This document shows, piece by piece, positions 1-64,000 of a DNA stretch of 64,000 nt. Both the position numbers and the translations under genes were made by a program. The notes under the pieces are model-generated. The model had not been told where the DNA came from, did no database searches, and saw nothing but the letters and a program-made list of their open reading frames with translations. Every line of letters begins with the position of its first letter. The stretch's first letter is position 1. This stretch comes from a bacterium (GTDB lineage Bacteria > Gemmatimonadota > Glassbacteria > GWA2-58-10), in the NCBI GenBank assembly GCA_021372515.1, contig JAJFUG010000045.1:1-64000 (forward strand), written 5' to 3'.

Positions 1-489
1 GGGTCAAAGCCAAACCCCGTGCGGCTGACAGGCCGCCGGCTGTTGCCTTTGGGGGCCGCACCTGTCTGAGCCTCCCGCCAGGGTAGCGTTTAATTGAGCG
101 AGAAACGGCCGGGGCTGTAATTGCCGCACGGTTCGGCGGCGATTCGCGGCAGCGCCGCCGCTGCAACGCGGGAGCGGAATTAAGACTCCGTAAACACTTA
201 AGATTGACGCAGAGTCTCGGTTTGGACGAGTTTGCGGCCCCCGCTGGCTTTGCTGCTTTGACCGAAACCAAAGCAGAAATGAGACGGTCAGCTTCAAACT
301 GCAAGTTCCTAACCGGACATTGCTGATTCGGCGAAGAAGACAAAAGGTTTCCAAGCCTGTTACCATAGCTGAGACAATTAAACAGAAATCCAGGGCGCAG
401 GACAGTTCCATGCGCCGTATGGGCTGCGGCGCGCGGGAGCTGACCGCGCCGGGCCTCTCCCCTCCACCCTTTTCGACAGTCGGACAGAC
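1..489. other. gene-free stretch upstream of the ROK kinase gene
   Basis: No convincing coding frame was seen here; the open frames that cross it lie antisense to, or out of frame with, the kinase gene. Two structured spots are visible: a 7-bp stem GTGCGGC/GCCGCAC (19-25 with 55-61) enclosing a smaller GCGGC/GCCGC hairpin, and a perfect 8-bp stem CTGCTTTG/CAAAGCAG (253-260 with 269-276). Neither is followed by a T-run. No convincing sigma-70 promoter was picked out. The left end may belong to a neighbouring locus outside the window. Confidence 0.4.
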
Positions 490-1473
490 ATGGACACGCA
501 GACCTGCATTGCCGGCATCGATGTCGGCGGAACGACTATCACCAGCGGACTGATCAGTCCGCGGGGCGAGCTGCTCGATCATTTCACCCGTCCCACCGAG
601 AGCCAGCTCGGCCCGGACCGGGCGATGGAGAATATCCTGGCCTCGATCCGCGACATAATTGCCCGGGCCGGCAGCCGTCGCGTGCTGGGAATCGGACTGG
701 GCACTCCCGGAGCGATCGATGTCCAGCGCGGGCTGGTGATGTACTGCGCGCCCAATATCCCCAACTGGACCGGCCGCCAGATCAAGGAGCCGATCGAGAA
801 GACGTTCGGGCTGCCGACTTTCGTGGACAACGACGCCAAGTGCGCGGTGATGGGCGAGGCCACTTTCGGGGCCGGCGCCGGGCTGAGGCACGTGTTCGTG
901 GTCACCCTGGGCACTGGGATCGGCGGCGGCGTGGTGCTGAATAAGCGTATCCACCGTGGGGCCAATTACTGCGCCGGCGAGATCGGCCACGCCGTGGTGC
1001 AGATCGGCGGACGGCGCTGCCCCTGCGGCATCGAGGGCCACCTGGAGGCCTACCTTTCCTCCAAGGGCATCGTGGGCCAGGTGCGCGAGGCCGTGGCCAC
1101 CGGTCGCTCCACCCGGCTGACCGAGTCCGCGGGCCGCGACCTGGAGCGCCTGACCGCCAAGATGGTGCTGGATGCCTCCCGCGAGGGCGAGCCCCTGGCC
1201 CGCGAGGTGATCGACCTGTCCTGCCACTACATGGGCATGGCCCTGGCGCATTTCGCCATGGTGTTCGACCCCGAGACCATGGTCCTGAGCGGCGGGATCG
1301 CCCAGGCTTGGGATGTGATTTTCGAGCCCATCCAGAACGCCTACGAGCGCTACCTTTTCTACCGTCAGCTCCGCATGGCCCCCATCGTGCCCGCGCGACT
1401 GGGGTTCGAGGCCGGGATGGTGGGAGCGGCGGCGATGGCGCTGGTCGAGCTGGAGCTGGACAAACAGAGCTGA
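490..1473 (+). CDS. ROK-family sugar kinase (glucokinase-like)
   Basis: 327-residue ROK-family protein, probably an ATP-dependent cytoplasmic hexose kinase. The N-terminal phosphate-binding loop GIDVGGTT (about residues 10-17), the catalytic-aspartate region FVDNDAKCA (about 115-123) and a second glycine loop GTGIGGG (about 141) are in family order. The ROK zinc signature begins HAVVQIGG and continues CPCGIEGH, so the last Cys of the usual CxCGxxGC is replaced by His, which could still bind zinc. No long N-terminal winged helix is present, so it is an enzyme rather than a ROK repressor. The sugar specificity (glucose, N-acetylglucosamine, mannose or fructose) cannot be read from sequence. The ATG at 490 has only a weak ribosome-binding site. 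A HAD gene follows after 62 bp. Confidence 0.88.
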   Translation: MDTQTCIAGIDVGGTTITSGLISPRGELLDHFTRPTESQLGPDRAMENILASIRDIIARAGSRRVLGIGLGTPGAIDVQRGLVMYCAPNIPNWTGRQIKEPIEKTFGLPTFVDNDAKCAVMGEATFGAGAGLRHVFVVTLGTGIGGGVVLNKRIHRGANYCAGEIGHAVVQIGGRRCPCGIEGHLEAYLSSKGIVGQVREAVATGRSTRLTESAGRDLERLTAKMVLDASREGEPLAREVIDLSCHYMGMALAHFAMVFDPETMVLSGGIAQAWDVIFEPIQNAYERYLFYRQLRMAPIVPARLGFEAGMVGAAAMALVELELDKQS

Positions 1474-1479
1474 GAGCAC

Positions 1480-1499
1480 GCCCGGAATCAGTTCCGGGC
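1480..1499. other. perfect 8-bp hairpin between kinase and HAD genes
   Basis: GCCCGGAA, loop TCAG, TTCCGGGC: a perfect inverted repeat just after the kinase stop codon. There is no T-run, so it is more likely an RNA-stabilising or processing hairpin than an intrinsic terminator. Confidence 0.45.
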
Positions 1500-1535
1500 T
1501 TACGGGTGAACAGGACGGAGAACCGGACCGGAAGC

Positions 1536-2315
1536 ATGAAAAAAGTGTTTGCCTTCGATTTCGATGGAGTGCTGAGCGAAAGCCTTCTTGAAGCGTATCT
1601 CATCACCTGGCGCATCAGCGGCGCCGTACTGCCGGAGCTGGCCTCCTCCGAGCCCCGGCCCGACCTGGAGTCGATCCAAGTCTTCCGCGACAGCCACAAG
1701 GCGCACTGGGAGCATTTCTCGGCCCTGGTGCCGTTCGGCAACCGTTGCGAGGATTATCTGGTGATTCAGTCCGCGGTGCACGAGAACCGCCGCCTGGCGA
1801 CCCAGGCTGAGTTCGACGGCTACCGTCGACGGTTCGAGCCCTGGCTGGAGGCATTCCACGCCGAGTTCTACCGTGAACGCTACGCGCTGACCGCGGCCGA
1901 CCAGTCGCGCTGGCTGGCACTCAACGCGGCCTATCCCGGCATCCCGGAGGCCCTGGCCGCACTGAGCGGTCGTTTCGACCTGGCGATTGCCACGAGCAAG
2001 GACGGGCGCTCGGTGAACGCGCTTCTGGCCACCTACGGGGTGGAGCGCTTTTTCCGTCCGGGGTCGCTGGTGGACAAGAGCGCCGGCGAGTCCAAGCGCG
2101 CCCATCTGGCCGCCCTGCGCGGCATCTTCGGCGTGGAATATCACGACATTTTCTTCATCGACGACAAGGTCAGCCACCTGATCGACTGCGACGGCCTGGG
2201 GGTGCGCTGTTTCCTGGCCGGCTGGGGCTACAACGGCCTTGCCGAGCGCCGCGAGGCTGCCGCGCGGGGGTTCCAGGTGCTGGACGTGCCGGCCCTGGCC
2301 GCGATCGAGCCCTGA
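1536..2315 (+). CDS. HAD-superfamily hydrolase
   Basis: 259-residue haloacid-dehalogenase-fold protein, presumably a small-molecule phosphatase. Motif I is FDFDGVLSES at the N-terminus (nucleophile and acid/base Asp), motif II is IATSKDG (about 150), and motif IV is FFIDDKVSHL (about 209), so the catalytic set looks complete. A roughly 120-residue largely helical cap (type C1) lies between motifs I and II. The start at the ATG at 1536 puts motif I right at the N-terminus, as is normal; the frame stays open far upstream, but that part overlaps the kinase gene. The substrate is unknown. It may be co-transcribed with the kinase, and a terminator-like hairpin follows. Confidence 0.82.
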   Translation: MKKVFAFDFDGVLSESLLEAYLITWRISGAVLPELASSEPRPDLESIQVFRDSHKAHWEHFSALVPFGNRCEDYLVIQSAVHENRRLATQAEFDGYRRRFEPWLEAFHAEFYRERYALTAADQSRWLALNAAYPGIPEALAALSGRFDLAIATSKDGRSVNALLATYGVERFFRPGSLVDKSAGESKRAHLAALRGIFGVEYHDIFFIDDKVSHLIDCDGLGVRCFLAGWGYNGLAERREAAARGFQVLDVPALAAIEP

Positions 2316-2380
2316 CCGGCGCACCTGAATTCAGTGGTCACTCCATCCGTGTCCCCCAACCGATAGCTGTGCGAAAAATC

Positions 2381-2416
2381 GCCGGGACGGGTCATCAACC
2401 CGCCCCGGCTTTGTTT
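2381..2416 (+). terminator. rho-independent terminator after the HAD gene
   Basis: GCCGGGACGGGT pairs with ACCCGCCCCGGC (one A/C mismatch) around the loop CATCA and is followed by TTTGTTT. It sits 65 bp after the HAD stop codon and probably ends the kinase-HAD transcript. The stretch 2417-2586 holds nothing else I can name. Confidence 0.7.
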
Positions 2417-2586
2417 CGCCGGGCCTGCTCCCAGCGGACCGCGAGTGAGTCCTTCCGATAGAAGCGTCTTTCCGCAATAAAGCAGAACCAATCAGTCAAC
2501 ATTTCACTGAAACCCCACGCGGCCCTTTCCGTCCAATGGCTGCCACAATGGCATACCGCAAGGATGTGGATTTATTTCGAAAATAT

Positions 2587-2615
2587 TTGACAGAATAAAA
2601 AGCCCTATTTATATT
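2587..2615 (+). promoter_or_regulatory. sigma-70 promoter of the tetR-efflux operon
   Basis: The -35 TTGACA (2587-2592) is a perfect consensus; a 17-bp spacer leads to the -10 TATATT (2610-2615). It lies in an AT-rich pocket immediately upstream of tetR. Confidence 0.82.
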
Positions 2616-2631
2616 GTGACCCATCAGTCAC
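2616..2631. promoter_or_regulatory. probable TetR-family operator
   Basis: Inverted repeat GTGAC-CCATCA-GTCAC directly abuts the -10 box and covers the expected transcription start. Palindromic TGAC...GTCA sites of this size are typical TetR-family operators, so the adjacent regulator probably represses its own operon here. The assignment is inferred from position and symmetry. Confidence 0.6.
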
Positions 2632-2651
2632 TTTTCAGGAGGAAAACAAGC

Positions 2652-3326
2652 ATGCCAAGTGAGACTTTCGAGAAACTGGATTCAAAGAAGAAAGCCCGGA
2701 TACTTCAGAGCGCGCTGGATTGTTTCTCGCAGCACGGCTACACCAAGACCAGCATGGACATGATCGCGGAAAAGGCCGAAATCGCCAAAGGCGCGCTGTA
2801 CAGGTATTTTGAGGGCAAGAAGGACCTTTACCTCATGTTGGTGGACAACTTGGTCAACGAGATCGACCAGTACGTCCAGAAGTTCCTGGAGGAGCACCGC
2901 AACCACGATGCGTTCTCCACATTGCGTGACCACCTGGTCTCGATTTACACCCTGGAGGGACGCTTCGCCGTTCACAACAATGTCCTCTGCAACGTGCTCT
3001 ACCAGGAGCATCTGGACTTCAAGGGCGAGGTGCTGGCCAAGTTCGGACGGCTGAGCACCTACTACACGCGCCTGGTCCTTCAGCGCGGCATCGCCCGCGG
3101 CGAGATACGAGAGGACATCGACCTGGACGCTGCGGCGTTCATGATCGACAGCGTGATGGACCGTTTTCACGACGGGGTGCTGATGGAGTTCATGGACCAC
3201 GGCTTCGGCCTGTTCCGCCAGCCCCAGGAAATCATCAACCGCAAGGCCTCGCAGATGGTGAAAGCCTTCCGCCAGGCTTTCGGTAAACCGGAAGCCGCGG
3301 TAAGCAGCGTACACAACGTAGCCTGA
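2652..3326 (+). CDS. TetR/AcrR-family transcriptional regulator
   Basis: 224 residues. The N-terminal helix-turn-helix is clear: KKKARILQSALDCFSQHGY, then TSMDMIAEKAEIAKGALYRYF (about residues 33-53). The C-terminal ligand/dimerisation domain is divergent, as is usual in the family. The ATG at 2652 is preceded by a perfect AGGAGG (2637-2642). Its stop codon overlaps the first possible start of the TolC-like gene (TGATG at 3324-3328). The gene leads a tripartite efflux operon and sits behind an operator-like palindrome, so it is most simply a local, substrate-relieved repressor. The inducer is unknown. Confidence 0.92.
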   Translation: MPSETFEKLDSKKKARILQSALDCFSQHGYTKTSMDMIAEKAEIAKGALYRYFEGKKDLYLMLVDNLVNEIDQYVQKFLEEHRNHDAFSTLRDHLVSIYTLEGRFAVHNNVLCNVLYQEHLDFKGEVLAKFGRLSTYYTRLVLQRGIARGEIREDIDLDAAAFMIDSVMDRFHDGVLMEFMDHGFGLFRQPQEIINRKASQMVKAFRQAFGKPEAAVSSVHNVA

Positions 3327-3388
3327 TGAAACAAGTAGATTCAAGCCTCGAAAAGAATCGAACCGGAAGAAGGAGAATGACAGTATCC

Positions 3389-4780
3389 ATGAAAATCGTA
3401 CCGGCAGGAGCATACAGGCGTTTCGCCGCGATGACGGCCGCCACGGCCCTGCTCGCCGCGGGCGGGCTATCCGCCATGAGCCTGGGCGAGGCGGTCGGTT
3501 ACGCCCTGGAACACAACCGCGATATCCAGACCGTCAGGGAAAAAATCAACGAGCGCTACGGGCAGGTGCTGGAGGCCCGGGCGGACGCGCTGCCGCAACT
3601 GGACCTCAGCGCCGACGGCTACCGGGTGCGCGACCCGGGGTTCCTCAACAGCACATTCGGCCAGGAGCTGCTCAAGGGCGGCGGCGGCGATATGGGGGGC
3701 ATGGATTTCCCGATCGACGCGATCATGCCCAAGCCGCAGACATTCTATGGCCTCAGCCTGACTTTCTCGCAGCCCATATTCACCTGGGGCAAAGTCAGCA
3801 ATGCGGTGAAAATAGCCAAGATGGGCATCCAGGATGTCAACCTGGAGCTGGAGACCAAGCGCCAGGACGTGGCCCTGCAGGTTACGGAGGCCTACTACAA
3901 CGCGCTCCTGGCCGAGGAAACGATCACCATGTACGAAAAGTCCCTCGAGGTGCAGAAGCGCTACCTCAAACAGACCACGGACTATTTCGACCTGGGGGAT
4001 GCCACCCGGCTGGATGTCCTGCGGGCTGAGGCGGCCCTGGCCGCCACCCGTCCCGACCTGCTCCAGGCCCGTCACGACCTGGCCCAGGCCAAGAAAAACT
4101 TGAACTACCGGCTCGGCCGCGGCCTGGATGAGACTGTGGACACCGTGCCGGTGGATTTCGACGGCTCGTTCGAGGTGCCGCCCCTGGACAGCGTGGTGAC
4201 TGTATCGCTGAACCAGCGAACCGACCTGCACCAGCTCAACGTCCAGGTGGACATGCTCAGCCGCACGGTCAACGTGTTCAAGGCCGACATGCGGCCGCGG
4301 GTGGACCTGGACGGCAATTTCGGCTATTCGACCATCCGGCGGCAGGACCTTCTGGACCGCAACTTCGAGGCCTGGCGAGTGGCCCTGACCGTAAAGGTGC
4401 CGGTGTTCGACGGCCTGCGCAACCGCGGCCAGGTGAACCAGTACCGCTCCCAGAAGAGCCAGCGCGAGATTCAGAGCCACGACCTGAGCGAGCGTATCCG
4501 CCTGGACGCCCTTCAGGCCACGGATGCCTGCGGCGCCGCACTGGAGGTCTACCAGTCGCGCCAGGTGTCGCTTCAGAGCGCCGAGGAGGAGGAACGGGTC
4601 ACGGCGGACAATTTCGAGCAGGGACTGGCCACTGTCTACGAGCTGCTCGACTCAAACCGCCGGGTGATCGAGGCGCGCAAGAATTACATCCAGGCGCGCT
4701 ACACCCTGCTCCAGGAAATCGCCTCCCTCAAGCGGGTGATGGGAGTACCGGCGGATCACTTGTTCGAGATCAAGGGTTGA
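3389..4780 (+). CDS. TolC-like outer-membrane efflux protein
   Basis: About 463 residues from the chosen start. It has a hydrophobic signal peptide (FAAMTAATALLAAGG) and then the outer-membrane-efflux fold with two long helical repeats: one opens at MSLGEAVGYALEHNRDI, and the other spans YRSQKSQREIQSHDLSERIR to the C-terminus. It should form the trimeric outer-membrane/periplasmic exit duct for the pump encoded downstream. Starts at 3326 and 3377 are also in frame. I prefer the ATG at 3389 because it gives a normal short basic n-region before the hydrophobic segment and has an AGGAGA upstream; the 3326 start would add a hydrophilic tail but is translationally coupled to tetR. Confidence 0.88.
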   Translation: MKIVPAGAYRRFAAMTAATALLAAGGLSAMSLGEAVGYALEHNRDIQTVREKINERYGQVLEARADALPQLDLSADGYRVRDPGFLNSTFGQELLKGGGGDMGGMDFPIDAIMPKPQTFYGLSLTFSQPIFTWGKVSNAVKIAKMGIQDVNLELETKRQDVALQVTEAYYNALLAEETITMYEKSLEVQKRYLKQTTDYFDLGDATRLDVLRAEAALAATRPDLLQARHDLAQAKKNLNYRLGRGLDETVDTVPVDFDGSFEVPPLDSVVTVSLNQRTDLHQLNVQVDMLSRTVNVFKADMRPRVDLDGNFGYSTIRRQDLLDRNFEAWRVALTVKVPVFDGLRNRGQVNQYRSQKSQREIQSHDLSERIRLDALQATDACGAALEVYQSRQVSLQSAEEEERVTADNFEQGLATVYELLDSNRRVIEARKNYIQARYTLLQEIASLKRVMGVPADHLFEIKG

Positions 4781-4844
4781 AACCATGAACAGAGAATACA
4801 GAAACAAACCGCACCACATTCCTGAAAGAAACGGGGTTGGAACG

Positions 4845-5909
4845 ATGAGACGTACGATTCTTGCCGGCGCCCTGGCCGCTCTGGCGGTCCTGGCGCTGCT
4901 ATGCGGCTGCTCCAAGGGCCAGGCCGAAAACGACCAATCCAAGGCCCCGCTGGAGCAGGTCCGCCTGACCAACGTGGAGGTCGAGGTCCTGCATCCCACC
5001 GACCTGCCGGAGTACCTGGAGCTGAGCGGGGCCACCGAGGCCCGCCACGACATCGTGATCTCCAGCGAGCAGGGCGGCACTGTGCAGCAGCTCCTGGTGG
5101 ACCGGGGCGACCGGGTGAGCCAGGGCCAGGTGCTGGCGCGGGTCAACGCCGACATCTACGAGGCCAGGCTCGCCGAGGCCCAGGCCAACCTGAGGCTCAA
5201 GGACGCCGCGCTGAAAAAGGCCCTGGCCCTGTTCGAGCGCAGCAGCATCACCTCGATGCAGAAGCTTCAGGCCCAGGTGGAATACGATGTGGCCGCTGCC
5301 GGAGTCAAGACCGCCGAGAGCTACCTGGACCGCGCCGTTGTGCGTGCTCCGTTCAGCGGGCTGATCGACGACCGCTTCGTGGACCCGGGCGAGATGGTCG
5401 CCCCGGGCGGCCAGCTTTTCCACTTGGTGGACTGTTCCAGCCTGAAAATAAAGAGCGAGTTCGCCGAGAAGGACGTGGTCACGTTCAAGCCCGGAATAAC
5501 CGCGGAGGTGGTTTTCGACGCGTTCCCGGACTCGATGTTCCACGCCCAGCTTTCCTATGTAGCCGCCAGCGCGCAGAGCGCCAGCCGGACATTCCCCTGC
5601 GAGTTTATCCTGAGTAACCCCTCGGGTCAGGTGCGCGGTGGGATGTACGCCCGGGTGCGGGTGCTCAAGATCGTGCACCGCGGCGTGCTCGTGTTGCCGC
5701 AGAGCGCCCTGGTGGAAACCGAGGACGGCCGCAGTGTGTTCGTGATGGAGGGCGACGCCGCCCGCCGTCAGCCGGTCAGGCCGGGCGCCTCGAACAGCGG
5801 CCTGGTGGTTATAGACGAGGGTCTCAAATCCGAGGAGGCGGTGGTTGTCACCGGCAACCGCGAGCTGGTGGACGGACAGAAAGTGAAAGTGACCGGGAGA
5901 AAGGACTGA
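4845..5909 (+). CDS. RND efflux membrane-fusion (adaptor) lipoprotein
   Basis: 354 residues. It begins with a lipoprotein signal (MRRTILAGALAALAVLALLCGC, lipobox at the final LCGC), so it is probably anchored by a lipidated Cys. HlyD/AcrA-type domains follow: the split biotinyl-lipoyl barrel (ISSEQGGTVQQLLVDRGDRVSQGQVLARV), an alpha-helical hairpin (AEAQANLRLKDAALKKALALFE), the second lipoyl half (AVVRAPFSGLIDDRFVDPGEMV) and the beta-barrel/membrane-proximal domain. It should bridge the RND pump and the TolC-like duct. An in-frame ATG at 4785 exists, but it would place about 20 hydrophilic residues ahead of the signal peptide. It lies 7 bp from the pump gene, which supports one operon. Confidence 0.9.
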   Translation: MRRTILAGALAALAVLALLCGCSKGQAENDQSKAPLEQVRLTNVEVEVLHPTDLPEYLELSGATEARHDIVISSEQGGTVQQLLVDRGDRVSQGQVLARVNADIYEARLAEAQANLRLKDAALKKALALFERSSITSMQKLQAQVEYDVAAAGVKTAESYLDRAVVRAPFSGLIDDRFVDPGEMVAPGGQLFHLVDCSSLKIKSEFAEKDVVTFKPGITAEVVFDAFPDSMFHAQLSYVAASAQSASRTFPCEFILSNPSGQVRGGMYARVRVLKIVHRGVLVLPQSALVETEDGRSVFVMEGDAARRQPVRPGASNSGLVVIDEGLKSEEAVVVTGNRELVDGQKVKVTGRKD

Positions 5910-5916
5910 GCCCAAG

Positions 5917-8900
5917 ATGAATATTACGGAAATAGCTCTGAAAAACCGTCTGAGCACCTTCGTGCTGATGTTCATCATCATCGTGCTCGGGTTCCAGAGC
6001 TATATCAAACTGCCCAAGGAATCCTCGCCGGACATCAAGATTCCTTATATCATCGTCTCCACGCCCTATTTCGGCGTCTCGCCCGAGGACATGGAGAACC
6101 TGGTCACCCGGCCTATCGAGCGCAAGCTCAAGGGCCTGGCGGATGTGAAAGAGATCCGCTCCACCAGCCAGGAAAGCTTCTCGACCGTGATCATCGAGTT
6201 CGTGGCCGGCACGGATGTGGACGCGGCTCTGCAGAAGGTGCGCGAGAAAGTCGACCTGGCCAAGCCCGACCTGCCCAAGGACGCCGAGGACCCGGTGCTG
6301 TCCGAGATCAATTTCTCCGACCTGCCGATCATGATCCTCAACATCTCGGGCAAGATGGGGCTGGTGGGGCTCAAGCAGATCGCCGAGGACCTGAAGGACG
6401 AGATCGAGACTATCCCCGGCGTGCTGAACGTGAACATCACCGGCGGCCTGACCCGCGAGGTGCAGGTCAACGTGGACCCGCAGCGCCTGCGCTACTACAA
6501 CCTCGGGGTGCAGGACGTGATCGACGCCGTGCAGAACGAGCACCTGAACACCCCCGGCGGCTCGATCGACCTGGGGACCACCAAGTACCTGGTGCGCGTG
6601 CCGGGCGAGTTCGTCGTGCCCGAGAACATGAAGAACATCGTGGTCAAGGTCGAGGGCGGACGGCCCATTTTCATGCGCGACCTGGCCCAGGTGGTCTACT
6701 CGTTCAAGGAGCGTGACTCGATCAGCCGTCTGAACGGGGAGGAAACCGTCTCGCTGGCCATCACCAAGCGCTCCGGCTCCAACCTGATCGAGATCGCCGA
6801 CCGGGTCAAGGGCCAGATCGATACAATGAAGAAAAAGCTGCCCGTCGGCGTGGAGATGAGCGTCACCGGCGATCAGTCCACCGATATCCGCAAGATGGTC
6901 AAGGAACTGGAGAACAACATCATCAGCGGCCTGGTGCTGGTCGTGCTGGTGCTGCTGGTGGTGATGGGCACGCGCAACGCGTTCCTGGTGGGCACGGCCA
7001 TTCCGCTGTCGATGCTGCTGACTTTCCTGGTGCTCAGGATAATGGGCGAAACCATGAACATGGTGGTGCTGTTCTCGCTCATCCTGGCGGTGGGCATGCT
7101 GGTGGACAACGCCATCGTGATCGTGGAAAACATCTACCGTCACCACCAGGAAGGCAAGACAATACCCCAGGCCTCCCTGGCGGCGACCAACGAAGTGGCC
7201 ATCCCGGTGGCCACCAGCACCCTGACCACGGTGGTGGCGTTCGCGCCGCTGCTGTTCTGGCCTGGGATCGTGGGTGAGTTCATGTACTACCTGCCGCTCA
7301 CGGTAATCATCTCGCTCACGGCCAGCTTGTTCGTGGCCCTGGTGTTCAACCCGGCGATCTGCTCGCGGTTCATGAAACCCAGCCAGGAGCACCGGGTGAT
7401 CGAGGCCAGCGAACAGAACCTGGGATTGGTGTTGCGCTCGTACCTGCGTTTCCTGCGCGCGGCGATGAAACGGCCTCTGCTCACGTTCTCCGCCTCGCTG
7501 GGGCTGCTGATCGCGGTGGCGATGCTCTACGGAGTGTTCGGCCACGGGGTGGAGTTCTTCCCGGACACGGACCCGAACAAGGTCTACGTGGATGTGAACG
7601 CCCCCAGCGGGACGAACCTCGAAACCAGCGACAAGATGGTGCGCCAGGTGGAGCAGGTGGTGAAAGTCCTGCCCGACATCAAAAACTGTGTTGCCAACGT
7701 GGGCAGCCAGGGCTCGGACATCAATTTCTCGTTCGGCGGCGGTACACCCAACAAGAGCCGCGTGATGGTGGACATGCAGGATTTCGATGACCGCACCCAG
7801 AACAGCCGCCTGACCCGCGATCAGTTGCGGGAGAAACTGACCGGCATCACCGGCGCGGACATTGAGGTGAATCAGGAGGAGAACGGCCCGCCGACCGGCG
7901 ACCCGATCAACATCGAGATTTCGGGTGAGGATTACGAGGTCCTGGGACGGCAGGCCAAGGCAATCCGCGAGCAGATACGCGACGTGGCGGGCGTGGTGGA
8001 CATCAAGGACGATTACGACGCTGCGCTGCCCGAGATACGGGTGACCGTGGACCGCGAGAAAGCCGCCCTGCTCGGCCTGACCACCAAGGACGTGGCCGAG
8101 ACGGTCCGCACGGCGATCAACGGGACCGAGGCCAGCAAGTACCGCATCGGTGAGGATGAGTACGACATCACCGTGCGCTACGCCAAGGAATCCCGCTCCA
8201 GCGTGGAGGACCTCCAGCGGGTCAACGTTTTCTACGAGGGCGAGCAGATACCGCTGCCCAACATCGCCCGGATCGAAAGCTCCTCCGGCGTGGGCACGAT
8301 CCAGCACAAGGACCTCAAGCGCGTGGTGACTGTCAGCGCCAAGGTGGACGGCCGCAACGAGAACGCCGCCCTGCACGAGTGCATGGACAAGCTGGCCAAG
8401 TACAATCTGCCGACCGGCTACTTCATCGAGTTCACCGGCCAGAACGAGGAACAGAACGAGAGCCAGGAATTCCTGACCCAGACTTTCTTCGTGGCCCTGT
8501 TCCTGATCGCCCTGGTGCTGATCAGCCAGTTCAACTCGCTGGTGCTGCCGCTGATCATCATGTTCTCGGTCATCCTGTCGCTGATCGGAGTGCTGATCGG
8601 GCTGATGGTGACCGGGACCTCGTTCGGCATCATCATGACCGGCCTGGGGGTGATCTCGCTGGCCGGGGTGGTGGTGAACAACGCCATCGTGCTGATCGAC
8701 TACGTCCAGCAGCTTCGCCACCGCGGCATGGATAAGGTTGAGGCCGTGATCACCGCGGGTCTGGTGCGTTTCCGGCCGGTCATGCTGACCGCGATAACCA
8801 CCGTGCTGGGACTGGTGCCCCTGGCCACCGGAATCGGGTTCAATTTCATCGATTTCAAGTGGGAGATCGGCGGCGAGAGCAGCCAGTGGTGGGGCCCGAT

Positions 8901-9069
8901 GGCCATTGCCGTGATCTTCGGCCTGACTTTCGCCACGTTGCTCACCCTGGTCTACGTGCCGGTGATGTACAAGCTCCTGACCGATTTCACCGACCGCCTG
9001 GGCTTCAAGCCGGCCTACCTGCGTAAATTCGAGTACGATCTGGACCCGAAGACGGAAAGCGGGAATTGA
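5917..9069 (+). CDS. RND-family efflux pump (AcrB/MexB-like permease)
   Basis: 1050 residues, the normal length. It shows the family's duplicated plan: TM1 (FVLMFIIIVLGF), porter loop, six-TM block, second TM/porter half (FSASLGLLIAVAMLYG) and a final TM bundle ending ATLLTLVYVPVMYKLL. The GMLVDNAIVIVENIYRHHQEG motif of TM4 is present (Asp about residue 398), with Asn where E. coli AcrB has the second Asp. The equivalent second-half motif VVVNNAIVLIDYV is intact. It is a proton-driven inner-membrane pump, and the tetR context suggests export of toxic small molecules. There is no metal-binding signature that would make it a clear heavy-metal (CzcA) type. Substrates cannot be predicted. Confidence 0.93.
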   Translation: MNITEIALKNRLSTFVLMFIIIVLGFQSYIKLPKESSPDIKIPYIIVSTPYFGVSPEDMENLVTRPIERKLKGLADVKEIRSTSQESFSTVIIEFVAGTDVDAALQKVREKVDLAKPDLPKDAEDPVLSEINFSDLPIMILNISGKMGLVGLKQIAEDLKDEIETIPGVLNVNITGGLTREVQVNVDPQRLRYYNLGVQDVIDAVQNEHLNTPGGSIDLGTTKYLVRVPGEFVVPENMKNIVVKVEGGRPIFMRDLAQVVYSFKERDSISRLNGEETVSLAITKRSGSNLIEIADRVKGQIDTMKKKLPVGVEMSVTGDQSTDIRKMVKELENNIISGLVLVVLVLLVVMGTRNAFLVGTAIPLSMLLTFLVLRIMGETMNMVVLFSLILAVGMLVDNAIVIVENIYRHHQEGKTIPQASLAATNEVAIPVATSTLTTVVAFAPLLFWPGIVGEFMYYLPLTVIISLTASLFVALVFNPAICSRFMKPSQEHRVIEASEQNLGLVLRSYLRFLRAAMKRPLLTFSASLGLLIAVAMLYGVFGHGVEFFPDTDPNKVYVDVNAPSGTNLETSDKMVRQVEQVVKVLPDIKNCVANVGSQGSDINFSFGGGTPNKSRVMVDMQDFDDRTQNSRLTRDQLREKLTGITGADIEVNQEENGPPTGDPINIEISGEDYEVLGRQAKAIREQIRDVAGVVDIKDDYDAALPEIRVTVDREKAALLGLTTKDVAETVRTAINGTEASKYRIGEDEYDITVRYAKESRSSVEDLQRVNVFYEGEQIPLPNIARIESSSGVGTIQHKDLKRVVTVSAKVDGRNENAALHECMDKLAKYNLPTGYFIEFTGQNEEQNESQEFLTQTFFVALFLIALVLISQFNSLVLPLIIMFSVILSLIGVLIGLMVTGTSFGIIMTGLGVISLAGVVVNNAIVLIDYVQQLRHRGMDKVEAVITAGLVRFRPVMLTAITTVLGLVPLATGIGFNFIDFKWEIGGESSQWWGPMAIAVIFGLTFATLLTLVYVPVMYKLLTDFTDRLGFKPAYLRKFEYDLDPKTESGN

Positions 9070-9098
9070 CCGCACAGCCTGTCGACGAGTGGAGATAA

Positions 9099-9133
9099 AA
9101 CGTAGGGGAGGGTTTGAAATCCTCCCCTACGTT
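9099..9133. terminator. bidirectional hairpin between RND pump and rnhB
   Basis: A perfect 13-bp stem (9099-9111 with 9121-9133) around a 9-nt loop sits between two convergent genes. Its core is flanked by GTAG and CTAC (9102-9105, 9127-9130), matching the outer ends of the dispersed palindromic element described elsewhere in this window. It may be a repurposed single-hairpin relative. A short T-rich stretch follows on the + strand. Confidence 0.65.
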
Positions 9134-9148
9134 CGTTTGGAGAGGTTT

Positions 9149-10117
9149 TCAGCCCGGCAGGCCGCGTTCCAGCTCGCGGCGGGTCTTGAGGTAGCGCCGC
9201 CGCAGGCTGTCCAGCTCGAAGTCACTTAGGTTGTCCCGCACCTGGCGGATCTGCGCTGCCACAGACTCCAGCTCGTCGCGCGAGCCGGCACGGGTCAGGC
9301 GCTCGTGGAAAGCCAGGCAACGCTGGCTCAACGGCGGCTGGGTCAGGCGTGCCACCTGGTGGAAAGTGCGGCGGTGGATCGGGCAGGAGCCGAGCTGGCG
9401 CAGGGCAGCCTCGTGGTCAGGCGTGCAGTAGCCCTTGTGGCGGGCGAAACCGTAGCCCGGGTACTGGCTGTCGTACTGTTTCATCAGGCGGTCCCGGGTG
9501 ACCTTGGCCACCACCGAGGCCGCGGCGATTGACAGGCATTTGGCGTCCCCGCCGATCACCGCCTCCTGCGGGCAACCCAGGCGCAGCACCATCGGGCCGT
9601 CCACCAGCACGGCGTGCACGGGGAGCCCGCCCAGGGCCTTCACCGCCAGGTACATGGCCTTGAGGCTGGCCTGATGGATGTTCAGGCGGTCGATCTCGTC
9701 GCTCTCGACCTGCCCCACCCCCACCGCAGCCGCGCGAGCATGGATCAGGTCGAAAAGCTCCTCGCGCCGGGCCTCGTCCAATTGCTTGGAGTCGCGCGCG
9801 GGCGGATAGTCGCACCCCGGCGGGAACACCACCGCCGCGGCCACTACCGGCCCGGCCAGCGGCCCGCGTCCGGCCTCATCCACCCCGGCCACGTTCGTGA
9901 GGCCCCGGGCGTGGAACGAGTGTTCCAGCTCCAGCATGCGCGCCTGTTCCGCCTCATGCCGCCGCCGCCGCTCCCGCCGGGCAGTCGCCGCCGCGGCCAG
10001 GGCACGCACCCCGGCGCGGCTGTCGCGGCTCAGGGCCTCGATCAGGCTGTCATCCACCTGCTCCTGCGCGCCCAGCCAGTCGCGGATCGCGGCCAGGCTC
10101 AAATCCGAAAAATCCAT
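9149..10117 (-). CDS. rnhB: ribonuclease HII
   Basis: 322 residues; removes ribonucleotides and RNA primers from RNA-DNA hybrids. The catalytic core is complete: GVDEAGRGPLAGPVVAAAV (first acidic pair), a DSKQL loop, HAVLVDG (third Asp) and the GGDAKCLSIAAASVVAKVTRD segment. It is longer than the usual roughly 200-residue enzyme: about 75 residues precede the core, rich in Ala, Arg and Glu (HEAEQARMLELE just before it), and about 60 charged helical residues follow. Both tails look alpha-helical and are unlike the catalytic fold. It follows rplS in the usual ffh-trmD-rplS-rnhB order, but a terminator and palindromic repeats separate it from rplS. Confidence 0.93.
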   Translation of the reverse strand: MDFSDLSLAAIRDWLGAQEQVDDSLIEALSRDSRAGVRALAAAATARRERRRRHEAEQARMLELEHSFHARGLTNVAGVDEAGRGPLAGPVVAAAVVFPPGCDYPPARDSKQLDEARREELFDLIHARAAAVGVGQVESDEIDRLNIHQASLKAMYLAVKALGGLPVHAVLVDGPMVLRLGCPQEAVIGGDAKCLSIAAASVVAKVTRDRLMKQYDSQYPGYGFARHKGYCTPDHEAALRQLGSCPIHRRTFHQVARLTQPPLSQRCLAFHERLTRAGSRDELESVAAQIRQVRDNLSDFELDSLRRRYLKTRRELERGLPG

Positions 10118-10142
10118 AATCCGCCCATCGATGTTATCCCAC

Positions 10143-10194
10143 GTAGGGGCGGACCCATGTGTCCGCCCGGGCGCACACGCGGGTGCGCCCCTAC
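10143..10194. repeat. 52-bp double-palindrome (REP/BIME-like), copy 1
   Basis: Structure: GTAG, hairpin A (GGGCGGAC, loop CCATGT, GTCCGCCC), hairpin B (GGGCGCAC, loop ACGCGG, GTGCGCCC), CTAC. Each hairpin has a perfect 8-bp stem and a 6-nt loop. The GTAG at each outer 5' end is the hallmark tetranucleotide of REP elements, so this reads as two REPs in inverted orientation. It is the exact reverse complement of the copy at 53403-53454. It lies between rnhB and rplS. Confidence 0.85.
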
Positions 10195-10267
10195 AACAAC
10201 CGGAAGCTCATCGGGTATAGCATCTTTCCACCGGCGCGGCCCCCAGTGGCCGCCCTCACGGCATCGA

Positions 10268-10293
10268 GGGCAGGCACAGGGGCCTGCCCCTAC
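10268..10293 (-). repeat. 26-bp half-element (solo REP-like hairpin)
   Basis: GGGCAGGC, loop ACAGGG, GCCTGCCC, then CTAC: exactly half the size of the 52-bp element, with the same 8-6-8 hairpin plus tetranucleotide plan but different stem bases that remain fully paired. It lies 74 bp from copy 1. Confidence 0.75.
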
Positions 10294-10329
10294 AGTAACA
10301 AGACATTCTACCGGCCCGATACACAATTT

Positions 10330-10372
10330 GAAAACAAAAAGGGCGTCTGGCAAGAGTGCCGCGAACGCCCTT
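10330..10372 (-). terminator. rho-independent terminator of rplS
   Basis: Read on the minus strand: AAGGGCGT/ACGCCCTT stem with an inner GGCA/TGCC pairing, followed by TTTGTTTT. It starts 27 bp after the rplS stop and separates rplS from rnhB. Confidence 0.75.
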
Positions 10373-10398
10373 CTGAATCTCGGATTCGAGAACCGGCT

Positions 10399-10752
10399 CT
10401 ACTGGATGTTGCGCTCCGTGATACGGGCCGCCTTACCGGTCAGCTTGCGCAGGTAGTAGAGCTTGGCCCGGCGCACTTTACCGCGGCGCACCACCTCCAG
10501 GCCCTCCACGATCGGGCTGTGCAGCGGGAAAATACGCTCCACGCCCACACCGCCGGAAATCTTGCGCACGGTGAAAGTCTCGTTGATCCCGCCGCCGCGG
10601 CGGCCGATCACCACGCCCTCGAACACCTGGATGCGCTCCTTGTTGCCCTCGCGGACCCAGGTGCGCACCCGGATCGTGTCTCCGGGACCGAACTCCGGGA
10701 TGGCCTCAGGTTTCTTGAGGAACTCTTTCTCGATCTCGGTGAATTTGTTCAT
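10399..10752 (-). CDS. rplS: 50S ribosomal protein L19
   Basis: 117 residues, full-length bL19. Hallmarks include [53 protein letters not shown] and the C-terminal [21 protein letters not shown]. It sits at the 30S-50S interface of the ribosome. The start ATG at 10752 is preceded by GAGGG. It is downstream of trmD as in many bacteria, but a 180-bp gap with its own promoter lies between them. Confidence 0.97.
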
Positions 10753-10887
10753 ATGACCCTCGTTGCTCTTTCCGGCGCCCGGCCGGTACAGTGATTGGCT
10801 TTATTTCATGTCCACCGACCAGACCCAGCGGGGCGGTCGAACTGTCTTTCAATATTCACACAATATACATTCGGCGCAAGGGTAAAA

Positions 10888-10916
10888 ACAGTAACGCTCA
10901 ACAGTCTCTATGTCAA
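10888..10916 (-). promoter_or_regulatory. promoter for rplS in the trmD-rplS gap
   Basis: On the minus strand, TTGACA (10911-10916), a 17-bp spacer and TACTGT (10888-10893). The predicted transcript has a leader of about 130 nt before rplS, long enough for autogenous control, but I cannot assign a known L19 leader fold. Confidence 0.55.
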
Positions 10917-10932
10917 TAAAATCGCTGCGCGC

Positions 10933-11628
10933 TCAATCCTCGGCCAGCAGGTCAGGCCGTCGCTCGCGGGTCAGGCGCAGGGCCTCGGCCTGACGCCAGG
11001 CCTCGATCCGGGCATGGTCGCCGCTGGTCAGCACTTCCGGCACTTTCAGGCCGCGGTAATCGGCGGGACGGGTGTACTGGGGCGCGCCCAGCAGGTTTTC
11101 GAAGAACGAGTCCTCAGTGGCCGAGCCGAAATCGCCCAGCGCGCCCGGGATCAGCCGCACCACCGCGTCCAGGATCAACGCCGCGGCCGGTTCGCCGCCG
11201 GTCAGGACATAGTCGCCCACCCGCACCTCCTGGTCCACCAGGTGCACGGCCACGCGCTCGTCCACATCCTTATAGTGCCCGCAGACCAGGACCAGACGGT
11301 CGAGCAGCGAGAAGCGCTCGGCCAGGCGCTGATCGAACCTTTCGCCGCGCGCCGAGAGCAGCACCACCCGGGTCTTTTCCCGGTCCTGCGGCTCCTCGCC
11401 GCGGCAGTATTCCACCGCGTCGAACACCGGGTCGGGCCGGATCACCATGCCCGAGCCGCCACCGTATGGGTAATCATCCACGGTGCCGTGACGGTCCACG
11501 GCGAAATCGCGCAACTGCACCGTGCGGTAAGCCACCAGGCCCTCCCGCGCGGCACGGGCCGGAATGCTCAGTCCCAGCACACCCTGGAAATAATCCGGGA
11601 ACAGGGTCACAATGTCGATCCGGAGCAT
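10933..11628 (-). CDS. trmD: tRNA (guanine-37-N1)-methyltransferase
   Basis: 231 residues; methylates G37 of tRNAs with G at position 36 using S-adenosylmethionine, which prevents +1 frameshifting. Diagnostic segments: MLRIDIVTLFPDYFQGVLGLSI, YGGGSGMVIRPDPVFDAV, VCGHYKDVDERV and the SAM trefoil-knot region VGDYVLTGGEPAA. It lies 28 bp downstream of rimM in the classic rpsP-rimM-trmD arrangement. Confidence 0.97.
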   Translation of the reverse strand: MLRIDIVTLFPDYFQGVLGLSIPARAAREGLVAYRTVQLRDFAVDRHGTVDDYPYGGGSGMVIRPDPVFDAVEYCRGEEPQDREKTRVVLLSARGERFDQRLAERFSLLDRLVLVCGHYKDVDERVAVHLVDQEVRVGDYVLTGGEPAAALILDAVVRLIPGALGDFGSATEDSFFENLLGAPQYTRPADYRGLKVPEVLTSGDHARIEAWRQAEALRLTRERRPDLLAED

Positions 11629-11656
11629 ACGCCTTCTCTCCCAGGACAGGGCTGTC

Positions 11657-12181
11657 TCAGAGTTCCTCGAGCCCCTCCGGCAACCGCACGGTCAGGCGAT
11701 TTGCCTCCAGGTCCACCGCAAGCACGAACTCGGCCACCATCGGGACCATGAAACTGCGCCCATCCGGACGCTTGATCTCCAGCAGGTCCTGGCCGGGCAT
11801 CTCCATCACACTCTCCACCCGCCCGGCCGGGCTGCCGTCCTGCCGCACCACCTCCAGCCCGATCAGCTCGTGGTGGTACCAGGCGTCGTCCTCGGTCTCA
11901 GCCGCCTCGGTCGAGTCGATGAACAGCCCCCAGCCACGCATGGCCTCGGCCCGGTCGAGGTCGGTCACCCCCTCGAAACAGACCAGGAAACCCTGGCGGT
12001 AGGGGCGCACGCTCTCGATACTGAGCGGCTTTAGCGCGTTCTCGCGCGGCCCGGCCAGGAGCACAGCCCCGGGGACAAACCGCAGGTCGGGGCGCTCGGT
12101 CAGGCAGATTATGCCCAGCTCACCGCGCACGCCGTGCGGCTTGACTATCTGTCCGACCTGCAGGAAGAGACGACTGTCCAT
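11657..12181 (-). CDS. rimM: 16S rRNA processing protein RimM
   Basis: About 174 residues. An N-terminal beta-barrel (QVGQIVKPHGVRGELGI) is followed by a PRC-barrel (DAWYHHELIGLEVVRQDGSPAGRVESVM). RimM binds S19/S13 and assists 30S head assembly. I chose the ATG at 12181; a TTG six codons upstream at 12199 is also possible. It is tightly packed behind rpsP. Confidence 0.94.
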   Translation of the reverse strand: MDSRLFLQVGQIVKPHGVRGELGIICLTERPDLRFVPGAVLLAGPRENALKPLSIESVRPYRQGFLVCFEGVTDLDRAEAMRGWGLFIDSTEAAETEDDAWYHHELIGLEVVRQDGSPAGRVESVMEMPGQDLLEIKRPDGRSFMVPMVAEFVLAVDLEANRLTVRLPEGLEEL

Positions 12182-12205
12182 GGCCCGTTTACCGTCCAAC
12201 CGCTC

Positions 12206-12661
12206 TTATTCCTGGGGCGCGGCCGGCGCCTCGGGAGCCGGGGCCTCAGCCGCGGGGGTCTCAGCCGCGGGAGCCTCGGCTACAGCCGGGGCCGCAGCCG
12301 GGGCGGCTTCTTCCTTCTTGGCCTTGCTCTTGGCAGCGGGCTTTTCGGGCTTGGGCGCGGCGGGCGCAGGAGCGGCGCCTTTTTCGACCTTCTGCCCGGT
12401 CTTCATCTCGTGCCAGCGCGCCAGGATTCCGGCATCACGAAGGATACTGCCCACGGTGTCGGACAGCGTGGCGCCGTTTTTGAGCCAGCCGAAAATCTTT
12501 TCCTCTTCCAGCTTGACCTTGGGCGGCTGGGTCATCGGATTGTAGTAGCCCACGAACTCGACGAATCTGCCGTCCCGCTTGACGCGGGAATCGACAACCG
12601 CCAGACGGTAGGAGGGGCTTTTTTTCTTCCCCATCCGGCGCAGCCTGATACGAACCGACAT
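12206..12661 (-). CDS. rpsP: 30S ribosomal protein S16 with a long Ala/Pro/Glu tail
   Basis: 151 residues against the usual 80-95. The first 80 or so are canonical bS16 ([48 protein letters not shown]). From about residue 95 a low-complexity tail of Ala, Pro, Lys and Glu begins, rich in repeated AAPA, APAAE and EAPA. Tails like this are seen on S16 in several phyla, but their job is unknown. No KH-domain gene lies between rpsP and rimM, unlike in many other bacteria. Confidence 0.95.
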
Positions 12662-12704
12662 GGATATTCCTCCGAGGGTTTATGTTAGGTGCCTTGGTCT
12701 GAAT

Positions 12705-14060
12705 TCAGCGTAATAGATTGGAAATCCGGCGGCCCGACATCCCGCCGCCACGGCCGCGGGAGAACAGGCCCATCTGCTTCATCATCTTGCGCATCTGGTC
12801 GAACTGCTTGAGGAGCTGGTTCACGTCCTGGATCGTCACCCCGCTGCCCTCGGCCACACGGCGCTTGCGGCTTGTGTTGAGCAGGTCGGGCTCGCGGCGC
12901 TCCTGGGGCGTCATCGAGTTGATTATCCCCTCCATGCGGCGGAAACGGTCGTTGTCCACCTCGGTGTTGCGCAGCATCTTGCTGCTCACTCCGGGGATCA
13001 GCTTGAGGATACTCTCGAACGAGCCCATGTTCTTCATCTGCTTGAGGGTGACCAGGAAATCCTCCAGGTCCATGTCGCCGCGCCGGAGGACTTTCTTCTC
13101 CAGCTTCTCGGCGACCTCCATGTCCATCTTCTCCTCGGCCTTCTCGACCAGGGAGACTATGTCACCCATCTGCAGCAGGCGCGAGACCATGCGGTCGGGG
13201 TGGAACACCTCCAGGGCGTCCATCTTCTCGCCCACGCCGATCAGCTTGATCGGCACCTTGGTCACGCCGTAGATCGAGAGGGCCGCGCCGCCGCGGGCGT
13301 CACCATCCAGCTTGGTGACTATAAGGCCGGTCAGGCCCAGGTCGCCGTTGAAAGTCTCGGCCACCGAGACCGCGTCCTGCCCGGTCATGCCGTCCACCAC
13401 CAGCAGGATTTCATCCGGCCGCACGTGTTTCTTGATCTCGACCAGCTCGTCCATCATCTCGCGGTCGATATGCAGCCGACCGGCGGTGTCGATCAGCACT
13501 GTGTCGGCCTTGAGCTTGGAGGCCTCGGCCAGCCCGTCCTTGATGATCGAGGTCACCTTGCGGCCGGCCGGGTCATCCACCCCGTGCACCGGGACATCGA
13601 TGTCGCGGCCGAGGGTTCGCAGTTGGTCCACCGCGGCGGGACGGTAGATGTCGGCGGCGATGAGCATGGGACGGCGGCCCTGGCCCTTGAGCTGCAGGGC
13701 CAGCTTTCCGGCGGTGGTGGTCTTGCCCGAGCCCTGAAGGCCGCAGAGCATGTAGACCGTGGTCACGCCCGAGCCGCGCTGAAGGGGCTTGGTCGAGCCG
13801 CCCAGCATCTCCACCAGCTCGTCGTGCACGATCTTGACCATCATCTGGCCGGGGGAGACGCTCTTGATGACCTCACGCCCCAGGGCTTTCTGCTCGACCC
13901 GCTTCAGGAAATCCTGGACCAGGCGGTAGTTGACATCCGCCTCCAGCATGACCTTGCGAATCTCGCCCAGGCTCTCGCGGATCGTCTCCTCGTTCAGGAC
14001 AACCCGGCCGCCGAGGCGCCGGATTACCCCTTCCAACCGTTCGCCAAGCTCTTCGAACAT
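12705..14060 (-). CDS. ffh: signal recognition particle protein
   Basis: 451 residues; GTPase that with 4.5S RNA targets nascent inner-membrane proteins to FtsY. The N-domain begins MFEELGERLEGVIRRL. The G-domain has GLQGSGKTTTAGKLA (P-loop), DTAGRLHID (G3) and TKLDGDARGG (G4 region). The Met-rich M-domain ends FDQMRKMMKQMGLFSRGR. It heads the ffh-rpsP-rimM-trmD operon on the minus strand and is preceded by its own promoter. Confidence 0.97.
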   Translation of the reverse strand: MFEELGERLEGVIRRLGGRVVLNEETIRESLGEIRKVMLEADVNYRLVQDFLKRVEQKALGREVIKSVSPGQMMVKIVHDELVEMLGGSTKPLQRGSGVTTVYMLCGLQGSGKTTTAGKLALQLKGQGRRPMLIAADIYRPAAVDQLRTLGRDIDVPVHGVDDPAGRKVTSIIKDGLAEASKLKADTVLIDTAGRLHIDREMMDELVEIKKHVRPDEILLVVDGMTGQDAVSVAETFNGDLGLTGLIVTKLDGDARGGAALSIYGVTKVPIKLIGVGEKMDALEVFHPDRMVSRLLQMGDIVSLVEKAEEKMDMEVAEKLEKKVLRRGDMDLEDFLVTLKQMKNMGSFESILKLIPGVSSKMLRNTEVDNDRFRRMEGIINSMTPQERREPDLLNTSRKRRVAEGSGVTIQDVNQLLKQFDQMRKMMKQMGLFSRGRGGGMSGRRISNLLR

Positions 14061-14191
14061 CGATCCGAACCCTTTCCGTTTTCCGGCGTCCTCGTGGGAA
14101 TCTCACAGTCCCGTAAACGCACAAAACCGCATTCGGCGCGAAATCCAACCGCTTTCGCGCCGCGCGGAGAGATTGTCTTGATAAAAGTTAG

Positions 14192-14220
14192 AATTTAATC
14201 TACAATTCACTATAAATCAA
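14192..14220 (-). promoter_or_regulatory. promoter of the ffh-rpsP-rimM-trmD operon
   Basis: Minus strand TTGATT (14215-14220), 17-bp spacer, TAAATT (14192-14197), in a conspicuously AT-rich pocket between the PASTA gene and ffh. The transcript leader is about 125 nt. Confidence 0.6.
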
Positions 14221-14263
14221 TATTTTCGTGCAGCTCTGCAATGACTGTCCCCACCCCGGGCTC

Positions 14264-14995
14264 TCAGGGGGCCGTGCCCGAGACCACCACGTCCACCGCC
14301 GCGCCGGAGTTGACAATCGCCCGCTCCAGCGGGGCCTGATCCAGCACCCGTCCGGCCGGAATGAAACTGTTCTGCTGGTACGAGACCCGTCCCAGGCGCA
14401 GCCCGGCCGCGTTGAGGGTGCTTTCGGCCTCCTGCAGCGGCTTGTCGATCAAGGACGGCACGCGCAACTGCTCCACCCCGTCGCTCACTGTGAGCTCAAC
14501 CGCTCCGCCCCAGGGCAGCGGACTGCCCTCGGCCGGCTGGACCTCGATCACCCGGTCGCGGGCCACGCGGGAGTCGGGCCTGCGGTGCACCGCGGCCACC
14601 TTGAGCATCCCCCGCTCGATAAGTATCTGGGCCTGGCGCAGGGTCAGGCCGCCCACCGGCGGCACGGTGACAGTCTCGGGTCCCAGGCTTGACAGCACGT
14701 ACACCTGCCGGCCCCGCTTGACCATTGCCCCGGCCTCCGGGTCCTGTTTCATGATATGCGAGGCCGGCACGCTGGCGTGGTAGGTCTCGCCCTGTACGAT
14801 CAGCTCCAGGCCCTGCCCGCGGCAGAGCGAGCGGCCCTCATCCAGGGACATCCCCTCAAGCTTCGGCACCTCCACCTCCTCCTTGCCCCCCGTGATCTGG
14901 GGCAGGATCACCTGGTCGAGTATGAACAGGCCGAGGAAGAATGAGAAAACCGCAGTCAGGGTGTAGACCAGAAACGAGCGCAATCTGCCTTTCAC
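14264..14995 (-). CDS. single-pass membrane protein with three PASTA domains
   Basis: 243 residues. A short cytoplasmic start (KGRLRSF) precedes a TM helix (LVYTLTAVFSFFLGLFIL), then three extracytoplasmic PASTA repeats: VEVPKLEGMSLDEGRSLCRG, VTVPPVGGLTLRQAQILIER and LRVPSLIDKPLQEAESTLNA. PASTA domains bind muropeptides or beta-lactam-like stems and usually sit on Ser/Thr kinases or PBPs; here there is no kinase or transpeptidase domain. The start is the GTG at 14995, which has TGGAG upstream; a longer frame exists but its N-terminus overlaps rsmB. The gene starts 37 bp after the rsmB stop, so the pair is probably co-transcribed. Confidence 0.85.
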   Translation of the reverse strand: MKGRLRSFLVYTLTAVFSFFLGLFILDQVILPQITGGKEEVEVPKLEGMSLDEGRSLCRGQGLELIVQGETYHASVPASHIMKQDPEAGAMVKRGRQVYVLSSLGPETVTVPPVGGLTLRQAQILIERGMLKVAAVHRRPDSRVARDRVIEVQPAEGSPLPWGGAVELTVSDGVEQLRVPSLIDKPLQEAESTLNAAGLRLGRVSYQQNSFIPAGRVLDQAPLERAIVNSGAAVDVVVSGTAP

Positions 14996-15032
14996 GATGA
15001 GCACTCCAGAGAAAAATAATAAAGACCGCCGC

Positions 15033-16427
15033 TCATTGTTGCCTGAGCAGCCGCGCCCCGAAAACCCCGTCGATCCCGTGACTCTGGGGCCGGGTCTCCA
15101 GAAAACCCTCGGCCGAGACCACCGCAGCGGGCAGGAACCCATGCGCATCCTGAAGGCTGAAATCACCCCGCGCGCGCAGAAACGCGTTCACCACAGCCCG
15201 GTTCTCTTCCGGCTCCAGCGAGCAGGTGGCGTAGAGCAGCACGCCGCCCGGACGCACGACCTCGGCGGCCGCGGCCAGGATCGCCCCCTGAAGAGCGGGC
15301 AGGCTCACCAGATCGTCCGGTGCCAGGCGCCAGCGCAGGTCGGGCTTTCGCCGGATCACCCCGGTGCCGCTGCACGGGACATCGCACAGCACCGTATCGG
15401 CCGGCCGGAACGGCGGATGCAGCGCCTCGGCCTCCACAGCGAAAACATTTCCGGCTTTCAGACGTTCTATGTTCCGCCGCAGCACACCCAGGCGCACCGG
15501 GGCTGGCTCGGCCGCGGCTATGGTCGCGCCGGGGCCTGCCAGCTCTGCCAGGTGCGTGGATTTGCCGCCCGGTGCTGCGCAGAGGTCGAGCACGGTCGCC
15601 CCGGCTGCGGGCGCGGCCAGACGGCTCACCAGCATGGCGGCCTCATCCTGCACGTAGAACAGGCCCTCCGCGTAGCCTGGCAGCCGGACCGGGTTGGCCC
15701 CGGACTCCAGGCTCAGGGCCTCCGGGGCGTAAGCTCCGGGACTGAACTGAATTCCCTCGCCGCGTAACAGATCCTCCAGCGCGGACTGTCTCCCGGCGCC
15801 CTCCGCAGTGGCGTGCGCGCGCAGGGTCAGGGGCGCGGGACGGTTCAGCGCCTCCAGCAGGCGCACTGTCTCATCCGGGCCGTAACGGTCCAGCCAGCGT
15901 CCGACCAGCCATTCCGGGAACGAGTGCCGCACGGACAGCGCCCGCACCGGCTCGCTTTCCAGGCTGGGCAGCGGCACGCTGTCCGCCTCGCGGATGAAAC
16001 GCCGCAGCACGGCGTTGACCAGCTTGTGGTGACGGCCGCCCTCGATCCGCTTGGCCAGCTCCACCGACTCGCTGACCACGGCCCAGTCCGGGACCCGGTC
16101 GAGCCAGCGCAACTGGAAAACGGCCGTGCGCAGAAGGTTCAGGACGCCGGTGGGGAGGACGGACAGATCCTGATGCAGAAAATGCCCCAGGTAAAAGTCG
16201 ATGGCGCCCCGCATGCGGAGCGTTCCGGCCGCTATCCCGGCGGCCAGGGCGCGGTCGCGCTCATCCAGGGGCCGCAGGGCGGACTCCCGCGCGGCCTCAT
16301 CCCATTTCTGGCGCGACAGGAGCCTCAGCGCAGCCTCGCGCGGGCCCCAGGCCGGGCGGCTGTCCGGACGGACCACGGCGTCAGGCGGTGTCTCCCTCCG
16401 TGGCAGTGGCTGTTCTCTGGAGGGCAT
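15033..16427 (-). CDS. rsmB: 16S rRNA (cytosine-967-C5)-methyltransferase
   Basis: 464 residues. The N-terminal NusB-like RNA-binding domain (PREAALRLLSRQKWDEAARES) is followed by a SAM-dependent m5C methyltransferase domain. Motif I is LDLCAAPGGKSTHLAEL, motif IV CDVPCSGTGVIRRKPDLRW and motif VI YATCSLEPEENRAVV; the PCSGTG and ATCS cysteines are the catalytic pair. RsmB modifies C967 of 16S rRNA. The start ATG at 16427 diverges from the HD-GYP gene. Confidence 0.93.
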   Translation of the reverse strand: MPSREQPLPRRETPPDAVVRPDSRPAWGPREAALRLLSRQKWDEAARESALRPLDERDRALAAGIAAGTLRMRGAIDFYLGHFLHQDLSVLPTGVLNLLRTAVFQLRWLDRVPDWAVVSESVELAKRIEGGRHHKLVNAVLRRFIREADSVPLPSLESEPVRALSVRHSFPEWLVGRWLDRYGPDETVRLLEALNRPAPLTLRAHATAEGAGRQSALEDLLRGEGIQFSPGAYAPEALSLESGANPVRLPGYAEGLFYVQDEAAMLVSRLAAPAAGATVLDLCAAPGGKSTHLAELAGPGATIAAAEPAPVRLGVLRRNIERLKAGNVFAVEAEALHPPFRPADTVLCDVPCSGTGVIRRKPDLRWRLAPDDLVSLPALQGAILAAAAEVVRPGGVLLYATCSLEPEENRAVVNAFLRARGDFSLQDAHGFLPAAVVSAEGFLETRPQSHGIDGVFGARLLRQQ

Positions 16428-16461
16428 CGACTCTCAGATCCGGCTGAATTAAAACTTCATA

Positions 16462-16490
16462 TTGAAATCCAAAGAAGTGTTTCTTAAATT
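16462..16490 (+). promoter_or_regulatory. promoter of the GAF/HD-GYP gene
   Basis: TTGAAA (16462-16467), 17-bp spacer, TAAATT (16485-16490). Its place just upstream supports choosing the ATG at 16549 rather than the TTG at 16462 as the start. Confidence 0.6.
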
Positions 16491-16548
16491 AGAATATACG
16501 CCCGGCAAGGTCAAGAGTGACGGTCTGTCAGCGGCTTGGAGAAGAGCG

Positions 16549-18546
16549 ATGTCCCTGGAAACTGGAACCCTAACACCAGGAATGACCCCGCGTAAAAGGG
16601 TGGAAAAATACAAAGGGACAGTGTTCCTGGCCGAAAGCGGCCGGGTGGCGTTCATGCGCGAGTCCTTGCAGGGTCTGGGGTTCTTCCTGCGCGGGCTGCT
16701 GGACTCCGAGGCCGGTGGGGCCGTGCCCGAGCCGGCGATTTTCATCCTCGACTCGGCCGGCTGGAGCGCCCAGAAAGACGAGATCAACGCTTTCATCTCC
16801 GCCAGCCACTACCGCAGGCCGGTGATCCTGATCGATGACGGAGATTACGGCGACAGCATGCCGGAGTATGTCTGCGCCCTGCTGAACGAGCGGTTCACCG
16901 AGCGCCAGATGCTGGTGGCCGTGCGCGAGGCGTTCCGCAACGCCAGCCTTAACCGCGAGATCGAGCTCTTGCGCGGCACCCTGGACAGCGGACACAGCGA
17001 CCTGCAGAAACTGATCGAGATCGGAATCTCGCTCTCCAGCGAGCGCAACATCGACCGCCTGATGGACAAAATCCTAGAAGAGGCCTGCAACGTGACCACG
17101 GCCGACGCCGGGAGCATCTACATCATCGACGCCAACGACAGCGGCGAGAGTGTCCTGCGTTTCCGCAACACGCGGGGCAACTCGATCAAGACCGATTTCA
17201 AGGAGTTCTCGATCCCGATCGGGCCCGACTCTATCGCCGGTTACGTGGCCCTGACCGGTGAGTCACTTATCCTGGACGACTGCTACCATATCCCCCGCCA
17301 GTACCATTTCTCGATCAACCGCTCGTTCGACGAGAGCAACAACTACCGTACCAAGAGCATGCTGGCCGTGGCCATGCGCAACCAGAAAGACGAAATCACC
17401 GGGGTGATCCAGCTGATCAACCGCAAGCCGAGGATCGACCTGCTGCTCTCCGGCCCGCAGGTGGCCGAGGCGCAGGTGATACCGTTCGACGAGCGCTCGC
17501 GCAGCCTGATCGGCGCCCTGGCCTCGCAGGCTGCGGTGGCCCTGGAAAACTACCGTCTGTACCAGGAGATAGAAAAGCTGTTCGAGGGTTTTGTCCAGGC
17601 CTCGGTCACGGCGATTGAATCCCGAGACCCGACCACCTGCGGCCACAGCGAGCGAGTGGCCACCCTGACCGTGGGGATCGCCGAGCTGGTCAACCGCACC
17701 GGCGCCGGGCGGCTGCGCGAGGTGCGTTTCAGCGAGAACCAGATCAAGGAAATACGCTACGCCAGCCTGTTGCACGATTTCGGTAAGGTCGGGGTGCGCG
17801 AGCACGTGCTGCTCAAGGCCAAAAAGCTGTACCCTCAGCACCTGGAGCTGATCAAGAAGCGTTTCGACATCGCGCGCCAGATTTTCCGCAAGGAAACCAA
17901 CCGCAACAAGATGGAGCTGTTGCTCGAGGCCGGGCGGGAGGCTTTCCTGTCCAGTTTCGGCGAGGTGGACGCGGCCCTGGCGGCCAGGATCGCCCTGCTG
18001 GACGAGTACCTGCAGCAGATAATCACAGCCAACGAGCCAACTGTGCTGGTGGAGGAAAATTTCTCCCGGCTGGAGGAGATCGCCCACACGGTGATCTCGG
18101 ACGCGGACGAGGGGCCGCTGCCGTTGCTCGTGCCGGAGGAGCACCGAGTGCTCACGATCCCCAAAGGCTCGCTCACCCCGGAGGAGCGCCACGAGATCGA
18201 ATCGCACGTGACCCACTCGTTCAATTTCCTGACCAAGATACCCTGGACGAGCGAGTTGAAGAACATCCCCGAGATCGCCCACGGCCACCACGAGAAGCTG
18301 GACGGCAGCGGCTACCCGCTGGGAATCAGCGCCGACCGTATCTGCTTTCAGACCCGCATGATGACCATCTCGGACATCTACGACGCCCTGACCGCCACGG
18401 ACAGACCCTACAAGCCGGCCATGCCGCCTGAGAAAGCCCTCAGCATCCTGAGCTGGGAGGTCGGTGAGGGCAAGATCGACCCGGACCTGTTCAAGGTATT
18501 CAGTGAGGGCCGGGTCTGGGAGCTGACCAGCAACCATCAGGCCTGA
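16549..18546 (+). CDS. GAF-domain HD-GYP phosphodiesterase with N-terminal receiver-like region
   Basis: 665 residues, soluble. Residues about 20-130 look like a degenerate receiver fold (FLAESGRVAFMRESLQ, then a strand PAIFILDSAG and RPVILIDDGD). A GAF domain follows (about 155-330; LQKLIEIGISLSSERNIDRLMDKI, then SIAGYVALTGESL). The C-terminal HD-GYP domain has HDFGKVGV (about 407) and HHEKLDGSGYP (about 578), so the metal and c-di-GMP hydrolysis residues are largely present. About 170 residues separate those motifs, far more than usual, because of a helical insertion. It probably cleaves cyclic di-GMP in response to a ligand or partner. A purine-rich GGAGAAGAG precedes the ATG. Confidence 0.88.
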   Translation: MSLETGTLTPGMTPRKRVEKYKGTVFLAESGRVAFMRESLQGLGFFLRGLLDSEAGGAVPEPAIFILDSAGWSAQKDEINAFISASHYRRPVILIDDGDYGDSMPEYVCALLNERFTERQMLVAVREAFRNASLNREIELLRGTLDSGHSDLQKLIEIGISLSSERNIDRLMDKILEEACNVTTADAGSIYIIDANDSGESVLRFRNTRGNSIKTDFKEFSIPIGPDSIAGYVALTGESLILDDCYHIPRQYHFSINRSFDESNNYRTKSMLAVAMRNQKDEITGVIQLINRKPRIDLLLSGPQVAEAQVIPFDERSRSLIGALASQAAVALENYRLYQEIEKLFEGFVQASVTAIESRDPTTCGHSERVATLTVGIAELVNRTGAGRLREVRFSENQIKEIRYASLLHDFGKVGVREHVLLKAKKLYPQHLELIKKRFDIARQIFRKETNRNKMELLLEAGREAFLSSFGEVDAALAARIALLDEYLQQIITANEPTVLVEENFSRLEEIAHTVISDADEGPLPLLVPEEHRVLTIPKGSLTPEERHEIESHVTHSFNFLTKIPWTSELKNIPEIAHGHHEKLDGSGYPLGISADRICFQTRMMTISDIYDALTATDRPYKPAMPPEKALSILSWEVGEGKIDPDLFKVFSEGRVWELTSNHQA

Positions 18547-18586
18547 CCGGCTTACCCTCCCCGATTACAATCCTGACAACCGCGGC

Positions 18587-18880
18587 TTATTTCCGGAAAA
18601 GGTCATCCAGCTTTTTGCGCGCCTGCCCCGGGTTTGGCCCGACCTGTCCGGCCGGACCGCCGCCGCCGCCCTCGCGCGGGCGGAACCAGTCGCAGAAATT
18701 GGCTTTGGCCCGGTCGGGGACCCATTCGGACTGCGGCTCGCGGCACTCGTTGTGCGCGTTGCGGTCGTGCAGCGCGCAGTTGAGGCAGGCGTGCAGGGGC
18801 CGCCCGCAACCCGGGCACATATCGCCCCGGAACACCTTGTCCGCCACCTGGACATCCCGCCCGCAGCCATGACAGATCAT
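18587..18880 (-). CDS. small Cys-rich zinc-ribbon protein of unknown function
   Basis: About 97 residues. It opens MICHGCGRDV and has CPGCGRPLHACLNCALHD followed by NECREPQSEWV and ANFCDWFRP, giving CxxC, CxxC and further Cys/His positions suited to two metal sites. The tail is Gly-rich and then basic (QARKKLDDLFRK). Small proteins with this LHxCxNC and ANFCDxF pattern occur widely without a known role. The ATG at 18880 has a perfect AGGAGG-type ribosome-binding site, which excludes the longer upstream frame that runs through a palindromic repeat. It converges on the HD-GYP gene. Confidence 0.78.
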   Translation of the reverse strand: MICHGCGRDVQVADKVFRGDMCPGCGRPLHACLNCALHDRNAHNECREPQSEWVPDRAKANFCDWFRPREGGGGGPAGQVGPNPGQARKKLDDLFRK

Positions 18881-19011
18881 TCCCGCCTCCTTTATGGCGC
18901 TTGCCGTGTCGACAGCATATCTCTTGACAAAGAAACCTCGAACCGTGCGGGGCATGGCGCGGCGTGCCCTTGCGCCGATCCGATGGTTTGAAGCGCCGGT
19001 GTGCTTTTCAT

Positions 19012-19063
19012 GTAGGGTCGCACCCATGTGTGCGACCGGGCGGACACATGGGTCCGCCCCTAC
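19012..19063. repeat. 52-bp double-palindrome (REP/BIME-like), copy 2
   Basis: GTAG, hairpin (GGTCGCAC, loop CCATGT, GTGCGACC), hairpin (GGGCGGAC, loop ACATGG, GTCCGCCC), CTAC. The left stem differs from the other copies by paired changes that keep all 8 base pairs. It sits between the zinc-ribbon gene and bshB1; the rest of 18881-19110 shows nothing else. Confidence 0.85.
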
Positions 19064-19110
19064 ATCTGCCGGCTGAACGTATTAGCCGATACGTGTCAAT
19101 CAGATAAAGC

Positions 19111-19833
19111 TCAGATCGATTTCACACCCATGCTAACAATATCATCCACCCGCACAGTCTCGCGGGTGAGGAAAGGCTCGCCGTAGAGCGCGCGTATCTG
19201 CGAGCCGTAGTGCAGGGCGTGGGTCCGCAGAAGCTCGAACAGCGGCTGGCCGTTGGGGAACAGCTCCCCCGCCTCGACCCGTCCCTCGAACTGGCTGGCG
19301 AAACATTGCACAGCCTGGAGCTTGCGCTCGAACTGGGCGCTGATGTCCACCACGAAAGTCGGCTTGCCGCCGTGCTCGATGAAGCTCAAGGGGTGGAGGA
19401 TCTTTTCCGGCCGGACCGGCTCGCCCTCGCCGGGGACATTTTTCAGCCCGGCCAGGAAAGCCGCGGCCCGGCCGAGGCTGGCGGCGGTCTCGTGGTCGGG
19501 GTGACGGCTGCGCCAGTGGGGCAGGATCAGCACCCGCGGCCCCAGGCGTCTGATTGCGCGGGCCAGGACAAGGCGCGAGTCCTGGTCATCCTGAAGAGCG
19601 GCATCCGGCAGGCCAAGATTCTCCCGCACCGCCAGCCCCATCACCTCCGAGGCCGCCTCGGCCTCGCGGCGGCGCAGAGCGGAATCCCCACGGGTCCCGG
19701 TCTCCCCTCCGGTCAGATCGAGCACTCCCACCCGGTAGCCGGCATCCGCCATGCGGATCAGGGTCCCGCCGCAGGTCAGCTCGGCGTCATCCGGGTGGGC
19801 CACCACGGCCAGAACATCGAGAGATTTGGTCAC
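19111..19833 (-). CDS. bshB1: bacillithiol biosynthesis deacetylase BshB1
   Basis: 240 residues, LmbE/PIG-L fold. The zinc motif AHPDDAEL near the N-terminus, GCGGT-type loop (LTCGGTLIRMADAGYRVGVL), LTGGETGTRGD and HPDHETAA (metal-binding His) identify the family. The C-terminal GQPLFELLRTHALHYGSQIRALYGEPF fits the BshB1 branch, which deacetylates GlcNAc-malate to GlcN-malate. That would imply the cell makes the thiol bacillithiol; bshA and bshC are not in this window. Alternatively it is another GlcNAc deacetylase. AAGGAG precedes the start. Confidence 0.85.
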   Translation of the reverse strand: MTKSLDVLAVVAHPDDAELTCGGTLIRMADAGYRVGVLDLTGGETGTRGDSALRRREAEAASEVMGLAVRENLGLPDAALQDDQDSRLVLARAIRRLGPRVLILPHWRSRHPDHETAASLGRAAAFLAGLKNVPGEGEPVRPEKILHPLSFIEHGGKPTFVVDISAQFERKLQAVQCFASQFEGRVEAGELFPNGQPLFELLRTHALHYGSQIRALYGEPFLTRETVRVDDIVSMGVKSI

Positions 19834-19922
19834 CCGGCTCTCCTTGACTTAAAGTAGTTTAACATGTCCGGTTCGTAATTCCTGATTCAGATCAACAATA
19901 CACACTGGCTACCGCTACGCAA

Positions 19923-20768
19923 TCACGAGCTTTCGGCCTCCGTCAGCCCCAGCTCGGCGGCCACGATCCGCCAGAACCGCTCCCGGCCGTGTGTTTCCTT
20001 CCAAGGCGCGTGGCCGCAACGGTCAAGCTCGTACCAGCGCAAATCCTTGACCTGCCCGCGGATCGGGCCGATTACCCCCTCGAGCGGAGTCGGGTCGTAG
20101 GCGCCGTGAAGCACCCGGACCGGCCGGGCGATATCCGGCGCTATTTTCACAAAGAAACCCTCCTGCCGCAACTGCGCCCCCTCGGCCCATACGCTGGCGT
20201 ACTGGCCGCTGTCCACCCGGACCAGCTCGTCCGAGTTTTCCGGCGAGTCCTCCACCGAAAAGTTGTCCGCGCGCTCGGCCAGCGCGCCCAGCCGGGCGAG
20301 CAGCCCGTTATGCGCCTCGCCCCGCGACTCCGGCAGAGTCTTGACGATCCGGAGATACTCCTCCCGCTCCACCTGCTCCAGGCGGGCCAGCCGCCGCCGG
20401 GTCATCTGTTCGGCGTAGCGCGCCTCGAACGCCCCGGAGCCGATCAGAAAAATTTTTTCCACCAGCTCCGGGCGGCTGTAGGCCAGCAGCCAGGCCAGCC
20501 AAGCGCCCCAGGAGTGGCCGAACACCACCGCAGGCCAGGCTGCGTGCTCCCGTATCTGGCCGGCCAGTTCCTCGACCTGGCCCCACACGCTCACCGCACT
20601 CTGCAGCGGCTCGACTGTCCCCAGCCAGCGGGCCAGCCCGGCGGCCAGCGTTGAAGCGCTACCCGGCGCCCCCGGCCCACCGTGCACCGCCACAGCCCGG
20701 TACGGCGGCGTTCCGTGAAACCGGCAACCGCTCACACCCTCACCCTCGCTCCAAGTAATATCATCCAA
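19923..20768 (-). CDS. alpha/beta-hydrolase (proline-iminopeptidase-like)
   Basis: 281 residues. The oxyanion motif VHGGPGAPGS, nucleophile elbow GHSWGAWLAW (Ser about 105), acid Asp in LHGAYDPTPLEG and the catalytic His in DRCGHAPWKE give a complete triad. HGGPG is typical of prolyl iminopeptidase and related amidases or esterases; the substrate is unknown. The start appears to be a TTG at 20768, since an in-frame stop lies just upstream and no in-frame ATG follows soon; the GTG at the VSGCRF position is an alternative. It is divergent from the sigma-factor gene. Confidence 0.82.
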   Translation of the reverse strand: MDDITWSEGEGVSGCRFHGTPPYRAVAVHGGPGAPGSASTLAAGLARWLGTVEPLQSAVSVWGQVEELAGQIREHAAWPAVVFGHSWGAWLAWLLAYSRPELVEKIFLIGSGAFEARYAEQMTRRRLARLEQVEREEYLRIVKTLPESRGEAHNGLLARLGALAERADNFSVEDSPENSDELVRVDSGQYASVWAEGAQLRQEGFFVKIAPDIARPVRVLHGAYDPTPLEGVIGPIRGQVKDLRWYELDRCGHAPWKETHGRERFWRIVAAELGLTEAESS

Positions 20769-20828
20769 ATGAGATACATCTTTTCATTTTCGTCCCGGCG
20801 TAGCGGCACACTCCGGCCGCGCCCCCTT

Positions 20829-20857
20829 ATTCTACTGCCGGTACGCCTCCATTGCAA
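20829..20857 (-). promoter_or_regulatory. promoter of the alpha/beta-hydrolase gene
   Basis: Minus strand TTGCAA (20852-20857), 17-bp spacer, TAGAAT (20829-20834). Confidence 0.5.
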
Positions 20858-20907
20858 GAATTGAGGCAGCTCCGAGGCTTACTGAACATTATTTTGTAAG
20901 GGTTTTC

Positions 20908-20936
20908 TTGACAACCGGCAAAGCCCGGAGTACAAT
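20908..20936 (+). promoter_or_regulatory. strong sigma-70 promoter of the ECF sigma gene
   Basis: TTGACA (20908-20913), exact 17-bp spacer, TACAAT (20931-20936). Housekeeping-type elements suggest the ECF gene is transcribed by the main sigma factor rather than only by itself. Confidence 0.8.
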
Positions 20937-21029
20937 TATACTGTACCTTGATGTCCAGATTAACAAGGGCATTTGCAAGTAACACACTCGCATAATTTCC
21001 GTTAAAACTCTGGTGCAGAGAGTGCCGAA

Positions 21030-21647
21030 ATGGCAACGCAGCGTTCTTTCCCGGAAATATCGGACGAGGAGCTGATGCTGGAGCTCCAGCAGGGCCGGGA
21101 AGAGGCTTTCAACGAGATATTGGGCCGTTACAAGGACTACTCGGTCCGATTTTGTTACCGGTTCGTCCGGGACTACGAGCTGGCGGAGGACATCTCGCAG
21201 GAGGGGTTCATCCGCCTCTACAAGTACCGTCACAAGTACCAGATCACGGCCAAGTTCATCACCCTGCTGTCTAAAATCCTGATGAACCTGTGCCTGGACG
21301 AGTTCCGCAAGCGCAAGGCCTATACCACGGTCGAGATAGACGCCATGCCCGAGGGCGGCATGGACCGGATGAGCAGGCACGACCTGCTGAGCGACGAGAG
21401 CAGCCCGGACCCGGAGCAGGAGTATTACAGCAAGGAACTGGGGCAGAAAATCCGCCAGCAGCTCGGCGGCCTCTCCCCGCGCTATCGCACTGTGCTGATC
21501 CTGCGACAGTTCCACGGCTACAGCTACAAGGAAATAGCCGAGATCATGGGTGCCTCGCTCAACGAGGTCAAGATCTGGATCCACCGGGCGCGAAACCAGC
21601 TCAAAGAGCGTCTTTCCACTCATCTGAAATCGGTGCTCCGAGAATGA
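21030..21647 (+). CDS. ECF-type RNA polymerase sigma factor
   Basis: 205 residues. Region 2 is AFNEILGRYKDYSVRFCYRFVRDYELAEDISQEGFIRLYKY (core and -10 recognition). Region 4 is LGGLSPRYRTVLILRQFHGYSYKEIAEIMGASLNEVKIWIHRARNQLKE (-35 helix-turn-helix). No extra sensory domain is fused. A small gene overlaps its stop codon by 4 bp (ATGA) and is the likely regulatory partner. The target regulon is unknown, and no ECF-type copy of its own promoter is obvious. Confidence 0.93.
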   Translation: MATQRSFPEISDEELMLELQQGREEAFNEILGRYKDYSVRFCYRFVRDYELAEDISQEGFIRLYKYRHKYQITAKFITLLSKILMNLCLDEFRKRKAYTTVEIDAMPEGGMDRMSRHDLLSDESSPDPEQEYYSKELGQKIRQQLGGLSPRYRTVLILRQFHGYSYKEIAEIMGASLNEVKIWIHRARNQLKERLSTHLKSVLRE

Positions 21648-21937
21648 ACAGACCGGCCGATAACTCCGAGCGCTTGAGCGCCTACCTCGACGGTGAGCTG
21701 CCGGAGGAGGAATCGGCCGGACTTAGAGCGACACTCCTGGAAAACGAAAGTTGGAGAAAGCAACTTGACGAATTGTGCGAGGTGAACCGCCTGCTTGTCC
21801 TCTGGGACCAGCGTGAAATGCAAGGCATCCACGCCTCAGCCGATTTCGAGCGCCGCCTTTTCTGCCGCCTGCGCGGCCTGCTCCGCCCCCTGCCTCCAGC
21901 CGGCAGCGCGCCGGATGACCCGATCATAATGAGCTGA
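21644..21937 (+). CDS. small putative anti-sigma factor partner
   Basis: 97 residues. It starts RLSAYLDGELPEEESAGLRATL, the usual opening helix of anti-sigma factors, and is translationally coupled to the sigma gene (ATGA at 21644-21647). It lacks the HxxxCxxC zinc motif of classical ZAS anti-sigmas and has no transmembrane helix, so it would act in the cytoplasm, if it is an anti-sigma at all. The C-terminus is Arg/Pro-rich. The function is inferred from position and the short motif. Confidence 0.65.
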   Translation: MNRPADNSERLSAYLDGELPEEESAGLRATLLENESWRKQLDELCEVNRLLVLWDQREMQGIHASADFERRLFCRLRGLLRPLPPAGSAPDDPIIMS

Positions 21938-22170
21938 CACCGCTCCCCACCTGCATCTCGATCTGTATCATACTTGTTTTATTTCATTTACATCATTTTG
22001 CTATCCGATTGGATAGTAGCCCATTTCCCTGCCCCAGACCCACCCTTTTTTCACGTTTTCCAGGCCGCCACAACCTGATCCGTCACATTAAGCCGACCCG
22101 CTAAAGCGTTCTTTTCCCAAGGCGTAGAAAAATTCTTTAAAAAAAAGTGTTAAATACCCCTTCTTTTATC
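21938..22170. other. AT-rich gene-free leader upstream of the dcw promoter
   Basis: No coding frame was seen. It contains a small hairpin CTATCC-GATT-GGATAG (22001-22016) and runs of T and A (for example 22134-22146). It may include a weak terminator for the sigma operon, but no hairpin is followed by a clear T-run. Confidence 0.4.
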
Positions 22171-22198
22171 TTGACAAGCTTTCTGAGGCCTTTATATT
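22171..22198 (+). promoter_or_regulatory. promoter of the dcw cluster (Pmra)
   Basis: TTGACA (22171-22176), 16-bp spacer, TATATT (22193-22198). It is followed at once by the MraZ-type boxes, which would cover the transcription start. Confidence 0.78.
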
Positions 22199-22202
22199 GA
22201 AT

Positions 22203-22232
22203 TCGGGTGTCAAATTGTGTCAAAAAGTGGCA
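22203..22232 (+). promoter_or_regulatory. MraZ operator: three GTG boxes at 10-bp spacing
   Basis: GTGT at 22207, GTGT at 22217 and GTGG at 22227, each on the same helix face, within repeats TCGGGTGTCA, AATTGTGTCA and AAAAGTGGCA. MraZ proteins bind three or four short GTG/TGGG-type direct repeats with 10-bp period upstream of mraZ, so autoregulation is expected here. Confidence 0.7.
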
Positions 22233-22284
22233 GCATATCCCAAAGACGTTCTGCACCACCGCAGTCAATCCCGGGCGAGGCGGC

Positions 22285-22719
22285 ATGAGACACTGGGGAC
22301 GGTCAATCAACTCCCTTGACGCGAAAGGCAGAGTCTCACTGCCCGCGCGGTTCCGCCAGAAGGACACGGACTACTATGTCCTTAACCGCGGCCTGGACGG
22401 CTGCCTTTATCTCTACACTCCCGAGCAGTACGAGCAGACCCTCGAAAAGATCCAGAACCTTCCCGGCAACAAGAAAAATGTCCGGTTCTTCATGCGCGAG
22501 TGGACCAAGTTCGCAACGGATGTCCAGCTCGACACGCAGAACCGGATCCTGATCAGCCGGGAGCTGCTCGACCTGGCCGGCCTGAAGAAAGAGGTCGTGT
22601 TCCAGGGGGCCAACGACCGGGTGGAACTCTGGGACCCGGCCCGGCAGGAGGAGTACACCAGCCGCTTCGAGAAGGAGCAGTCGCTCACTTTCGAGGATAT
22701 CGCCGAGATATTCGACTGA
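22285..22719 (+). CDS. mraZ: transcriptional regulator MraZ
   Basis: 144 residues, two SpoVT-AbrB-like halves, each with the DxxGR-type loop: NSLDAKGRVSLPARFRQ near the N-terminus and QLDTQNRILISRELLDLAGL in the second half. MraZ forms a ring oligomer and represses its own dcw operon. The frame extends upstream to about 22207, but that would run through the operator; the ATG at 22285 gives the family length. It is first in the dcw cluster. Confidence 0.95.
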   Translation: MRHWGRSINSLDAKGRVSLPARFRQKDTDYYVLNRGLDGCLYLYTPEQYEQTLEKIQNLPGNKKNVRFFMREWTKFATDVQLDTQNRILISRELLDLAGLKKEVVFQGANDRVELWDPARQEEYTSRFEKEQSLTFEDIAEIFD

Positions 22720-22812
22720 ACGCGGCGGCAGTTCGGCTTTTGCAGTCGGCAAGAACCTTTCCAGGCACGGGCCGCTCACCGGCGGCCGGGGCCGAACCGG
22801 ATTCTGGCGGAA

Positions 22813-23742
22813 ATGGATTATCGCTCCCCATACCACAACCCCGTCCTCGTCGCCGAGGTCCTGGAGCTGCTCGCCCCGCGCAGCGCAGGCCTTTACCTGG
22901 ACTGCACCGCGGGCGGCGGCGGCCACAGCCGGGCCCTGCTCGAGGCCAGCGCCCCGGAGGGTCGTGTCTGCGCCCTGGACCGCGACCCCGAGGCCGTGGA
23001 GGCGGTGCGCGCACGCCTGGCCGCTTTCGCCGGCCGCCTGAGCCTGGCCTGCGCCAATTTCGAGCAGGCCCCCGCGGCGTTCCCGGGCCTGCGGTTCGAC
23101 GGCATCCTGCTGGACCTGGGCGTGAGTTCGCATCAGTTGGACGAGGCCGGGCGCGGCTTCTCCTGCGACAAGGACGGCCCCCTGGACATGCGCATGTCCG
23201 GCCGGGGCGAGTCCGCCGCCGCCCTGGTCAACTCCGCCGACGAGGCTGAGCTGGACCGCCTTTTCGCCCGCTACGGCGAGACCCGTTTCCATCGCAACAT
23301 CGCCCGGGCCGTAGTCCGCGCCCGCGCCGACAGATACATTGACAGCACCGCGATGCTGGCGGACACGGTCCGCCGCGCCGTCCCGGTGCTCCAGGAGCGC
23401 AAGAGCGTGGTCCAGGTGTTCCAGGCCCTCCGGATCGCGGTGAACGACGAGCTGGGGGCCTTAGAACGCGGCCTGCCGGCCCTGTTCGAGACCCTGGCCG
23501 AACGTGGCCGCCTGGCGGTGATCGCCTATCACAGCCTGGAGGACCGCCTGGTCAAGCACTTTTTCCGCGGCCTGGAAAACCCGTGTGTCTGTCCGCCTGG
23601 CCTTCCGGTCTGCGCCTGCGGGCGCAAGAGCCGGGCGCGGGTGCTGACCGCCCATCCGGTCGGCCCTGCCGCGGACGAGCTGGAGGCCAACCCACGCAGC
23701 CGCTCGGCCCGCCTTCGCGCCGCCGAACGTCTGGCCGCCTGA
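22813..23742 (+). CDS. rsmH: 16S rRNA (cytosine-1402-N4)-methyltransferase
   Basis: 309 residues, classical MraW/RsmH. The N-terminal YHNPVLVAEVLELL, SAM-binding LDCTAGGGGHSRALLE, LDLGVSSHQLDEAGRGFSC (characteristic), and the C-terminal IAYHSLEDRLVKHFFR and RSRSARLRAAER are all present. It methylates C1402 in the P-site of 16S rRNA. It follows mraZ after 93 bp. Confidence 0.96.
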   Translation: MDYRSPYHNPVLVAEVLELLAPRSAGLYLDCTAGGGGHSRALLEASAPEGRVCALDRDPEAVEAVRARLAAFAGRLSLACANFEQAPAAFPGLRFDGILLDLGVSSHQLDEAGRGFSCDKDGPLDMRMSGRGESAAALVNSADEAELDRLFARYGETRFHRNIARAVVRARADRYIDSTAMLADTVRRAVPVLQERKSVVQVFQALRIAVNDELGALERGLPALFETLAERGRLAVIAYHSLEDRLVKHFFRGLENPCVCPPGLPVCACGRKSRARVLTAHPVGPAADELEANPRSRSARLRAAERLAA

Positions 23743-23757
23743 ACGGAAGGGCCCGCG

Positions 23758-24129
23758 ATGAACCCGTATGCCGGCGCCTACAGACGGAACCAGGTGGTCA
23801 ACCGGCGCATTCAGCGCCGCACGGCTTTTTCCGGAGCCCTGGTCGCGTTTTTCCTGCTGTTTCTCGCCTCGTGTGTCCTGGTCGGCAAGCGGACCGTGGG
23901 GCAGCAACTGCTGATCGAGGTGCAGAACCTCAAGTCCGAGCACAAGCGCCTGATCACCGAGCAGTCGATCTATATCAGCCGCAAGCAGGAATATCTGTCC
24001 AGGGAGAGGATAATCGCTTTCGCCAGGGAACGGCTCGGGCTGGATTTTCCCGAACCCGGCCAGGTGCGCTGGGTCAGGCTGGAAAGCACCGCAGCAGGAA
24101 CCGGCGCCAAGGATATGGCCCGGCAATAA
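23758..24129 (+). CDS. ftsL: cell-division protein FtsL-like
   Basis: 123 residues. A basic cytoplasmic N-terminus (RRNQVVNRRIQRRT) leads to a single TM (FSGALVAFFLLFLASCVLV), then a leucine-rich coiled coil (LLIEVQNLKSEHKRLITEQS) and an ERIIAFARERLGLDFPEPGQV segment common to FtsL/DivIC. It bridges FtsQ/FtsB to FtsW/FtsI at the septum. It is assigned from the small size, topology and position between rsmH and ftsI, since the sequence itself is poorly conserved. Confidence 0.82.
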   Translation: MNPYAGAYRRNQVVNRRIQRRTAFSGALVAFFLLFLASCVLVGKRTVGQQLLIEVQNLKSEHKRLITEQSIYISRKQEYLSRERIIAFARERLGLDFPEPGQVRWVRLESTAAGTGAKDMARQ

Positions 24130-24150
24130 CTGTTTTCAGAGGTATGTGAT

Positions 24151-26253
24151 TTGGTCCCCTCCCAGGCAGACAAGCGCATACGGCTGGCCCTGGCGGTCGC
24201 CTTTCTCGGCGCCGCTGTGGTGACAGTCAACCTGTTCCGCATCCAGGTGCTCAGTCATGAGCGCTACCTGGCCGAGGCCGAGCGCCAGCACAAGCAGAAG
24301 ATAGTGCTGCCGGCCCGTCGCGGCCACATCTTCGACCGCAACGGCGAGCCGCTCGCTGTCTCGGCCGAGGGCCTGAACATCTACGCCGTCCCCGAGCAGA
24401 TCGAGGACAAGCGCGCCACCGCCTCCGCCCTGGCCGAGCAGCTCGGTCTGGAGAGCCGCAGCATCCTGGGCCGCATCTCCAACGACCGCCCGTTCGTGAT
24501 GATCCAGCAGAAAGTCAATCCCCTGGAGGTCGAGCACCTGCGCAGTCTGAACCTGCCGGGGATCGGCTTCATCCCCTCCTCCAAGCGCTACTATCCGCAC
24601 CACACCCTGGCCGCCCAACTGATCGGCTACGTGGGGATCGACGAGGAGGGCCTGACCGGGCTGGAGTTCCAGTACGACAAGCTGATGCGCGGCACGCCGG
24701 GCTGGCTGGTGGTGCAGCGCGACGCCCGCGGCCGCCCCTACAATCTGCTGGACTACCCGGTGGTGCGCCAGCAGAACGGCGACCACCTGCGCCTGACCCT
24801 GGACGCCGAGTTCCAGGAGATCGTCGAGGCCGAGCTGACCCGCACGATCACCGAAAGCGGGGCGCGTAACGGCTGCGCGATCGCGGTGCGGCCCGCCACC
24901 GGCGAAATCCTGGCCCTGGCCAACTATCCCCCGCTGGACCTGAACGACGAAAGCTCTTTCGCCCGCGACGGCTTCAAGAACATCGCGGCCAATTCGCCGT
25001 TCGAGCCAGGCTCCACGATGAAGACACTCACCGGCTGCGCCCTTCTGGCCGGCGGCCACGTGAAGCTGAGCGACCACGTGTTCTGCGAGAATGGGGCCTG
25101 GGTGATCAGCGCCCGCCGCACGATGCGGGATACCCACCGGTTCGGCGACTTGAATTTCCTGCAGGTGATAACCCATTCGAGCAACGTCGGCATGGGCAAG
25201 CTGATCCAGCGCATCCCGGATGCCGAGCTCTACCGCACCCTGCGCGCCCTGGGTTTCGGCCAGTACACCGGCCAGTGTTTCGGCGGCGAGGACAAGGGTA
25301 TCCTTCCCGAACCCGCCAAATGGGACAAGACCACCAAGACAAGCCTGGCGATCGGCTACAATCTGATGGTCACGCCGCTGCAGATGGCGATGGCCTATGG
25401 CGCCCTGGCCAACGGCGGCATCCTGTACGAGCCGGCCCTGGTCAGCGAGGTGGTGGATGACTCCGGCCGCCGCGTTTCGGCTTTCACCCCGCGCATGGTG
25501 CGCCGCGCCCTGGATGAGCAGGCGGTGCTGCAGATGCGCCGGGCCATGGTCTCGGTGGTCGATTCCGGCACCGGAATCGCGGCCCAGGTCCCTGGGTTCA
25601 AGGTGGCGGGCAAGACCGGCACCAGCATGAAAGCCCATCCCGGCGGTGGGTACAACGGGGCCGGGTACATCAGCTCGTTTGGCGGCTATTTCCCGGCGGA
25701 TGACGCGCAGATAGCCATGTATATAATGATAAATGACCCCGACTACCAGCACCGCTGGGGCGGCTCCTGCGCCGCGCCGGTGTTCGGCGAGTCGATCCGC
25801 AAGACCCTGCTGTCGCGCTCGACCGTGCTCGACCGGGTGAAACTGGGCCTGCCCAGCGCCGAGATGCAGGTGGCCGCAGCAGCAGCAGCGCCGGCCTCCC
25901 AGCTCGCCGCGCTCCACGAGCCGGCCGCCTCACCCGCCCGGTCGCGGAAGCCGGTTGCCGACAGCCTCGGTGTGGGCCAGGGAACCCTGGTGGCGCCGGA
26001 TGTACGCGAAATGACAATCCGTCTGGCCGCGGCGCGCCTGGAACAACTGGGCCTTAAAGTCAACGTGACCGGCGCGGTGCGCGTGCTCGGGCAGAACCCT
26101 CCGCCCGGCGCCAGCCTGCGCCCCGGTGAGGTGGTCACCCTGACCGGAGTGCCGGTCGACATCCGAAACAATTCAGTCTCGCGCACTGGCGAGACCGAGC
26201 AGGCCAGGGCCGAAACCCCGGCCCGGAAACAATCCTACGGGGAGGTCCGGTGA
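24151..26253 (+). CDS. ftsI: septal penicillin-binding protein FtsI/PBP with C-terminal PASTA domain
   Basis: 700 residues. A TM anchor (LALAVAFLGAAVVTVNLF), PBP dimerisation domain (RRGHIFDRNGEPLAVSAEGLNIYAV) and transpeptidase domain with all three signatures: STMK (about 287), SSN (about 341) and KTGT (about 488). A PASTA domain lies at about 611-667 (VAPDVREMTIRLAAARLEQLGL). It cross-links septal peptidoglycan together with FtsW. PASTA-tailed division PBPs are common in some phyla. The start is the TTG at 24151; no in-frame ATG/GTG fits as well. The last codons overlap the next gene (GTGA at 26250). Confidence 0.95.
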   Translation: MVPSQADKRIRLALAVAFLGAAVVTVNLFRIQVLSHERYLAEAERQHKQKIVLPARRGHIFDRNGEPLAVSAEGLNIYAVPEQIEDKRATASALAEQLGLESRSILGRISNDRPFVMIQQKVNPLEVEHLRSLNLPGIGFIPSSKRYYPHHTLAAQLIGYVGIDEEGLTGLEFQYDKLMRGTPGWLVVQRDARGRPYNLLDYPVVRQQNGDHLRLTLDAEFQEIVEAELTRTITESGARNGCAIAVRPATGEILALANYPPLDLNDESSFARDGFKNIAANSPFEPGSTMKTLTGCALLAGGHVKLSDHVFCENGAWVISARRTMRDTHRFGDLNFLQVITHSSNVGMGKLIQRIPDAELYRTLRALGFGQYTGQCFGGEDKGILPEPAKWDKTTKTSLAIGYNLMVTPLQMAMAYGALANGGILYEPALVSEVVDDSGRRVSAFTPRMVRRALDEQAVLQMRRAMVSVVDSGTGIAAQVPGFKVAGKTGTSMKAHPGGGYNGAGYISSFGGYFPADDAQIAMYIMINDPDYQHRWGGSCAAPVFGESIRKTLLSRSTVLDRVKLGLPSAEMQVAAAAAAPASQLAALHEPAASPARSRKPVADSLGVGQGTLVAPDVREMTIRLAAARLEQLGLKVNVTGAVRVLGQNPPPGASLRPGEVVTLTGVPVDIRNNSVSRTGETEQARAETPARKQSYGEVR

Positions 26254-26933
26254 GAAGAGACTCCATCACCATCGTGCTGGTCCCGGAAACACGCGAACCC
26301 ATGACCATGGAGTTTTCGCTGCGTGAGCTGGCGCTCTTTTTCGTCCTTCTGCTGACCATTTTCTCCAGCGCCGGCTACTCCCTGTTCCGCTTCCGGGACA
26401 TCCGTCGCGAGTACTCCTCGCTCAGCAGCGAGTTCCACAGCCTGAAGATCGACCTCAAGCAAAAAGAAAACCAGCTCGAGAGCCTGAAAAGCGAACTCGA
26501 CTCCCGCAAGGGTCTGATCCTTCTGGTGGACGGCAAGCAGGACACCACCGAGCTGAGTAGCGTGGTCAGCTCGAACCAGCTCAAGGTGGAGGACGTGCAA
26601 GTCCGCTCGCAGGACACCCACAGCCTGTCCCTGGGGTTCCGGCTGACCAACACCACGCCGGACGAGCGGCCCCTCAACGGCTACCTGATGGTAATCGCCC
26701 AGCACAAGAGCGGGGATGTCGACATGTACGGCACGTTCCCCGAGCTGAACCTGGAGCGCTCCCGCCCGGTGGTCTACAGCCTGGGCGACAGCTATTCGAT
26801 CCGACGCTTCAAGCAAATTGACGCCCTGGTGCCGCTCAAGGACAGCCTGGAAAACTACACCGCGCTCAAGATACTGGCGTTCAACGACAACGGGGATGTG
26901 CTGCTCAACGACAGCCGGGTCCTCCACTGGTAG
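26250..26933 (+). CDS. unknown membrane-anchored coiled-coil protein in the murE slot
   Basis: 227 residues, no family recognised. A short cytoplasmic tail (RRDSITIVLVPETREPMTMEF) precedes one TM (LALFFVLLLTIFSSAGYSLF), then a coiled coil with Glu/Lys/Leu heptads (REYSSLSSEFHSLKIDLK to about residue 85), then a beta-rich domain of about 130 residues (VEDVQVRSQDTHSLSLGFRL, LNGYLMVIAQHKSGDVDMYG). The N-terminus resembles the leading part of membrane-bound M23 proteins, but no peptidase follows. Start GTG overlaps the ftsI stop, and murF follows within about 6 bp, so it is co-translated with division genes. A divisome or wall role is plausible but unproven. Confidence 0.7.
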   Translation: MRRDSITIVLVPETREPMTMEFSLRELALFFVLLLTIFSSAGYSLFRFRDIRREYSSLSSEFHSLKIDLKQKENQLESLKSELDSRKGLILLVDGKQDTTELSSVVSSNQLKVEDVQVRSQDTHSLSLGFRLTNTTPDERPLNGYLMVIAQHKSGDVDMYGTFPELNLERSRPVVYSLGDSYSIRRFKQIDALVPLKDSLENYTALKILAFNDNGDVLLNDSRVLHW

Positions 26934-26939
26934 GTGACG

Positions 26940-28319
26940 ATGCTCCTGACGACCGCTGACATACGCTCAGCCCTCCCCTGGGCGGTCCTTTGCGGACCGG
27001 AGGGACAGCGCGGGTACGCGCGGGTGGCCACCGACAGCCGCGCCGATTGCAGCGGCACACTGTTCGTGGCCCTGGCCGGAGAGCGTTTCGACGGCAACCG
27101 GTTCGTGGCCGCGGCGGCCGCGGCCGGAGCAGCCGGGGCGATTGTCGGGCCGGGAGCGGAGGAGCTTCCCGACGGTCTCCAGTGTTTCCGGGTCAAGGAC
27201 AGCCTGGAGGCCCTTCAGCGTCTGGCCGCCTGGCACCGCCGCCGGATGAGCGGCTGCCGCGTCGTCGGCGTGACCGGCTCCAACGGCAAGAGCACGACCA
27301 AGCAGATGATCGCCGCGGTCCTGGGGCGCGCTTTCCGCACCCAGGCCACGCCGGGCAACCTGAACAACCATATCGGGGTGCCGCTCACGCTCCTGAGCCT
27401 GGAGCCCGAGACCCAGGTCCTGGTGGCCGAGATGGGAGCGAACCACCCGGGCGAGATTCGCCATCTGGCCGGCCTGGCCGCTCCGGATGCCGCGGTGGTG
27501 ACCAATATCGCCCCGGCGCACCTGGAGGGCTTCGGCAGTGTCGAGGGCGTGCGGGATGCCAAGCTGGAGCTGTTCGAGCAGACCGTCCCGGCCGGCTGGC
27601 GCCTCTACAACAGCGATGACCCGCGCCTGGCCGGGGCCGTGCCGCAGCGTTTCCCGGACGCCCTGGGGTTCGGGCTGGGCGAGGCCGCCGAAACGCGCGC
27701 CACCGAAATCTCGCTGGATGATCAGGCCCGGGCGGGTTTCAGCCTGGACGGGGCCTGCCGGGTCAGGCTGGGAATCCCCGGCCGCCACAATGTGCTCAAC
27801 GCCCTGGCCGCCGCCGCGGTGGGCAAGGCTTTCGGGATGGACTACGAGGGGATTCGCGCGGGCCTGGAGGCCGCCGAGGCCCTGGGCATGCGCATGCAGA
27901 TGCTCCATGTCGGCGCGCTCAAGGTGCTCAACGACTGCTACAACGCCAATCCCTCCAGCGTGACCGAGGCCCTGAACACCCTGGAGCAGATCGAGCACAC
28001 CGGCCGCCGTCTGGCCGTGCTGGGCGAAATGCTGGAGCTGGGCCACCTCTCGGGCGACCTGCACGCGCGCGTGGCGAGGGATGCAGCCGCACGGGAGCTG
28101 GACCTGGCCCTTTTCGTCGGGAAGTACGCGCAAGAAATGAAAGAATCTTTTATTCAGGCCGGCGGACAGCGTGACCGGGTCCTGGCCGCAACCGACAGCG
28201 ACACCGCCTGGACGGCGCTCAGGGAATTTCTCCGGCCTGGGGATCTGGTCCTGCTCAAAGCCAGCCGGGGAATGCGTCTGGAAACGGTGCTCCGCGCCAT
28301 AGAACAGGAGTTCGTATGA
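26940..28319 (+). CDS. murF: UDP-MurNAc-tripeptide:D-Ala-D-Ala ligase
   Basis: About 459 residues. Mur-ligase ATP loop VTGSNGKSTTKQMI, then PGNLNNHIGVPLTLL, VLVAEMGANHPGEI and ATP/ligation-domain segments NDCYNANPSSVTEALN and LLKASRGMRLE, which together fit MurF rather than MurE. It adds D-Ala-D-Ala to the UDP-MurNAc-tripeptide. The ATG at 26940 or the GTG at 26934 could start it. It overlaps murD by 4 bp (ATGA). It is the only central Mur ligase in this stretch; no murE precedes it. Confidence 0.94.
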   Translation: MLLTTADIRSALPWAVLCGPEGQRGYARVATDSRADCSGTLFVALAGERFDGNRFVAAAAAAGAAGAIVGPGAEELPDGLQCFRVKDSLEALQRLAAWHRRRMSGCRVVGVTGSNGKSTTKQMIAAVLGRAFRTQATPGNLNNHIGVPLTLLSLEPETQVLVAEMGANHPGEIRHLAGLAAPDAAVVTNIAPAHLEGFGSVEGVRDAKLELFEQTVPAGWRLYNSDDPRLAGAVPQRFPDALGFGLGEAAETRATEISLDDQARAGFSLDGACRVRLGIPGRHNVLNALAAAAVGKAFGMDYEGIRAGLEAAEALGMRMQMLHVGALKVLNDCYNANPSSVTEALNTLEQIEHTGRRLAVLGEMLELGHLSGDLHARVARDAAARELDLALFVGKYAQEMKESFIQAGGQRDRVLAATDSDTAWTALREFLRPGDLVLLKASRGMRLETVLRAIEQEFV

Positions 28320-29725
28320 ACAACTGGAAGCTGCCCGAACCCAACGAGCACGAACCCTTGATTCCACCTCCGGCGAGCGTATCGGTGCTGGGGGCCGCCC
28401 GCAGTGGACAGGCCGCCGCCCGCCTGCTGGCCGAAAAGGGCTACGAGGTCTACCTGTCCGACAGCGCCCGCACCCCGAAGCTCGAAACCGAGTGCGCCGC
28501 CCTGTCCGGCCTGGGCGTGGAGGTCGAACTGGGCCGTCACGACCTCAAACGTCTGGCCGCCTCGAAATTCATCGTGGTCAGCCCCGGGATCGACGAGACC
28601 AAGGGCCTGCTTACCGAGCCCATCCTCTACGGCATCCCGCTGTTCGGCGAGGTGGAAATCGGCTACTGGTTCTGCCCCCTGCCCGTGGCCGCGGTGACCG
28701 GCACCAACGGCAAGAGCACCACCACGGCCCTGGTCGGGCACCTGCTGAACACCGCCGGAGTGCACTGCAAGGTGGCCGGCAATATCGGCTACGCTTTCTG
28801 CCGCGCGATCAGCGAGCTGAAAGACGAGAAAGTGATCGTGGCCGAGATCAGCAGCTACCAGCTCCACACCATCCGCACGTTCCGCCCGCGGGTGGGTGCG
28901 TTGCTCAACCTTTCCCCGGACCACCTCGACCGCTACGCCGAGGTGCGCGACTACTATTCGGCCAAGCTGCGCCTGTTCGACATCATGGGCCCGGGCGACA
29001 CGGCGATTTTCAACGCCGACCAGCCGGAGACCGCGGAGTGGGCCTCGCTGGTGGGCGGGATGCAGCCGGCCTGGTTCGGGTTCAAGGAGCGCGTGGGAAG
29101 CCTGGCGTTCAGCTTCGAGGGCAGCCTTTTCGTGCGGGGACGGGACCATCGGGCGGTGGAGGTGATCTCGCTGAACAAATTCCCGCTGCCGGGCCGCCAC
29201 AACCAGGAAAACCTGCTGGCCGCCGCGGCCACGGTGACCGCCCTGGGCCTGGACCCGGCCAGTATCCGCAAGGGCGTGCCCTCTTTCGTCGGCCTGCCTC
29301 ACCGTCTGGAAATAGTGGTCAAGTCCGAGGGCGTCACCTGGGTCAACGATTCCAAGGCCACCACGGTGGATTCGGTCCAGCGGGCCCTGGAAAGCTACGC
29401 CGGCTCGGTCATCCTCATAATGGGCGGCCGCCACAAGGGCGCGCCATACAAGTCTCTGGCCGCCGAGGTGCGCGCCAAGGTCAAGCGCCTGATCCTGATC
29501 GGCGAGGCCGCCGACCTGATCCACCAGGACCTGGGCGGCCTGGCGCCGGTCTCGCGGGCCGACAGCCTGGAGGCCGCGGTCAAGGCGGCCTGGACTTTCT
29601 CCGGCCCCGGGGACACGGTGATGCTGTCGCCGGGCTGCGCCAGTTTCGACATGTTCACCGATTTCGAGCAGCGTGGCGACCGTTTCCGCGAGGCAATCAG
29701 GAGGATCGTGGCGGATGCTTCGTAA
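28316..29725 (+). CDS. murD: UDP-MurNAc-L-Ala:D-Glu ligase
   Basis: 469 residues. N-terminal UMAG-binding Rossmann loop (VSVLGAARSGQAAARLLAEKGYEV), ATP loop VTGTNGKSTTTALVGHLL, VAEISSYQLHT and LLNLSPDHLDRY, C-terminal NDSKATTVDSVQRAL and LSPGCASFDMFTDFEQRGDRF are standard MurD signatures. It overlaps ftsW at its 3' end; mraY, normally found just before murD, is absent. Confidence 0.96.
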   Translation: MNNWKLPEPNEHEPLIPPPASVSVLGAARSGQAAARLLAEKGYEVYLSDSARTPKLETECAALSGLGVEVELGRHDLKRLAASKFIVVSPGIDETKGLLTEPILYGIPLFGEVEIGYWFCPLPVAAVTGTNGKSTTTALVGHLLNTAGVHCKVAGNIGYAFCRAISELKDEKVIVAEISSYQLHTIRTFRPRVGALLNLSPDHLDRYAEVRDYYSAKLRLFDIMGPGDTAIFNADQPETAEWASLVGGMQPAWFGFKERVGSLAFSFEGSLFVRGRDHRAVEVISLNKFPLPGRHNQENLLAAAATVTALGLDPASIRKGVPSFVGLPHRLEIVVKSEGVTWVNDSKATTVDSVQRALESYAGSVILIMGGRHKGAPYKSLAAEVRAKVKRLILIGEAADLIHQDLGGLAPVSRADSLEAAVKAAWTFSGPGDTVMLSPGCASFDMFTDFEQRGDRFREAIRRIVADAS

Positions 29726-30851
29726 GGGCGAACCGACCGACAGCCGCCGTCTCGGCGGACAGGCCGTGGTCATCTCCATCATGCTGGCCCTGACCGGAAT
29801 GGTCATGGTCCTGAGCGCCACCAGTATCAGCGCCCAGGCCGAGCACCTTTCCAGCTACGCCTATTTCCAGAAACAGGCCCTGCGCACACTGGTCGGCCTG
29901 GTGATCATGCTGGTCGCCTCGCGCCTGGACTATCACCTGATGCGCCGGATCAGCCTGGTGGCCCTGCTGGTGTCGCTTTTCCTGATGCTGATCTGCCTGA
30001 TCCCGGGCACCTACTCGATCGCCCCGATCATCGGCGGGGCGCGGCGCTGGGTCCATCTGGGCTCGCTGACTTTCCAGCCCTCGGAGCTGGTGAAATTCTT
30101 CCTGATCTGCTGGGCGGCCGGGTTCCTTGTGGCCCGCAACAACCGGATCGGACGGTTCTCGGGCGGGTTTGTCCCCTATCTTCTGATAGTGGGCTTTTTC
30201 TGCCTGCTCATAGTCAAGCAGCCGGACCTGAGCATGGCCCTGGTGGTGTTCAGCCTGTCGATCATCCTGGGCTATGTCGGCGGCATACGCCTGACCCACC
30301 TCCTGCTGCTCGGGGTCTGCCTGACCCCGTTCGTCACCTACAAGTTCGTCATGAAAGTGGGCTACCGCAGCGAGCGTATCAGCAGCTTCATCATGGGCGA
30401 GGACGACAAGAGCGGCGGCGGCTACCAGGCCTACCAGAGCAAGCTGGCCCTGGGCTCGGGCGGGCTGGCCGGAGTGGGCCTGGGCCAGAGCCGGCAGAAA
30501 TATTTCTTCCTGCCCGCCGCGCACACGGATTTCATCTTTTCTATCATCGGCGAGGAACTGGGGTTCGTGGGAGGCGCGCTGGTGATCGCGGCGTTCTGCT
30601 GGCTGGCTTTCGTGGGCATACGGATCGCCCGGGGCGCGCCCGACCTCTATGGGTTCCTGCTGGCCGGCGGGCTGACCCTGTCGCTCCTGTTTTCGGCCCT
30701 GATAAACCTGGCCGTGGCCACCGGCCTGGCCCCGACCACCGGTCTGACCCTGCCGTTCCTGAGTTTCGGCGGCACGAGCCTTTTCACCAGCTTCTGGGCC
30801 ATCGGGATACTGAACAACATCAGCCGCAGCACCGAGGGAGAACCGGCATGA
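29715..30851 (+). CDS. ftsW: septal peptidoglycan glycosyltransferase FtsW
   Basis: 378 residues, SEDS family, about ten TM helices. Diagnostic parts: GGARRWVHLGSLTFQPSE (catalytic-loop region), KQPDLSMALVVF, GLGQSRQKYFFLPAAHTDFIFSIIGEELGF and the C-terminal TGLTLPFLSFGGTSL. It polymerises lipid II at the septum with FtsI. The ATG at 29715 lies inside murD (11-bp overlap); a longer in-frame start would run deeper into murD. Confidence 0.96.
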   Translation: MLRKGEPTDSRRLGGQAVVISIMLALTGMVMVLSATSISAQAEHLSSYAYFQKQALRTLVGLVIMLVASRLDYHLMRRISLVALLVSLFLMLICLIPGTYSIAPIIGGARRWVHLGSLTFQPSELVKFFLICWAAGFLVARNNRIGRFSGGFVPYLLIVGFFCLLIVKQPDLSMALVVFSLSIILGYVGGIRLTHLLLLGVCLTPFVTYKFVMKVGYRSERISSFIMGEDDKSGGGYQAYQSKLALGSGGLAGVGLGQSRQKYFFLPAAHTDFIFSIIGEELGFVGGALVIAAFCWLAFVGIRIARGAPDLYGFLLAGGLTLSLLFSALINLAVATGLAPTTGLTLPFLSFGGTSLFTSFWAIGILNNISRSTEGEPA

Positions 30852-32242
30852 CCCAGCTCGACATGTTCAGGCGGGTGAAAAACATTCACATGGTGGGTAT
30901 CGGCGGCACAGGCATGTGCGGCATCGCCGAGATACTGCTGGAGGCCGGGTTCACGGTCTCGGGCAGCGACATGGCCCGCAGCGCCACCACCGACCGCCTG
31001 ATCCAGCTCGGGGCGAGGGTCTGGATCGGCCACCGCGCCGAGCAGGTGGAGGGGGCCGATGTAGTGGTCATCTCCTCGGCCGTGGACCGCGACAATGTGG
31101 AGCAGGTCGCCGCCCGCGAGCGGCATATCCCGGTGATCCGCCGGGCCGAGATGCTGGCCGAGCTGATGCGCATGAAATACGGCATCGCGGTGGCCGGCAC
31201 CCACGGCAAGACCACCACCACCTCGATGATCGGCCAGATGCTGGAGCATGCCGGCCTCGACCCCACGGTGATCGTGGGCGGGCGCCTGCGCTCGCTGGGC
31301 CGCAACGCCCGCAGCGGTGCGGGAGACATACTGGTGGCCGAGGCGGATGAGTTCGACCGCAGCTTCCTGCGCCTCACCCCCTCGGTGGCCATAATCACCA
31401 ATATCGACCGCGAGCATATGGACTGCTACAACAGTCTGGACGAGCTGAAGGACGCTTTCGTGGAGTTCGCCAACAAGGTCCCGTTCTACGGCGCGCTGGT
31501 CACCTGCCTGGATGACCCGCTGGCCGTATCGATCATCCCGCGCCTGGAGCGCCGCCTGGTCACCTACGGCGGCTCGGCCCAGGCCGACCTCCAGCACCGC
31601 GACATCGTGCACCAGGAGGGCGGCACCCACTGCCGGGTCTACAGCCACGGCGCAGAGCTGGGCGAGCTGCACCTCCAGGTGCCGGGCGAGCACAACGTGA
31701 AGAACGCCCTGGCCGCCCTGGGCGTGGGCCTGGAACTGGGCCTCGATTTCGGCAGGATGTCGGAGGGGTTGGCCGCTTTCAGCGGCGTGCACCGCCGCTC
31801 CGAGGTGAAAGGCGAGGCCGCCGGCCGGATGGTGGTGGATGACTATGCCCATCACCCCACCGAGGTGCGGGCCACCCTGGAGGGGCTGAAAAAGGCCTGG
31901 AACCGCCGGATCGTGGCTGTGTTCCAGCCGCACCTGTACAGCCGCACCCGCGACCAGGTCGAGGAGTTCGGCCGCTCGTTCATGCATTCGGACATTCTGG
32001 TAGTCACTGCGATCTACGGGGCGCGGGAGAAACCCATCCCCGGAGTGAGCGCCGAGAGCGTGGCCGAGGCGGCCCGCAACTACGGGCACAGGCAGGTGCT
32101 GTACGCGCCGGAGCGCGAGGCCCTGGCCGAGGCCGTGGTGCGGCTTTCCCAGCCAGGAGATATGATCGTGACCCTGGGCGCGGGCGATATCTACAAGGTG
32201 GGCGAGCAGGTGCTGACCCTCCTGGGAGAGAGCAAGGCTTGA
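30848..32242 (+). CDS. murC: UDP-MurNAc:L-Ala ligase
   Basis: 464 residues. MurC landmarks: HMVGIGGTGMCGIAEILLE, AGTHGKTTTTSMIGQMLE, EADEFDRSFLRL, TNIDREHMDCY and DDYAHHPTEV. It starts cytoplasmic peptidoglycan precursor synthesis. It overlaps ftsW and murB by 4 bp each; murG is missing from its usual place between ftsW and murC. Confidence 0.96.
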   Translation: MTQLDMFRRVKNIHMVGIGGTGMCGIAEILLEAGFTVSGSDMARSATTDRLIQLGARVWIGHRAEQVEGADVVVISSAVDRDNVEQVAARERHIPVIRRAEMLAELMRMKYGIAVAGTHGKTTTTSMIGQMLEHAGLDPTVIVGGRLRSLGRNARSGAGDILVAEADEFDRSFLRLTPSVAIITNIDREHMDCYNSLDELKDAFVEFANKVPFYGALVTCLDDPLAVSIIPRLERRLVTYGGSAQADLQHRDIVHQEGGTHCRVYSHGAELGELHLQVPGEHNVKNALAALGVGLELGLDFGRMSEGLAAFSGVHRRSEVKGEAAGRMVVDDYAHHPTEVRATLEGLKKAWNRRIVAVFQPHLYSRTRDQVEEFGRSFMHSDILVVTAIYGAREKPIPGVSAESVAEAARNYGHRQVLYAPEREALAEAVVRLSQPGDMIVTLGAGDIYKVGEQVLTLLGESKA

Positions 32243-33201
32243 GCGAAAGCCGGGACATAAGCCTGGCCGGTCTGACCGGGGTCAAGGGCCTCTCCCTGCG
32301 CGAGGGCTATCCCCTGAAACGCCTGACCACTATCGGCGCTGGGGGCGCGGCGCGCTGGTTCGCCCAGGTGGAAAGCCTGTCCGCCCTGCGCAACCTTCTG
32401 CTCGCCCTGGGGGCCGCCCCCTGGTTCATCCTGGGCGGAGGCTCGAACCTTCTGGTGAGCGACCGGGATTTCCCCGGGGTGATAGTCCGCCTGGGCGGCG
32501 GTTTCCGGAGGCTGGCCCTGAGCGGTGAGCGCCTGGTCTGCGGGGCCGCGGCGCCGCTGGCGCGTCTGGTCCGTCTGGCCGTGCAGGGCGGGTTCCCCGG
32601 GTTCGAGGAACTGAGCGGAGTGCCCGGCTCGGTGGGCGGCGCGGCCGCGATGAACGCCGGCACGCATGTGAAAGAGCTGGGCGACCTGGTGGAAAGCCTC
32701 TACCTGATGAACGGCCGGGGCGAGCTGAAAAAATACCCGGCCGCCGCGCTAAGCCGCGGCTACCGCCGCAGCCTGGCCCCGGAGGCCGGCGTGATCACGC
32801 GGCTCGATTTCCGGCGCGGCCCCGGCGGCGACCCGGCCTCCCAAGCCATACGGGCGACAGAGCTGTCGAGCCAGAGAAAACAGAAACACCCGTGGAACAG
32901 CCGTACTTTCGGCTCCACGTTCAAGAACCCGGAGGGGATGATCGCCGCGAAGCTGATCGACGCGGCCGGGCTCAAGGGGACTCAGATCGGCGGAGCGCGG
33001 GTCAGCCCCAAGCACGCCAATTTCATCGAGAACGACCGCGGCGCCGCCGCTCTGGACATCCTGGCCCTGATCAAGCTGGTGCGCGACACCGTGCGCAGTC
33101 AGTCCGGGATCACCCTGGAGCCGGAGGTCCGCCTGCTGGGATTCACAGCGGAAGAACTGGGAGACCTCACCCCTTATGCGGTCTCCATCGTAAAGAATTG
33201 A
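32239..33201 (+). CDS. murB: UDP-N-acetylenolpyruvoylglucosamine reductase
   Basis: 320 residues. FAD/NADPH-dependent reductase that makes UDP-MurNAc. FAD-binding TIGAGGAARW and GGGSNLLVSDRDFPGVIVRL, GVPGSVGGAAAMNAGTH, YRRS and catalytic NSRTFGSTFKNPEG (Ser) are present, with LEPEVRLLG at the end. Features look like the type II (Firmicutes-style) class. The start is a TTG overlapping the murC stop. Confidence 0.94.
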   Translation: MSESRDISLAGLTGVKGLSLREGYPLKRLTTIGAGGAARWFAQVESLSALRNLLLALGAAPWFILGGGSNLLVSDRDFPGVIVRLGGGFRRLALSGERLVCGAAAPLARLVRLAVQGGFPGFEELSGVPGSVGGAAAMNAGTHVKELGDLVESLYLMNGRGELKKYPAAALSRGYRRSLAPEAGVITRLDFRRGPGGDPASQAIRATELSSQRKQKHPWNSRTFGSTFKNPEGMIAAKLIDAAGLKGTQIGGARVSPKHANFIENDRGAAALDILALIKLVRDTVRSQSGITLEPEVRLLGFTAEELGDLTPYAVSIVKN

Positions 33202-33239
33202 TTCTGGGACACTAAACATTCAATGCTGCGAGGGGTGCG

Positions 33240-34043
33240 ATGACAGTCGGGAGAAGATCGGTCCGGAACCGTCGCCGGAGCGCATCAGGACGGAGACGCG
33301 GCGCCAGGGGACTCAAACTGCTTCTGTTGCTCGCTCTGACCGGGCTTTCCTGCTACGGGGCCGAGCGCTGTGACCTGTCGCACTATTTCTCGGTGCGCGA
33401 GGTGAGCGTGGAGCCCACCCGACGGATACCGGCCGGCGAACTGCTGGCCCTGAGCCGCGAGGCCCTTCTGGGACGCAGCATGCTGGGCGGGTTCACCGGG
33501 GCAGAGGCGGTCCTGCGCCGTCACCCCCTGATCAAGGATGTCAGCCTGCACCGGCGTTTCCCGGACCGGGTCAAGGTGGTGGTGACCGAGCGTGAGCCGG
33601 TGGCCATGCTCAACTGCGGCGAGCTTCTGCCCGTGGACAACGAGGGCTATGTCCTGCCGCTCAACGACCCCGCGGCCTGCGCCAAGCTGCCGCTTCTCAC
33701 CCCGCGGAAGGCCGCTTTCGAGAACCTGGAGCCCGGCGACAGCCGCCACCGCCTGGACAAGGACGGGCGGATGCTGCTGGAGACCTCCCTGGCTTTCCGT
33801 CGCGCCGCGCCCGAGATGCTGCCGCTTATCAGCGAGTTCACGGTGAACTCCGAGGGCAAGATCACCCTGGTGACCCTGAACGATGGCGTGCAGGTGGTGA
33901 TCGGCAAATGGGTCCGTCCCGAGACGGTGCGCTACCTCAAGTGGATGATGGCCCGTCTGGCCGAGGGCGGCGAGGCCGGTCCGCGCGAGGTGGACCTGAG
34001 CTTCGACGGCCAGATAATAGTCAAGGACACCAAAGGCATCTGA
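33240..34043 (+). CDS. ftsQ: cell-division protein FtsQ (POTRA)
   Basis: 267 residues. Basic cytoplasmic tail (RRSVRNRRRSASGRRRGARG), single TM (LLLLLALTGLSCYG), then a POTRA domain (YFSVREVSVEPTRRIPAGEL, LRRHPLIKDVSLHRRFPDRVKVVVTEREPVAML) and the FtsQ beta domain. It scaffolds FtsL/FtsB at the septum. AGGGG precedes the ATG at 33240. Confidence 0.93.
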   Translation: MTVGRRSVRNRRRSASGRRRGARGLKLLLLLALTGLSCYGAERCDLSHYFSVREVSVEPTRRIPAGELLALSREALLGRSMLGGFTGAEAVLRRHPLIKDVSLHRRFPDRVKVVVTEREPVAMLNCGELLPVDNEGYVLPLNDPAACAKLPLLTPRKAAFENLEPGDSRHRLDKDGRMLLETSLAFRRAAPEMLPLISEFTVNSEGKITLVTLNDGVQVVIGKWVRPETVRYLKWMMARLAEGGEAGPREVDLSFDGQIIVKDTKGI

Positions 34044-34159
34044 TCCGCCGATAACGGAAAAAATACAGTCAAAGGTTGGACCTTCGCGTCGAGTTAACGG
34101 CCGGCCGCCCGCGCGGGGGATAAAAGCCGCAACATCACGCCGGCCGTCCGGGAGGACTG

Positions 34160-35389
34160 ATGGCCAAAGACAACATAATCGTGGGGCTGGATATAGGCAC
34201 CACCAAGATCTGCGCCATGATCGCCGAGCCGACCGAGGAGGGGGCGCTCAAGCTGGTCGGCGTGGGCACCTCGCGCAGCGAGGGCCTGCGGCGCGGCGTG
34301 GTGGTCAACATCGAGAAAACCGTGCAGTCGATCACCAAGGCCATCGAGGAGGCCGAGCTGATGGCCGGGGTCGAGGTGCGCGGGGTCTACGCCGGGATCG
34401 CCGGCGACCACATCCGCTCGATCAACTCCAAGGGTATAATCGCGGTCTCGCGCGAGCACACCGACATCACCCAGGAGGACGTGCGCCGGGTGGTCGAGGC
34501 GGCCCAGGCCGCGCACATCCCGATTGAGCGCGAGGTGATCCACGTCATCCCCCAGGAGTTCATAGTCGATGACCAGCGCGGCATCCGCGACCCGGTCGGC
34601 ATGAGCGGCGTGCGCCTCGAGGTGGAGGTGCACATAGTCACCGGCGCGGTCACCAGCGCGCAGAATATTGTAAAAAGCATCCACCGCGCCGGGTTCGAGG
34701 TCTACGACCTGGTGCTCGAACCGCTGGCCTCCAGCTACGCCGTGCTCACCGAGGACGAGAAAGACCTGGGTGTGGCCCTGATCGACATCGGCGGAGGCAC
34801 CAGCGACATCGCCCTGTTCTCGCGCGGCAGCATCCGCCACACCAGCGTGCTGGGCCTGGCCGGCGACAACCTGACCAACGATATCGCCATCGGCCTGCGC
34901 ACTCCGGCGCACAAGGCCCGCGAGCTGAAAGAGAAATTCGGCTGTGCGGTGGCCTCGATGGTCAACGCGGATGAGATGATCTCAGTGCCCAGCGCCTCGA
35001 CTCAGAGTGAGCGCCAGGTGTCGCGCCAGTTGCTGGCCTCGATCATCCAGCCGCGCATGGAGGAAATCCTGGGTCTGGCGTTCCGCGAGATCGAGGAGTA
35101 CAACGACCTCCTGGCCGCGGGGATCGTGCTCACCGGAGGGACCAGCGGGCTCAAGGGCATCGTGGAGCTGTGCGAGGACGTGACCAAGCTGCCGGTGCGT
35201 GTGGGCAAGCCCGGAGGTGTGACCGGCCTGACCAACATGATCGACGATCCCAAGTTCGCTACCGGCGTGGGGCTGGTGCTTTTTGGCGCGCAGCAGCAGC
35301 CGGGCGAGGGACGCTTCCAGGGCGATGAGAGCAACGTTTTCAACAAGGTCGTCGACCGCATGAAAAACTGGCTCAACGACCTCTGGTAA
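34160..35389 (+). CDS. ftsA: cell-division actin-like protein FtsA
   Basis: 409 residues. The actin-fold ATPase shows GLDIGTTKICAMIAE, GVYAGIAGDHI (1C subdomain side), DIGGGTSDIALF and GIVLTGGTSGLKGI. The C-terminal VVDRMKNWLNDLW is the amphipathic membrane helix. FtsA tethers FtsZ to the membrane. GGGAGG precedes the ATG at 34160. Together with ftsZ it closes the dcw cluster. Confidence 0.96.
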   Translation: MAKDNIIVGLDIGTTKICAMIAEPTEEGALKLVGVGTSRSEGLRRGVVVNIEKTVQSITKAIEEAELMAGVEVRGVYAGIAGDHIRSINSKGIIAVSREHTDITQEDVRRVVEAAQAAHIPIEREVIHVIPQEFIVDDQRGIRDPVGMSGVRLEVEVHIVTGAVTSAQNIVKSIHRAGFEVYDLVLEPLASSYAVLTEDEKDLGVALIDIGGGTSDIALFSRGSIRHTSVLGLAGDNLTNDIAIGLRTPAHKARELKEKFGCAVASMVNADEMISVPSASTQSERQVSRQLLASIIQPRMEEILGLAFREIEEYNDLLAAGIVLTGGTSGLKGIVELCEDVTKLPVRVGKPGGVTGLTNMIDDPKFATGVGLVLFGAQQQPGEGRFQGDESNVFNKVVDRMKNWLNDLW

Positions 35390-35463
35390 AAAGAATATAC
35401 AACAGGTGTCGAATCTGAGACCCATAAACCGGCAACCCGCAGCGTAGCGGGGGGAGAGGAAAA

Positions 35464-36684
35464 ATGAAATTTGAACTGACCGATCTTGCGGACCAGATGG
35501 CCCGGATAGCGGTGGTGGGAGTGGGCGGCGCCGGCGGAAACGCGATCAATCACATGATCGACTCGCAAATGAAAGGCGTCGACTTCGTCGCGGCCAATAC
35601 CGATGTCCAGGCCCTCTCGATCAGCCGCGCCCCCTACAAGGTGCAGATCGGCAAGCAGCTCACCAAGGGCCTGGGCGCGGGCGCTCGCCCCGAGGTGGGC
35701 AAGGCGGCCATGGAGGAGGACCGTGATGAGCTGGCCAGCATGCTGGAGGGCTCGGACATGGTGTTCATCACCGCCGGAATGGGCGGCGGCACCGGCACTG
35801 GGGCGGCCCCGGTGGTATCCGAGATCGCCCGTGAGCTGGGCGCGCTGACCATCGGAGTCGTGACCAAGCCCTTCATTTTCGAGGGCCGCAAACGTATCAA
35901 GCAGGCCGAGCTGGGCATCGCCGAGCTGCGCAAGCACGTCGACACGATCATCATCGTGCCCAACCAGCGCCTTCTGGGCCTGGTGGGCAAGAACACCACC
36001 TTCGAGGAAGCCCTGAAGATCGCCGACAACATCCTGCTCTACGCCTGCCAGGGAATCAGCGAGCTGATCACCACCCCGGCCCTGGTGAACCTGGACTTCG
36101 CGGACGTGAAGACGATCATGTCGGGCATGGGCGACGCCCTGATGGGCACCGGTTTCGCCAGCGGCGAGTACCGCGCGGCCGAGGCGGCCCAGGAGGCGAT
36201 CAGCTCGCCGCTGCTGGAGGACGTGCACATCAAGGGTGCGCGCGGCGTGCTGGTCAACATCACCGGCGGCAGCGACCTGACCCTGCACGAGGTGAACGAC
36301 GCCAACAACGTGATATACGAGGCCGCGGGCGAGGATGCCAACATCATTTTCGGCGCGATGATCGACGAGTCGATGAACGGCCAGGTGCGCGTGACCGTGA
36401 TCGCCACCGGCTTCGGCCGCGAGGAGGAGCAGGCCGTCCCCGAGCGCATGGTGGCGGAAAAGCCCCTGAACAACGTGATCGAGATCGAGCGCGCCATCGA
36501 CCGCGCCATCGGCGATGACCTGTCGGGCTCGGGCTCGTTCGTGGTCTCGGGGCGCAGCAGCTCCATGCTGCGCGGCGACAAGCCCCAGGCGTCGAAGCCG
36601 ATCCCGACCGCGCCCGGCAAGCCGAACCCGCTGACTTACGAGGAACTGGAGATACCGACTTTCATCCGTCGCCAGATCGACTGA
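35464..36684 (+). CDS. ftsZ: cell-division tubulin-like GTPase FtsZ
   Basis: 406 residues. N-terminal [16 protein letters not shown]-binding signature [17 protein letters not shown] (about 105-121), synergy loop [20 protein letters not shown] (about 209-228) and a C-terminal FtsA-binding peptide [12 protein letters not shown] at the very end. It has a moderately long linker. A purine-rich GGGGGGAGAGG-like site precedes the ATG. It is the last dcw gene; DUF4416 follows. Confidence 0.98.
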
Positions 36685-36705
36685 AAAGGTCTCTTTGACT
36701 GAAAC

Positions 36706-36736
36706 GGCCGTCCGGTGCAATCTCTACCGGGCGGCC
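36706..36736 (+). terminator. possible terminator or attenuator after ftsZ
   Basis: 11-bp stem GGCCGTCCGGT/ACCGGGCGGCC (one G-T pair) around a 9-nt loop, between the ftsZ stop and DUF4416. There is no T-run, so it probably reduces rather than stops read-through. Confidence 0.4.
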
Positions 36737-36756
36737 CCCCGCCGGGAAGCGTCGAG

Positions 36757-37311
36757 ATGGCCGGCAGAAAGATTCGCATCCCCAGGCTGGTCAAACCCGT
36801 GGCCGCGGTCATGTCCGCCGAGCCGGAGCTGCTGGACGCGGCGGTGGCAAACCTGACCCAGGAACTCGGCCCGGTGGACCTGAGCAGCCCGGATTATCTT
36901 TTCGATTTTTCGGACTACTACCGCCGGGAGATGGGCGGGCCTCTTGTCAAGAGATTTGTGAGTTTCAGCCGCCTAAGTCTTCCGGAATTCCTGGCCCCGC
37001 TCAAGCGCCGGACCGCGGCCTGTGAGCGTCTACGCGGCTCCCGCCCCGGCGGAGGACGGCGGGTGAACGTGGACCCGGGCTACTGGTCGGATGCCAAACT
37101 CGTGCTGGCCTCGACCAAGAACTACTCGCACCGCATCGCCATCGGGCGGAGGGTGTTCGCCGAGGTGACCCTGCTCGTGCGGGCCGGAAGGCTGGAAAGC
37201 CTTGATTGGACTTATCCTGACTACCGCACAGAACTGGCTTTGGATTTCTTCGGTAAAGTTCGAAAAATTTATTTTAAGCAGCTCACGATCTTGACAGGCT
37301 GCAACTTTTGA
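36757..37311 (+). CDS. DUF4416-family protein
   Basis: 184 residues. The DUF4416 pattern is clear: LGPVDLSSPDYLFDFSDYYRREMG near the N-terminus, then RVNVDPGYWSDAKLVLASTKNYSHRIAIG and a final WTYPDYRTELALDFFGKVRKIY. The function is unknown; invariant Asp, His, Tyr and Trp suggest an enzyme or ligand binder. I chose the ATG at 36757; the GTG at 36715 is possible but lies in the hairpin. Its last codons contain the M23 gene's promoter. Confidence 0.85.
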   Translation: MAGRKIRIPRLVKPVAAVMSAEPELLDAAVANLTQELGPVDLSSPDYLFDFSDYYRREMGGPLVKRFVSFSRLSLPEFLAPLKRRTAACERLRGSRPGGGRRVNVDPGYWSDAKLVLASTKNYSHRIAIGRRVFAEVTLLVRAGRLESLDWTYPDYRTELALDFFGKVRKIYFKQLTILTGCNF

Positions 37312-37318
37312 GTATAAT
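37291..37318 (+). promoter_or_regulatory. near-perfect sigma-70 promoter of the M23 peptidase gene
   Basis: TTGACA (37291-37296), 16-bp spacer, TATAAT (37313-37318): both hexamers are exact consensus. It overlaps the 3' end of the DUF4416 gene. The transcript leader is about 125 nt. Confidence 0.85.
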
Positions 37319-37448
37319 CTTGCATTTAACCGGCACGCTGTATATTTTCGGCCAGCCGCCAAGGCACAACAATCAGACAAATCCGCGTCCCACGGCAGCT
37401 GCCGCGGGGTCGCCTCCACGGATAAGTTTCAATTCAAATCGAGATTGA

Positions 37449-38867
37449 ATGCCCATGCAAGATTTTAAGGATACCCCCGCGCGTGGCAGCGCCGAGGGGC
37501 CAGCACGGACCCCTGCCGGCCGCAGACAGAAAATACGCCGCTATGCCACTGTATTGGCCGCCAGCCTGGCCGCTCTCTATACGCTCAACCTCTATTTCGA
37601 TCCCTCCCCGGAAATCCAGTTCGACAACTCCGACCTCGATTCCAGCGGCGGGCCGCACGCCGCCCGGGATTCATCCTCCATCATCCGCTGGCTGGTCGAG
37701 CCGATCAGCACCCTGGACAAAGTGCGGGTGGGAGACACGTTCGAGACCCTGTTGCGCCGCAACGGCATCGACTACGACCGCATGCTCCAGATGATCCAGT
37801 GCGCCCGTCCGCTGTACAACCTGAACCGCGTGGTGGTGGGACGCGAGATCAAGTTCATCTTCCAGAACGAAAAGCTCGCCGCCCTGGAGTACGAGATCGA
37901 CCCCGACCGCACGCTGCGCCTGACCTGCGCCGACACCATGGCGGAAGTGGACTGGAACGCCGAGTTGGTGGAGACCGAGTACCAGGTGCGCGAGCGCGAG
38001 GTCAGCGGCACGATCGAGAATTCTCTTTATCAGAGCGTGGTGGACGTGGCCGGGCAGCCCGAGCTGGCCATGCGCCTGAGCGAGATTTTCGCCTGGCAGA
38101 TCGATTTCCACAGTGACGTGCAGAAGGGTGACCGGTTCAAGCTGATCTACGAGGAAAAGGTGCACCCCAAGGGAACCGCGAAGGTGGGCGAAATTTTCGC
38201 CGCGGTCTACCAGAGCGCGGGACGCGACTTCTACGCGATCCGTTACACGAACAAGGACGGCAGCCAGGACTATTTCGATCTGGATGGCCTGAGCATGCGC
38301 CGCAAGTTCCTCAAGTCCCCCTTCAAGTACATGCCCCGGATCAGCAGCCGTTTCACCTACAGCCGTTTCCACCCGATCCTCAAGATCCGCCGTCCGCACC
38401 TGGGCGTGGACTACGCCGCCCCGGCCGGGACCCCCGTGCTGGCCCTGGGCGACGGACGGGTGACGTTCTCCGGCCGCAAGGGCGGGTTCGGCAATTTCAT
38501 CCTGCTCAAGCATAACGGCATGTACGCCACCGGTTACGGCCACCTGCAGAAAATACTGGTGCATAGCGGCACCACTGTCCGCCAGGGGCAGGTGATCGGC
38601 CTGGTGGGCAGCACCGGGCTCGCCACCGGCCCGCACCTGGATTTCCGCTTCTTCAGGAACGGCACCCCGGTCGATCCGCTCAAGGTGGATATCCCCAACG
38701 GCGACCCGATCGACAAGTCGGTGCTGAGCGCCTACAAATCGCACCGCGACGAAATGGTCCACCGTATGGATCACATCGGCTCGCCCTACGGCCCGCCCGA
38801 GCCCAGCCTGGCCGCCGGCCCGGCCAATTCGGCCGCCGCGGGAGCCAGCAAGCTGGAGGATGAATAA
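37449..38867 (+). CDS. membrane-anchored M23 (LytM/OapA-type) metallopeptidase
   Basis: 472 residues. A Lys/Arg-rich tail and TM (YATVLAASLAALYTLNLYF) put the rest in the periplasm. An OapA/LysM-like domain (VRVGDTFETLLRRNGIDYDRMLQMIQCARPLYNLN) precedes the M23 domain: HLGVDYA (about 317, first zinc His and Asp), GYGHL (about 364, catalytic His) and GPHLDF (about 395). The last motif is HLD rather than the more usual HLH; the same form is found in related peptidases, so activity is still likely. It probably trims cross-links during division. An Ala-rich tail follows. Confidence 0.92.
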   Translation: MPMQDFKDTPARGSAEGPARTPAGRRQKIRRYATVLAASLAALYTLNLYFDPSPEIQFDNSDLDSSGGPHAARDSSSIIRWLVEPISTLDKVRVGDTFETLLRRNGIDYDRMLQMIQCARPLYNLNRVVVGREIKFIFQNEKLAALEYEIDPDRTLRLTCADTMAEVDWNAELVETEYQVREREVSGTIENSLYQSVVDVAGQPELAMRLSEIFAWQIDFHSDVQKGDRFKLIYEEKVHPKGTAKVGEIFAAVYQSAGRDFYAIRYTNKDGSQDYFDLDGLSMRRKFLKSPFKYMPRISSRFTYSRFHPILKIRRPHLGVDYAAPAGTPVLALGDGRVTFSGRKGGFGNFILLKHNGMYATGYGHLQKILVHSGTTVRQGQVIGLVGSTGLATGPHLDFRFFRNGTPVDPLKVDIPNGDPIDKSVLSAYKSHRDEMVHRMDHIGSPYGPPEPSLAAGPANSAAAGASKLEDE

Positions 38868-38901
38868 TCCAGCCGGCGTGAACGAGACCTGGAAATGAAA
38901 G

Positions 38902-38939
38902 AGGCCGGTCCAGCAATTGGACCGGCCTTCATATTTTTT
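38902..38939 (+). terminator. strong rho-independent terminator after the M23 gene
   Basis: 11-bp GC-rich stem AGGCCGGTCCA/TGGACCGGCCT with a 5-nt loop, then TCATATTTTTTA. It lies 35 bp after the M23 stop and shields the convergent AT-rich gene. Confidence 0.85.
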
Positions 38940-38952
38940 ATCATCCTGCTTT

Positions 38953-40443
38953 TCAATATTCTCTTACCACACGGAAGCCGATACTTCCAAATTTTGTGTT
39001 ATTATCATACTTATCACGTCGAAAAGAAACACAATAATTCGCTTCAGACATCCAACTTCCGCCTGCAGCTATCGGCGCTACACCATGAATGTCAGCCGAA
39101 CACCATTCTCTTACATTTCCATGCATATCATAAAGACCCCACTTGTTCGCCTTACGCGATGCCACCATATGCGTTTTCCCGGAACTATTCCCTTTATACC
39201 AATCTGTTTCACTTAAATTTAATTCTTCATCACCGCTAAAATATTTTGTATCCGAACCCGCTCTACAGGCATATTCCCATTCATATGCAAACGGAAGTCG
39301 AAAATATAATCCTGTTCTTTGACTGAGCCAATCACAGTATGCTGTCGCGTCTTGATATGACACAAATACCACTGGCTGCTCATTTGAAATGTATGGATAC
39401 TGGTCATTCCACTCGCCATGAGGATAATTGACATCTTTTGCAAATACTCTGAACTGTTGAATTGTAATTTCCGTCGTACTCATCTTAAAACCACTCACTT
39501 TTGTGAATGGAACGAAATTGCTGCGATCTAAAGTCATAAAATCGCCCGCCGGGATACTTACCATTTTAATTCCCATTGGTTCTGTTATATTTATCTCAAT
39601 TTTTCGACCCAGAGCCGCTCGCACCTCTTGTTCATGAACGCATCGAGGACACTCATTCAGATATTTTTTCATATCCTCAATCGAGCTGCTATCCGAAAGC
39701 TTTTCATACAACACTTCCTCTATCATCTCGCGCACTTTTGTTACATACAATCCACCAGCATGCGCATTGAGGTACCCTTTTAAAACATTTACATCTTTTG
39801 ATTCTTTTATCTTAAGGAATTCCTTCTCATCCAATTCCACAGCTCTTGCATTGTCAATAGATCGCTTCTTTATCAATACTTTATCAATATTAACAATCTC
39901 GACTAATTGCCAGTAAACACCCCTGTCTCTCATTTTCAGATTAACAACAAACACGTCGTCAGCACTGCCCAAAGACACATCGACTCCAACATATGCTATG
40001 CTTCCTTCTTGTTTCACGAATTTTATACAATTCAATACATCCTTTACATCAACGCCATACAGCAGTGGCGTCTCAGAAAAACAGGAACTTGTATCATCGC
40101 TTTCAAAGCTCCCGGTTTCAACCTGGTCAATCAATTGTCTCTTCAAGTCATTGACAAGTTGTGGCCGCATTATATCAAGCAGCCCTTTATCAATATTCGG
40201 TCCTGTTTCTTCCCGTTGATTTAGCACAACACTGTTTTTGTCTCGCCCTCTCAATAGTTGATTTATAGCGCTTTCAACCACCCCATCAATATCTACATAT
40301 TTATTAAATTGGGTGACATCATGATTTTTAATGGCACTTATAACCTCACCCAAAGAATATTCCGGACTTGTGTATTTATCCCATCCCAGAAGAAACAATA
40401 CCGCCCCTAATATCAATATAATTATTAACAACAATTTTTTCAT
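38953..40443 (-). CDS. AT-rich gene: membrane protein with DUF2939-like and FGE-sulfatase domains
   Basis: 496 residues. A signal/TM (KKLLLIIILILGAVLFLLGW), then a DUF2939-like region (SPEYSLGEVISAIKNHDVTQFNKYVDIDGVVESAI), a linker with possible disulfides (LNECPRCVHEQE) and a C-terminal FGE-sulfatase (SUMF1-like) fold: GIKMVSIPAGDFMT, TEITIQQFRVFAKDVNYP, FVSYQDATAYCDWLSQRTG, RLPFAYEWEYACRAGS, WGLYDMHGNVREWCSA and a GFRVVREY end. Both Cys of the copper site of true formylglycine generators cannot be confirmed. Base and codon use are AT-rich and unlike the neighbours, suggesting transfer. The ATG at 40443 has GAAGG. Confidence 0.85.
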   Translation of the reverse strand: MKKLLLIIILILGAVLFLLGWDKYTSPEYSLGEVISAIKNHDVTQFNKYVDIDGVVESAINQLLRGRDKNSVVLNQREETGPNIDKGLLDIMRPQLVNDLKRQLIDQVETGSFESDDTSSCFSETPLLYGVDVKDVLNCIKFVKQEGSIAYVGVDVSLGSADDVFVVNLKMRDRGVYWQLVEIVNIDKVLIKKRSIDNARAVELDEKEFLKIKESKDVNVLKGYLNAHAGGLYVTKVREMIEEVLYEKLSDSSSIEDMKKYLNECPRCVHEQEVRAALGRKIEINITEPMGIKMVSIPAGDFMTLDRSNFVPFTKVSGFKMSTTEITIQQFRVFAKDVNYPHGEWNDQYPYISNEQPVVFVSYQDATAYCDWLSQRTGLYFRLPFAYEWEYACRAGSDTKYFSGDEELNLSETDWYKGNSSGKTHMVASRKANKWGLYDMHGNVREWCSADIHGVAPIAAGGSWMSEANYCVSFRRDKYDNNTKFGSIGFRVVREY

Positions 40444-40506
40444 CGCAACCTTCAATTAATTTACACGCACCACCTTGTTGTCTTGATTGCATTTATCTCA
40501 TTTTAA

Positions 40507-40535
40507 ATAGTAAATCGGTCTATCCACCCTGTCAC
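40507..40535 (-). promoter_or_regulatory. promoter of the AT-rich FGE-sulfatase gene
   Basis: Minus strand GTGACA (40530-40535), 17-bp spacer, TACTAT (40507-40512), in the AT-rich gap just upstream. The gene is therefore not simply read from the recO-side operon. Confidence 0.6.
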
Positions 40536-40570
40536 TTTTGAAGCTATCACTTGGCGTTCTGTCGTTATAT

Positions 40571-40966
40571 TCACCGCGCCGCCTGGATGAAACGCACCGC
40601 CCCGGCCGGCACCCAGCCTCGTCCCTCGTTCCAGGTGAGGCAGTACCACAGCTGGCCGTCCTGACGGGTGCTGTCCACGATGTCCACGCTCAGGCCGCGC
40701 TCCAGCACGCCCCGGCTGACCGCCCCGGCCCCGGCCCCGCCCGGCTCGCTCCAGGCGGTCTCGCTTTCGGCCACCACCACCGCAGGCTGCACCGCCCGCC
40801 GGCTGAGTGTGCCCGTGGCGGCCCAGCGGCCGGTGGCACTCTCCGAACCGTAGGACCAGATGTACACGATCAGGAAAAAGATCAGCGCCGTATTGATCAG
40901 CACCAGACTGAAAATGAAAGTCCGGTAGTGCCGGGCCACGAACGCGTTTTTAAGCGGGTTGAACAA
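40571..40966 (-). CDS. small membrane-anchored SH3-like protein
   Basis: 131 residues. The N-terminal half is a TM (FIFSLVLINTALIFFLIVYIW); the rest is a bacterial SH3-type beta barrel (AWSEPGGAGAGAVSRGVLERG, WYCLTWNEGRGWVPAGAVRFI). It would bind peptidoglycan or a peptide at the outside of the inner membrane. It lies 9 bp after recO, so it ends this operon. The exact function is unknown. Confidence 0.72.
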   Translation of the reverse strand: MFNPLKNAFVARHYRTFIFSLVLINTALIFFLIVYIWSYGSESATGRWAATGTLSRRAVQPAVVVAESETAWSEPGGAGAGAVSRGVLERGLSVDIVDSTRQDGQLWYCLTWNEGRGWVPAGAVRFIQAAR

Positions 40967-40975
40967 ATCTCCTCC

Positions 40976-41779
40976 TCAGGCGCCGCCGGTGGATGGCCCG
41001 TTCCAGGACAGGCCCTCCCGGGCGGCAGGCAACTCGCCCACATGGTAGGCGAAATAACGGCGGGCCAAGCGTTCCAGTTCCCTGAGGCTGTCCTCGTCCG
41101 GGGCCTGTTGCAGGTCATCCGGCCCGGCGGGCAGACGGCGCAGGCTGCGGTACAGGAAACGCAAGCCCGCGTAATCCAGGCCGCCCTCAGGGGCATAGTC
41201 CTGGTCCTGGCGGGAGGGTTCGCACTCCGGGCAGAGCAGCCCGCCCTCGGCGATCACGAAACGGTAGCGGCTGCGCCGCCCGTGGGGCTGTCCGCAGCGA
41301 ACACACTCGACAAGCTGCGGCTCCAGCCCCAGCACCGCGGCCAGACGCCAGCGGAACGCCAGGCGCGCCAGGCGCAGGAAATCGTGCTCGCGGCCGTGCA
41401 GGTCGCACAGGACCAGAAACTCATCCAGCAGGCCGAACAGCGCGGTGCTTTCCTGGTCCGGCTCGCTGAAAGACTTGATCGCCTCCACCGCCTCGGAGGC
41501 GGCCAGGAACGCCTCCAGGCTCTCGCGCAGCCCGGGACGCTGGGCCAGCGGGTCGGCCTCGCGCAAGGTGGGCATGGCGCCGTGGGCCGCTTTGCGGTAG
41601 ATCAGGCTCACCCGGCTGAACGTTTCGAGGCAACCCTGGAACTTGCTGCGCGGACGTCGGGCCCCCTTGACCATCAGGCTCTGGCGTCCAGCGTCCGGGG
41701 TCAGCACCCAGATCACCCGGCTGGTGTCGCTGTAGTCGACCCCGCCGAGCACTATGGCATCCTGCTTGAGCGGCTGCAT
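40976..41779 (-). CDS. recO: DNA repair protein RecO
   Basis: 267 residues. N-terminal OB fold (QDAIVLGGVDYSDTSRVIWVLTPDAG), helical body and a C-terminal zinc site (CVRCGQ with CPECEPSRQ). RecO with RecR loads RecA on SSB-coated gaps. I start at the ATG at 41779, where QPLKQDAIVLG begins; the frame extends 13 codons further but into the mgtE side. It follows mgtE by 44 bp, as in many phoH-ybeY-recO blocks. Confidence 0.9.
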   Translation of the reverse strand: MQPLKQDAIVLGGVDYSDTSRVIWVLTPDAGRQSLMVKGARRPRSKFQGCLETFSRVSLIYRKAAHGAMPTLREADPLAQRPGLRESLEAFLAASEAVEAIKSFSEPDQESTALFGLLDEFLVLCDLHGREHDFLRLARLAFRWRLAAVLGLEPQLVECVRCGQPHGRRSRYRFVIAEGGLLCPECEPSRQDQDYAPEGGLDYAGLRFLYRSLRRLPAGPDDLQQAPDEDSLRELERLARRYFAYHVGELPAAREGLSWNGPSTGGA

Positions 41780-41823
41780 CACGCGCCTCTGTGCCCAAGT
41801 CCGGGTTCTGTACACCACCGGTC

Positions 41824-43209
41824 TCAGTGCAGCAGGAACATCGCGCTCAGACCGAGGATGAGGAAAAAGCTGATAATGTCCGTAATGTTGGTGATGAACG
41901 TGGAGGAGACCGCGGGGTCGAAACCCAGGGCGCGCAGCATCAGGGGCCAGATCGCCCCCAGGGTGCCGGCCATGGTCATGGCGGTCCAGGCCGCCGAGCC
42001 CACGATCAGCGCCAGTTGGGCGTTGGACTGGGTGAACCAGACAAAAGCCCCGATCACCAGGCTGATCGCCAGGCCGTTGAGCAGCGCCACCGCAGCCTCG
42101 CTCATCACCACGATTTTCTTGCGCCCCTCCATCTCACGCAGGATCAGGCGGCGCAGGGTCACGGCCAGGCTCTGTGTGCTGGTGTTGCCGCCGATCCCCG
42201 CCACCACCGGCAGGAACATCGCCAGGACCACCTCGCGTTCGAGCACTCCGATGAACAGCTTGATGATGTGGGCCGAGACCAGGGTGAAACCGAGGTTGAG
42301 CACGAGCCAGGGCAGGCGGTAGCGCACGGACTGGAACACGCCCAGCTTTTCGACGCTCTCGTCCTCGTTGACGCCGCTCATGCGGAAAATGTCCTCGGTC
42401 GCCTCCTCTTCCATGATGTCGATCACGTCATCCACTGTGACCCGTCCCAACAGACGCCCCTGGCTGTCCACCACCGCGATGGAGACCAGGTTGTAGCGCG
42501 ACAGCAGGTGGGCCACCTGTTCCTGGTCCATCTCCGGTGAGACGCTCACTATGTCGGTGTCCATGATGTCGGCGATTTTCGCCCCGGGGTCGGCCAGGAT
42601 AAGGTCGGTGGTCGCCAGGGTGCCGCGCAGTATGTTCTCGCTGTCCACCACGTACACGGTGAAGAACTGTATCTCCTGGCCCAGCCGCCGCACCCGCTCG
42701 ATGGCCTCGGCCGCGGACAGCCCGGTCTCGACCGAGACCAGCTCGCTGGTCATGACTCCGCCGGCCGTGTCGTCGGCGTAAGTCATCAGGGTCTGGATGT
42801 CCTCGCGGTCTTCCTTGTCGATCACGCTGAGGACGCGGGCGGCCTCCTTTTCGGACAGCTCCTGCACGATGTCGGTGGCGTCGTCATCGCTCAGTTCCTC
42901 GAACAGCTCGAACAGGGCCTGGTCATCCAGATTGCGGATCAGCTCCTCCTGGTCCTCCTCGCGCGTCTCGGCCAGGGTCTCGGAGGCGATTTCCGCCGGC
43001 AGAAGGTTGAAGAACAGCTTGCGCTCGTCCTCATCCATCCGCTCGACCAGGTCGGCCAGGTCGGCCGGGTGCTCGGACTGCACCGCCTCGACCAAGCTGG
43101 CCAGGCCCGTCTCGCCCGCTTCGAGCAGTTCACGCACCTCTTCGAGAGTAAGAGGCTGCTGTCCCTCGGCGTACTGCTCCTGGCTGTCGAGGCCCTTGTC
43201 TTCGCTCAC
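41824..43209 (-). CDS. mgtE: magnesium transporter MgtE
   Basis: 461 residues. N-terminal helical superhelix (SEHPADLADLVERMDEDERKLFFNLLPAEIAS), tandem CBS domains (AGGVMTSELVSVETG and IADIMDTDIVSVSPEMDQEQVAHLL) that sense Mg2+, then five TM helices with PVVAGIGGNTSTQSLAVTLRRL and the pore Asp region NITDIISFFLILG. The start is the GTG at 43209 with AGGAG upstream; the longer frame has an unlikely N-terminus. It is 4 bp from a CNNM protein, making a Mg2+ transport cassette. Confidence 0.95.
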   Translation of the reverse strand: MSEDKGLDSQEQYAEGQQPLTLEEVRELLEAGETGLASLVEAVQSEHPADLADLVERMDEDERKLFFNLLPAEIASETLAETREEDQEELIRNLDDQALFELFEELSDDDATDIVQELSEKEAARVLSVIDKEDREDIQTLMTYADDTAGGVMTSELVSVETGLSAAEAIERVRRLGQEIQFFTVYVVDSENILRGTLATTDLILADPGAKIADIMDTDIVSVSPEMDQEQVAHLLSRYNLVSIAVVDSQGRLLGRVTVDDVIDIMEEEATEDIFRMSGVNEDESVEKLGVFQSVRYRLPWLVLNLGFTLVSAHIIKLFIGVLEREVVLAMFLPVVAGIGGNTSTQSLAVTLRRLILREMEGRKKIVVMSEAAVALLNGLAISLVIGAFVWFTQSNAQLALIVGSAAWTAMTMAGTLGAIWPLMLRALGFDPAVSSTFITNITDIISFFLILGLSAMFLLH

Positions 43210-43213
43210 GCTC

Positions 43214-44530
43214 TCACTCCTGTCTGTCCTCAATCCGACGAATGTGCACCCGTCCGTCCCCATCCCGGGCCGCCGGGTGTCCGCTGTCATCCATCTGCTT
43301 GAGCTGAAGGCGCTCCACCCGCTTGGGCGAGGCCTCCAACACGGTGATGCGCACCGAGCCGAGCTGGAATTTCTCGCCGACCTCGGGGATACGCCCCAGC
43401 TCGGCCATCAGAAGCCCGGCCACTGTCTCCACCTCGTGGTCCGTCTCGGGCAGCTCGATCTGCCCCTCGAGGTCCTCGAAGCGCGTGCTGCCGCTCACGG
43501 TCAGGCTGCGGTCGCGCCCCACCGTGACCAGGGCTCCCCGCTTGTCGTGCACGTCCCGGATGTCGCCCACCAGTTCCTCCAACAGGTCCTCCAGGGTCAC
43601 GATCCCGGCCGTGCCGCCGTACTCGTCAAGCACCACGGCCAGGTGGATTTTCTTCTGACGCATCTCGTAGAGCAGGCTGTCGCACTTGCTCGTCTCGGGG
43701 GTGAAAATCACCGGGTGGATCACCGGCGCCTCGATCGGCTCGCTACGCACCAGGTCGACCACGTGCACCATGCCGATGATGTGATCGAGCGTGCCCTCGT
43801 AGACCGGGATGCGCGAAAAGTAGCTCTCGCTCATCTTCTCGGCCACCTCGCGCAACGAGGCCTCGTGGCGGATCGCCACCAGGTCCGTGCGCGGGGTCAT
43901 GATCTCGCGGACCATGGTCTCGCTGAAATCGAACACCCCGGAGATGTAGCTGCTCTCCTCCTTGTGCAGCACCCCCTCGCGCTCGCTCTCCATCAGCACC
44001 CGCTGGATGTTCTTGCGGGTGAAAAGCTGTTCCTGCCCGGGGTTGGACACTCCGGCCAGTTTCAGCAGCACCTGGGCCGCGCGGTGCACCACCCGGTTCA
44101 CCGGCAGAAGCAGGTAGTAGAACAGCCAGAGCGGCGCCGCCAGCACCGGCAGCAGGCCCGCGGCGTGGTCGCGCGCCAGGCTCTTGGGCAGTATTTCGCC
44201 GAAGAGCAGGATGGGTGGAGTGACAATCGCCGGTATCAACAGGACCGAGACAAGCAGCGGGTGCGAACTGTCCTGCGGAATGTACTCGAACACCATGTCC
44301 GAGATCAGGACCGTGGCCAGGATATGGACCACATTGTTGCCCACCAGCAGAGTGGACAGGATATCGCCCGGCTTGCCACTGAACCGCCGCGCCAGCCAGG
44401 CTATGGCACCGCCCTTGTCCAGGCGGCTCTGCAACCTGATCTTGTTGATCGAGATCAGAGCCGTCTCCGTACCGCTGAAAAACGCGCTCCCCAGGAGCGT
44501 CAGCAGCAGGAGCCATTGTTCTGCTTCCAC
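43214..44530 (-). CDS. CNNM/CorC-family (HlyC) transporter, paralogue 1
   Basis: 438 residues. A DUF21/CNNM TM domain (EAEQWLLLLTLLGSAFFSGTETALISIN, LFGEILPKSLARDHA), a CBS pair (MTPRTDLVAIRHEASL and HVVDLVRSEP) and a CorC_HlyC domain (VLDEYGGTAGIVTLEDLLEELVGDI). Such proteins are linked to Mg2+/Co2+ efflux or homeostasis. The spacing to the upstream paralogue (17 bp) and mgtE (4 bp) means one operon. The C-terminus is Asp/Arg-rich. Confidence 0.9.
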   Translation of the reverse strand: MEAEQWLLLLTLLGSAFFSGTETALISINKIRLQSRLDKGGAIAWLARRFSGKPGDILSTLLVGNNVVHILATVLISDMVFEYIPQDSSHPLLVSVLLIPAIVTPPILLFGEILPKSLARDHAAGLLPVLAAPLWLFYYLLLPVNRVVHRAAQVLLKLAGVSNPGQEQLFTRKNIQRVLMESEREGVLHKEESSYISGVFDFSETMVREIMTPRTDLVAIRHEASLREVAEKMSESYFSRIPVYEGTLDHIIGMVHVVDLVRSEPIEAPVIHPVIFTPETSKCDSLLYEMRQKKIHLAVVLDEYGGTAGIVTLEDLLEELVGDIRDVHDKRGALVTVGRDRSLTVSGSTRFEDLEGQIELPETDHEVETVAGLLMAELGRIPEVGEKFQLGSVRITVLEASPKRVERLQLKQMDDSGHPAARDGDGRVHIRRIEDRQE

Positions 44531-44547
44531 GTTTTCCTCTGGTTGAG

Positions 44548-45867
44548 TTACCGGCTGTCTTCCCCGCCGCCGCTGCCGGAACCGTCCCCAGCGCCGCCCT
44601 GCCGCTCGGGTTGCGGAAGGCGGAGGATCCGGACTTTCCAGACCCGCCGCCGGGATAGCTTCGAAATGACGAAACGGTAGCCCTGTTCGTCGAAGGACTC
44701 GCCCGGATGAGGCAACCGCCCGAAACGCGAGAGGGTGAACCCACCCAGGCTCTCGTAGCCCTCGCCGTGAAGGTCCACGCCCAGTTCTTCCGAGAGGTCC
44801 TCGATATTTATCAGCCCGTCCACCAGGAAACGGTCGGGGGCCTCCCAGACTATCATCGGCTCCTCGGTGTCGTGCTCGTCCTGGATTTCGCCGATGATCT
44901 CCTCCATCACGTCCTCCACAGTCACCAGCCCCTCCGTGCCGCCGTACTCATCGACCACGATGGCCATGTAGATGCCCCGTTTCTGAAAATCCTGGAGCAT
45001 GTCGCTGCACGACTTGGTCTCTGGCACGTAGGAGACCTCGTGCGCCAGGGCCGAAAGCGTCTGGTCGGGTCCGAACCGGTAGAGAGGCCCCAGTAGGTCC
45101 TTGGTGTAGAGGATGCCCACGATATCGTCCAGATCGTCCCGGAACAGCGGGAAACGCGAGTGGCCGCTTTCCTGGACGATCTTCACCACCTCGGGCAGCG
45201 GCGTGCCGTCCGGGATGCCGATAATGTCCGTGCGCGGGACCATGATCTCGCGCACCGTGGTCTCGCTCAGCTCGAAAATGTTGTGGATGATCTGCTTTTC
45301 CTCCTGCTCCAGACCGCCCTGCTCGGCGGTCAGGTCGACCATCAGCTTGAGCTCGTCCTCCAGGAGCTGACGGTCCTGCCCAGCATGGGAACTCAGGCGC
45401 TTGACCCAGCCGCTCAGCAAGGCCAGCAGGCGGATCAACGGGCGGGTCAGCGACAGCCAGGCACGCACAAACCCGGTCAGGCGCAGGGCCAGACGGCGGG
45501 CGTTGCTCAGGGCGTATACCTTGGGGCCGATCTCGCCCAGCACCAGCAGGACAAAGGTCATGCCCACGATGTCCACCAGGTAGACCACGTGCTCGCTCCA
45601 GCCCAGGCGCAGCCCCCAGCGGTGCAGGATGATCGTGGCCACAGAGGTGGCGCAGATGTTCACTATCAGGTTGCCCAGCAGGATGCCGGTCAGCAGGATA
45701 TCCTGGTCGGCCAGCAACCGGCGCACCAGGCGGCCGCGCGCGGGATGCTCCTCCTCGAGTTCGGAAAGCTCGAAATTGGAGAGGCTGAAAAACGCGGTCT
45801 CCGAGCTGCTGAACAGGCCGGAGAGCATGATCAGCAAGGGAAAGGCAATCAGAAGGTAGACATCCAT
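44548..45867 (-). CDS. CNNM/CorC-family (HlyC) transporter, paralogue 2
   Basis: 439 residues, same architecture as the next gene: DUF21 TM domain (LFSSSETAFFSLSNFELSELEEE, VLGEIGPKVYAL), CBS pair (MVPRTDIIGIPDGTPLPEVV and ILYTKDLLGPLYRF) and a CorC_HlyC domain (VDEYGGTEGLVTVEDVMEEI). A Gly/Ser/Glu-rich tail ends it. The two paralogues are clearly diverged, so they are an old duplication or separate acquisitions rather than a recent copy. It has a consensus-like promoter at 45946-45973 and may start a sub-operon. Confidence 0.9.
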   Translation of the reverse strand: MDVYLLIAFPLLIMLSGLFSSSETAFFSLSNFELSELEEEHPARGRLVRRLLADQDILLTGILLGNLIVNICATSVATIILHRWGLRLGWSEHVVYLVDIVGMTFVLLVLGEIGPKVYALSNARRLALRLTGFVRAWLSLTRPLIRLLALLSGWVKRLSSHAGQDRQLLEDELKLMVDLTAEQGGLEQEEKQIIHNIFELSETTVREIMVPRTDIIGIPDGTPLPEVVKIVQESGHSRFPLFRDDLDDIVGILYTKDLLGPLYRFGPDQTLSALAHEVSYVPETKSCSDMLQDFQKRGIYMAIVVDEYGGTEGLVTVEDVMEEIIGEIQDEHDTEEPMIVWEAPDRFLVDGLINIEDLSEELGVDLHGEGYESLGGFTLSRFGRLPHPGESFDEQGYRFVISKLSRRRVWKVRILRLPQPERQGGAGDGSGSGGGEDSR

Positions 45868-45945
45868 CCGGCCGACCTGGCAGAAAGCGTGAGGTTCCTG
45901 GCGACTCCCCGGGCGGCGTCGCCCAAGGGAGAAAAGGCTGCTACA

Positions 45946-45973
45946 ATTATATCCCGGCGCGGTGGAATATCAA
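45946..45973 (-). promoter_or_regulatory. promoter of the CNNM-CNNM-mgtE-recO sub-operon
   Basis: Minus strand TTGATA (45968-45973), 16-bp spacer, TATAAT (45946-45951). The -35 overlaps the ybeY stop codon, so the Mg2+ genes can be expressed apart from phoH-pgpH-ybeY. Confidence 0.7.
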
Positions 45974-46482
45974 GGTTCGCGTTCCGCCGGCCGGCCACCT
46001 TCGGCGCTGTCGTACCGGCCCGCGCGGAAACTGTCCACGCAGGCCTCCTGCAACTCGTTCATCCGGGCCGCCTCCTCCGGTTTCTCGTGGTCGTAGCCCA
46101 GAAGGTGCAGCGTGCCGTGGGCGGCCAGGCGGACCAGTTCCTCGCGGGCCGGGGCGCCGTACCAGGCGGCCTGCTGCTCGGCCCGCGGCAGGCAGATGTA
46201 GATATCCCCAACCAGCTCGGCCTCCTCCGGCTCGGAGAGGCTGAACGAGATCACGTCGGTCACGTAGTCGTGGCCCAGGTATTCGCGGTTGAGACGGCGG
46301 ATCAGGCTGCGCCCGACGAAGGTGAGCGAGACTTCGGCCTCAGGCTTCCGATGCGTCCTCATCAGTGAGTGCAGCATGTTCCTCAGCGCCGGGAACAGGC
46401 TTTCCAGCGGCTTTCTCACCGTTCGGCTTAGACTGATTTCTATTCCGTCCGTTTGTGGCTTTGACTTTGGCATCCTCGGCAT
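45970..46482 (-). CDS. ybeY: endoribonuclease YbeY (rRNA maturation factor)
   Basis: About 170 residues. The zinc site HGTLHLLGYDH (about 122-132) and EVSLTFVGRSLIRRLNREYLGHDYVTDVISFSL are diagnostic. It processes 16S rRNA 3' ends and helps ribosome quality control. The N-terminal core motif starts at IEISLSR, so a start near 46482 or 46473 is needed, which makes the gene overlap the end of the pgpH frame by about 140 nt. Confidence 0.9.
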   Translation of the reverse strand: MPRMPKSKPQTDGIEISLSRTVRKPLESLFPALRNMLHSLMRTHRKPEAEVSLTFVGRSLIRRLNREYLGHDYVTDVISFSLSEPEEAELVGDIYICLPRAEQQAAWYGAPAREELVRLAAHGTLHLLGYDHEKPEEAARMNELQEACVDSFRAGRYDSAEGGRPAEREP

Positions 46483-48793
46483 TTCCCCTGTCTGGGTATT
46501 CGATCCGCTGGTGGTGCACACCGATGAGGATGGGCACGAACTCCTCGCCGATGCGGGTCAGGTCCTTGAGCGTCAGCCCGGTGTGGTCCAACTGGCCGTC
46601 CCGCAACTTGGCGTCGATTATCTTCTTGACCAACCCCTTAATCCGGCTGACAGTCGGCTCGCTCAGGGTGCGCGAGGCCGACTCGACCGAGTCGGCGAGC
46701 ATGATTATGGCCGCCTCGCGGGTGAGCGGCTTGGGCCCCGGGTAGCAGAAATCGTGCTCGTTCAGCCGGGTCTCGGGGTTGCGCTCTTTCTCCTTGGTGA
46801 AGAAGAACGAGATGTGGGTCTTGCCGTGGTGCTGCCGGATGACGTCGATTATGCACTCGGGCAGGCGGGCGGCGCGGGCCAGCTCCACCCCCTCCTTAAC
46901 GTGGTTCGATATGATCAGGCTGCTCATCTTGGGGCTGAGCTTGTTGTGCGGGTTCTCCCGTCCGGCCTGGTTCTCCACGAAATACAGCGGCTTGCGCAGC
47001 TTGCCGATGTCGTGGTAGTAGGCGGCCACGCGCGCGAATATCGGATTGGCCCCGATGCCGGCCGCGGCGGCCTCGGCCAGGTTGCCCAGGATGATCGAAT
47101 GGTGGTAGGTGCCGGGAGCCTCGATGGCCAGGCGCTTGAGCAGCGGACGGTTCAGGTCGCTCAGCTCGAGCAGGGTGAAATTGCTGGTCACCTTGAAAAT
47201 TATCTCCATCAGCGGCAACAGGCCGATCGTTATCATCGTGGACAGGAACGCGTTCACCGTGGACCAGCCGGCCGTGGCGACCACCTCGGCCGCACCCTCG
47301 CCGCGGAACAGGAAATCGATGGCGAACACGGCCACCAGGCTGGCCACGGCGATGTAGAGGATGGAGAGGTACTGCCCCTTGCGGCTCTTGACCTGCCGGA
47401 CGCTGATCGCGGCGGCCACCCCGGCGGTGAGGCTGAACAGGGTGACATAGATCGAGAACCCGGCCTGCACTCCCACCATCAGCGACAGGCTGACCATGGC
47501 CGCGATGCCAACCTGGTCGTCGATCAGGTAGGCCAGCAGCAGCGGCGCTATCGACACCGGAATCATGTAGACCGGCAAGTCCTCGCTCCTTAGCACCAGG
47601 CAGGAAAAGCCCAGCACGATCAGGAACGTGATCGAGACTATCAGCATGGGCGACAGCCGATGGTAGACCTCCGGCCGGTGCAGCAGCAGGTAGATCCAGA
47701 ACGGCAACAGCAGCACCAGGTAGATCAGGTACAGGCCGGTATCCCGCCGCAACTGGCCCATCCCGCCGGCCTCGCTCTGGCGCAGGGCGAACTGGCGTTT
47801 CAGGTTTTCCAGGCGCTCCAGGTGCTGCTCGGTCACCCGCTCGCCCCGGCCCACTATTTTTTCGCCGCGCAGCACGGTCTGGTCGCGGGTGGTCTTGACC
47901 CGCTGACGGGCCAGATAGCGCAGGTTCTGGGTCTCGTCGGAGTTGTAATGGATGTTGGGTTGCATGAAGCGGCTGAGCATGCTGATGAAGAGGTTCTTGC
48001 TGATCTCGGGGTAGCGCTGGTCCACGGTCTCGGCGCGGGCCAGGTCCATCACCTGCCGCAGGGTGGACAGCTCGTTTTTCTGCATCAGGCTTTCGTTGCC
48101 CTCGCGCCGCAGCACCACGAAATCGCCGTCCACCTGCCCCAGGGTCTCGCGGTCGATCAGGCCCTCGCGCAGGCGGTAGACCATGAAATCCTTCAGGCTG
48201 TTGCGCAGGATACGGGCGCAGTCGGGGTCAAGCAGGTAGACTATCTCGTCGTCCGAGAGCGAGAGCAGCGAGTCGACCTCGTACAGGGCTCGCAGCACGC
48301 GCGGGCTGACCGTGTAGCCGCCGTGACGGCCCGCGGAGCCCTGGCGGGTGTAGTCATTCCAGTTCGGCAGACGGCGGGCGATCTCGGGCTCCTGGGCCAC
48401 CCGGTGCAGGGCGTTAAAAAAGTCGAGCATCCGGGCCAGGACCTGCTCTTTAACCTCGGGCTGGAACTCCAGGATGGGCAACACCTCGGCCGCGGCCTTT
48501 TCGCGCTCGCTCTGCAGTTCCTCGGGGCTCTTGTAGACCTGGAAATCGAACGGGGCGATGATGTCACGGTCGGCCACGCGTCCGGCGGCGATGTCGATGA
48601 AGGGGTCGGGTATCTCGCGCGAGGGAGTGAGCACCAGCGCACCCCAGGACAGCAGCACGGGCAGGACAAAACGCAGGCCGTGATGCAGAGAGGGCCGCCG
48701 CAGACGGTCGAGTACGGCCCTTGAGCCCTCCCGCAGCCGACGGACCCAGCGGCGCAGGTAGGTGTTGACTTTCCATTTCATCTTGCGCAACAT
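46340..48793 (-). CDS. 7TM-HD phosphodiesterase, PgpH/YqfF-like (cyclic di-AMP type)
   Basis: 817 residues. An N-terminal TM, a long extracytoplasmic 7TM-HD domain (DIAAGRVADRDIIAPFDFQVYKS onward), several TM helices (LYLIYLVLLLPFWIYLLLH and following) and a cytoplasmic HD domain: TYHHSIILGNLAEAAAAGIGAN, YYHDIGKLRKPLYF, IRQHHGKTHISFF. PgpH homologues hydrolyse cyclic di-AMP. The final 45 or so residues are hydrophilic and encoded in another frame within ybeY. The ATG at 48793 has GGGAG. It is 79 bp downstream of phoH. Confidence 0.9.
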   Translation of the reverse strand: MLRKMKWKVNTYLRRWVRRLREGSRAVLDRLRRPSLHHGLRFVLPVLLSWGALVLTPSREIPDPFIDIAAGRVADRDIIAPFDFQVYKSPEELQSEREKAAAEVLPILEFQPEVKEQVLARMLDFFNALHRVAQEPEIARRLPNWNDYTRQGSAGRHGGYTVSPRVLRALYEVDSLLSLSDDEIVYLLDPDCARILRNSLKDFMVYRLREGLIDRETLGQVDGDFVVLRREGNESLMQKNELSTLRQVMDLARAETVDQRYPEISKNLFISMLSRFMQPNIHYNSDETQNLRYLARQRVKTTRDQTVLRGEKIVGRGERVTEQHLERLENLKRQFALRQSEAGGMGQLRRDTGLYLIYLVLLLPFWIYLLLHRPEVYHRLSPMLIVSITFLIVLGFSCLVLRSEDLPVYMIPVSIAPLLLAYLIDDQVGIAAMVSLSLMVGVQAGFSIYVTLFSLTAGVAAAISVRQVKSRKGQYLSILYIAVASLVAVFAIDFLFRGEGAAEVVATAGWSTVNAFLSTMITIGLLPLMEIIFKVTSNFTLLELSDLNRPLLKRLAIEAPGTYHHSIILGNLAEAAAAGIGANPIFARVAAYYHDIGKLRKPLYFVENQAGRENPHNKLSPKMSSLIISNHVKEGVELARAARLPECIIDVIRQHHGKTHISFFFTKEKERNPETRLNEHDFCYPGPKPLTREAAIIMLADSVESASRTLSEPTVSRIKGLVKKIIDAKLRDGQLDHTGLTLKDLTRIGEEFVPILIGVHHQRIEYPDRGNAEDAKVKATNGRNRNQSKPNGEKAAGKPVPGAEEHAALTDEDASEA

Positions 48794-48872
48794 CCGGCTC
48801 CCGGCGCCCCTGTCCGGGACAGGTCCGCCGCTGAAGGAATGCCGCCGTCTTACACACAGCGGCCCTCAGGCC

Positions 48873-49892
48873 TCACCCCCCTACCGCCCCGTCTGTGTCG
48901 CCGCCCGCCTGCTCCCCCTCGCCCTGCCCCGACTCCTGGTAGGCATGGATTATCCGCTGAACGAGGCGGTGACGGACCACATCCTCTTCCGTGAAATAGA
49001 CGAACTCGATCCCGTCGATGCCCTTGAGTATCTCCTCCACCTGCAGCAGGCCGCTCATCTCGGGCCTGGGCAGGTCGATCTGGGTCTTGTCCCCGGTGAT
49101 CACCGCCTTGGAGTTGACCCCCAGACGGGTGAGGAACATCTTCATCTGCATCCGGGTGGCGTTCTGCGCCTCGTCCAGGATCACGAAGGCATCGTGCAGG
49201 GTGCGTCCCCGCATGAACGCGATGGGCGCGATCTCGATGGTGCCGGAGCTTAGGTAGCGGCTGAGCGCGTCCGGCAGCAGCATGTCCTGCAGCGAGTCGT
49301 AGAGCGGCCGCAGGTAGGGGTCGACTTTCTCCTGCATGTCGCCGGGCAGGAAGCCCAGGCGCTCGCCCGCCTCCACCGCCGGCCGCGACAGGATTATCCG
49401 CTTGACCCGTTTCTTGTTCAGCGCGTCGATAGCCGCGGCCACGGCCAGGTAAGTTTTACCCGTACCGGCCGGCCCGATGCCGATCACGATGTCGTTCTCC
49501 TGCACCATCTTCAGGTACTGCTTCTGCCCAACCCCGCGCGGCTTGACCACCTTGCGGCTGCCGGTCAGGTAGACCTGCTCGCTTTCGTAGAGGTCCTGGC
49601 CGCGGACCAGCCCCTCGCGCACCTCGCGGGCGATCCCGCCGATCTCGGAGACCTGGAAGGTCTTGCCGGTCTGCACCATGGCGATCATCCGCCGCACGGT
49701 GCGCTCCAGGTCCTGCACCGCGCCCTCCTCGCCGATCAGGATCAGTTCATCGCCCCGGATGTAGGCCTCGCAGTCGAACATCGTCTCCAGAAGGTGCAGG
49801 TTCTGGTCGTTCGGCCCGAGCAGGGTGAGCATGTCCACGCCCTCCACCGGGATACGGCGGGTGAAATGCGTGCGGTTGTTGGTTTTCGCCAT
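48873..49892 (-). CDS. phoH: PhoH-family ATPase (PhoL)
   Basis: 339 residues. N-terminal domain ([28 protein letters not shown]), then the PhoH P-loop NTPase: [19 protein letters not shown] (Walker A), [53 protein letters not shown] (Walker B) and [13 protein letters not shown]. In other bacteria it partners YbeY and is linked to RNA metabolism, matching its place here. I start at the ATG at 49892 (MAKTNNR); the longer frame adds an unlikely N-terminus. Confidence 0.93.
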
Positions 49893-50075
49893 CTGCGGGT
49901 CAATCCCCTGCGAGAGTTTCGCGGTCCCTGACCGACAATCCTTCGCCCCAGCCGACCAGAGCACTCCTTCCCGCCGGCCGGCTGGAACAGCACTGCTATA
50001 TTCTGCCACAATCGTTCCGCATTTTCAAGACAGCATTCCGCGAGCCGCTGTCGGCGGCCCGTCCGGAGACTCCAC

Positions 50076-50113
50076 GCCCCGATGGCGGTGGGTTGCGGCT
50101 CCGGCATCGGGGC
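50076..50113 (-). terminator. hairpin downstream of aspS
   Basis: 9-bp stem GCCCCGATG/CATCGGGGC with a 20-nt loop that can pair further, 11 bp after the aspS stop on the minus strand. There is no T-run, so it may be only an RNA end hairpin. The rest of the gap to the phoH start holds a weak phoH promoter candidate (minus strand TTGAAA ... CAGAAT). Confidence 0.4.
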
Positions 50114-50124
50114 ATGGAGGGGTG

Positions 50125-51918
50125 CTACTTCTTCACGATACGCCGCACATGCAGCTCCAGCAGCTCGCGCTCATCCACCAGCGAGGGCGAGTCCTCCATC
50201 AGGGCGCTGGCCTTGGCGGTCTTGGGGTACGCGATCACGTCGCGGATCGAATCCGTGCCGTTGATCAGCATGGCCAGACGGTCCATGCCCAAGGCGATGC
50301 CGCCGTGAGGCGGCGGGCCGTACTGGAAAGCCTTGAGCAGGAAACCGAACTTGTACTCGGCCTGCTCCGGGCTGATCCCCAGGGCGCTGAACACCCGCTG
50401 CTGCACGTCCCTGCGGTGAATCCTGATCGAGCCGCCGCCGATCTCGTTGCCGTTGAGGATGACGTCGTAGGCCCGGCTGCGCACCGAGGCCGGGTCGCTC
50501 TCCAGCTTGTCCATGTCCTCCAGCTTGGGACTGGTGAACGGGTGGTGCGCCGCGCCCAGGGCGCCGGTGGCCGGGTCGCACTCGAACATCGGGAACTCCA
50601 CCACCCAGAGGAAATTGAGCGCCGTCCTGTCGATCAGGCCCTCCTTGTCGCCCAGGAACAGGCGCACGCGGGCCAGGGCCTTGCTGCTCATCCAGTCCGG
50701 GCCGCCCACCAGGACAATCAGGTCGCCGGGCTTGGCCGGATGCAGGGCGGCCACGCGGTCCATGGTCTCCTGGCTGATGATGTTCTTGATCGAGCTGTCG
50801 TGCGCCCCCGGCTCGCCCACACGCTGCCAGACCAGACCCTTGGCCCCCATCTCCACGGCCAGGGCGCCCAGGTCGTCCAGCTCCTTGCGGCTGTAGCGCG
50901 CCGCGCCCGGCACCACGATGCCGCGGATTCGCTGGCCCGATTCGAGCATGGACTCGAACACCCGGAACCCGCAGCCCTTGAACGCCGGGCTGAAGTCGCG
51001 TATCTGGAGGTCGAAACGCAGGTCGGGCTTGTCGCAGCCGTATTTCTCCATCGCCTCGGTATAATTCATCCGCCGGAAGGGGGTGGGTATCTCCACCCCC
51101 AGCGTAGCCTTGAAAATGTCCTTGAGCAGCCCCTCGGTCACCGCGATGATATCGTCCTCAGCGATGAACGACATTTCCACGTCGATCTGGGTGAACTCGG
51201 GCTGACGGTCGGCGCGCAGGTCCTCGTCCCGGAAGCAGCGCGCGATCTGGTAGTAGCGGTCGAACCCGCTGACCATCAGCAACTGTTTGTACAACTGCGG
51301 GCTCTGCGGCAGGGCGTAGAACTTGCCCGGGTGCAGGCGTGCCGGCACGATGAAATCGCGCGCGCCCTCGGGTGTGGGCTTGCACAGTATCGGGGTCTCG
51401 ATGTCCAGGAAGCCCAGGCTGTCGAAATAACGCCGCGTGGCCGAAACCGCCTGCGAGCGTACGATCAGGCAGCGCTGCAACTCCTCGCGCCGCAGGTCCA
51501 GGTAGCGGTAGGTCAGGCGCAGATCCTCGGACACCGAGCCCTTGTCATCCAGGCGGAACGGGATACTGTCGCTCTCGGTGATGATCTCCAGGTGCGTGGC
51601 GCTGATCTCGATGGCGCCGGTGATCAGGGACTCGTTGAGCGTGCCCTCGGGCCGCGGACGGACAAGCCCCCGCACCTGCACCACGTACTCGCCGCGCAGC
51701 TTGTGCGCCAGGGAGTCGATGTCCTGCTCGGAGCTCTTGCGGTCGAACACGATCTGGGTCACTCCGTAGCGGTCGCGCAGGTCGATGAACACGATCCCGC
51801 CGTGGTCGCGCCAGCGGAACACCCAGCCCACCAGGGTGACTTCGCGGCCCTTGTCCTCGAGCCTGAGGTTGCCGCAGGTTTCCGTTCTATAGGCTGTCTT
51901 GTAATGTTTGGATTCCAT
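50125..51918 (-). CDS. aspS: aspartyl-tRNA synthetase (non-discriminating-looking)
   Basis: About 597 residues, class II. The anticodon-binding OB fold starts GWVFRWRDHGGIVFIDLRDR. Motif 2 is RCFRDEDLRADRQPEFTQIDVEMSF, the bacterial GAD insert spans the middle, and motif 3 is GGIALGMDRLAMLINGT. His at about residue 39 (DHGG) is the residue linked to non-discriminating AspRS, which also charge tRNA-Asn; E. coli has Leu-Gly-Ser there. If so, GatCAB must exist elsewhere. The start at 51918 fits the family N-terminus; 51948 is an alternative. It lies 79 bp downstream of hisS. Confidence 0.95.
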   Translation of the reverse strand: MESKHYKTAYRTETCGNLRLEDKGREVTLVGWVFRWRDHGGIVFIDLRDRYGVTQIVFDRKSSEQDIDSLAHKLRGEYVVQVRGLVRPRPEGTLNESLITGAIEISATHLEIITESDSIPFRLDDKGSVSEDLRLTYRYLDLRREELQRCLIVRSQAVSATRRYFDSLGFLDIETPILCKPTPEGARDFIVPARLHPGKFYALPQSPQLYKQLLMVSGFDRYYQIARCFRDEDLRADRQPEFTQIDVEMSFIAEDDIIAVTEGLLKDIFKATLGVEIPTPFRRMNYTEAMEKYGCDKPDLRFDLQIRDFSPAFKGCGFRVFESMLESGQRIRGIVVPGAARYSRKELDDLGALAVEMGAKGLVWQRVGEPGAHDSSIKNIISQETMDRVAALHPAKPGDLIVLVGGPDWMSSKALARVRLFLGDKEGLIDRTALNFLWVVEFPMFECDPATGALGAAHHPFTSPKLEDMDKLESDPASVRSRAYDVILNGNEIGGGSIRIHRRDVQQRVFSALGISPEQAEYKFGFLLKAFQYGPPPHGGIALGMDRLAMLINGTDSIRDVIAYPKTAKASALMEDSPSLVDERELLELHVRRIVKK

Positions 51919-51997
51919 TTTAGCTTTCAAGCCTCCTGCCCGATTCATGAATTTATCCTGAAGAACAAGCATCTATTCACAGTTTGCCCGCGCCGTT

Positions 51998-53287
51998 TCA
52001 ACCGTCCCGGCCGGGTCCGGCCAGCGCACCCAGGGGGTCGGCGGTCAGCGCCGACTGCTCCAGAGTGACCTGAGTCCCGCCGGCCAGGTCCTTGACCACG
52101 ATCCTCCCGGCGGCCTGTTCGCTCTCGCCCAGGATCAGGGCGTGGGAAAGCTTCAGGTTGTCCGCCTGGCGCATCTGGGCTTTCAGGCTGCGCGGCTCGG
52201 GGTCCAGCTCCACCCGCACGGAATTGCGAAGCTGCCGGGCCAGCCGGACGGCGGGCTCGAGCAGCGTATCCCCCAGGTAGACCAGGTAAAAGCCCGGCGT
52301 ACGGGCCTCGGCCGCGGCCTGTGCGGCCAGTTGACTGTCCTGCGCCGCGGCCAGCAGCACGCGCTCCTCGCCCAGCGAAAAGCCGATCGAGGGCGTGTCC
52401 GGGCCGCCGCACTCGGCGATCAGACGGTCGTACCGTCCGCCGCCGCCCAAGGCCACCGAGCTGCCCAGCTCGCCGTGATGGTACTCGAACGCGGTGCGGG
52501 TGTAGTAGTCCAGGCCGCGCACCAGGCGCGGGTCCTTGACGAAATCGACTCCAAGCACCGTAAGCCAGCGCTGCACGGCCTCGTAATGGGCGCGGCTGTC
52601 GGGGCTCAGGCTGTCCTCGATGGGCGGGATACCCGCCGAAAGCTTCTGGCACGACTCCACCTTGCAGTCCAGCACGCGCAGGGGGTTCAGCTCCAGACGG
52701 GCCTGGCAGTCGGAGCAGAGTTCCTCCCGCCGCGCGCCGAAATAGCCGCGCAGCACCTCACCGTAGGCGGCGCGGGTCTCGGCGTCCCCCAGGCTGTTCA
52801 GGTGCAGGCTCAACCGGCTCACCCCGGCCGCGCGCAGGATGTCGCCCATCAGGGCGATCACCTCGGCGTCCACCAGGGGGTTGAGGCTGCCCACCGCCTC
52901 ACACCCGATCTGGTGGAACTGGCGGTAGCGGCCTTTCTGCGGACGGTCGTAGCGGAACATCGGGCCCAGATAGTAGAGTTTCTGCAGCGGCCGCTCGGTC
53001 CAGAGCCGGTTCTCGATGTAAGCCCGGATCACCGAGGCCGTGCCCTCGGGCCGCAGGGCGAACTCGCGCGCCTTGCGGTCGGTGAAAGTGTACATCTCTT
53101 TCTGCACGATGTCGGTCTGCTCGCCCACACTGCGCAGGAAAAGCTCTTTCTGCTCGAAGATCGGGGTGCGGATCTCGCGGTAGCCGTAACGCTCGAACAC
53201 GGCGCGGGAGGCGGCCTCGAGCGCCTGCCAGGCCGCGCTGTCGGCCGGGAGAATGTCCTGCGTGCCCCGTGGTGCGCTGTATTTCAT
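51998..53287 (-). CDS. hisS: histidyl-tRNA synthetase
   Basis: 429 residues, class II. It starts MKYSAPRGTQDILPADSAAW, motif 2 is GPMFRYDRPQKGRYRQFHQIGCE, followed by LVRGLDYYTRTAFEYHHGELGSSVALGGGGRYDRLIAECGG (His-A region, motif 3) and a C-terminal anticodon domain. AAGAGG precedes the ATG at 53287; the open frame continues upstream through a palindromic repeat, but that extension is not real. It forms a hisS-aspS pair, as in many bacteria. Confidence 0.97.
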   Translation of the reverse strand: MKYSAPRGTQDILPADSAAWQALEAASRAVFERYGYREIRTPIFEQKELFLRSVGEQTDIVQKEMYTFTDRKAREFALRPEGTASVIRAYIENRLWTERPLQKLYYLGPMFRYDRPQKGRYRQFHQIGCEAVGSLNPLVDAEVIALMGDILRAAGVSRLSLHLNSLGDAETRAAYGEVLRGYFGARREELCSDCQARLELNPLRVLDCKVESCQKLSAGIPPIEDSLSPDSRAHYEAVQRWLTVLGVDFVKDPRLVRGLDYYTRTAFEYHHGELGSSVALGGGGRYDRLIAECGGPDTPSIGFSLGEERVLLAAAQDSQLAAQAAAEARTPGFYLVYLGDTLLEPAVRLARQLRNSVRVELDPEPRSLKAQMRQADNLKLSHALILGESEQAAGRIVVKDLAGGTQVTLEQSALTADPLGALAGPGRDG

Positions 53288-53402
53288 CAAAGCCTCTTTG
53301 TACTTTCCTGGATTTATTTTTCGATCTTGGGCGCGGCCTGCCGTGCCCCAAAAACAAGTCAACTGCGAGCGGATCGGCTCAATTCGCGTTAATCGGATCA
53401 CT

Positions 53403-53454
53403 GTAGGGGCGCACCCGCGTGTGCGCCCGGGCGGACACATGGGTCCGCCCCTAC
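53403..53454. repeat. 52-bp double-palindrome (REP/BIME-like), copy 3
   Basis: GTAG, hairpin (GGGCGCAC, loop CCGCGT, GTGCGCCC), hairpin (GGGCGGAC, loop ACATGG, GTCCGCCC), CTAC. It is the exact reverse complement of copy 1 at 10143-10194, 43 kb away. It lies 26 bp downstream of the VanZ-like gene and may act as its transcript end. Confidence 0.87.
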
Positions 53455-53480
53455 ATCCACCTAACGACAACCCCGTGCGC

Positions 53481-53924
53481 TCACTCCGGGCCGATGGTGC
53501 TCTCGCTTTCCAGGACGGCGCGCGCCCGGCCGAACAGGCGCTGGCCTTTCAGCGCCAGCCAGGTCCAGGCAAACGCGAACGCCCCGGCGGAGTCGGCCAT
53601 CAGGTCCCAGATATCCGCCGTACGGTGCGGGACAAACATCTGGTGGAACTCATCGCTCAGGCCGTAGAGCACCGCCACGAGCAGGCAGAGCCAGTAATTG
53701 CGCCGTCGGCGCACCGTGCTCTGGTACGCGGCGCGCACCAGCAGCAAGCCCAGCACCCCGTACTCGATGAAATGGACCAGCTTGTCCTGGTGCCGGAAAA
53801 ACTTGAGGCGCGACACCGGTATGGGCATACTGCTCAAAGCGAATATCAACAGGAGCCAGAGCACCGGCAGCAGCCAGGGAACGAGCCGCCGTAGCGGGCA
53901 GCATTGAGGCCCTTTATTTGTCAT
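53481..53924 (-). CDS. VanZ-family membrane protein
   Basis: 147 residues, several TM helices. The VanZ pattern is clear: DKLVHFIEYGVLGLLLVRAAY and GLSDEFHQMFVPHRTADIWDLMADSAGA. The ATG at 53924 overlaps the rfbD stop by 11 bp, so it ends the rhamnose operon. VanZ homologues were first seen beside glycopeptide resistance; most have no proven role. An envelope role fits the context. Confidence 0.82.
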   Translation of the reverse strand: MTNKGPQCCPLRRLVPWLLPVLWLLLIFALSSMPIPVSRLKFFRHQDKLVHFIEYGVLGLLLVRAAYQSTVRRRRNYWLCLLVAVLYGLSDEFHQMFVPHRTADIWDLMADSAGAFAFAWTWLALKGQRLFGRARAVLESESTIGPE

Positions 53925-54801
53925 CCACACCCCGATACACGTTCAACAGCCTTTGCCGCTCCAGTCTCACGAAATCATCCAGGGCTTGTTCCCAGGGCCG
54001 CAGCGGCGCGAACCCATCCCGCTCCAGGCATTCCGAGGCCAGGGCGCTGTTGGCCGGACGACTCACCCGGCTCGGAAACGCCGTAGCTTTAACCCGTTTC
54101 AGTTTCACCGCATCGATTCCCAGCCGGCCAAACAGCGCCGCAGTCAGCCCGTAGCGGCTGCACGAGCCGCCGCCCGCCGCATGGTAGAGCGGCCCCGGGG
54201 CCTCGCATAGCGCGATGCCGGCCAGCAGGCGGCTCAGCTCCACGCTCCAGGTGGGGCTGCCGAATTCATCCTCCACCACGTTCAACTCGGTGCGGCCACG
54301 GGCGGCGCGCAGGATACGGGTGAGAAAATTCTGTCCGCCCGCACCGTAGAGCCAGGCCGTGCGCACCACGGTAAGACCCGGCAGCTCGCGGCGGGCCAGG
54401 AGTTCGCCCTCCAGCTTGGTCCGCCCGTAGACCCCCAGCGGCCCGGTCTGGTCCGATTCCACGTAAGGGGCGGCCTTGGCCCCGTCGAACACGAAATCCG
54501 TTCCGATCAGGATCATCCGCGCCCCAAGCGCGGCGCAGGCGGCGGCCACGTTGCGCGCGCCGTCGACGTTCACCCGCCGGGCGGCCTCCGGCTCGCTCTC
54601 GGCCCGCTCGACATCGGTCCAGGCCGCGGCGTGGATCACCACTTGCGGCTTTTCATCCGCCAGCAGGGCGCGCACCGACTCAGGCACGCTGATATCGGCC
54701 CGGTCGAGGTCCACGCCCACGGCGGTCAGGCCGCGAGCGGCCAGCTTCGGCAGAAGGTCATGGCCCAGCATCCCGGCTGCGCCGGTCACGAGCACTTTCA
54801 T
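53914..54801 (-). CDS. rfbD: dTDP-4-dehydrorhamnose reductase
   Basis: 295 residues. Rossmann loop VTGAAGMLGHDLLPKL, DRADIS, VIHAAAWTDVERAE, YGRTKLEGE (Tyr-Lys pair) and VEDEFGSPTW fit RmlD. It makes the last dTDP-L-rhamnose step with NAD(P)H. The ATG at 54801 overlaps the rfbB stop; the longer open frame is discarded as it lies in rfbB. Confidence 0.95.
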   Translation of the reverse strand: MKVLVTGAAGMLGHDLLPKLAARGLTAVGVDLDRADISVPESVRALLADEKPQVVIHAAAWTDVERAESEPEAARRVNVDGARNVAAACAALGARMILIGTDFVFDGAKAAPYVESDQTGPLGVYGRTKLEGELLARRELPGLTVVRTAWLYGAGGQNFLTRILRAARGRTELNVVEDEFGSPTWSVELSRLLAGIALCEAPGPLYHAAGGGSCSRYGLTAALFGRLGIDAVKLKRVKATAFPSRVSRPANSALASECLERDGFAPLRPWEQALDDFVRLERQRLLNVYRGVDDK

Positions 54802-55811
54802 TCGAGCTTCCCGTACATCTTCTCGTAATACTCGCGGTAGGCCCCGGACTTGATCCGCTCCCACCAGCGCGTGTTCCCGCTGTACCATTCCACCGTGCGG
54901 CGCAGGCCCTCGGCGAACGTCACCTGCGGCTGCCAGCCCAGCTCGCGGCGGGCCTTGGACGCGTCGATGGCGTAGCGGCGGTCGTGGCCCGGGCGGTCAG
55001 GGACGAAACTGATCAGGCTCTCATCCCGGCCCAGGATACCCAGCAGGGTGCGCACCAGCTCCAGGTTCGTGAGCTGTGTCCCCCCGCCGACATTGTAGAC
55101 CTCGCCGGCCTTGCCCTTGTGCAGGGCCAGGTCCAGGGCGCGGCAGTGGTCCTCCACGTGCAGCCAGTCGCGCACGTTGAGGCCGTCGCCGTACACCGGC
55201 AACTTCTTGCCCTCCAGGGCGTTGGTCATCATCAGCGGGATCATCTTTTCCGGGAACTGGAAGGGCCCATAGTTGTTGGAGCAGCGGGTGATCCGCGTGT
55301 CCATCCCGTAGGTGTGTCGCCAGGCCCGCACCAGGTGGTCCGCGCCGGCCTTGCTCGCCGCGTAGGGGCTGTTCGGCCGGATCGGGCTGTCCTCGGTGAA
55401 AAAGCCCTGCTCGCCCAGGCTGCCGTAGACCTCATCCGTGCTGACCTGCAGGAACACCCCCACACCCGCCTTGCGTGCAGCCTCCAGCAGGTTGAGCGTG
55501 CCCAGGACGTTGGTCTGGGCGAACACCTGCGGCCCGGTGATCGAGCGGTCCACGTGGCTCTCGGCGGCGAAATTCACCACCGCGTCCGGACGTTCCGCAG
55601 CCAGAAAACTCTCCAGCGGGGCGGCCTCGCGGATGTCCAGGCGCACGAAACGGTGACGGTTGTCACCCTCCAGGGCGGCCAGGTTCTCCAGGTTGCCGGC
55701 GTAGGTCAGGCAATCCAGGTTGACCAGGCTGAGCTGCGGGTAGCGCGCCAGCATGTAGAGCACAAAATTGGAGCCGATGAAGCCGGCCCCTCCGGTGACC
55801 AGTAATTTCAT
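54798..55811 (-). CDS. rfbB: dTDP-glucose 4,6-dehydratase
   Basis: 337 residues. NAD loop VTGGAGFIGSNFVLYML, LDCLTYAGNLENL, NFAAESHVDRSI, VSTDEVYGSLGEQGFFTE (catalytic Asp-Glu), YAASKAGADHLVRAW (Tyr-Lys) and NNYGPFQFPEKMIPLM are standard RmlB. It converts dTDP-glucose to the 4-keto-6-deoxy sugar. Overlap with rfbD is 4 bp. Confidence 0.97.
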   Translation of the reverse strand: MKLLVTGGAGFIGSNFVLYMLARYPQLSLVNLDCLTYAGNLENLAALEGDNRHRFVRLDIREAAPLESFLAAERPDAVVNFAAESHVDRSITGPQVFAQTNVLGTLNLLEAARKAGVGVFLQVSTDEVYGSLGEQGFFTEDSPIRPNSPYAASKAGADHLVRAWRHTYGMDTRITRCSNNYGPFQFPEKMIPLMMTNALEGKKLPVYGDGLNVRDWLHVEDHCRALDLALHKGKAGEVYNVGGGTQLTNLELVRTLLGILGRDESLISFVPDRPGHDRRYAIDASKARRELGWQPQVTFAEGLRRTVEWYSGNTRWWERIKSGAYREYYEKMYGKLE

Positions 55812-55832
55812 GGTCCAGCTTTCCGTCAAATC

Positions 55833-56288
55833 TCAATAGAACTTGATCGCCCAGTCGTAGGGCACTTCCGGGTCATCCCAGGCCAGGCGCAACTCATCCG
55901 GGTGGTCGTACTGGTAGTGACGGTTGGGCAGGTTGACCACCAGCGCCTCTTTCTCGCCGATCCCTTTCCAGCCGTGCAGCACCATGGGCGGGATACGCAC
56001 CAGCAGCGGGTTGTGCTCGCCGAGGAAGAACTCCTGGACCTGACGGTAGGTTGGGCTGCCGGGCCGCCAGTCGCAGAGGGCCAGCTTGATCATGCCGTGC
56101 ACCACTGCCACGTGGTCGGTCTGATCGCTGTGGTAGTGCCAGGCCTTGACCACGCCCGGATGGACCGAGGTCATGTAGAGCTGCCCGAAACGGTCGAACA
56201 GCGCATCGTCATCGCGCAGTATCTCCATCAGACGGCCACGCTCGTCCGGGATCACCTTCAGGGTCTTGGTCGCCACGCCTTCTATCAT
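55833..56288 (-). CDS. rfbC: dTDP-4-dehydrorhamnose 3,5-epimerase-like cupin
   Basis: 151 residues, shorter than the usual 180-190. The cupin core is recognisable: VIPDERGRLMEILRDDDALFDRFGQ, KAWHYHSDQTDHVAVVHG (catalytic-His region) and IPPMVLHGWKGIGEKEALVVNLP. It lacks the typical RGLHYQ and R-rich signature, so it belongs to a short sub-branch or to related sugar ketoisomerases. Its place between rfbA and rfbB favours epimerisation in dTDP-rhamnose synthesis. The longer open frame upstream overlaps rfbA. Confidence 0.82.
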   Translation of the reverse strand: MIEGVATKTLKVIPDERGRLMEILRDDDALFDRFGQLYMTSVHPGVVKAWHYHSDQTDHVAVVHGMIKLALCDWRPGSPTYRQVQEFFLGEHNPLLVRIPPMVLHGWKGIGEKEALVVNLPNRHYQYDHPDELRLAWDDPEVPYDWAIKFY

Positions 56289-56329
56289 CTCGCTCTCCAG
56301 TCTGAGGCGCTCGCCATCCGGCGGCCGTC

Positions 56330-57058
56330 TCAGAGGTTGTTCGCCCCGGTCTGGACCACCAGGTTGGCGGCGCGGTAGAGGGACTCGAACGTCCCTGCGT
56401 CGGTCCACCAACCCTCCAGGACCGAGTAGGTCAGCTCGCCGCGCTCCAGATAGGCGTTGTTCACGTCCGTGATTTCCAGTTCGCCGCGCGCCGAGGGCTT
56501 GAGGGTGCCGATTATCTCGAACACGCGGCAGTCATAGAAATAGATCCCCACCACCGCCAGGTTGGAGGGCGGGTTTTTCGGTTTCTCGATGATCCGCACC
56601 ACGCGCCCGTCCTGCACCTCGGCCACGCCGAAGCGCTCCGGGTCGTGGACCTCCTTGAGCAGTATCTTGCCGCCGCGCTCCTGGCGCTCGAAATCCTGCA
56701 CCGCGTCGCAGATGTTTTTCTCTATTATATTATCGCCCAGGACCACCACCAGCTTCTGCCCCTCGCAGAAATGGCGGGCCAGACCGAGGGCCTCGGCGAT
56801 CCCGCCCTCGCCCTCCTGGTAGGCGTAGTTCAGACGGTCCAGGCCGAAAGCTTTGCCGTTGCCCAGCAGGCGGAGGAAATCTCCGGCGTTGTTCCCGCCG
56901 GTGACCACCAGGATATCCCGCACCCCGGCGTTGACCAGAGCCTGGATCGGGTAGTAGATCATCGGCTTGTCGTAGATCGGCAGGAGGTGCTTGTTGGTAA
57001 CCTTGGTCAGCGGATGCAGCCGCGTGCCGAGACCTCCGGCCAGGATTACACCTTTCAT
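56330..57058 (-). CDS. rfbA: glucose-1-phosphate thymidylyltransferase (short form)
   Basis: 242 residues against about 290 for the E. coli enzyme. The nucleotide-binding loop ILAGGLGTRLHPLTKVTNKHLLPI, GDNIIEKN and RFGVAEV, EITDVNNAYLERGEL are RmlA signatures. It makes dTDP-glucose, first step of dTDP-rhamnose. It heads the operon with promoter at 57189-57216. Short forms are known in many taxa. Confidence 0.94.
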   Translation of the reverse strand: MKGVILAGGLGTRLHPLTKVTNKHLLPIYDKPMIYYPIQALVNAGVRDILVVTGGNNAGDFLRLLGNGKAFGLDRLNYAYQEGEGGIAEALGLARHFCEGQKLVVVLGDNIIEKNICDAVQDFERQERGGKILLKEVHDPERFGVAEVQDGRVVRIIEKPKNPPSNLAVVGIYFYDCRVFEIIGTLKPSARGELEITDVNNAYLERGELTYSVLEGWWTDAGTFESLYRAANLVVQTGANNL

Positions 57059-57188
57059 GGTCCCTTCCCGTTTTCAGGGCGTCGAGTGCCCGATCCGGTC
57101 GCCGATATACGCAAAGCGCTGCCGGAGTCGGGGTTATCCTCCACTGCGACCTCTGTCCTCGGACTAAACTCAAATAAAACAATTGTTT

Positions 57189-57216
57189 AATATAACAACT
57201 TGACGCCTATTTTCAA
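57189..57216 (-). promoter_or_regulatory. promoter of the rfbACBD-vanZ operon
   Basis: Minus strand TTGAAA (57211-57216), 16-bp spacer, TATATT (57189-57194). It gives a leader of about 125 nt to rfbA. Confidence 0.65.
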
Positions 57217-57348
57217 GAATAACCGTCGCGCCCACCCCGCGGCGTGCACGATCCGGCTCCCTGAACAGAACCACTTGACAGAGCGCTCCGGCATGATTCA
57301 TTGTATCGCAGACAGATTCACAATCACCCCCCTGGAGAAAGCCGCCCT

Positions 57349-58311
57349 ATGCGCGACGTACTGAAAAGACTTGCAAGAATCCTGCCCCTGTCCGCCTGTC
57401 TGGCGGCCAGCCCCGTGATTCACCCGGATTCGGTGGACCTGCACCTCGAACGCGCCGTTTTTCTGGAATATCCCGAAGTGCTCAACCTGTCCGCCGTGGC
57501 GATCGATTCCACCGGGAGGGTATTCTTTGCCGATGACCGTGGGCCCACGCCTCCCGACTGGCAGCCGGAAAACCCGGTCCTGCTGGCCGCGGGCCTGGAC
57601 AGCCTGCTTCACAGCGGCTCCGGAGTGGTGCGGCTTCACCCGGTGGGGCCGGCCCGAGGGGCGTTCGATTTCGCCGCCCTGGCGCAGAAAGCCGGCAAGG
57701 TGAACAAGTACGACCTGGAGGGACTCTGCCTGGCGCCGGGCGGCAAGCTCTGGGCCGTGGATGAGCGCGACCGCCTGCTGCTGGAGTTCGACCCATCCGC
57801 GGCGGAGATCGGCCTGGTGGCCGGGCCGGAGGTGCTGTTGCGCGGCCAGGAGGACCTTCTGGCGGCCGGCCTCAACACCTCGTTCGAGGGGGTGGCCCGC
57901 CTGGGCAACCGGCTTTTCATCGCCCACGAGATGCGGCCGGCCGTGGTCCTGGTCTACCGCCTGGACCGGGGCCTGGAGCTGGAAAAGAGGATCGAAGTCG
58001 CGGACAGCCCGGACCTGACCGATCTGTGCGTGGACAGGGGCAGGCTGTACGCCCTGGGACGGATGAGAAGCGAGGTCTACAAGATCGACCCGGAAAGCGG
58101 GCGCATTCTGGCGGTGGCCTCGTTCAAGACCTGCGCCGACAGCCTCAAGCACCGCTATGTGAATCAGCGCGAGGAATACCGCAACAGTGAGGGGTTGGGA
58201 TTGACCGATGGTGTGATCCTGGTGGCGCTGGACGGGAACCTGCAAACCCTGCGGCAGAGCGACGAGCGCCGTCCGCTGCTGTTCATCTTCCCGCGCCCCA
58301 AGGGTTTCTGA
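57349..58311 (+). CDS. secreted beta-propeller-like protein (phytase-esterase/SdiA-regulated type)
   Basis: 320 residues. A signal peptide (RILPLSACLAASPVIH) leads to repeated blade-like segments: LSAVAIDSTGRVFFADDRG, EGLCLAPGGKLWAVDERDRLLLEFD, FEGVARLGNRLFIAHEM and LTDLCVDRGRLYALGRMRSEVYKID. This looks like the phytase-like esterase or SdiA-regulated propeller families, but no catalytic set can be named. It is convergent with the MshEN gene. The start at 57349 is chosen for the signal peptide; 57301 is in frame but gives a hydrophilic tail. Confidence 0.65.
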   Translation: MRDVLKRLARILPLSACLAASPVIHPDSVDLHLERAVFLEYPEVLNLSAVAIDSTGRVFFADDRGPTPPDWQPENPVLLAAGLDSLLHSGSGVVRLHPVGPARGAFDFAALAQKAGKVNKYDLEGLCLAPGGKLWAVDERDRLLLEFDPSAAEIGLVAGPEVLLRGQEDLLAAGLNTSFEGVARLGNRLFIAHEMRPAVVLVYRLDRGLELEKRIEVADSPDLTDLCVDRGRLYALGRMRSEVYKIDPESGRILAVASFKTCADSLKHRYVNQREEYRNSEGLGLTDGVILVALDGNLQTLRQSDERRPLLFIFPRPKGF

Positions 58312-58334
58312 GCCGCGGTGCTGGAGCGGCTCAG
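58308..58334. terminator. hairpin between convergent propeller and MshEN genes
   Basis: Perfect 9-bp stem CTGAGCCGC/GCGGCTCAG with a 9-nt loop overlaps both stop codons. It lacks a T-run on either strand, so it may work as a weak bidirectional end. Confidence 0.45.
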
Positions 58335-59239
58335 TCCTTGTCCCGGTAATCGAGCAGGCAGATATTGAATTGCAGAAAATCCCCGGCCGGGGCCGGCGGG
58401 CTGATCAGGATCACCTCGACGCAATTGACCTTGCGCGCCCGGCTTCGGTGCGCGCGGAACGTGTTCTCGCTGATCCGCCGCGGACCGGAACTCGCCGAGC
58501 AATGCCGGCCCAGAATCTCCTGCTGACAGATGAAATTCCGCACCACCAGGGCCAGGATGCCCTTGACCGTGCGCTCGAAGCGGTTGGGCTTGCGGCCGTC
58601 GATCTGCGCCGAGCCGCCGCCGCCGTTGAGCGAGGCCAGGGCCATGCTTTCGAGCAGGGCCTCCGGGAGCAACAGGACCGCCTCCAGGTCGAGCTGGCCG
58701 CGCACGCGCTGGCTGATCGCCACATCAAACCGGTTGATCGAGATCGTGGGATAGAACCCGCCCGGAATGAACCGCCCCCCGGTGACCCGGGGCAGGAGCT
58801 TGCCCAGTAGGCTGAAAAAGCACAGTTCGTGGCTGCTCTCGGCATTGCAGTAATCACAGTTGCCGAGTTCTATGGCCTCATCTCGGCTGGCCGAGTACTC
58901 ATCGAGGCTCTGGAGCAGGGTTTCGCGGCTGAGCGTGCCCAGAGCGATCAAGGCCTCGCCCAGGGGGATATGATGGCTTTTCTGCTCGCGCAGGAGCTCA
59001 TCGCGCTGCTCGGGAGTGAGAATTCCCAACTCCACGGACAGCGTGCCGAATTCCTTGTCCTCGGTCCACTGACGCTCTATGACGCGGCGGACATCCGCCT
59101 CGGAGAGAAAACCCTTGTCCAGAGCCAGTTTTCCCAGTAAACGGTTGTTGCGCACCTGGTATTCCAGGGCCTCTTTCAACTGATCGGCGTCGATGATGTT
59201 CCTTTCGAGCAGGAACTGGCCGAACAGCGTCGATCGCAT
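58331..59239 (-). CDS. four-repeat MshEN-type protein with C-terminal CheX-like domain
   Basis: 302 residues. Residues 5-115 contain four 29-residue repeats with Gly at 7, 36, 65 and 94 and Gln/Tyr at 28, 57, 86 and 115 (for example LFGQFLLERNIIDADQLKEA, LLGKLALDKGFLSEADVRRV). This is the pattern of the GspE/MshE N-terminal domain, which in some proteins binds c-di-GMP. Residues about 130-302 may be a CheX/CheC-like phosphatase fold (INRFDVAISQRVRGQLDLEA), though this is weak. The next gene encodes an MCP, so a chemotaxis link is plausible. AAGGAGG precedes the ATG. Confidence 0.68.
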   Translation of the reverse strand: MRSTLFGQFLLERNIIDADQLKEALEYQVRNNRLLGKLALDKGFLSEADVRRVIERQWTEDKEFGTLSVELGILTPEQRDELLREQKSHHIPLGEALIALGTLSRETLLQSLDEYSASRDEAIELGNCDYCNAESSHELCFFSLLGKLLPRVTGGRFIPGGFYPTISINRFDVAISQRVRGQLDLEAVLLLPEALLESMALASLNGGGGSAQIDGRKPNRFERTVKGILALVVRNFICQQEILGRHCSASSGPRRISENTFRAHRSRARKVNCVEVILISPPAPAGDFLQFNICLLDYRDKD

Positions 59240-59282
59240 CGCTCCTCCTTGGGCTGAAAATGCTTTTCTAACGTACTTCTAT

Positions 59283-59311
59283 ATTAAAGCACCATTTCCC
59301 TGTCCTGTCAA
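59283..59311 (-). promoter_or_regulatory. promoter of the MshEN gene
   Basis: Minus strand TTGACA (59306-59311), 17-bp spacer, TTTAAT (59283-59288), between the MCP terminator and the start codon at 59239. Confidence 0.7.
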
Positions 59312-59326
59312 CGGTGGCGTCGAGCG

Positions 59327-59364
59327 AAAAAAAATGGTGGGTGGCCTGCGGGGGCCCACCCACC
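59327..59364 (-). terminator. strong terminator after the first MCP
   Basis: 9-bp stem GGTGGGTGG/CCACCCACC (read on the minus strand), then A followed by eight T. It begins 23 bp after the MCP stop codon. Confidence 0.85.
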
Positions 59365-59386
59365 CTGTACGACAACCCAGCCGGGA

Positions 59387-61543
59387 TCAGAACCCGATGA
59401 TATCCTTGTCATCCCTCGGAATGATCCGTCGGGGCGCTTTTTTCTCCCCACTTCTGGTCCCCTCCTCCGGCTTGGCGCCGGGCCCCTTGTCCGGACGGCC
59501 CGGCGAGGGACGTTTGACCTCCAAAGGCCCCCGGCTCTGAACGGCGGGACGGTTGTCCGGTTTCTTCACGAGCCGGTCCGGCCTGGAGGGCGCCGCCGGC
59601 GAGGCGGCCCCCTGGCTGAGGCTGAACTCGGTCACCATCCGGGTGAGCCCCTCGGCCAGGGAGGCCAGTTCATCCGACTGGGCGTTCATGTTGCCGGCCT
59701 GGGCGTTCAGCTCCTCGGCCGAGCTGGCCGACTCCTCGGCGCCGGAGGCGTTCTGCTGGGTCACCCGGTCGAGCTGCGACACCCCGGTGTTCACCTGCTC
59801 GATCCCGGTGGACTGCTCAAGAGCCGCGGCCGCGATCTCGCTGACCAGGTCGTTCACCCGGCGGGTGCCCTCGGCGATTTCCTCCAGGGAGGCGGCCACC
59901 TCGGCGGTGATCTCCACACCGCCCTCGGCGTTGTGCACGGATTCCTCGATCAGCGCGGACGTGTCTTTGGCCGCCTGGGCGCTGCGCTGCGCCAGGGAGC
60001 GCACCTCCTCGGCCACCACCGCGAATCCCTTGCCCGCCTCGCCGGCCCGCGCCGCCTCGACCGCGGCGTTCAGGGCCAGGAGGTTGGTCTGGAACGCGAT
60101 CTCGTCGATGGTCTTCACGATCCGCGCCGTACGGTCGGAGGAGTCCTTGATCTTCATGATCGCCTCGCGCATGCGCTGCATGGAGAGGGCGCCCTTGTCG
60201 GCGCTCGCGCGCGCGGACATCGTCAGGCTTTTCGCCTGGTTGGCGTTGTCGGCGTTCTGCCTGGTCATCGCGGCAATCTGCTCCAGGCTGGCCGAGATTT
60301 CCTCCAGAGAGCTGGCCTGCTCGTTGGCCCCCGCGGCCAGGGCTTGGCTGCCGGACGAAATCTGCCCGCTGGCCGAATTCACCTGATCGGAGACCGTTTT
60401 CAGGTTGTCAACCGAATCGACGACCTCCCTGACAGTACCCGAAACCAGGCTCAGGGCCCTGCTAAGGGATTCGAGGGTCCGGTTGACATTGTCGCGCAGG
60501 TCGGCGAACTGCCCGTGGTAATCGCCCCCGACCCGGGGGGTCAGGTCCTTGGCCGCGGCTTTCTCCAGCACGCTCGAGGTTTCGTTGATCGGCGCCGAGA
60601 CCGCGACCAGCAAATCGTTCAGCCCCTTGACCAGCTCGGCGTAGCTGCCGTTGTGGCTGGAAACGTCGGCCCGTTCCTGCAGTCGTCCGTTAAGAGCCGC
60701 GTCGGTAAGACGGCCCAGGTCGGCGCTGACCTGCTTTATGGCCCGAATCACCTCGCGCAGCGAATCCGCCAGCATCCCGACTTCATCCTCGCGATGAATA
60801 TCGATCTCCTGATTGAGGTCACCCTCGGCGAGTCTACTGAGCCCTTTGCTGATAACGGTTATCGGATTGGAAATCCGGCGCGACACGAGGATAACCACCA
60901 GAATCACCGGGACTGTGGTGATGACAAGCAGCAGGATGTCCCGCCAAAGCAGCCCGCGCAAAGCTTTCTGGACATTTTCCAGAGAGATGTCGATACCCAG
61001 CAGACCATCCTGCCTGCCGTCGGCGGTAAGGATGGGTGCATAGGCGCTGAGAAAAGTCCCCCACTCGTCCGTATAAAAATCATTTTCGACCACCGCCGAG
61101 GTCAGACCGCCCAGCGACTGCTGCAACAGAGGCGGAGCATCCTCGTAGACATCGCCCAGATGTGACACTTGATCGGCGTTTTCCTCGGCATCCGCCACAA
61201 AGCTGGCCTGTCCTTTCTCGTTCCTGCGTATCGTGTAGACGAAGCGGATATCCGTACAGAAACCACGTATCCGCCGGAGAGCGGCGACCACCTGCTGGTA
61301 CGCCTCACCCCCCTCGTCCTCCTTCCGCTGCAACAGGGCGTGCTTTTCGGTCGGAAGGCTCAGCACGCCGAGGGCGACATAATCCCGAACGCGCGTGCGG
61401 ATATCCGACATCAGCTCTTTCTTCATCGACTGATAGGAAAGCAAGACCAGCAGACTCGATCCGGCCAGCCACAGGCAGATGAAGATCAACGCTATTTTCT
61501 TATCGATGCTCTTTATCGTAATCCGGCGTTTGAAAATGTACAT
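59387..61543 (-). CDS. methyl-accepting chemotaxis protein with periplasmic sensor domain
   Basis: 718 residues. An N-terminal TM ([21 protein letters not shown]), a periplasmic sensor of about 160 residues that looks PAS/Cache-like ([21 protein letters not shown]), a second TM ([18 protein letters not shown]), a HAMP ([20 protein letters not shown]), then a long helical signalling domain with tip [41 protein letters not shown]. The disordered tail ends [14 protein letters not shown], similar to the second MCP's tail. The ATG at 61543 has GGAGGG. The ligand is unknown. Confidence 0.92.
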
Positions 61544-61605
61544 TTCTAATTCCCTCCAAGCATCGCCAAGCATCCAAATCTGTCTTCACGATGAGATGGG
61601 CAATA

Positions 61606-62367
61606 TCACAGATCGCACGATAGAGTGGCGCCGAAAAACAGGTGATCATCAAACGACTGAGACTTGCGCACTTGCCCGTCAATCAAGCTGGACCAGGAAA
61701 ATACCGGAGTGACAGTCAGCCATTGGCGCAGCGTGAACGGTATTTCGAGCGAGAAGCCCGCATCGGCGAATGCGTTCTTCTCCACTTCATAATAGTACCC
61801 GTTATGGTTGGAGGAGCCCCAGCCGACAGTGGCGGAATATTCTATTTGAGTCTTGAGGAAATCGACCGGCAATTCATTCCCCAGGCTGAAAGAGACATAG
61901 GAGCCTTTGGCTTCATCAATGTCCTGGTTAATGCTCACTGTCGGCTGCATGAATGCATCCAGCCCGACCGCGAGAAAAAGTTCCGTGGACGAGATTTCAC
62001 CAGTTTTCGGGTATGTGTAGTGCATTCCTCCAACAGTACAGCTCAAGGGTTTGATGGAAAAGTCGTATGAAAGTGTATAATCCACTTCGTTCACCTTGCA
62101 CCGATCCTCGTTGGCATCACACAAGTCCATGTTAAACCAGACATTGCATGATAAACCTCTTTTGGACAGATTCACCGACGGCTGAAACACCGGACCGTCG
62201 GTAAGTCGGAGCCCCCGCCAGATATACCGGCTCATCACGGCGGTCGATACGTTTAGCTGTGTTTTCGATCCCTTTTCATTCTGCGCTGAATCAGCCTCGT
62301 TCTGACAGATCCCGGCAGACGACGAAAAAAGACACAATAATCCTGCCAACACTAACGGATATCTCAT
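61606..62367 (-). CDS. outer-membrane beta-barrel protein (TorF/Gcw_chp-like)
   Basis: 253 residues. A signal peptide (MRYPLVLAGLLCLFSSSAG) precedes a beta-rich barrel with alternating hydrophobic and aromatic strands: VMSRYIWRGLRLTDGPVFQPSVNL, GLSCNVWFNMDLC, PFTLRQWLTVTPVFSWSS. It resembles the TorF (Gcw_chp) family by its opening SRYIWRGLRLTD strand. Its codon use is more AT-rich than the flanking MCP genes. Its place between two MCP genes suggests it may deliver or sense something for chemotaxis. AGGGG precedes the ATG at 62367. Confidence 0.72.
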   Translation of the reverse strand: MRYPLVLAGLLCLFSSSAGICQNEADSAQNEKGSKTQLNVSTAVMSRYIWRGLRLTDGPVFQPSVNLSKRGLSCNVWFNMDLCDANEDRCKVNEVDYTLSYDFSIKPLSCTVGGMHYTYPKTGEISSTELFLAVGLDAFMQPTVSINQDIDEAKGSYVSFSLGNELPVDFLKTQIEYSATVGWGSSNHNGYYYEVEKNAFADAGFSLEIPFTLRQWLTVTPVFSWSSLIDGQVRKSQSFDDHLFFGATLSCDL

Positions 62368-62430
62368 TCTTTGCCCCTGAACCCGCGGCTGAGGATTTGG
62401 AAAGACGGTTGGAAATAGAAAGTGGTATGT

Positions 62431-62459
62431 AAAATAAACCGAAGTATCAACTCGTACAA
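62431..62459 (-). promoter_or_regulatory. promoter of the beta-barrel gene
   Basis: Minus strand TTGTAC (62454-62459), 17-bp spacer, TATTTT (62431-62436), between the MCP terminator and the gene. It could also drive the first MCP, 62 bp past the barrel gene. Confidence 0.5.
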
Positions 62460-62461
62460 CT

Positions 62462-62502
62462 GGAAATAACAAAGAGGGTCTCACTTCCCTGTGAGACCCT
62501 CT
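62462..62502 (-). terminator. terminator after the second MCP
   Basis: Perfect 12-bp stem AGAGGGTCTCAC/GTGAGACCCTCT with 6-nt loop, followed on the minus strand by TTGTTATTT. It begins 14 bp after the MCP stop. Confidence 0.82.
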
Positions 62503-62515
62503 CCGGCACTACAAC

Positions 62516-64000
62516 TCAGAAGTCCTTGAAATCCTCGTCATCCAGCGGGATCAGAGACTTCGGGCTCTTTCCGTTACGCGGCGCCCCTGAGCCGCCGTTG
62601 TTGACCCGGTTGCCTTTCGAGAACACGCTCCGGCTCGCGAGGTTGCTCCCGGACAGGCGCTCCCGCGCGCCGGAATCGGAACCGGTGCGCCGGGCCGGCG
62701 GGAGGCTCGCCTGCGGCCTGACCGCCGGGGCGCTCTCGGCCTGATGGGTCAGCCTGAACTCCGCCACCTTACGGTTGAGGTTATCGGCCAGAGAACGCAG
62801 TTCGTTCGACTGGGCGTTCATGTTCTCAGCCTGACCGTTCAGTTCCTCGGACGCGCTGGCCGATTCCTCGGCGCTGGAGGCGTTGCGCTGGGTCACCTGA
62901 TCGAGCTGGGAGACGCCGGTGTTGACCTGGTCGATCCCGGTGGACTGCTCACGGGCCGCGGCCGCGATCTCACTGACCAGGTCGCTCACCTTGCGGTTGC
63001 CCTCGGCGATCTCCTCCAGGGCGGAGGCCACCTCGGCCGTGATCTGCACACCGCCCTCGGCGTTCTGCACCGAGTCCTCGATCATCTGGGCCGTCTCCTT
63101 GGCGGCCTGGGCGCTGCGCTGCGCCAGGTTGCGCACTTCCTCGGCCACCACGGCGAAGCCCTTGCCCGCCTCGCCGGCCCGGGCCGCCTCGACCGCCGCG
63201 TTCAGGGCCCGAAGGTTGGTCTGGAACGCGATCTCGTCGATAGTCTTCACGATACGCGCCGTCTTGTCCGAGGAATCCTTGATCTTGTTGACCGCATCAC
63301 TCATGCGGTGCATCGACTGTGTGCCCTTGTCCGCGCTCTCACGCGCCGCCAGGGACAGAACCTTGGCCTGATTGGCGTTGTCAGCGTTCTGCTTGGTCAT
63401 CGAGGCGACCTCTTCCAGGCTGGCGGAAATCTCCTCCAGGGAGCTGGCCTGCTCGTTGGCCCCCTCGGCCAGGGACTGGCTGCCCGCGGAAATCTGGCTG
63501 CTGGCCGAGTTCACCTGCTCAGAGGCGGTCTTGAGCTGATCCACCGAGGTGGCCACCTCGGACACGGAGGTCGAGACCAGGGTCAGCGCATCGTCCAGGG
63601 ATTCGAGGGTCCGGTTGACATTGTCGCGCTGGTCGGCGAACTGTCCGCGGTAATCACCCTTGACCCTGGCGGTCAGATCCTTGTCGGCGGCCTTTTCCAG
63701 CACGTTGGAGGTTTCGTTGATCGGCGAGGCCACGGCGCCCAGCAGCTCGTTCAGCCCCTTGACCAGGTCGCCGAAGCTGCCGTTGTGGCGTTCCAGCGCG
63801 GCCCGCTCGTCCAGACGGCCGTCCAGGGCGGCCTGGGTCAGGTGCGCCAGGTCACGGTTGACTTGATCCAGGGCGCCCACCACCTCACGGAAAGAATCGG
63901 CCAGCATGCCCACCTCGTCCTCGCGACGGATCTCTATGTTCTGCTTCAGGTCGCCCTTGGCCAGACCGCGGGCGATCTCGGTGATACGGATAATGGGCCG
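62516..64000 (-). CDS. methyl-accepting chemotaxis protein (partial, truncated by window edge)
   Basis: C-terminal part of about 494 residues. The reading frame continues to the window end: a HAMP ([21 protein letters not shown]) leads into the methyl-accepting signalling domain with tip [41 protein letters not shown]. The sensor part and start codon lie beyond base 64000. The tail ends [14 protein letters not shown], matching the neighbour's tail pattern. It is closely related to the MCP at 59387-61543 across the HAMP and signalling domain, which suggests an ancient tandem duplication. Confidence 0.93.

Follow-up and report, generated by a model that had tools for sequence, protein, structure and literature searches.

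REPs, BIMEs and RAYTs (REP-associated tyrosine transposases) are already known from earlier work (PMC2817692, PMC3116915, PMC3733652), and the way in which REPs are spread by RAYTs in vivo still awaits proof. TnpAREP enzymes of other groups process folded, single-stranded REPs, cut at CT, and rely on GTAG for recognition or guidance (PMC8266576). For group 4 RAYTs, we found no biochemistry in the literature. The presence of in-frame REPs within the RAYTs of TnpAREP subclass 2.4, which corresponds to Bertels group 4, was reported by Quentin et al. in 2018 (PMC6006769), and we therefore rejected the idea that such insertions are new. As described there, subclass 2.4 is found in many phyla, carries NH[IFV]H, WQ, and YIxNNP motifs, is associated with canonical-long and double-foot REPs, and has REPs in frame between HUH and Y.

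Herein we examine a 52-bp element with three copies in a window of 64,000 nucleotides, meaning the whole stretch of bacterial DNA that was analyzed. Judging from its sequence relationships, this element is very probably a non-autonomous mobile BIME or REPIN spread by a subclass 2.4 RAYT. The most probable cognate enzyme is encoded on contig C164 of the same genome, because its reading frame contains the identical 52 bp. This is a known kind of system in which enzyme and putative substrate are tied together by sequence identity. REPs and transposases are normally matched from flanking repeats, whereas here the candidate substrate is carried within the gene itself. What distinguishes this genome from subclass 2.4, as set out in the 2018 report, is that it holds two enzymes, each embedding the modal repeat of its own population. 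Our analysis also adds the prevalence of internal REPs among related genes, their match to flanking REPs, a split of two REP architectures along the RAYT tree, and apparently recurrent insertions in varied frames and orientations. In the main text of PMC6006769, we found no mention of REP architectures dividing along RAYT clades inside subclass 2.4.

Other described systems share some of these features. Like the GTAG REP super-family and the REPtrons, as portrayed in two reports (Di Nocera et al. 2013, PMC3733652; Nunvar et al. 2010, PMC2817692), the elements are GTAG-tagged palindromes that form head-to-head dimers, lie between genes and near RAYT genes, have compensated stems, and include a GTAG that provides a TAG stop codon. 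The present units, with a GGGCN4 stem and a CCNNGT loop, differ from the 24 GTAG REP families covered there in the zero spacer within the dimer. Pseudomonas REPINs (Bertels and Rainey 2011, PMC3116915) are likewise symmetric two-REP units that form a long hairpin and make up a dispersed, RAYT-tied population, but the RAYT group and the REP sequence are different for the window element. Intragenic REPs and the Rickettsia palindromic elements, as reviewed in PMC3733652, are also palindromic repeats read in frame in protein genes. However, those elements occupy many host genes, whereas the coding copy here is in the transposase itself.

Structure and abundance of the 52-bp element

A preliminary description of this window had interpreted the element as BIME-like. 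Its coordinates and sequences for the three copies were the same on re-reading, and each copy parses as proposed into GTAG, two successive 8-6-8 hairpins, and CTAC. The element is composed of two 26-nt REPs (GTAG-GGGC-N4-CCNNGT-N4-GCCC) arranged head to head with zero spacer, as follows.

10143..10194, + strand: copy 1, the 52-bp REP dimer in head-to-head form, which recurs unchanged inside the C164 RAYT
10143..10168, + strand: REP unit of copy 1 with stem GGAC and loop CCATGT
10169..10194, - strand: REP unit of copy 1 with stem GCAC and loop CCGCGT
19012..19063, - strand: copy 2, the same dimer in a compensated subfamily (GGTCGCAC half)
53403..53454, - strand: copy 3, the exact reverse complement of copy 1

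The inverted pair formed by copies 1 and 3 (10143-10195 and 53402-53454) is 100% complementary over 53 nt. Copy 2 keeps the same plan with a paired stem change, and the pair made with 19011-19063 reaches 92%. The half that carries this paired change (GGTCGCAC...GTGCGACC, including GTCGCAC) is also present on contigs C5, C37, C60, and C103, and copy 2 is thus a member of a shared subfamily. The foot-plus-stem string GTAGGGGC occurs nine times in the window compared to 1.7 expected, and none of 100 shuffles reaches nine. As single-stranded DNA, the 52-mers (both strands of copy 1, and copy 2) are predicted to form a single long imperfect hairpin of about -20.6 kcal/mol (z -3.5 to -5.4), as expected for a head-to-head REP dimer. 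Within the window, we found neither a match to an Rfam family nor a tRNA.

Copy numbers in the genome were obtained by pattern searches, with the unit pattern read backwards serving as the control. Many more copies are present, as the preliminary reading would have it: the unit GTAGGGGC-N4-CCNNGT-N4-GCCC gives 176 matches genome-wide at two or fewer mismatches, compared to 37 for the control. The exact 52-mer is found five times (C45:10143, C45:53403, C164:2762, C176:7192, and C206:6333). Homology between copies ends at 52-53 bp, such that the copies are GTAG hairpins rather than portions of a larger unrelated repeat. The REP/BIME interpretation therefore holds for this population, which consists of dispersed, high-copy, RAYT-associated head-to-head GTAG REP dimers (BIME/REPIN) that include inverted pairs.

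The inner stem, for which 256 sequences are possible, is one of only four in 97 of the 100 exact units listed (GGCC in 40, GGAC in 24, AGGC in 21, and GCAC in 12). Although these inner stems vary, full pairing is retained in 94 of the 100 exact units listed, which indicates that stems have changed on both sides. GGAC and GCAC units together make up the 52-bp dimer of the window, and a second dimer consists of GGCC and AGGC units about 9-12 nt apart. Further populations are double-foot palindromes. Five relatives from the same family (G001-G005) carry 84, 16, 20, 15, and 16 exact units, respectively, in other stem combinations and spacings, and the exact-unit search found none in five genomes of other families.

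RAYT genes that embed matching repeats

As previously noted, no RAYT lies within the window; RAYT-type HUH/Y1 genes exist elsewhere in the genome. A Pfam search revealed an ordinary IS200 TnpA on C18 and a single Y1 protein of divergent sequence on C159. Genes on C164 and C4 were added by a protein search, along with partial ones at the ends of C133 and C149. The Y1_Tnp match on C18 (L001 1456-1896) was considered as a RAYT and rejected, given that it is a plain IS200/IS605 TnpA (NF033573, 151.5 bits). The gene of greatest relevance is located on a 3.9-kb contig in a draft assembly of 222 contigs.

G000:C164 2471-3064 (L165): C164 RAYT gene, with the 52-bp dimer inside

The RAYTs of this genome share the motifs NHxH or DHxH, WQRG, and YI..NP, which appear as MPNHFHG, LWQRG, and EYILNNP in C164 and as MPNHIHG, LWQRG, and DYILNNP in C159. 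By sequence, the family alignment has the TnpAREP 4er8 as its best relative of solved structure (E 6.8e-7), and the fold matches from Foldseek (IS608, ISDra2, and 4er8) indicate an HUH/Y1 fold. Both proteins score below the 80-bit cut-off of the NCBIfam model for REP-associated tyrosine transposases (NF047646), with 47.5 bits for C164 and 66.7 bits for C159. Removal of the insert leaves C164 at 44.5, and thus its low score is not caused by the insert. C164 also falls just below the Pfam Y1_Tnp cut-off (21.7 versus 23). Based on the motifs, the in-frame REP, and the HUH/Y1 fold, C164 and C159 are RAYTs that probably belong to TnpAREP subclass 2.4.

In the C164 gene, a 52-bp stretch with exactly the sequence of copies 1 and 3 lies in frame just after the HUH motif and is read as VGADPCVRPGAHAGAPLH. 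In the structural model of this protein (mean pLDDT 88), the stretch encoded by the REPs is predicted as a loop of low confidence linking the HUH strand (79-86) to the next helix (103-125). Because 52 bp is not a multiple of three, exact loss of the element would shift the present frame. A decayed dimer is located directly 3′ of the gene, where its GTAG supplies the TAG stop codon, whereas the internal dimer is perfect. The C159 gene carries the GGCC/AGGC dimer in frame, and this dimer is repeated just past the stop codon.

The units in the two linkers (GGCC.CCCTGT, AGGC.CCCTGT, GGAC.CCATGT, and GCAC.CCGCGT) are the commonest unit of each stem, representing 25, 19, 16, and 8 per 100 exact units listed, respectively. 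One loop variant aside, the four commonest stem-loop units in the genome are exactly those inside the C164 and C159 genes. By sequence, these two RAYTs match two repeat populations, and their coexistence in one genome offers a ready pair for a specificity swap in group 4.

The pieces at the contig ends are N- and C-terminal parts of RAYTs (L162, G000:C133 1-333, and L163, G000:C149 1567-1872, respectively) that have an ACGG palindrome in common. These pieces are possibly one RAYT gene that was split by the assembly at an internal REP.

Embedded REPs among related RAYT genes

Of 88 related genes, which represent about 25 named phyla, 68 have a GTAG/CTAC-tagged hairpin in the linker, compared to 0.08 expected from codon shuffling. 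Elsewhere in these 88 genes, tagged hairpins were found three times in the N half and once in the C half. At 20 of 38 testable loci, the internal arm reappears in a flanking REP (permutation mean 2.3, maximum 9 in 5000). Because the 80-locus sample is possibly biased toward enzymes that bear inserts, it was checked by a search of the phylum that left out the linker. Among the 27 scorable loci from that search, which also took in enzymes lacking nearby REPs, 12 have an internal REP and none has one elsewhere in the gene. Some RAYTs carry no internal REP despite having cognate flanking REPs.

A RAYT tree that excludes the linker falls into two halves (SH-aLRT 95). Perfect palindromes are found in all 30 REP-bearing genes of one half, and long-loop REPs of the window type are found in 35 of 37 in the other. 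The corresponding association of clade and REP architecture (30:0 versus 2:35) has a Fisher p of 5e-17, a value that ignores relatedness on a tree where most inner branches are weakly supported. This split between long-loop and perfect double-foot REPs provides a natural series for locating the residues that read the hairpin. Among REP-bearing genes, at least 29 changes of orientation and reading phase occur on the tree, a number that speaks for recurrent insertion or replacement and against a single insert passed on by descent. We rejected conservation of the encoded peptide as an explanation, since frames and orientations differ.

Why are REPs embedded at this site? The likelier explanation is that they are neutral passengers. 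A RAYT would scatter REPs, the loop after the HUH strand would be the only tolerant part of its gene, and in-frame insertions there would survive, such that an internal copy matches its enzyme solely because it derives from the repeat population of that enzyme. The placement of the REP segment in a predicted low-confidence loop of the C164 model, the numerous changes of frame and orientation, and the RAYTs that have cognate flanking REPs but no internal copy are all consistent with this explanation. Quentin et al. 2018 also hold that insertions may barely affect activity (PMC6006769). However, the observed prevalence far exceeds what, as a rough estimate, about 100-150 units per 4.9-Mb genome would place in a linker of ~100 nt. 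Moreover, internal stems are more often intact than flanking stems (80 of 92 versus 69 of 98, p 0.008), although units within one gene are not independent.

A more tentative proposal, which we consider rather unlikely, is that the internal copy is kept as a cis-acting site. By binding the hairpin within its gene or transcript, the RAYT would regulate itself, or it would use the hairpin as a donor. It is similarly doubtful, albeit conceivable, that the REP embedded in each group 4 RAYT gene is such a site for self-recognition or regulation that keeps the enzyme matched to one population. The prevalence, the intact stems, and the cognate match are in keeping with such a role, as are the change of the peptide while the palindrome is conserved and the perfect state of the C164 internal copy compared to the decayed copy after the stop codon. 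Yet the copy is missing from about a quarter of the genes, and also from close RAYTs with the same flanking REP. We lean toward neutral passengers over a maintained site. If the embedded copies were maintained, the substrate of an uncharacterized RAYT could be predicted straight from its gene.

Several loci have unusual arrangements. RAYTs at G006:C67 and G021:C101 (L223 and L224) have the double-foot REP GTAGGGGCGCAGCATGCTGCGCCCCTAC on both sides and no internal copy, and this REP occurs 34 times in the G006 genome and 25 times in the G021 genome. L220 and L225 carry GTAGGGGCGCAGCATGCTGCGCCCCTAC internally. In the linkers of L051 and L066, REPs seem to have accumulated, with multiple units (four in L066) or long inserts present.

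Probable spread of the window copies

When a region becomes single-stranded, as may happen during lagging-strand synthesis, its REP hairpins could fold. The RAYT would then recognize the stem, loop, and GTAG foot, cut at a nearby CT, and rejoin the strands, and the new copy would land in tolerant DNA, chiefly between genes. By analogy, the C164 enzyme may mobilize the 52-mer as published TnpAREP enzymes of other groups do, and the CTAC foot of the window dimers contains CT. Sequence comparison shows that dispersed elements are identical to the in-frame copy and lack common flanks, that the gaps of copies 1 and 3 are empty in relatives, and that two RAYTs match two repeat populations.

All three window copies are located between genes, and their flanking genes are co-directional. 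Copy 2 sits between a PIG-L family gene and a gene of unknown kind. The neighbors are as follows.

9149..10117, - strand: rnhB (RNase HII), downstream neighbor of copy 1
10232..10293, - strand: second kind of dimer, carried also by the C159 RAYT, with the AGGC unit intact at 10268-10293 and the GGCC partner decayed
10399..10752, - strand: rplS (ribosomal protein L19), upstream neighbor of copy 1
19111..19833, - strand: PIG-L family gene, upstream neighbor of copy 2
51998..53287, - strand: hisS, downstream neighbor of copy 3, with the ATG start read from the sequence
53481..53930, - strand: VanZ-like gene, upstream neighbor of copy 3

The gap between rplS and rnhB holds both copy 1 and the second kind of dimer. 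Three relatives from the family (G001, G003, and G005) retain the rplS-rnhB and VanZ-hisS gene pairs, and in each of them the GTAGGGG foot is absent from both gaps. The preliminary description had suggested a search for empty sites, and these relatives provide them for copies 1 and 3. Their rplS-rnhB gaps measure 162, 131, and 607 nt, respectively, compared to 281 nt in the source genome. By this comparison, copies 1 and 3 are lineage-specific in their presence. The nearest genomes represent other genera, and thus the empty gaps do not date the insertions.

Perfect identity and inverse orientation might also result if the two identical window copies arose by gene conversion or by a rearrangement within the contig, rather than by transposition. 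We regard this origin as improbable, because identity ends at 52-53 bp and three more identical copies are present on other contigs. Still less credible is that the elements are immobile and formed where they now lie, as terminators of transcription or as mRNA hairpins. They lie downstream of genes in co-directional gaps and are predicted to form strong hairpins, but identical copies have unrelated flanks and both orientations, no T run follows the hairpin, and one copy resides within a transposase reading frame. For copies 1 and 3, the gaps are empty in relatives, and no orthologous position was found to be conserved between genera.

The window also contains a 300-nt direct repeat (59605-59904 and 62737-63036) with 83% identity, which probably reflects two neighboring paralogous genes.
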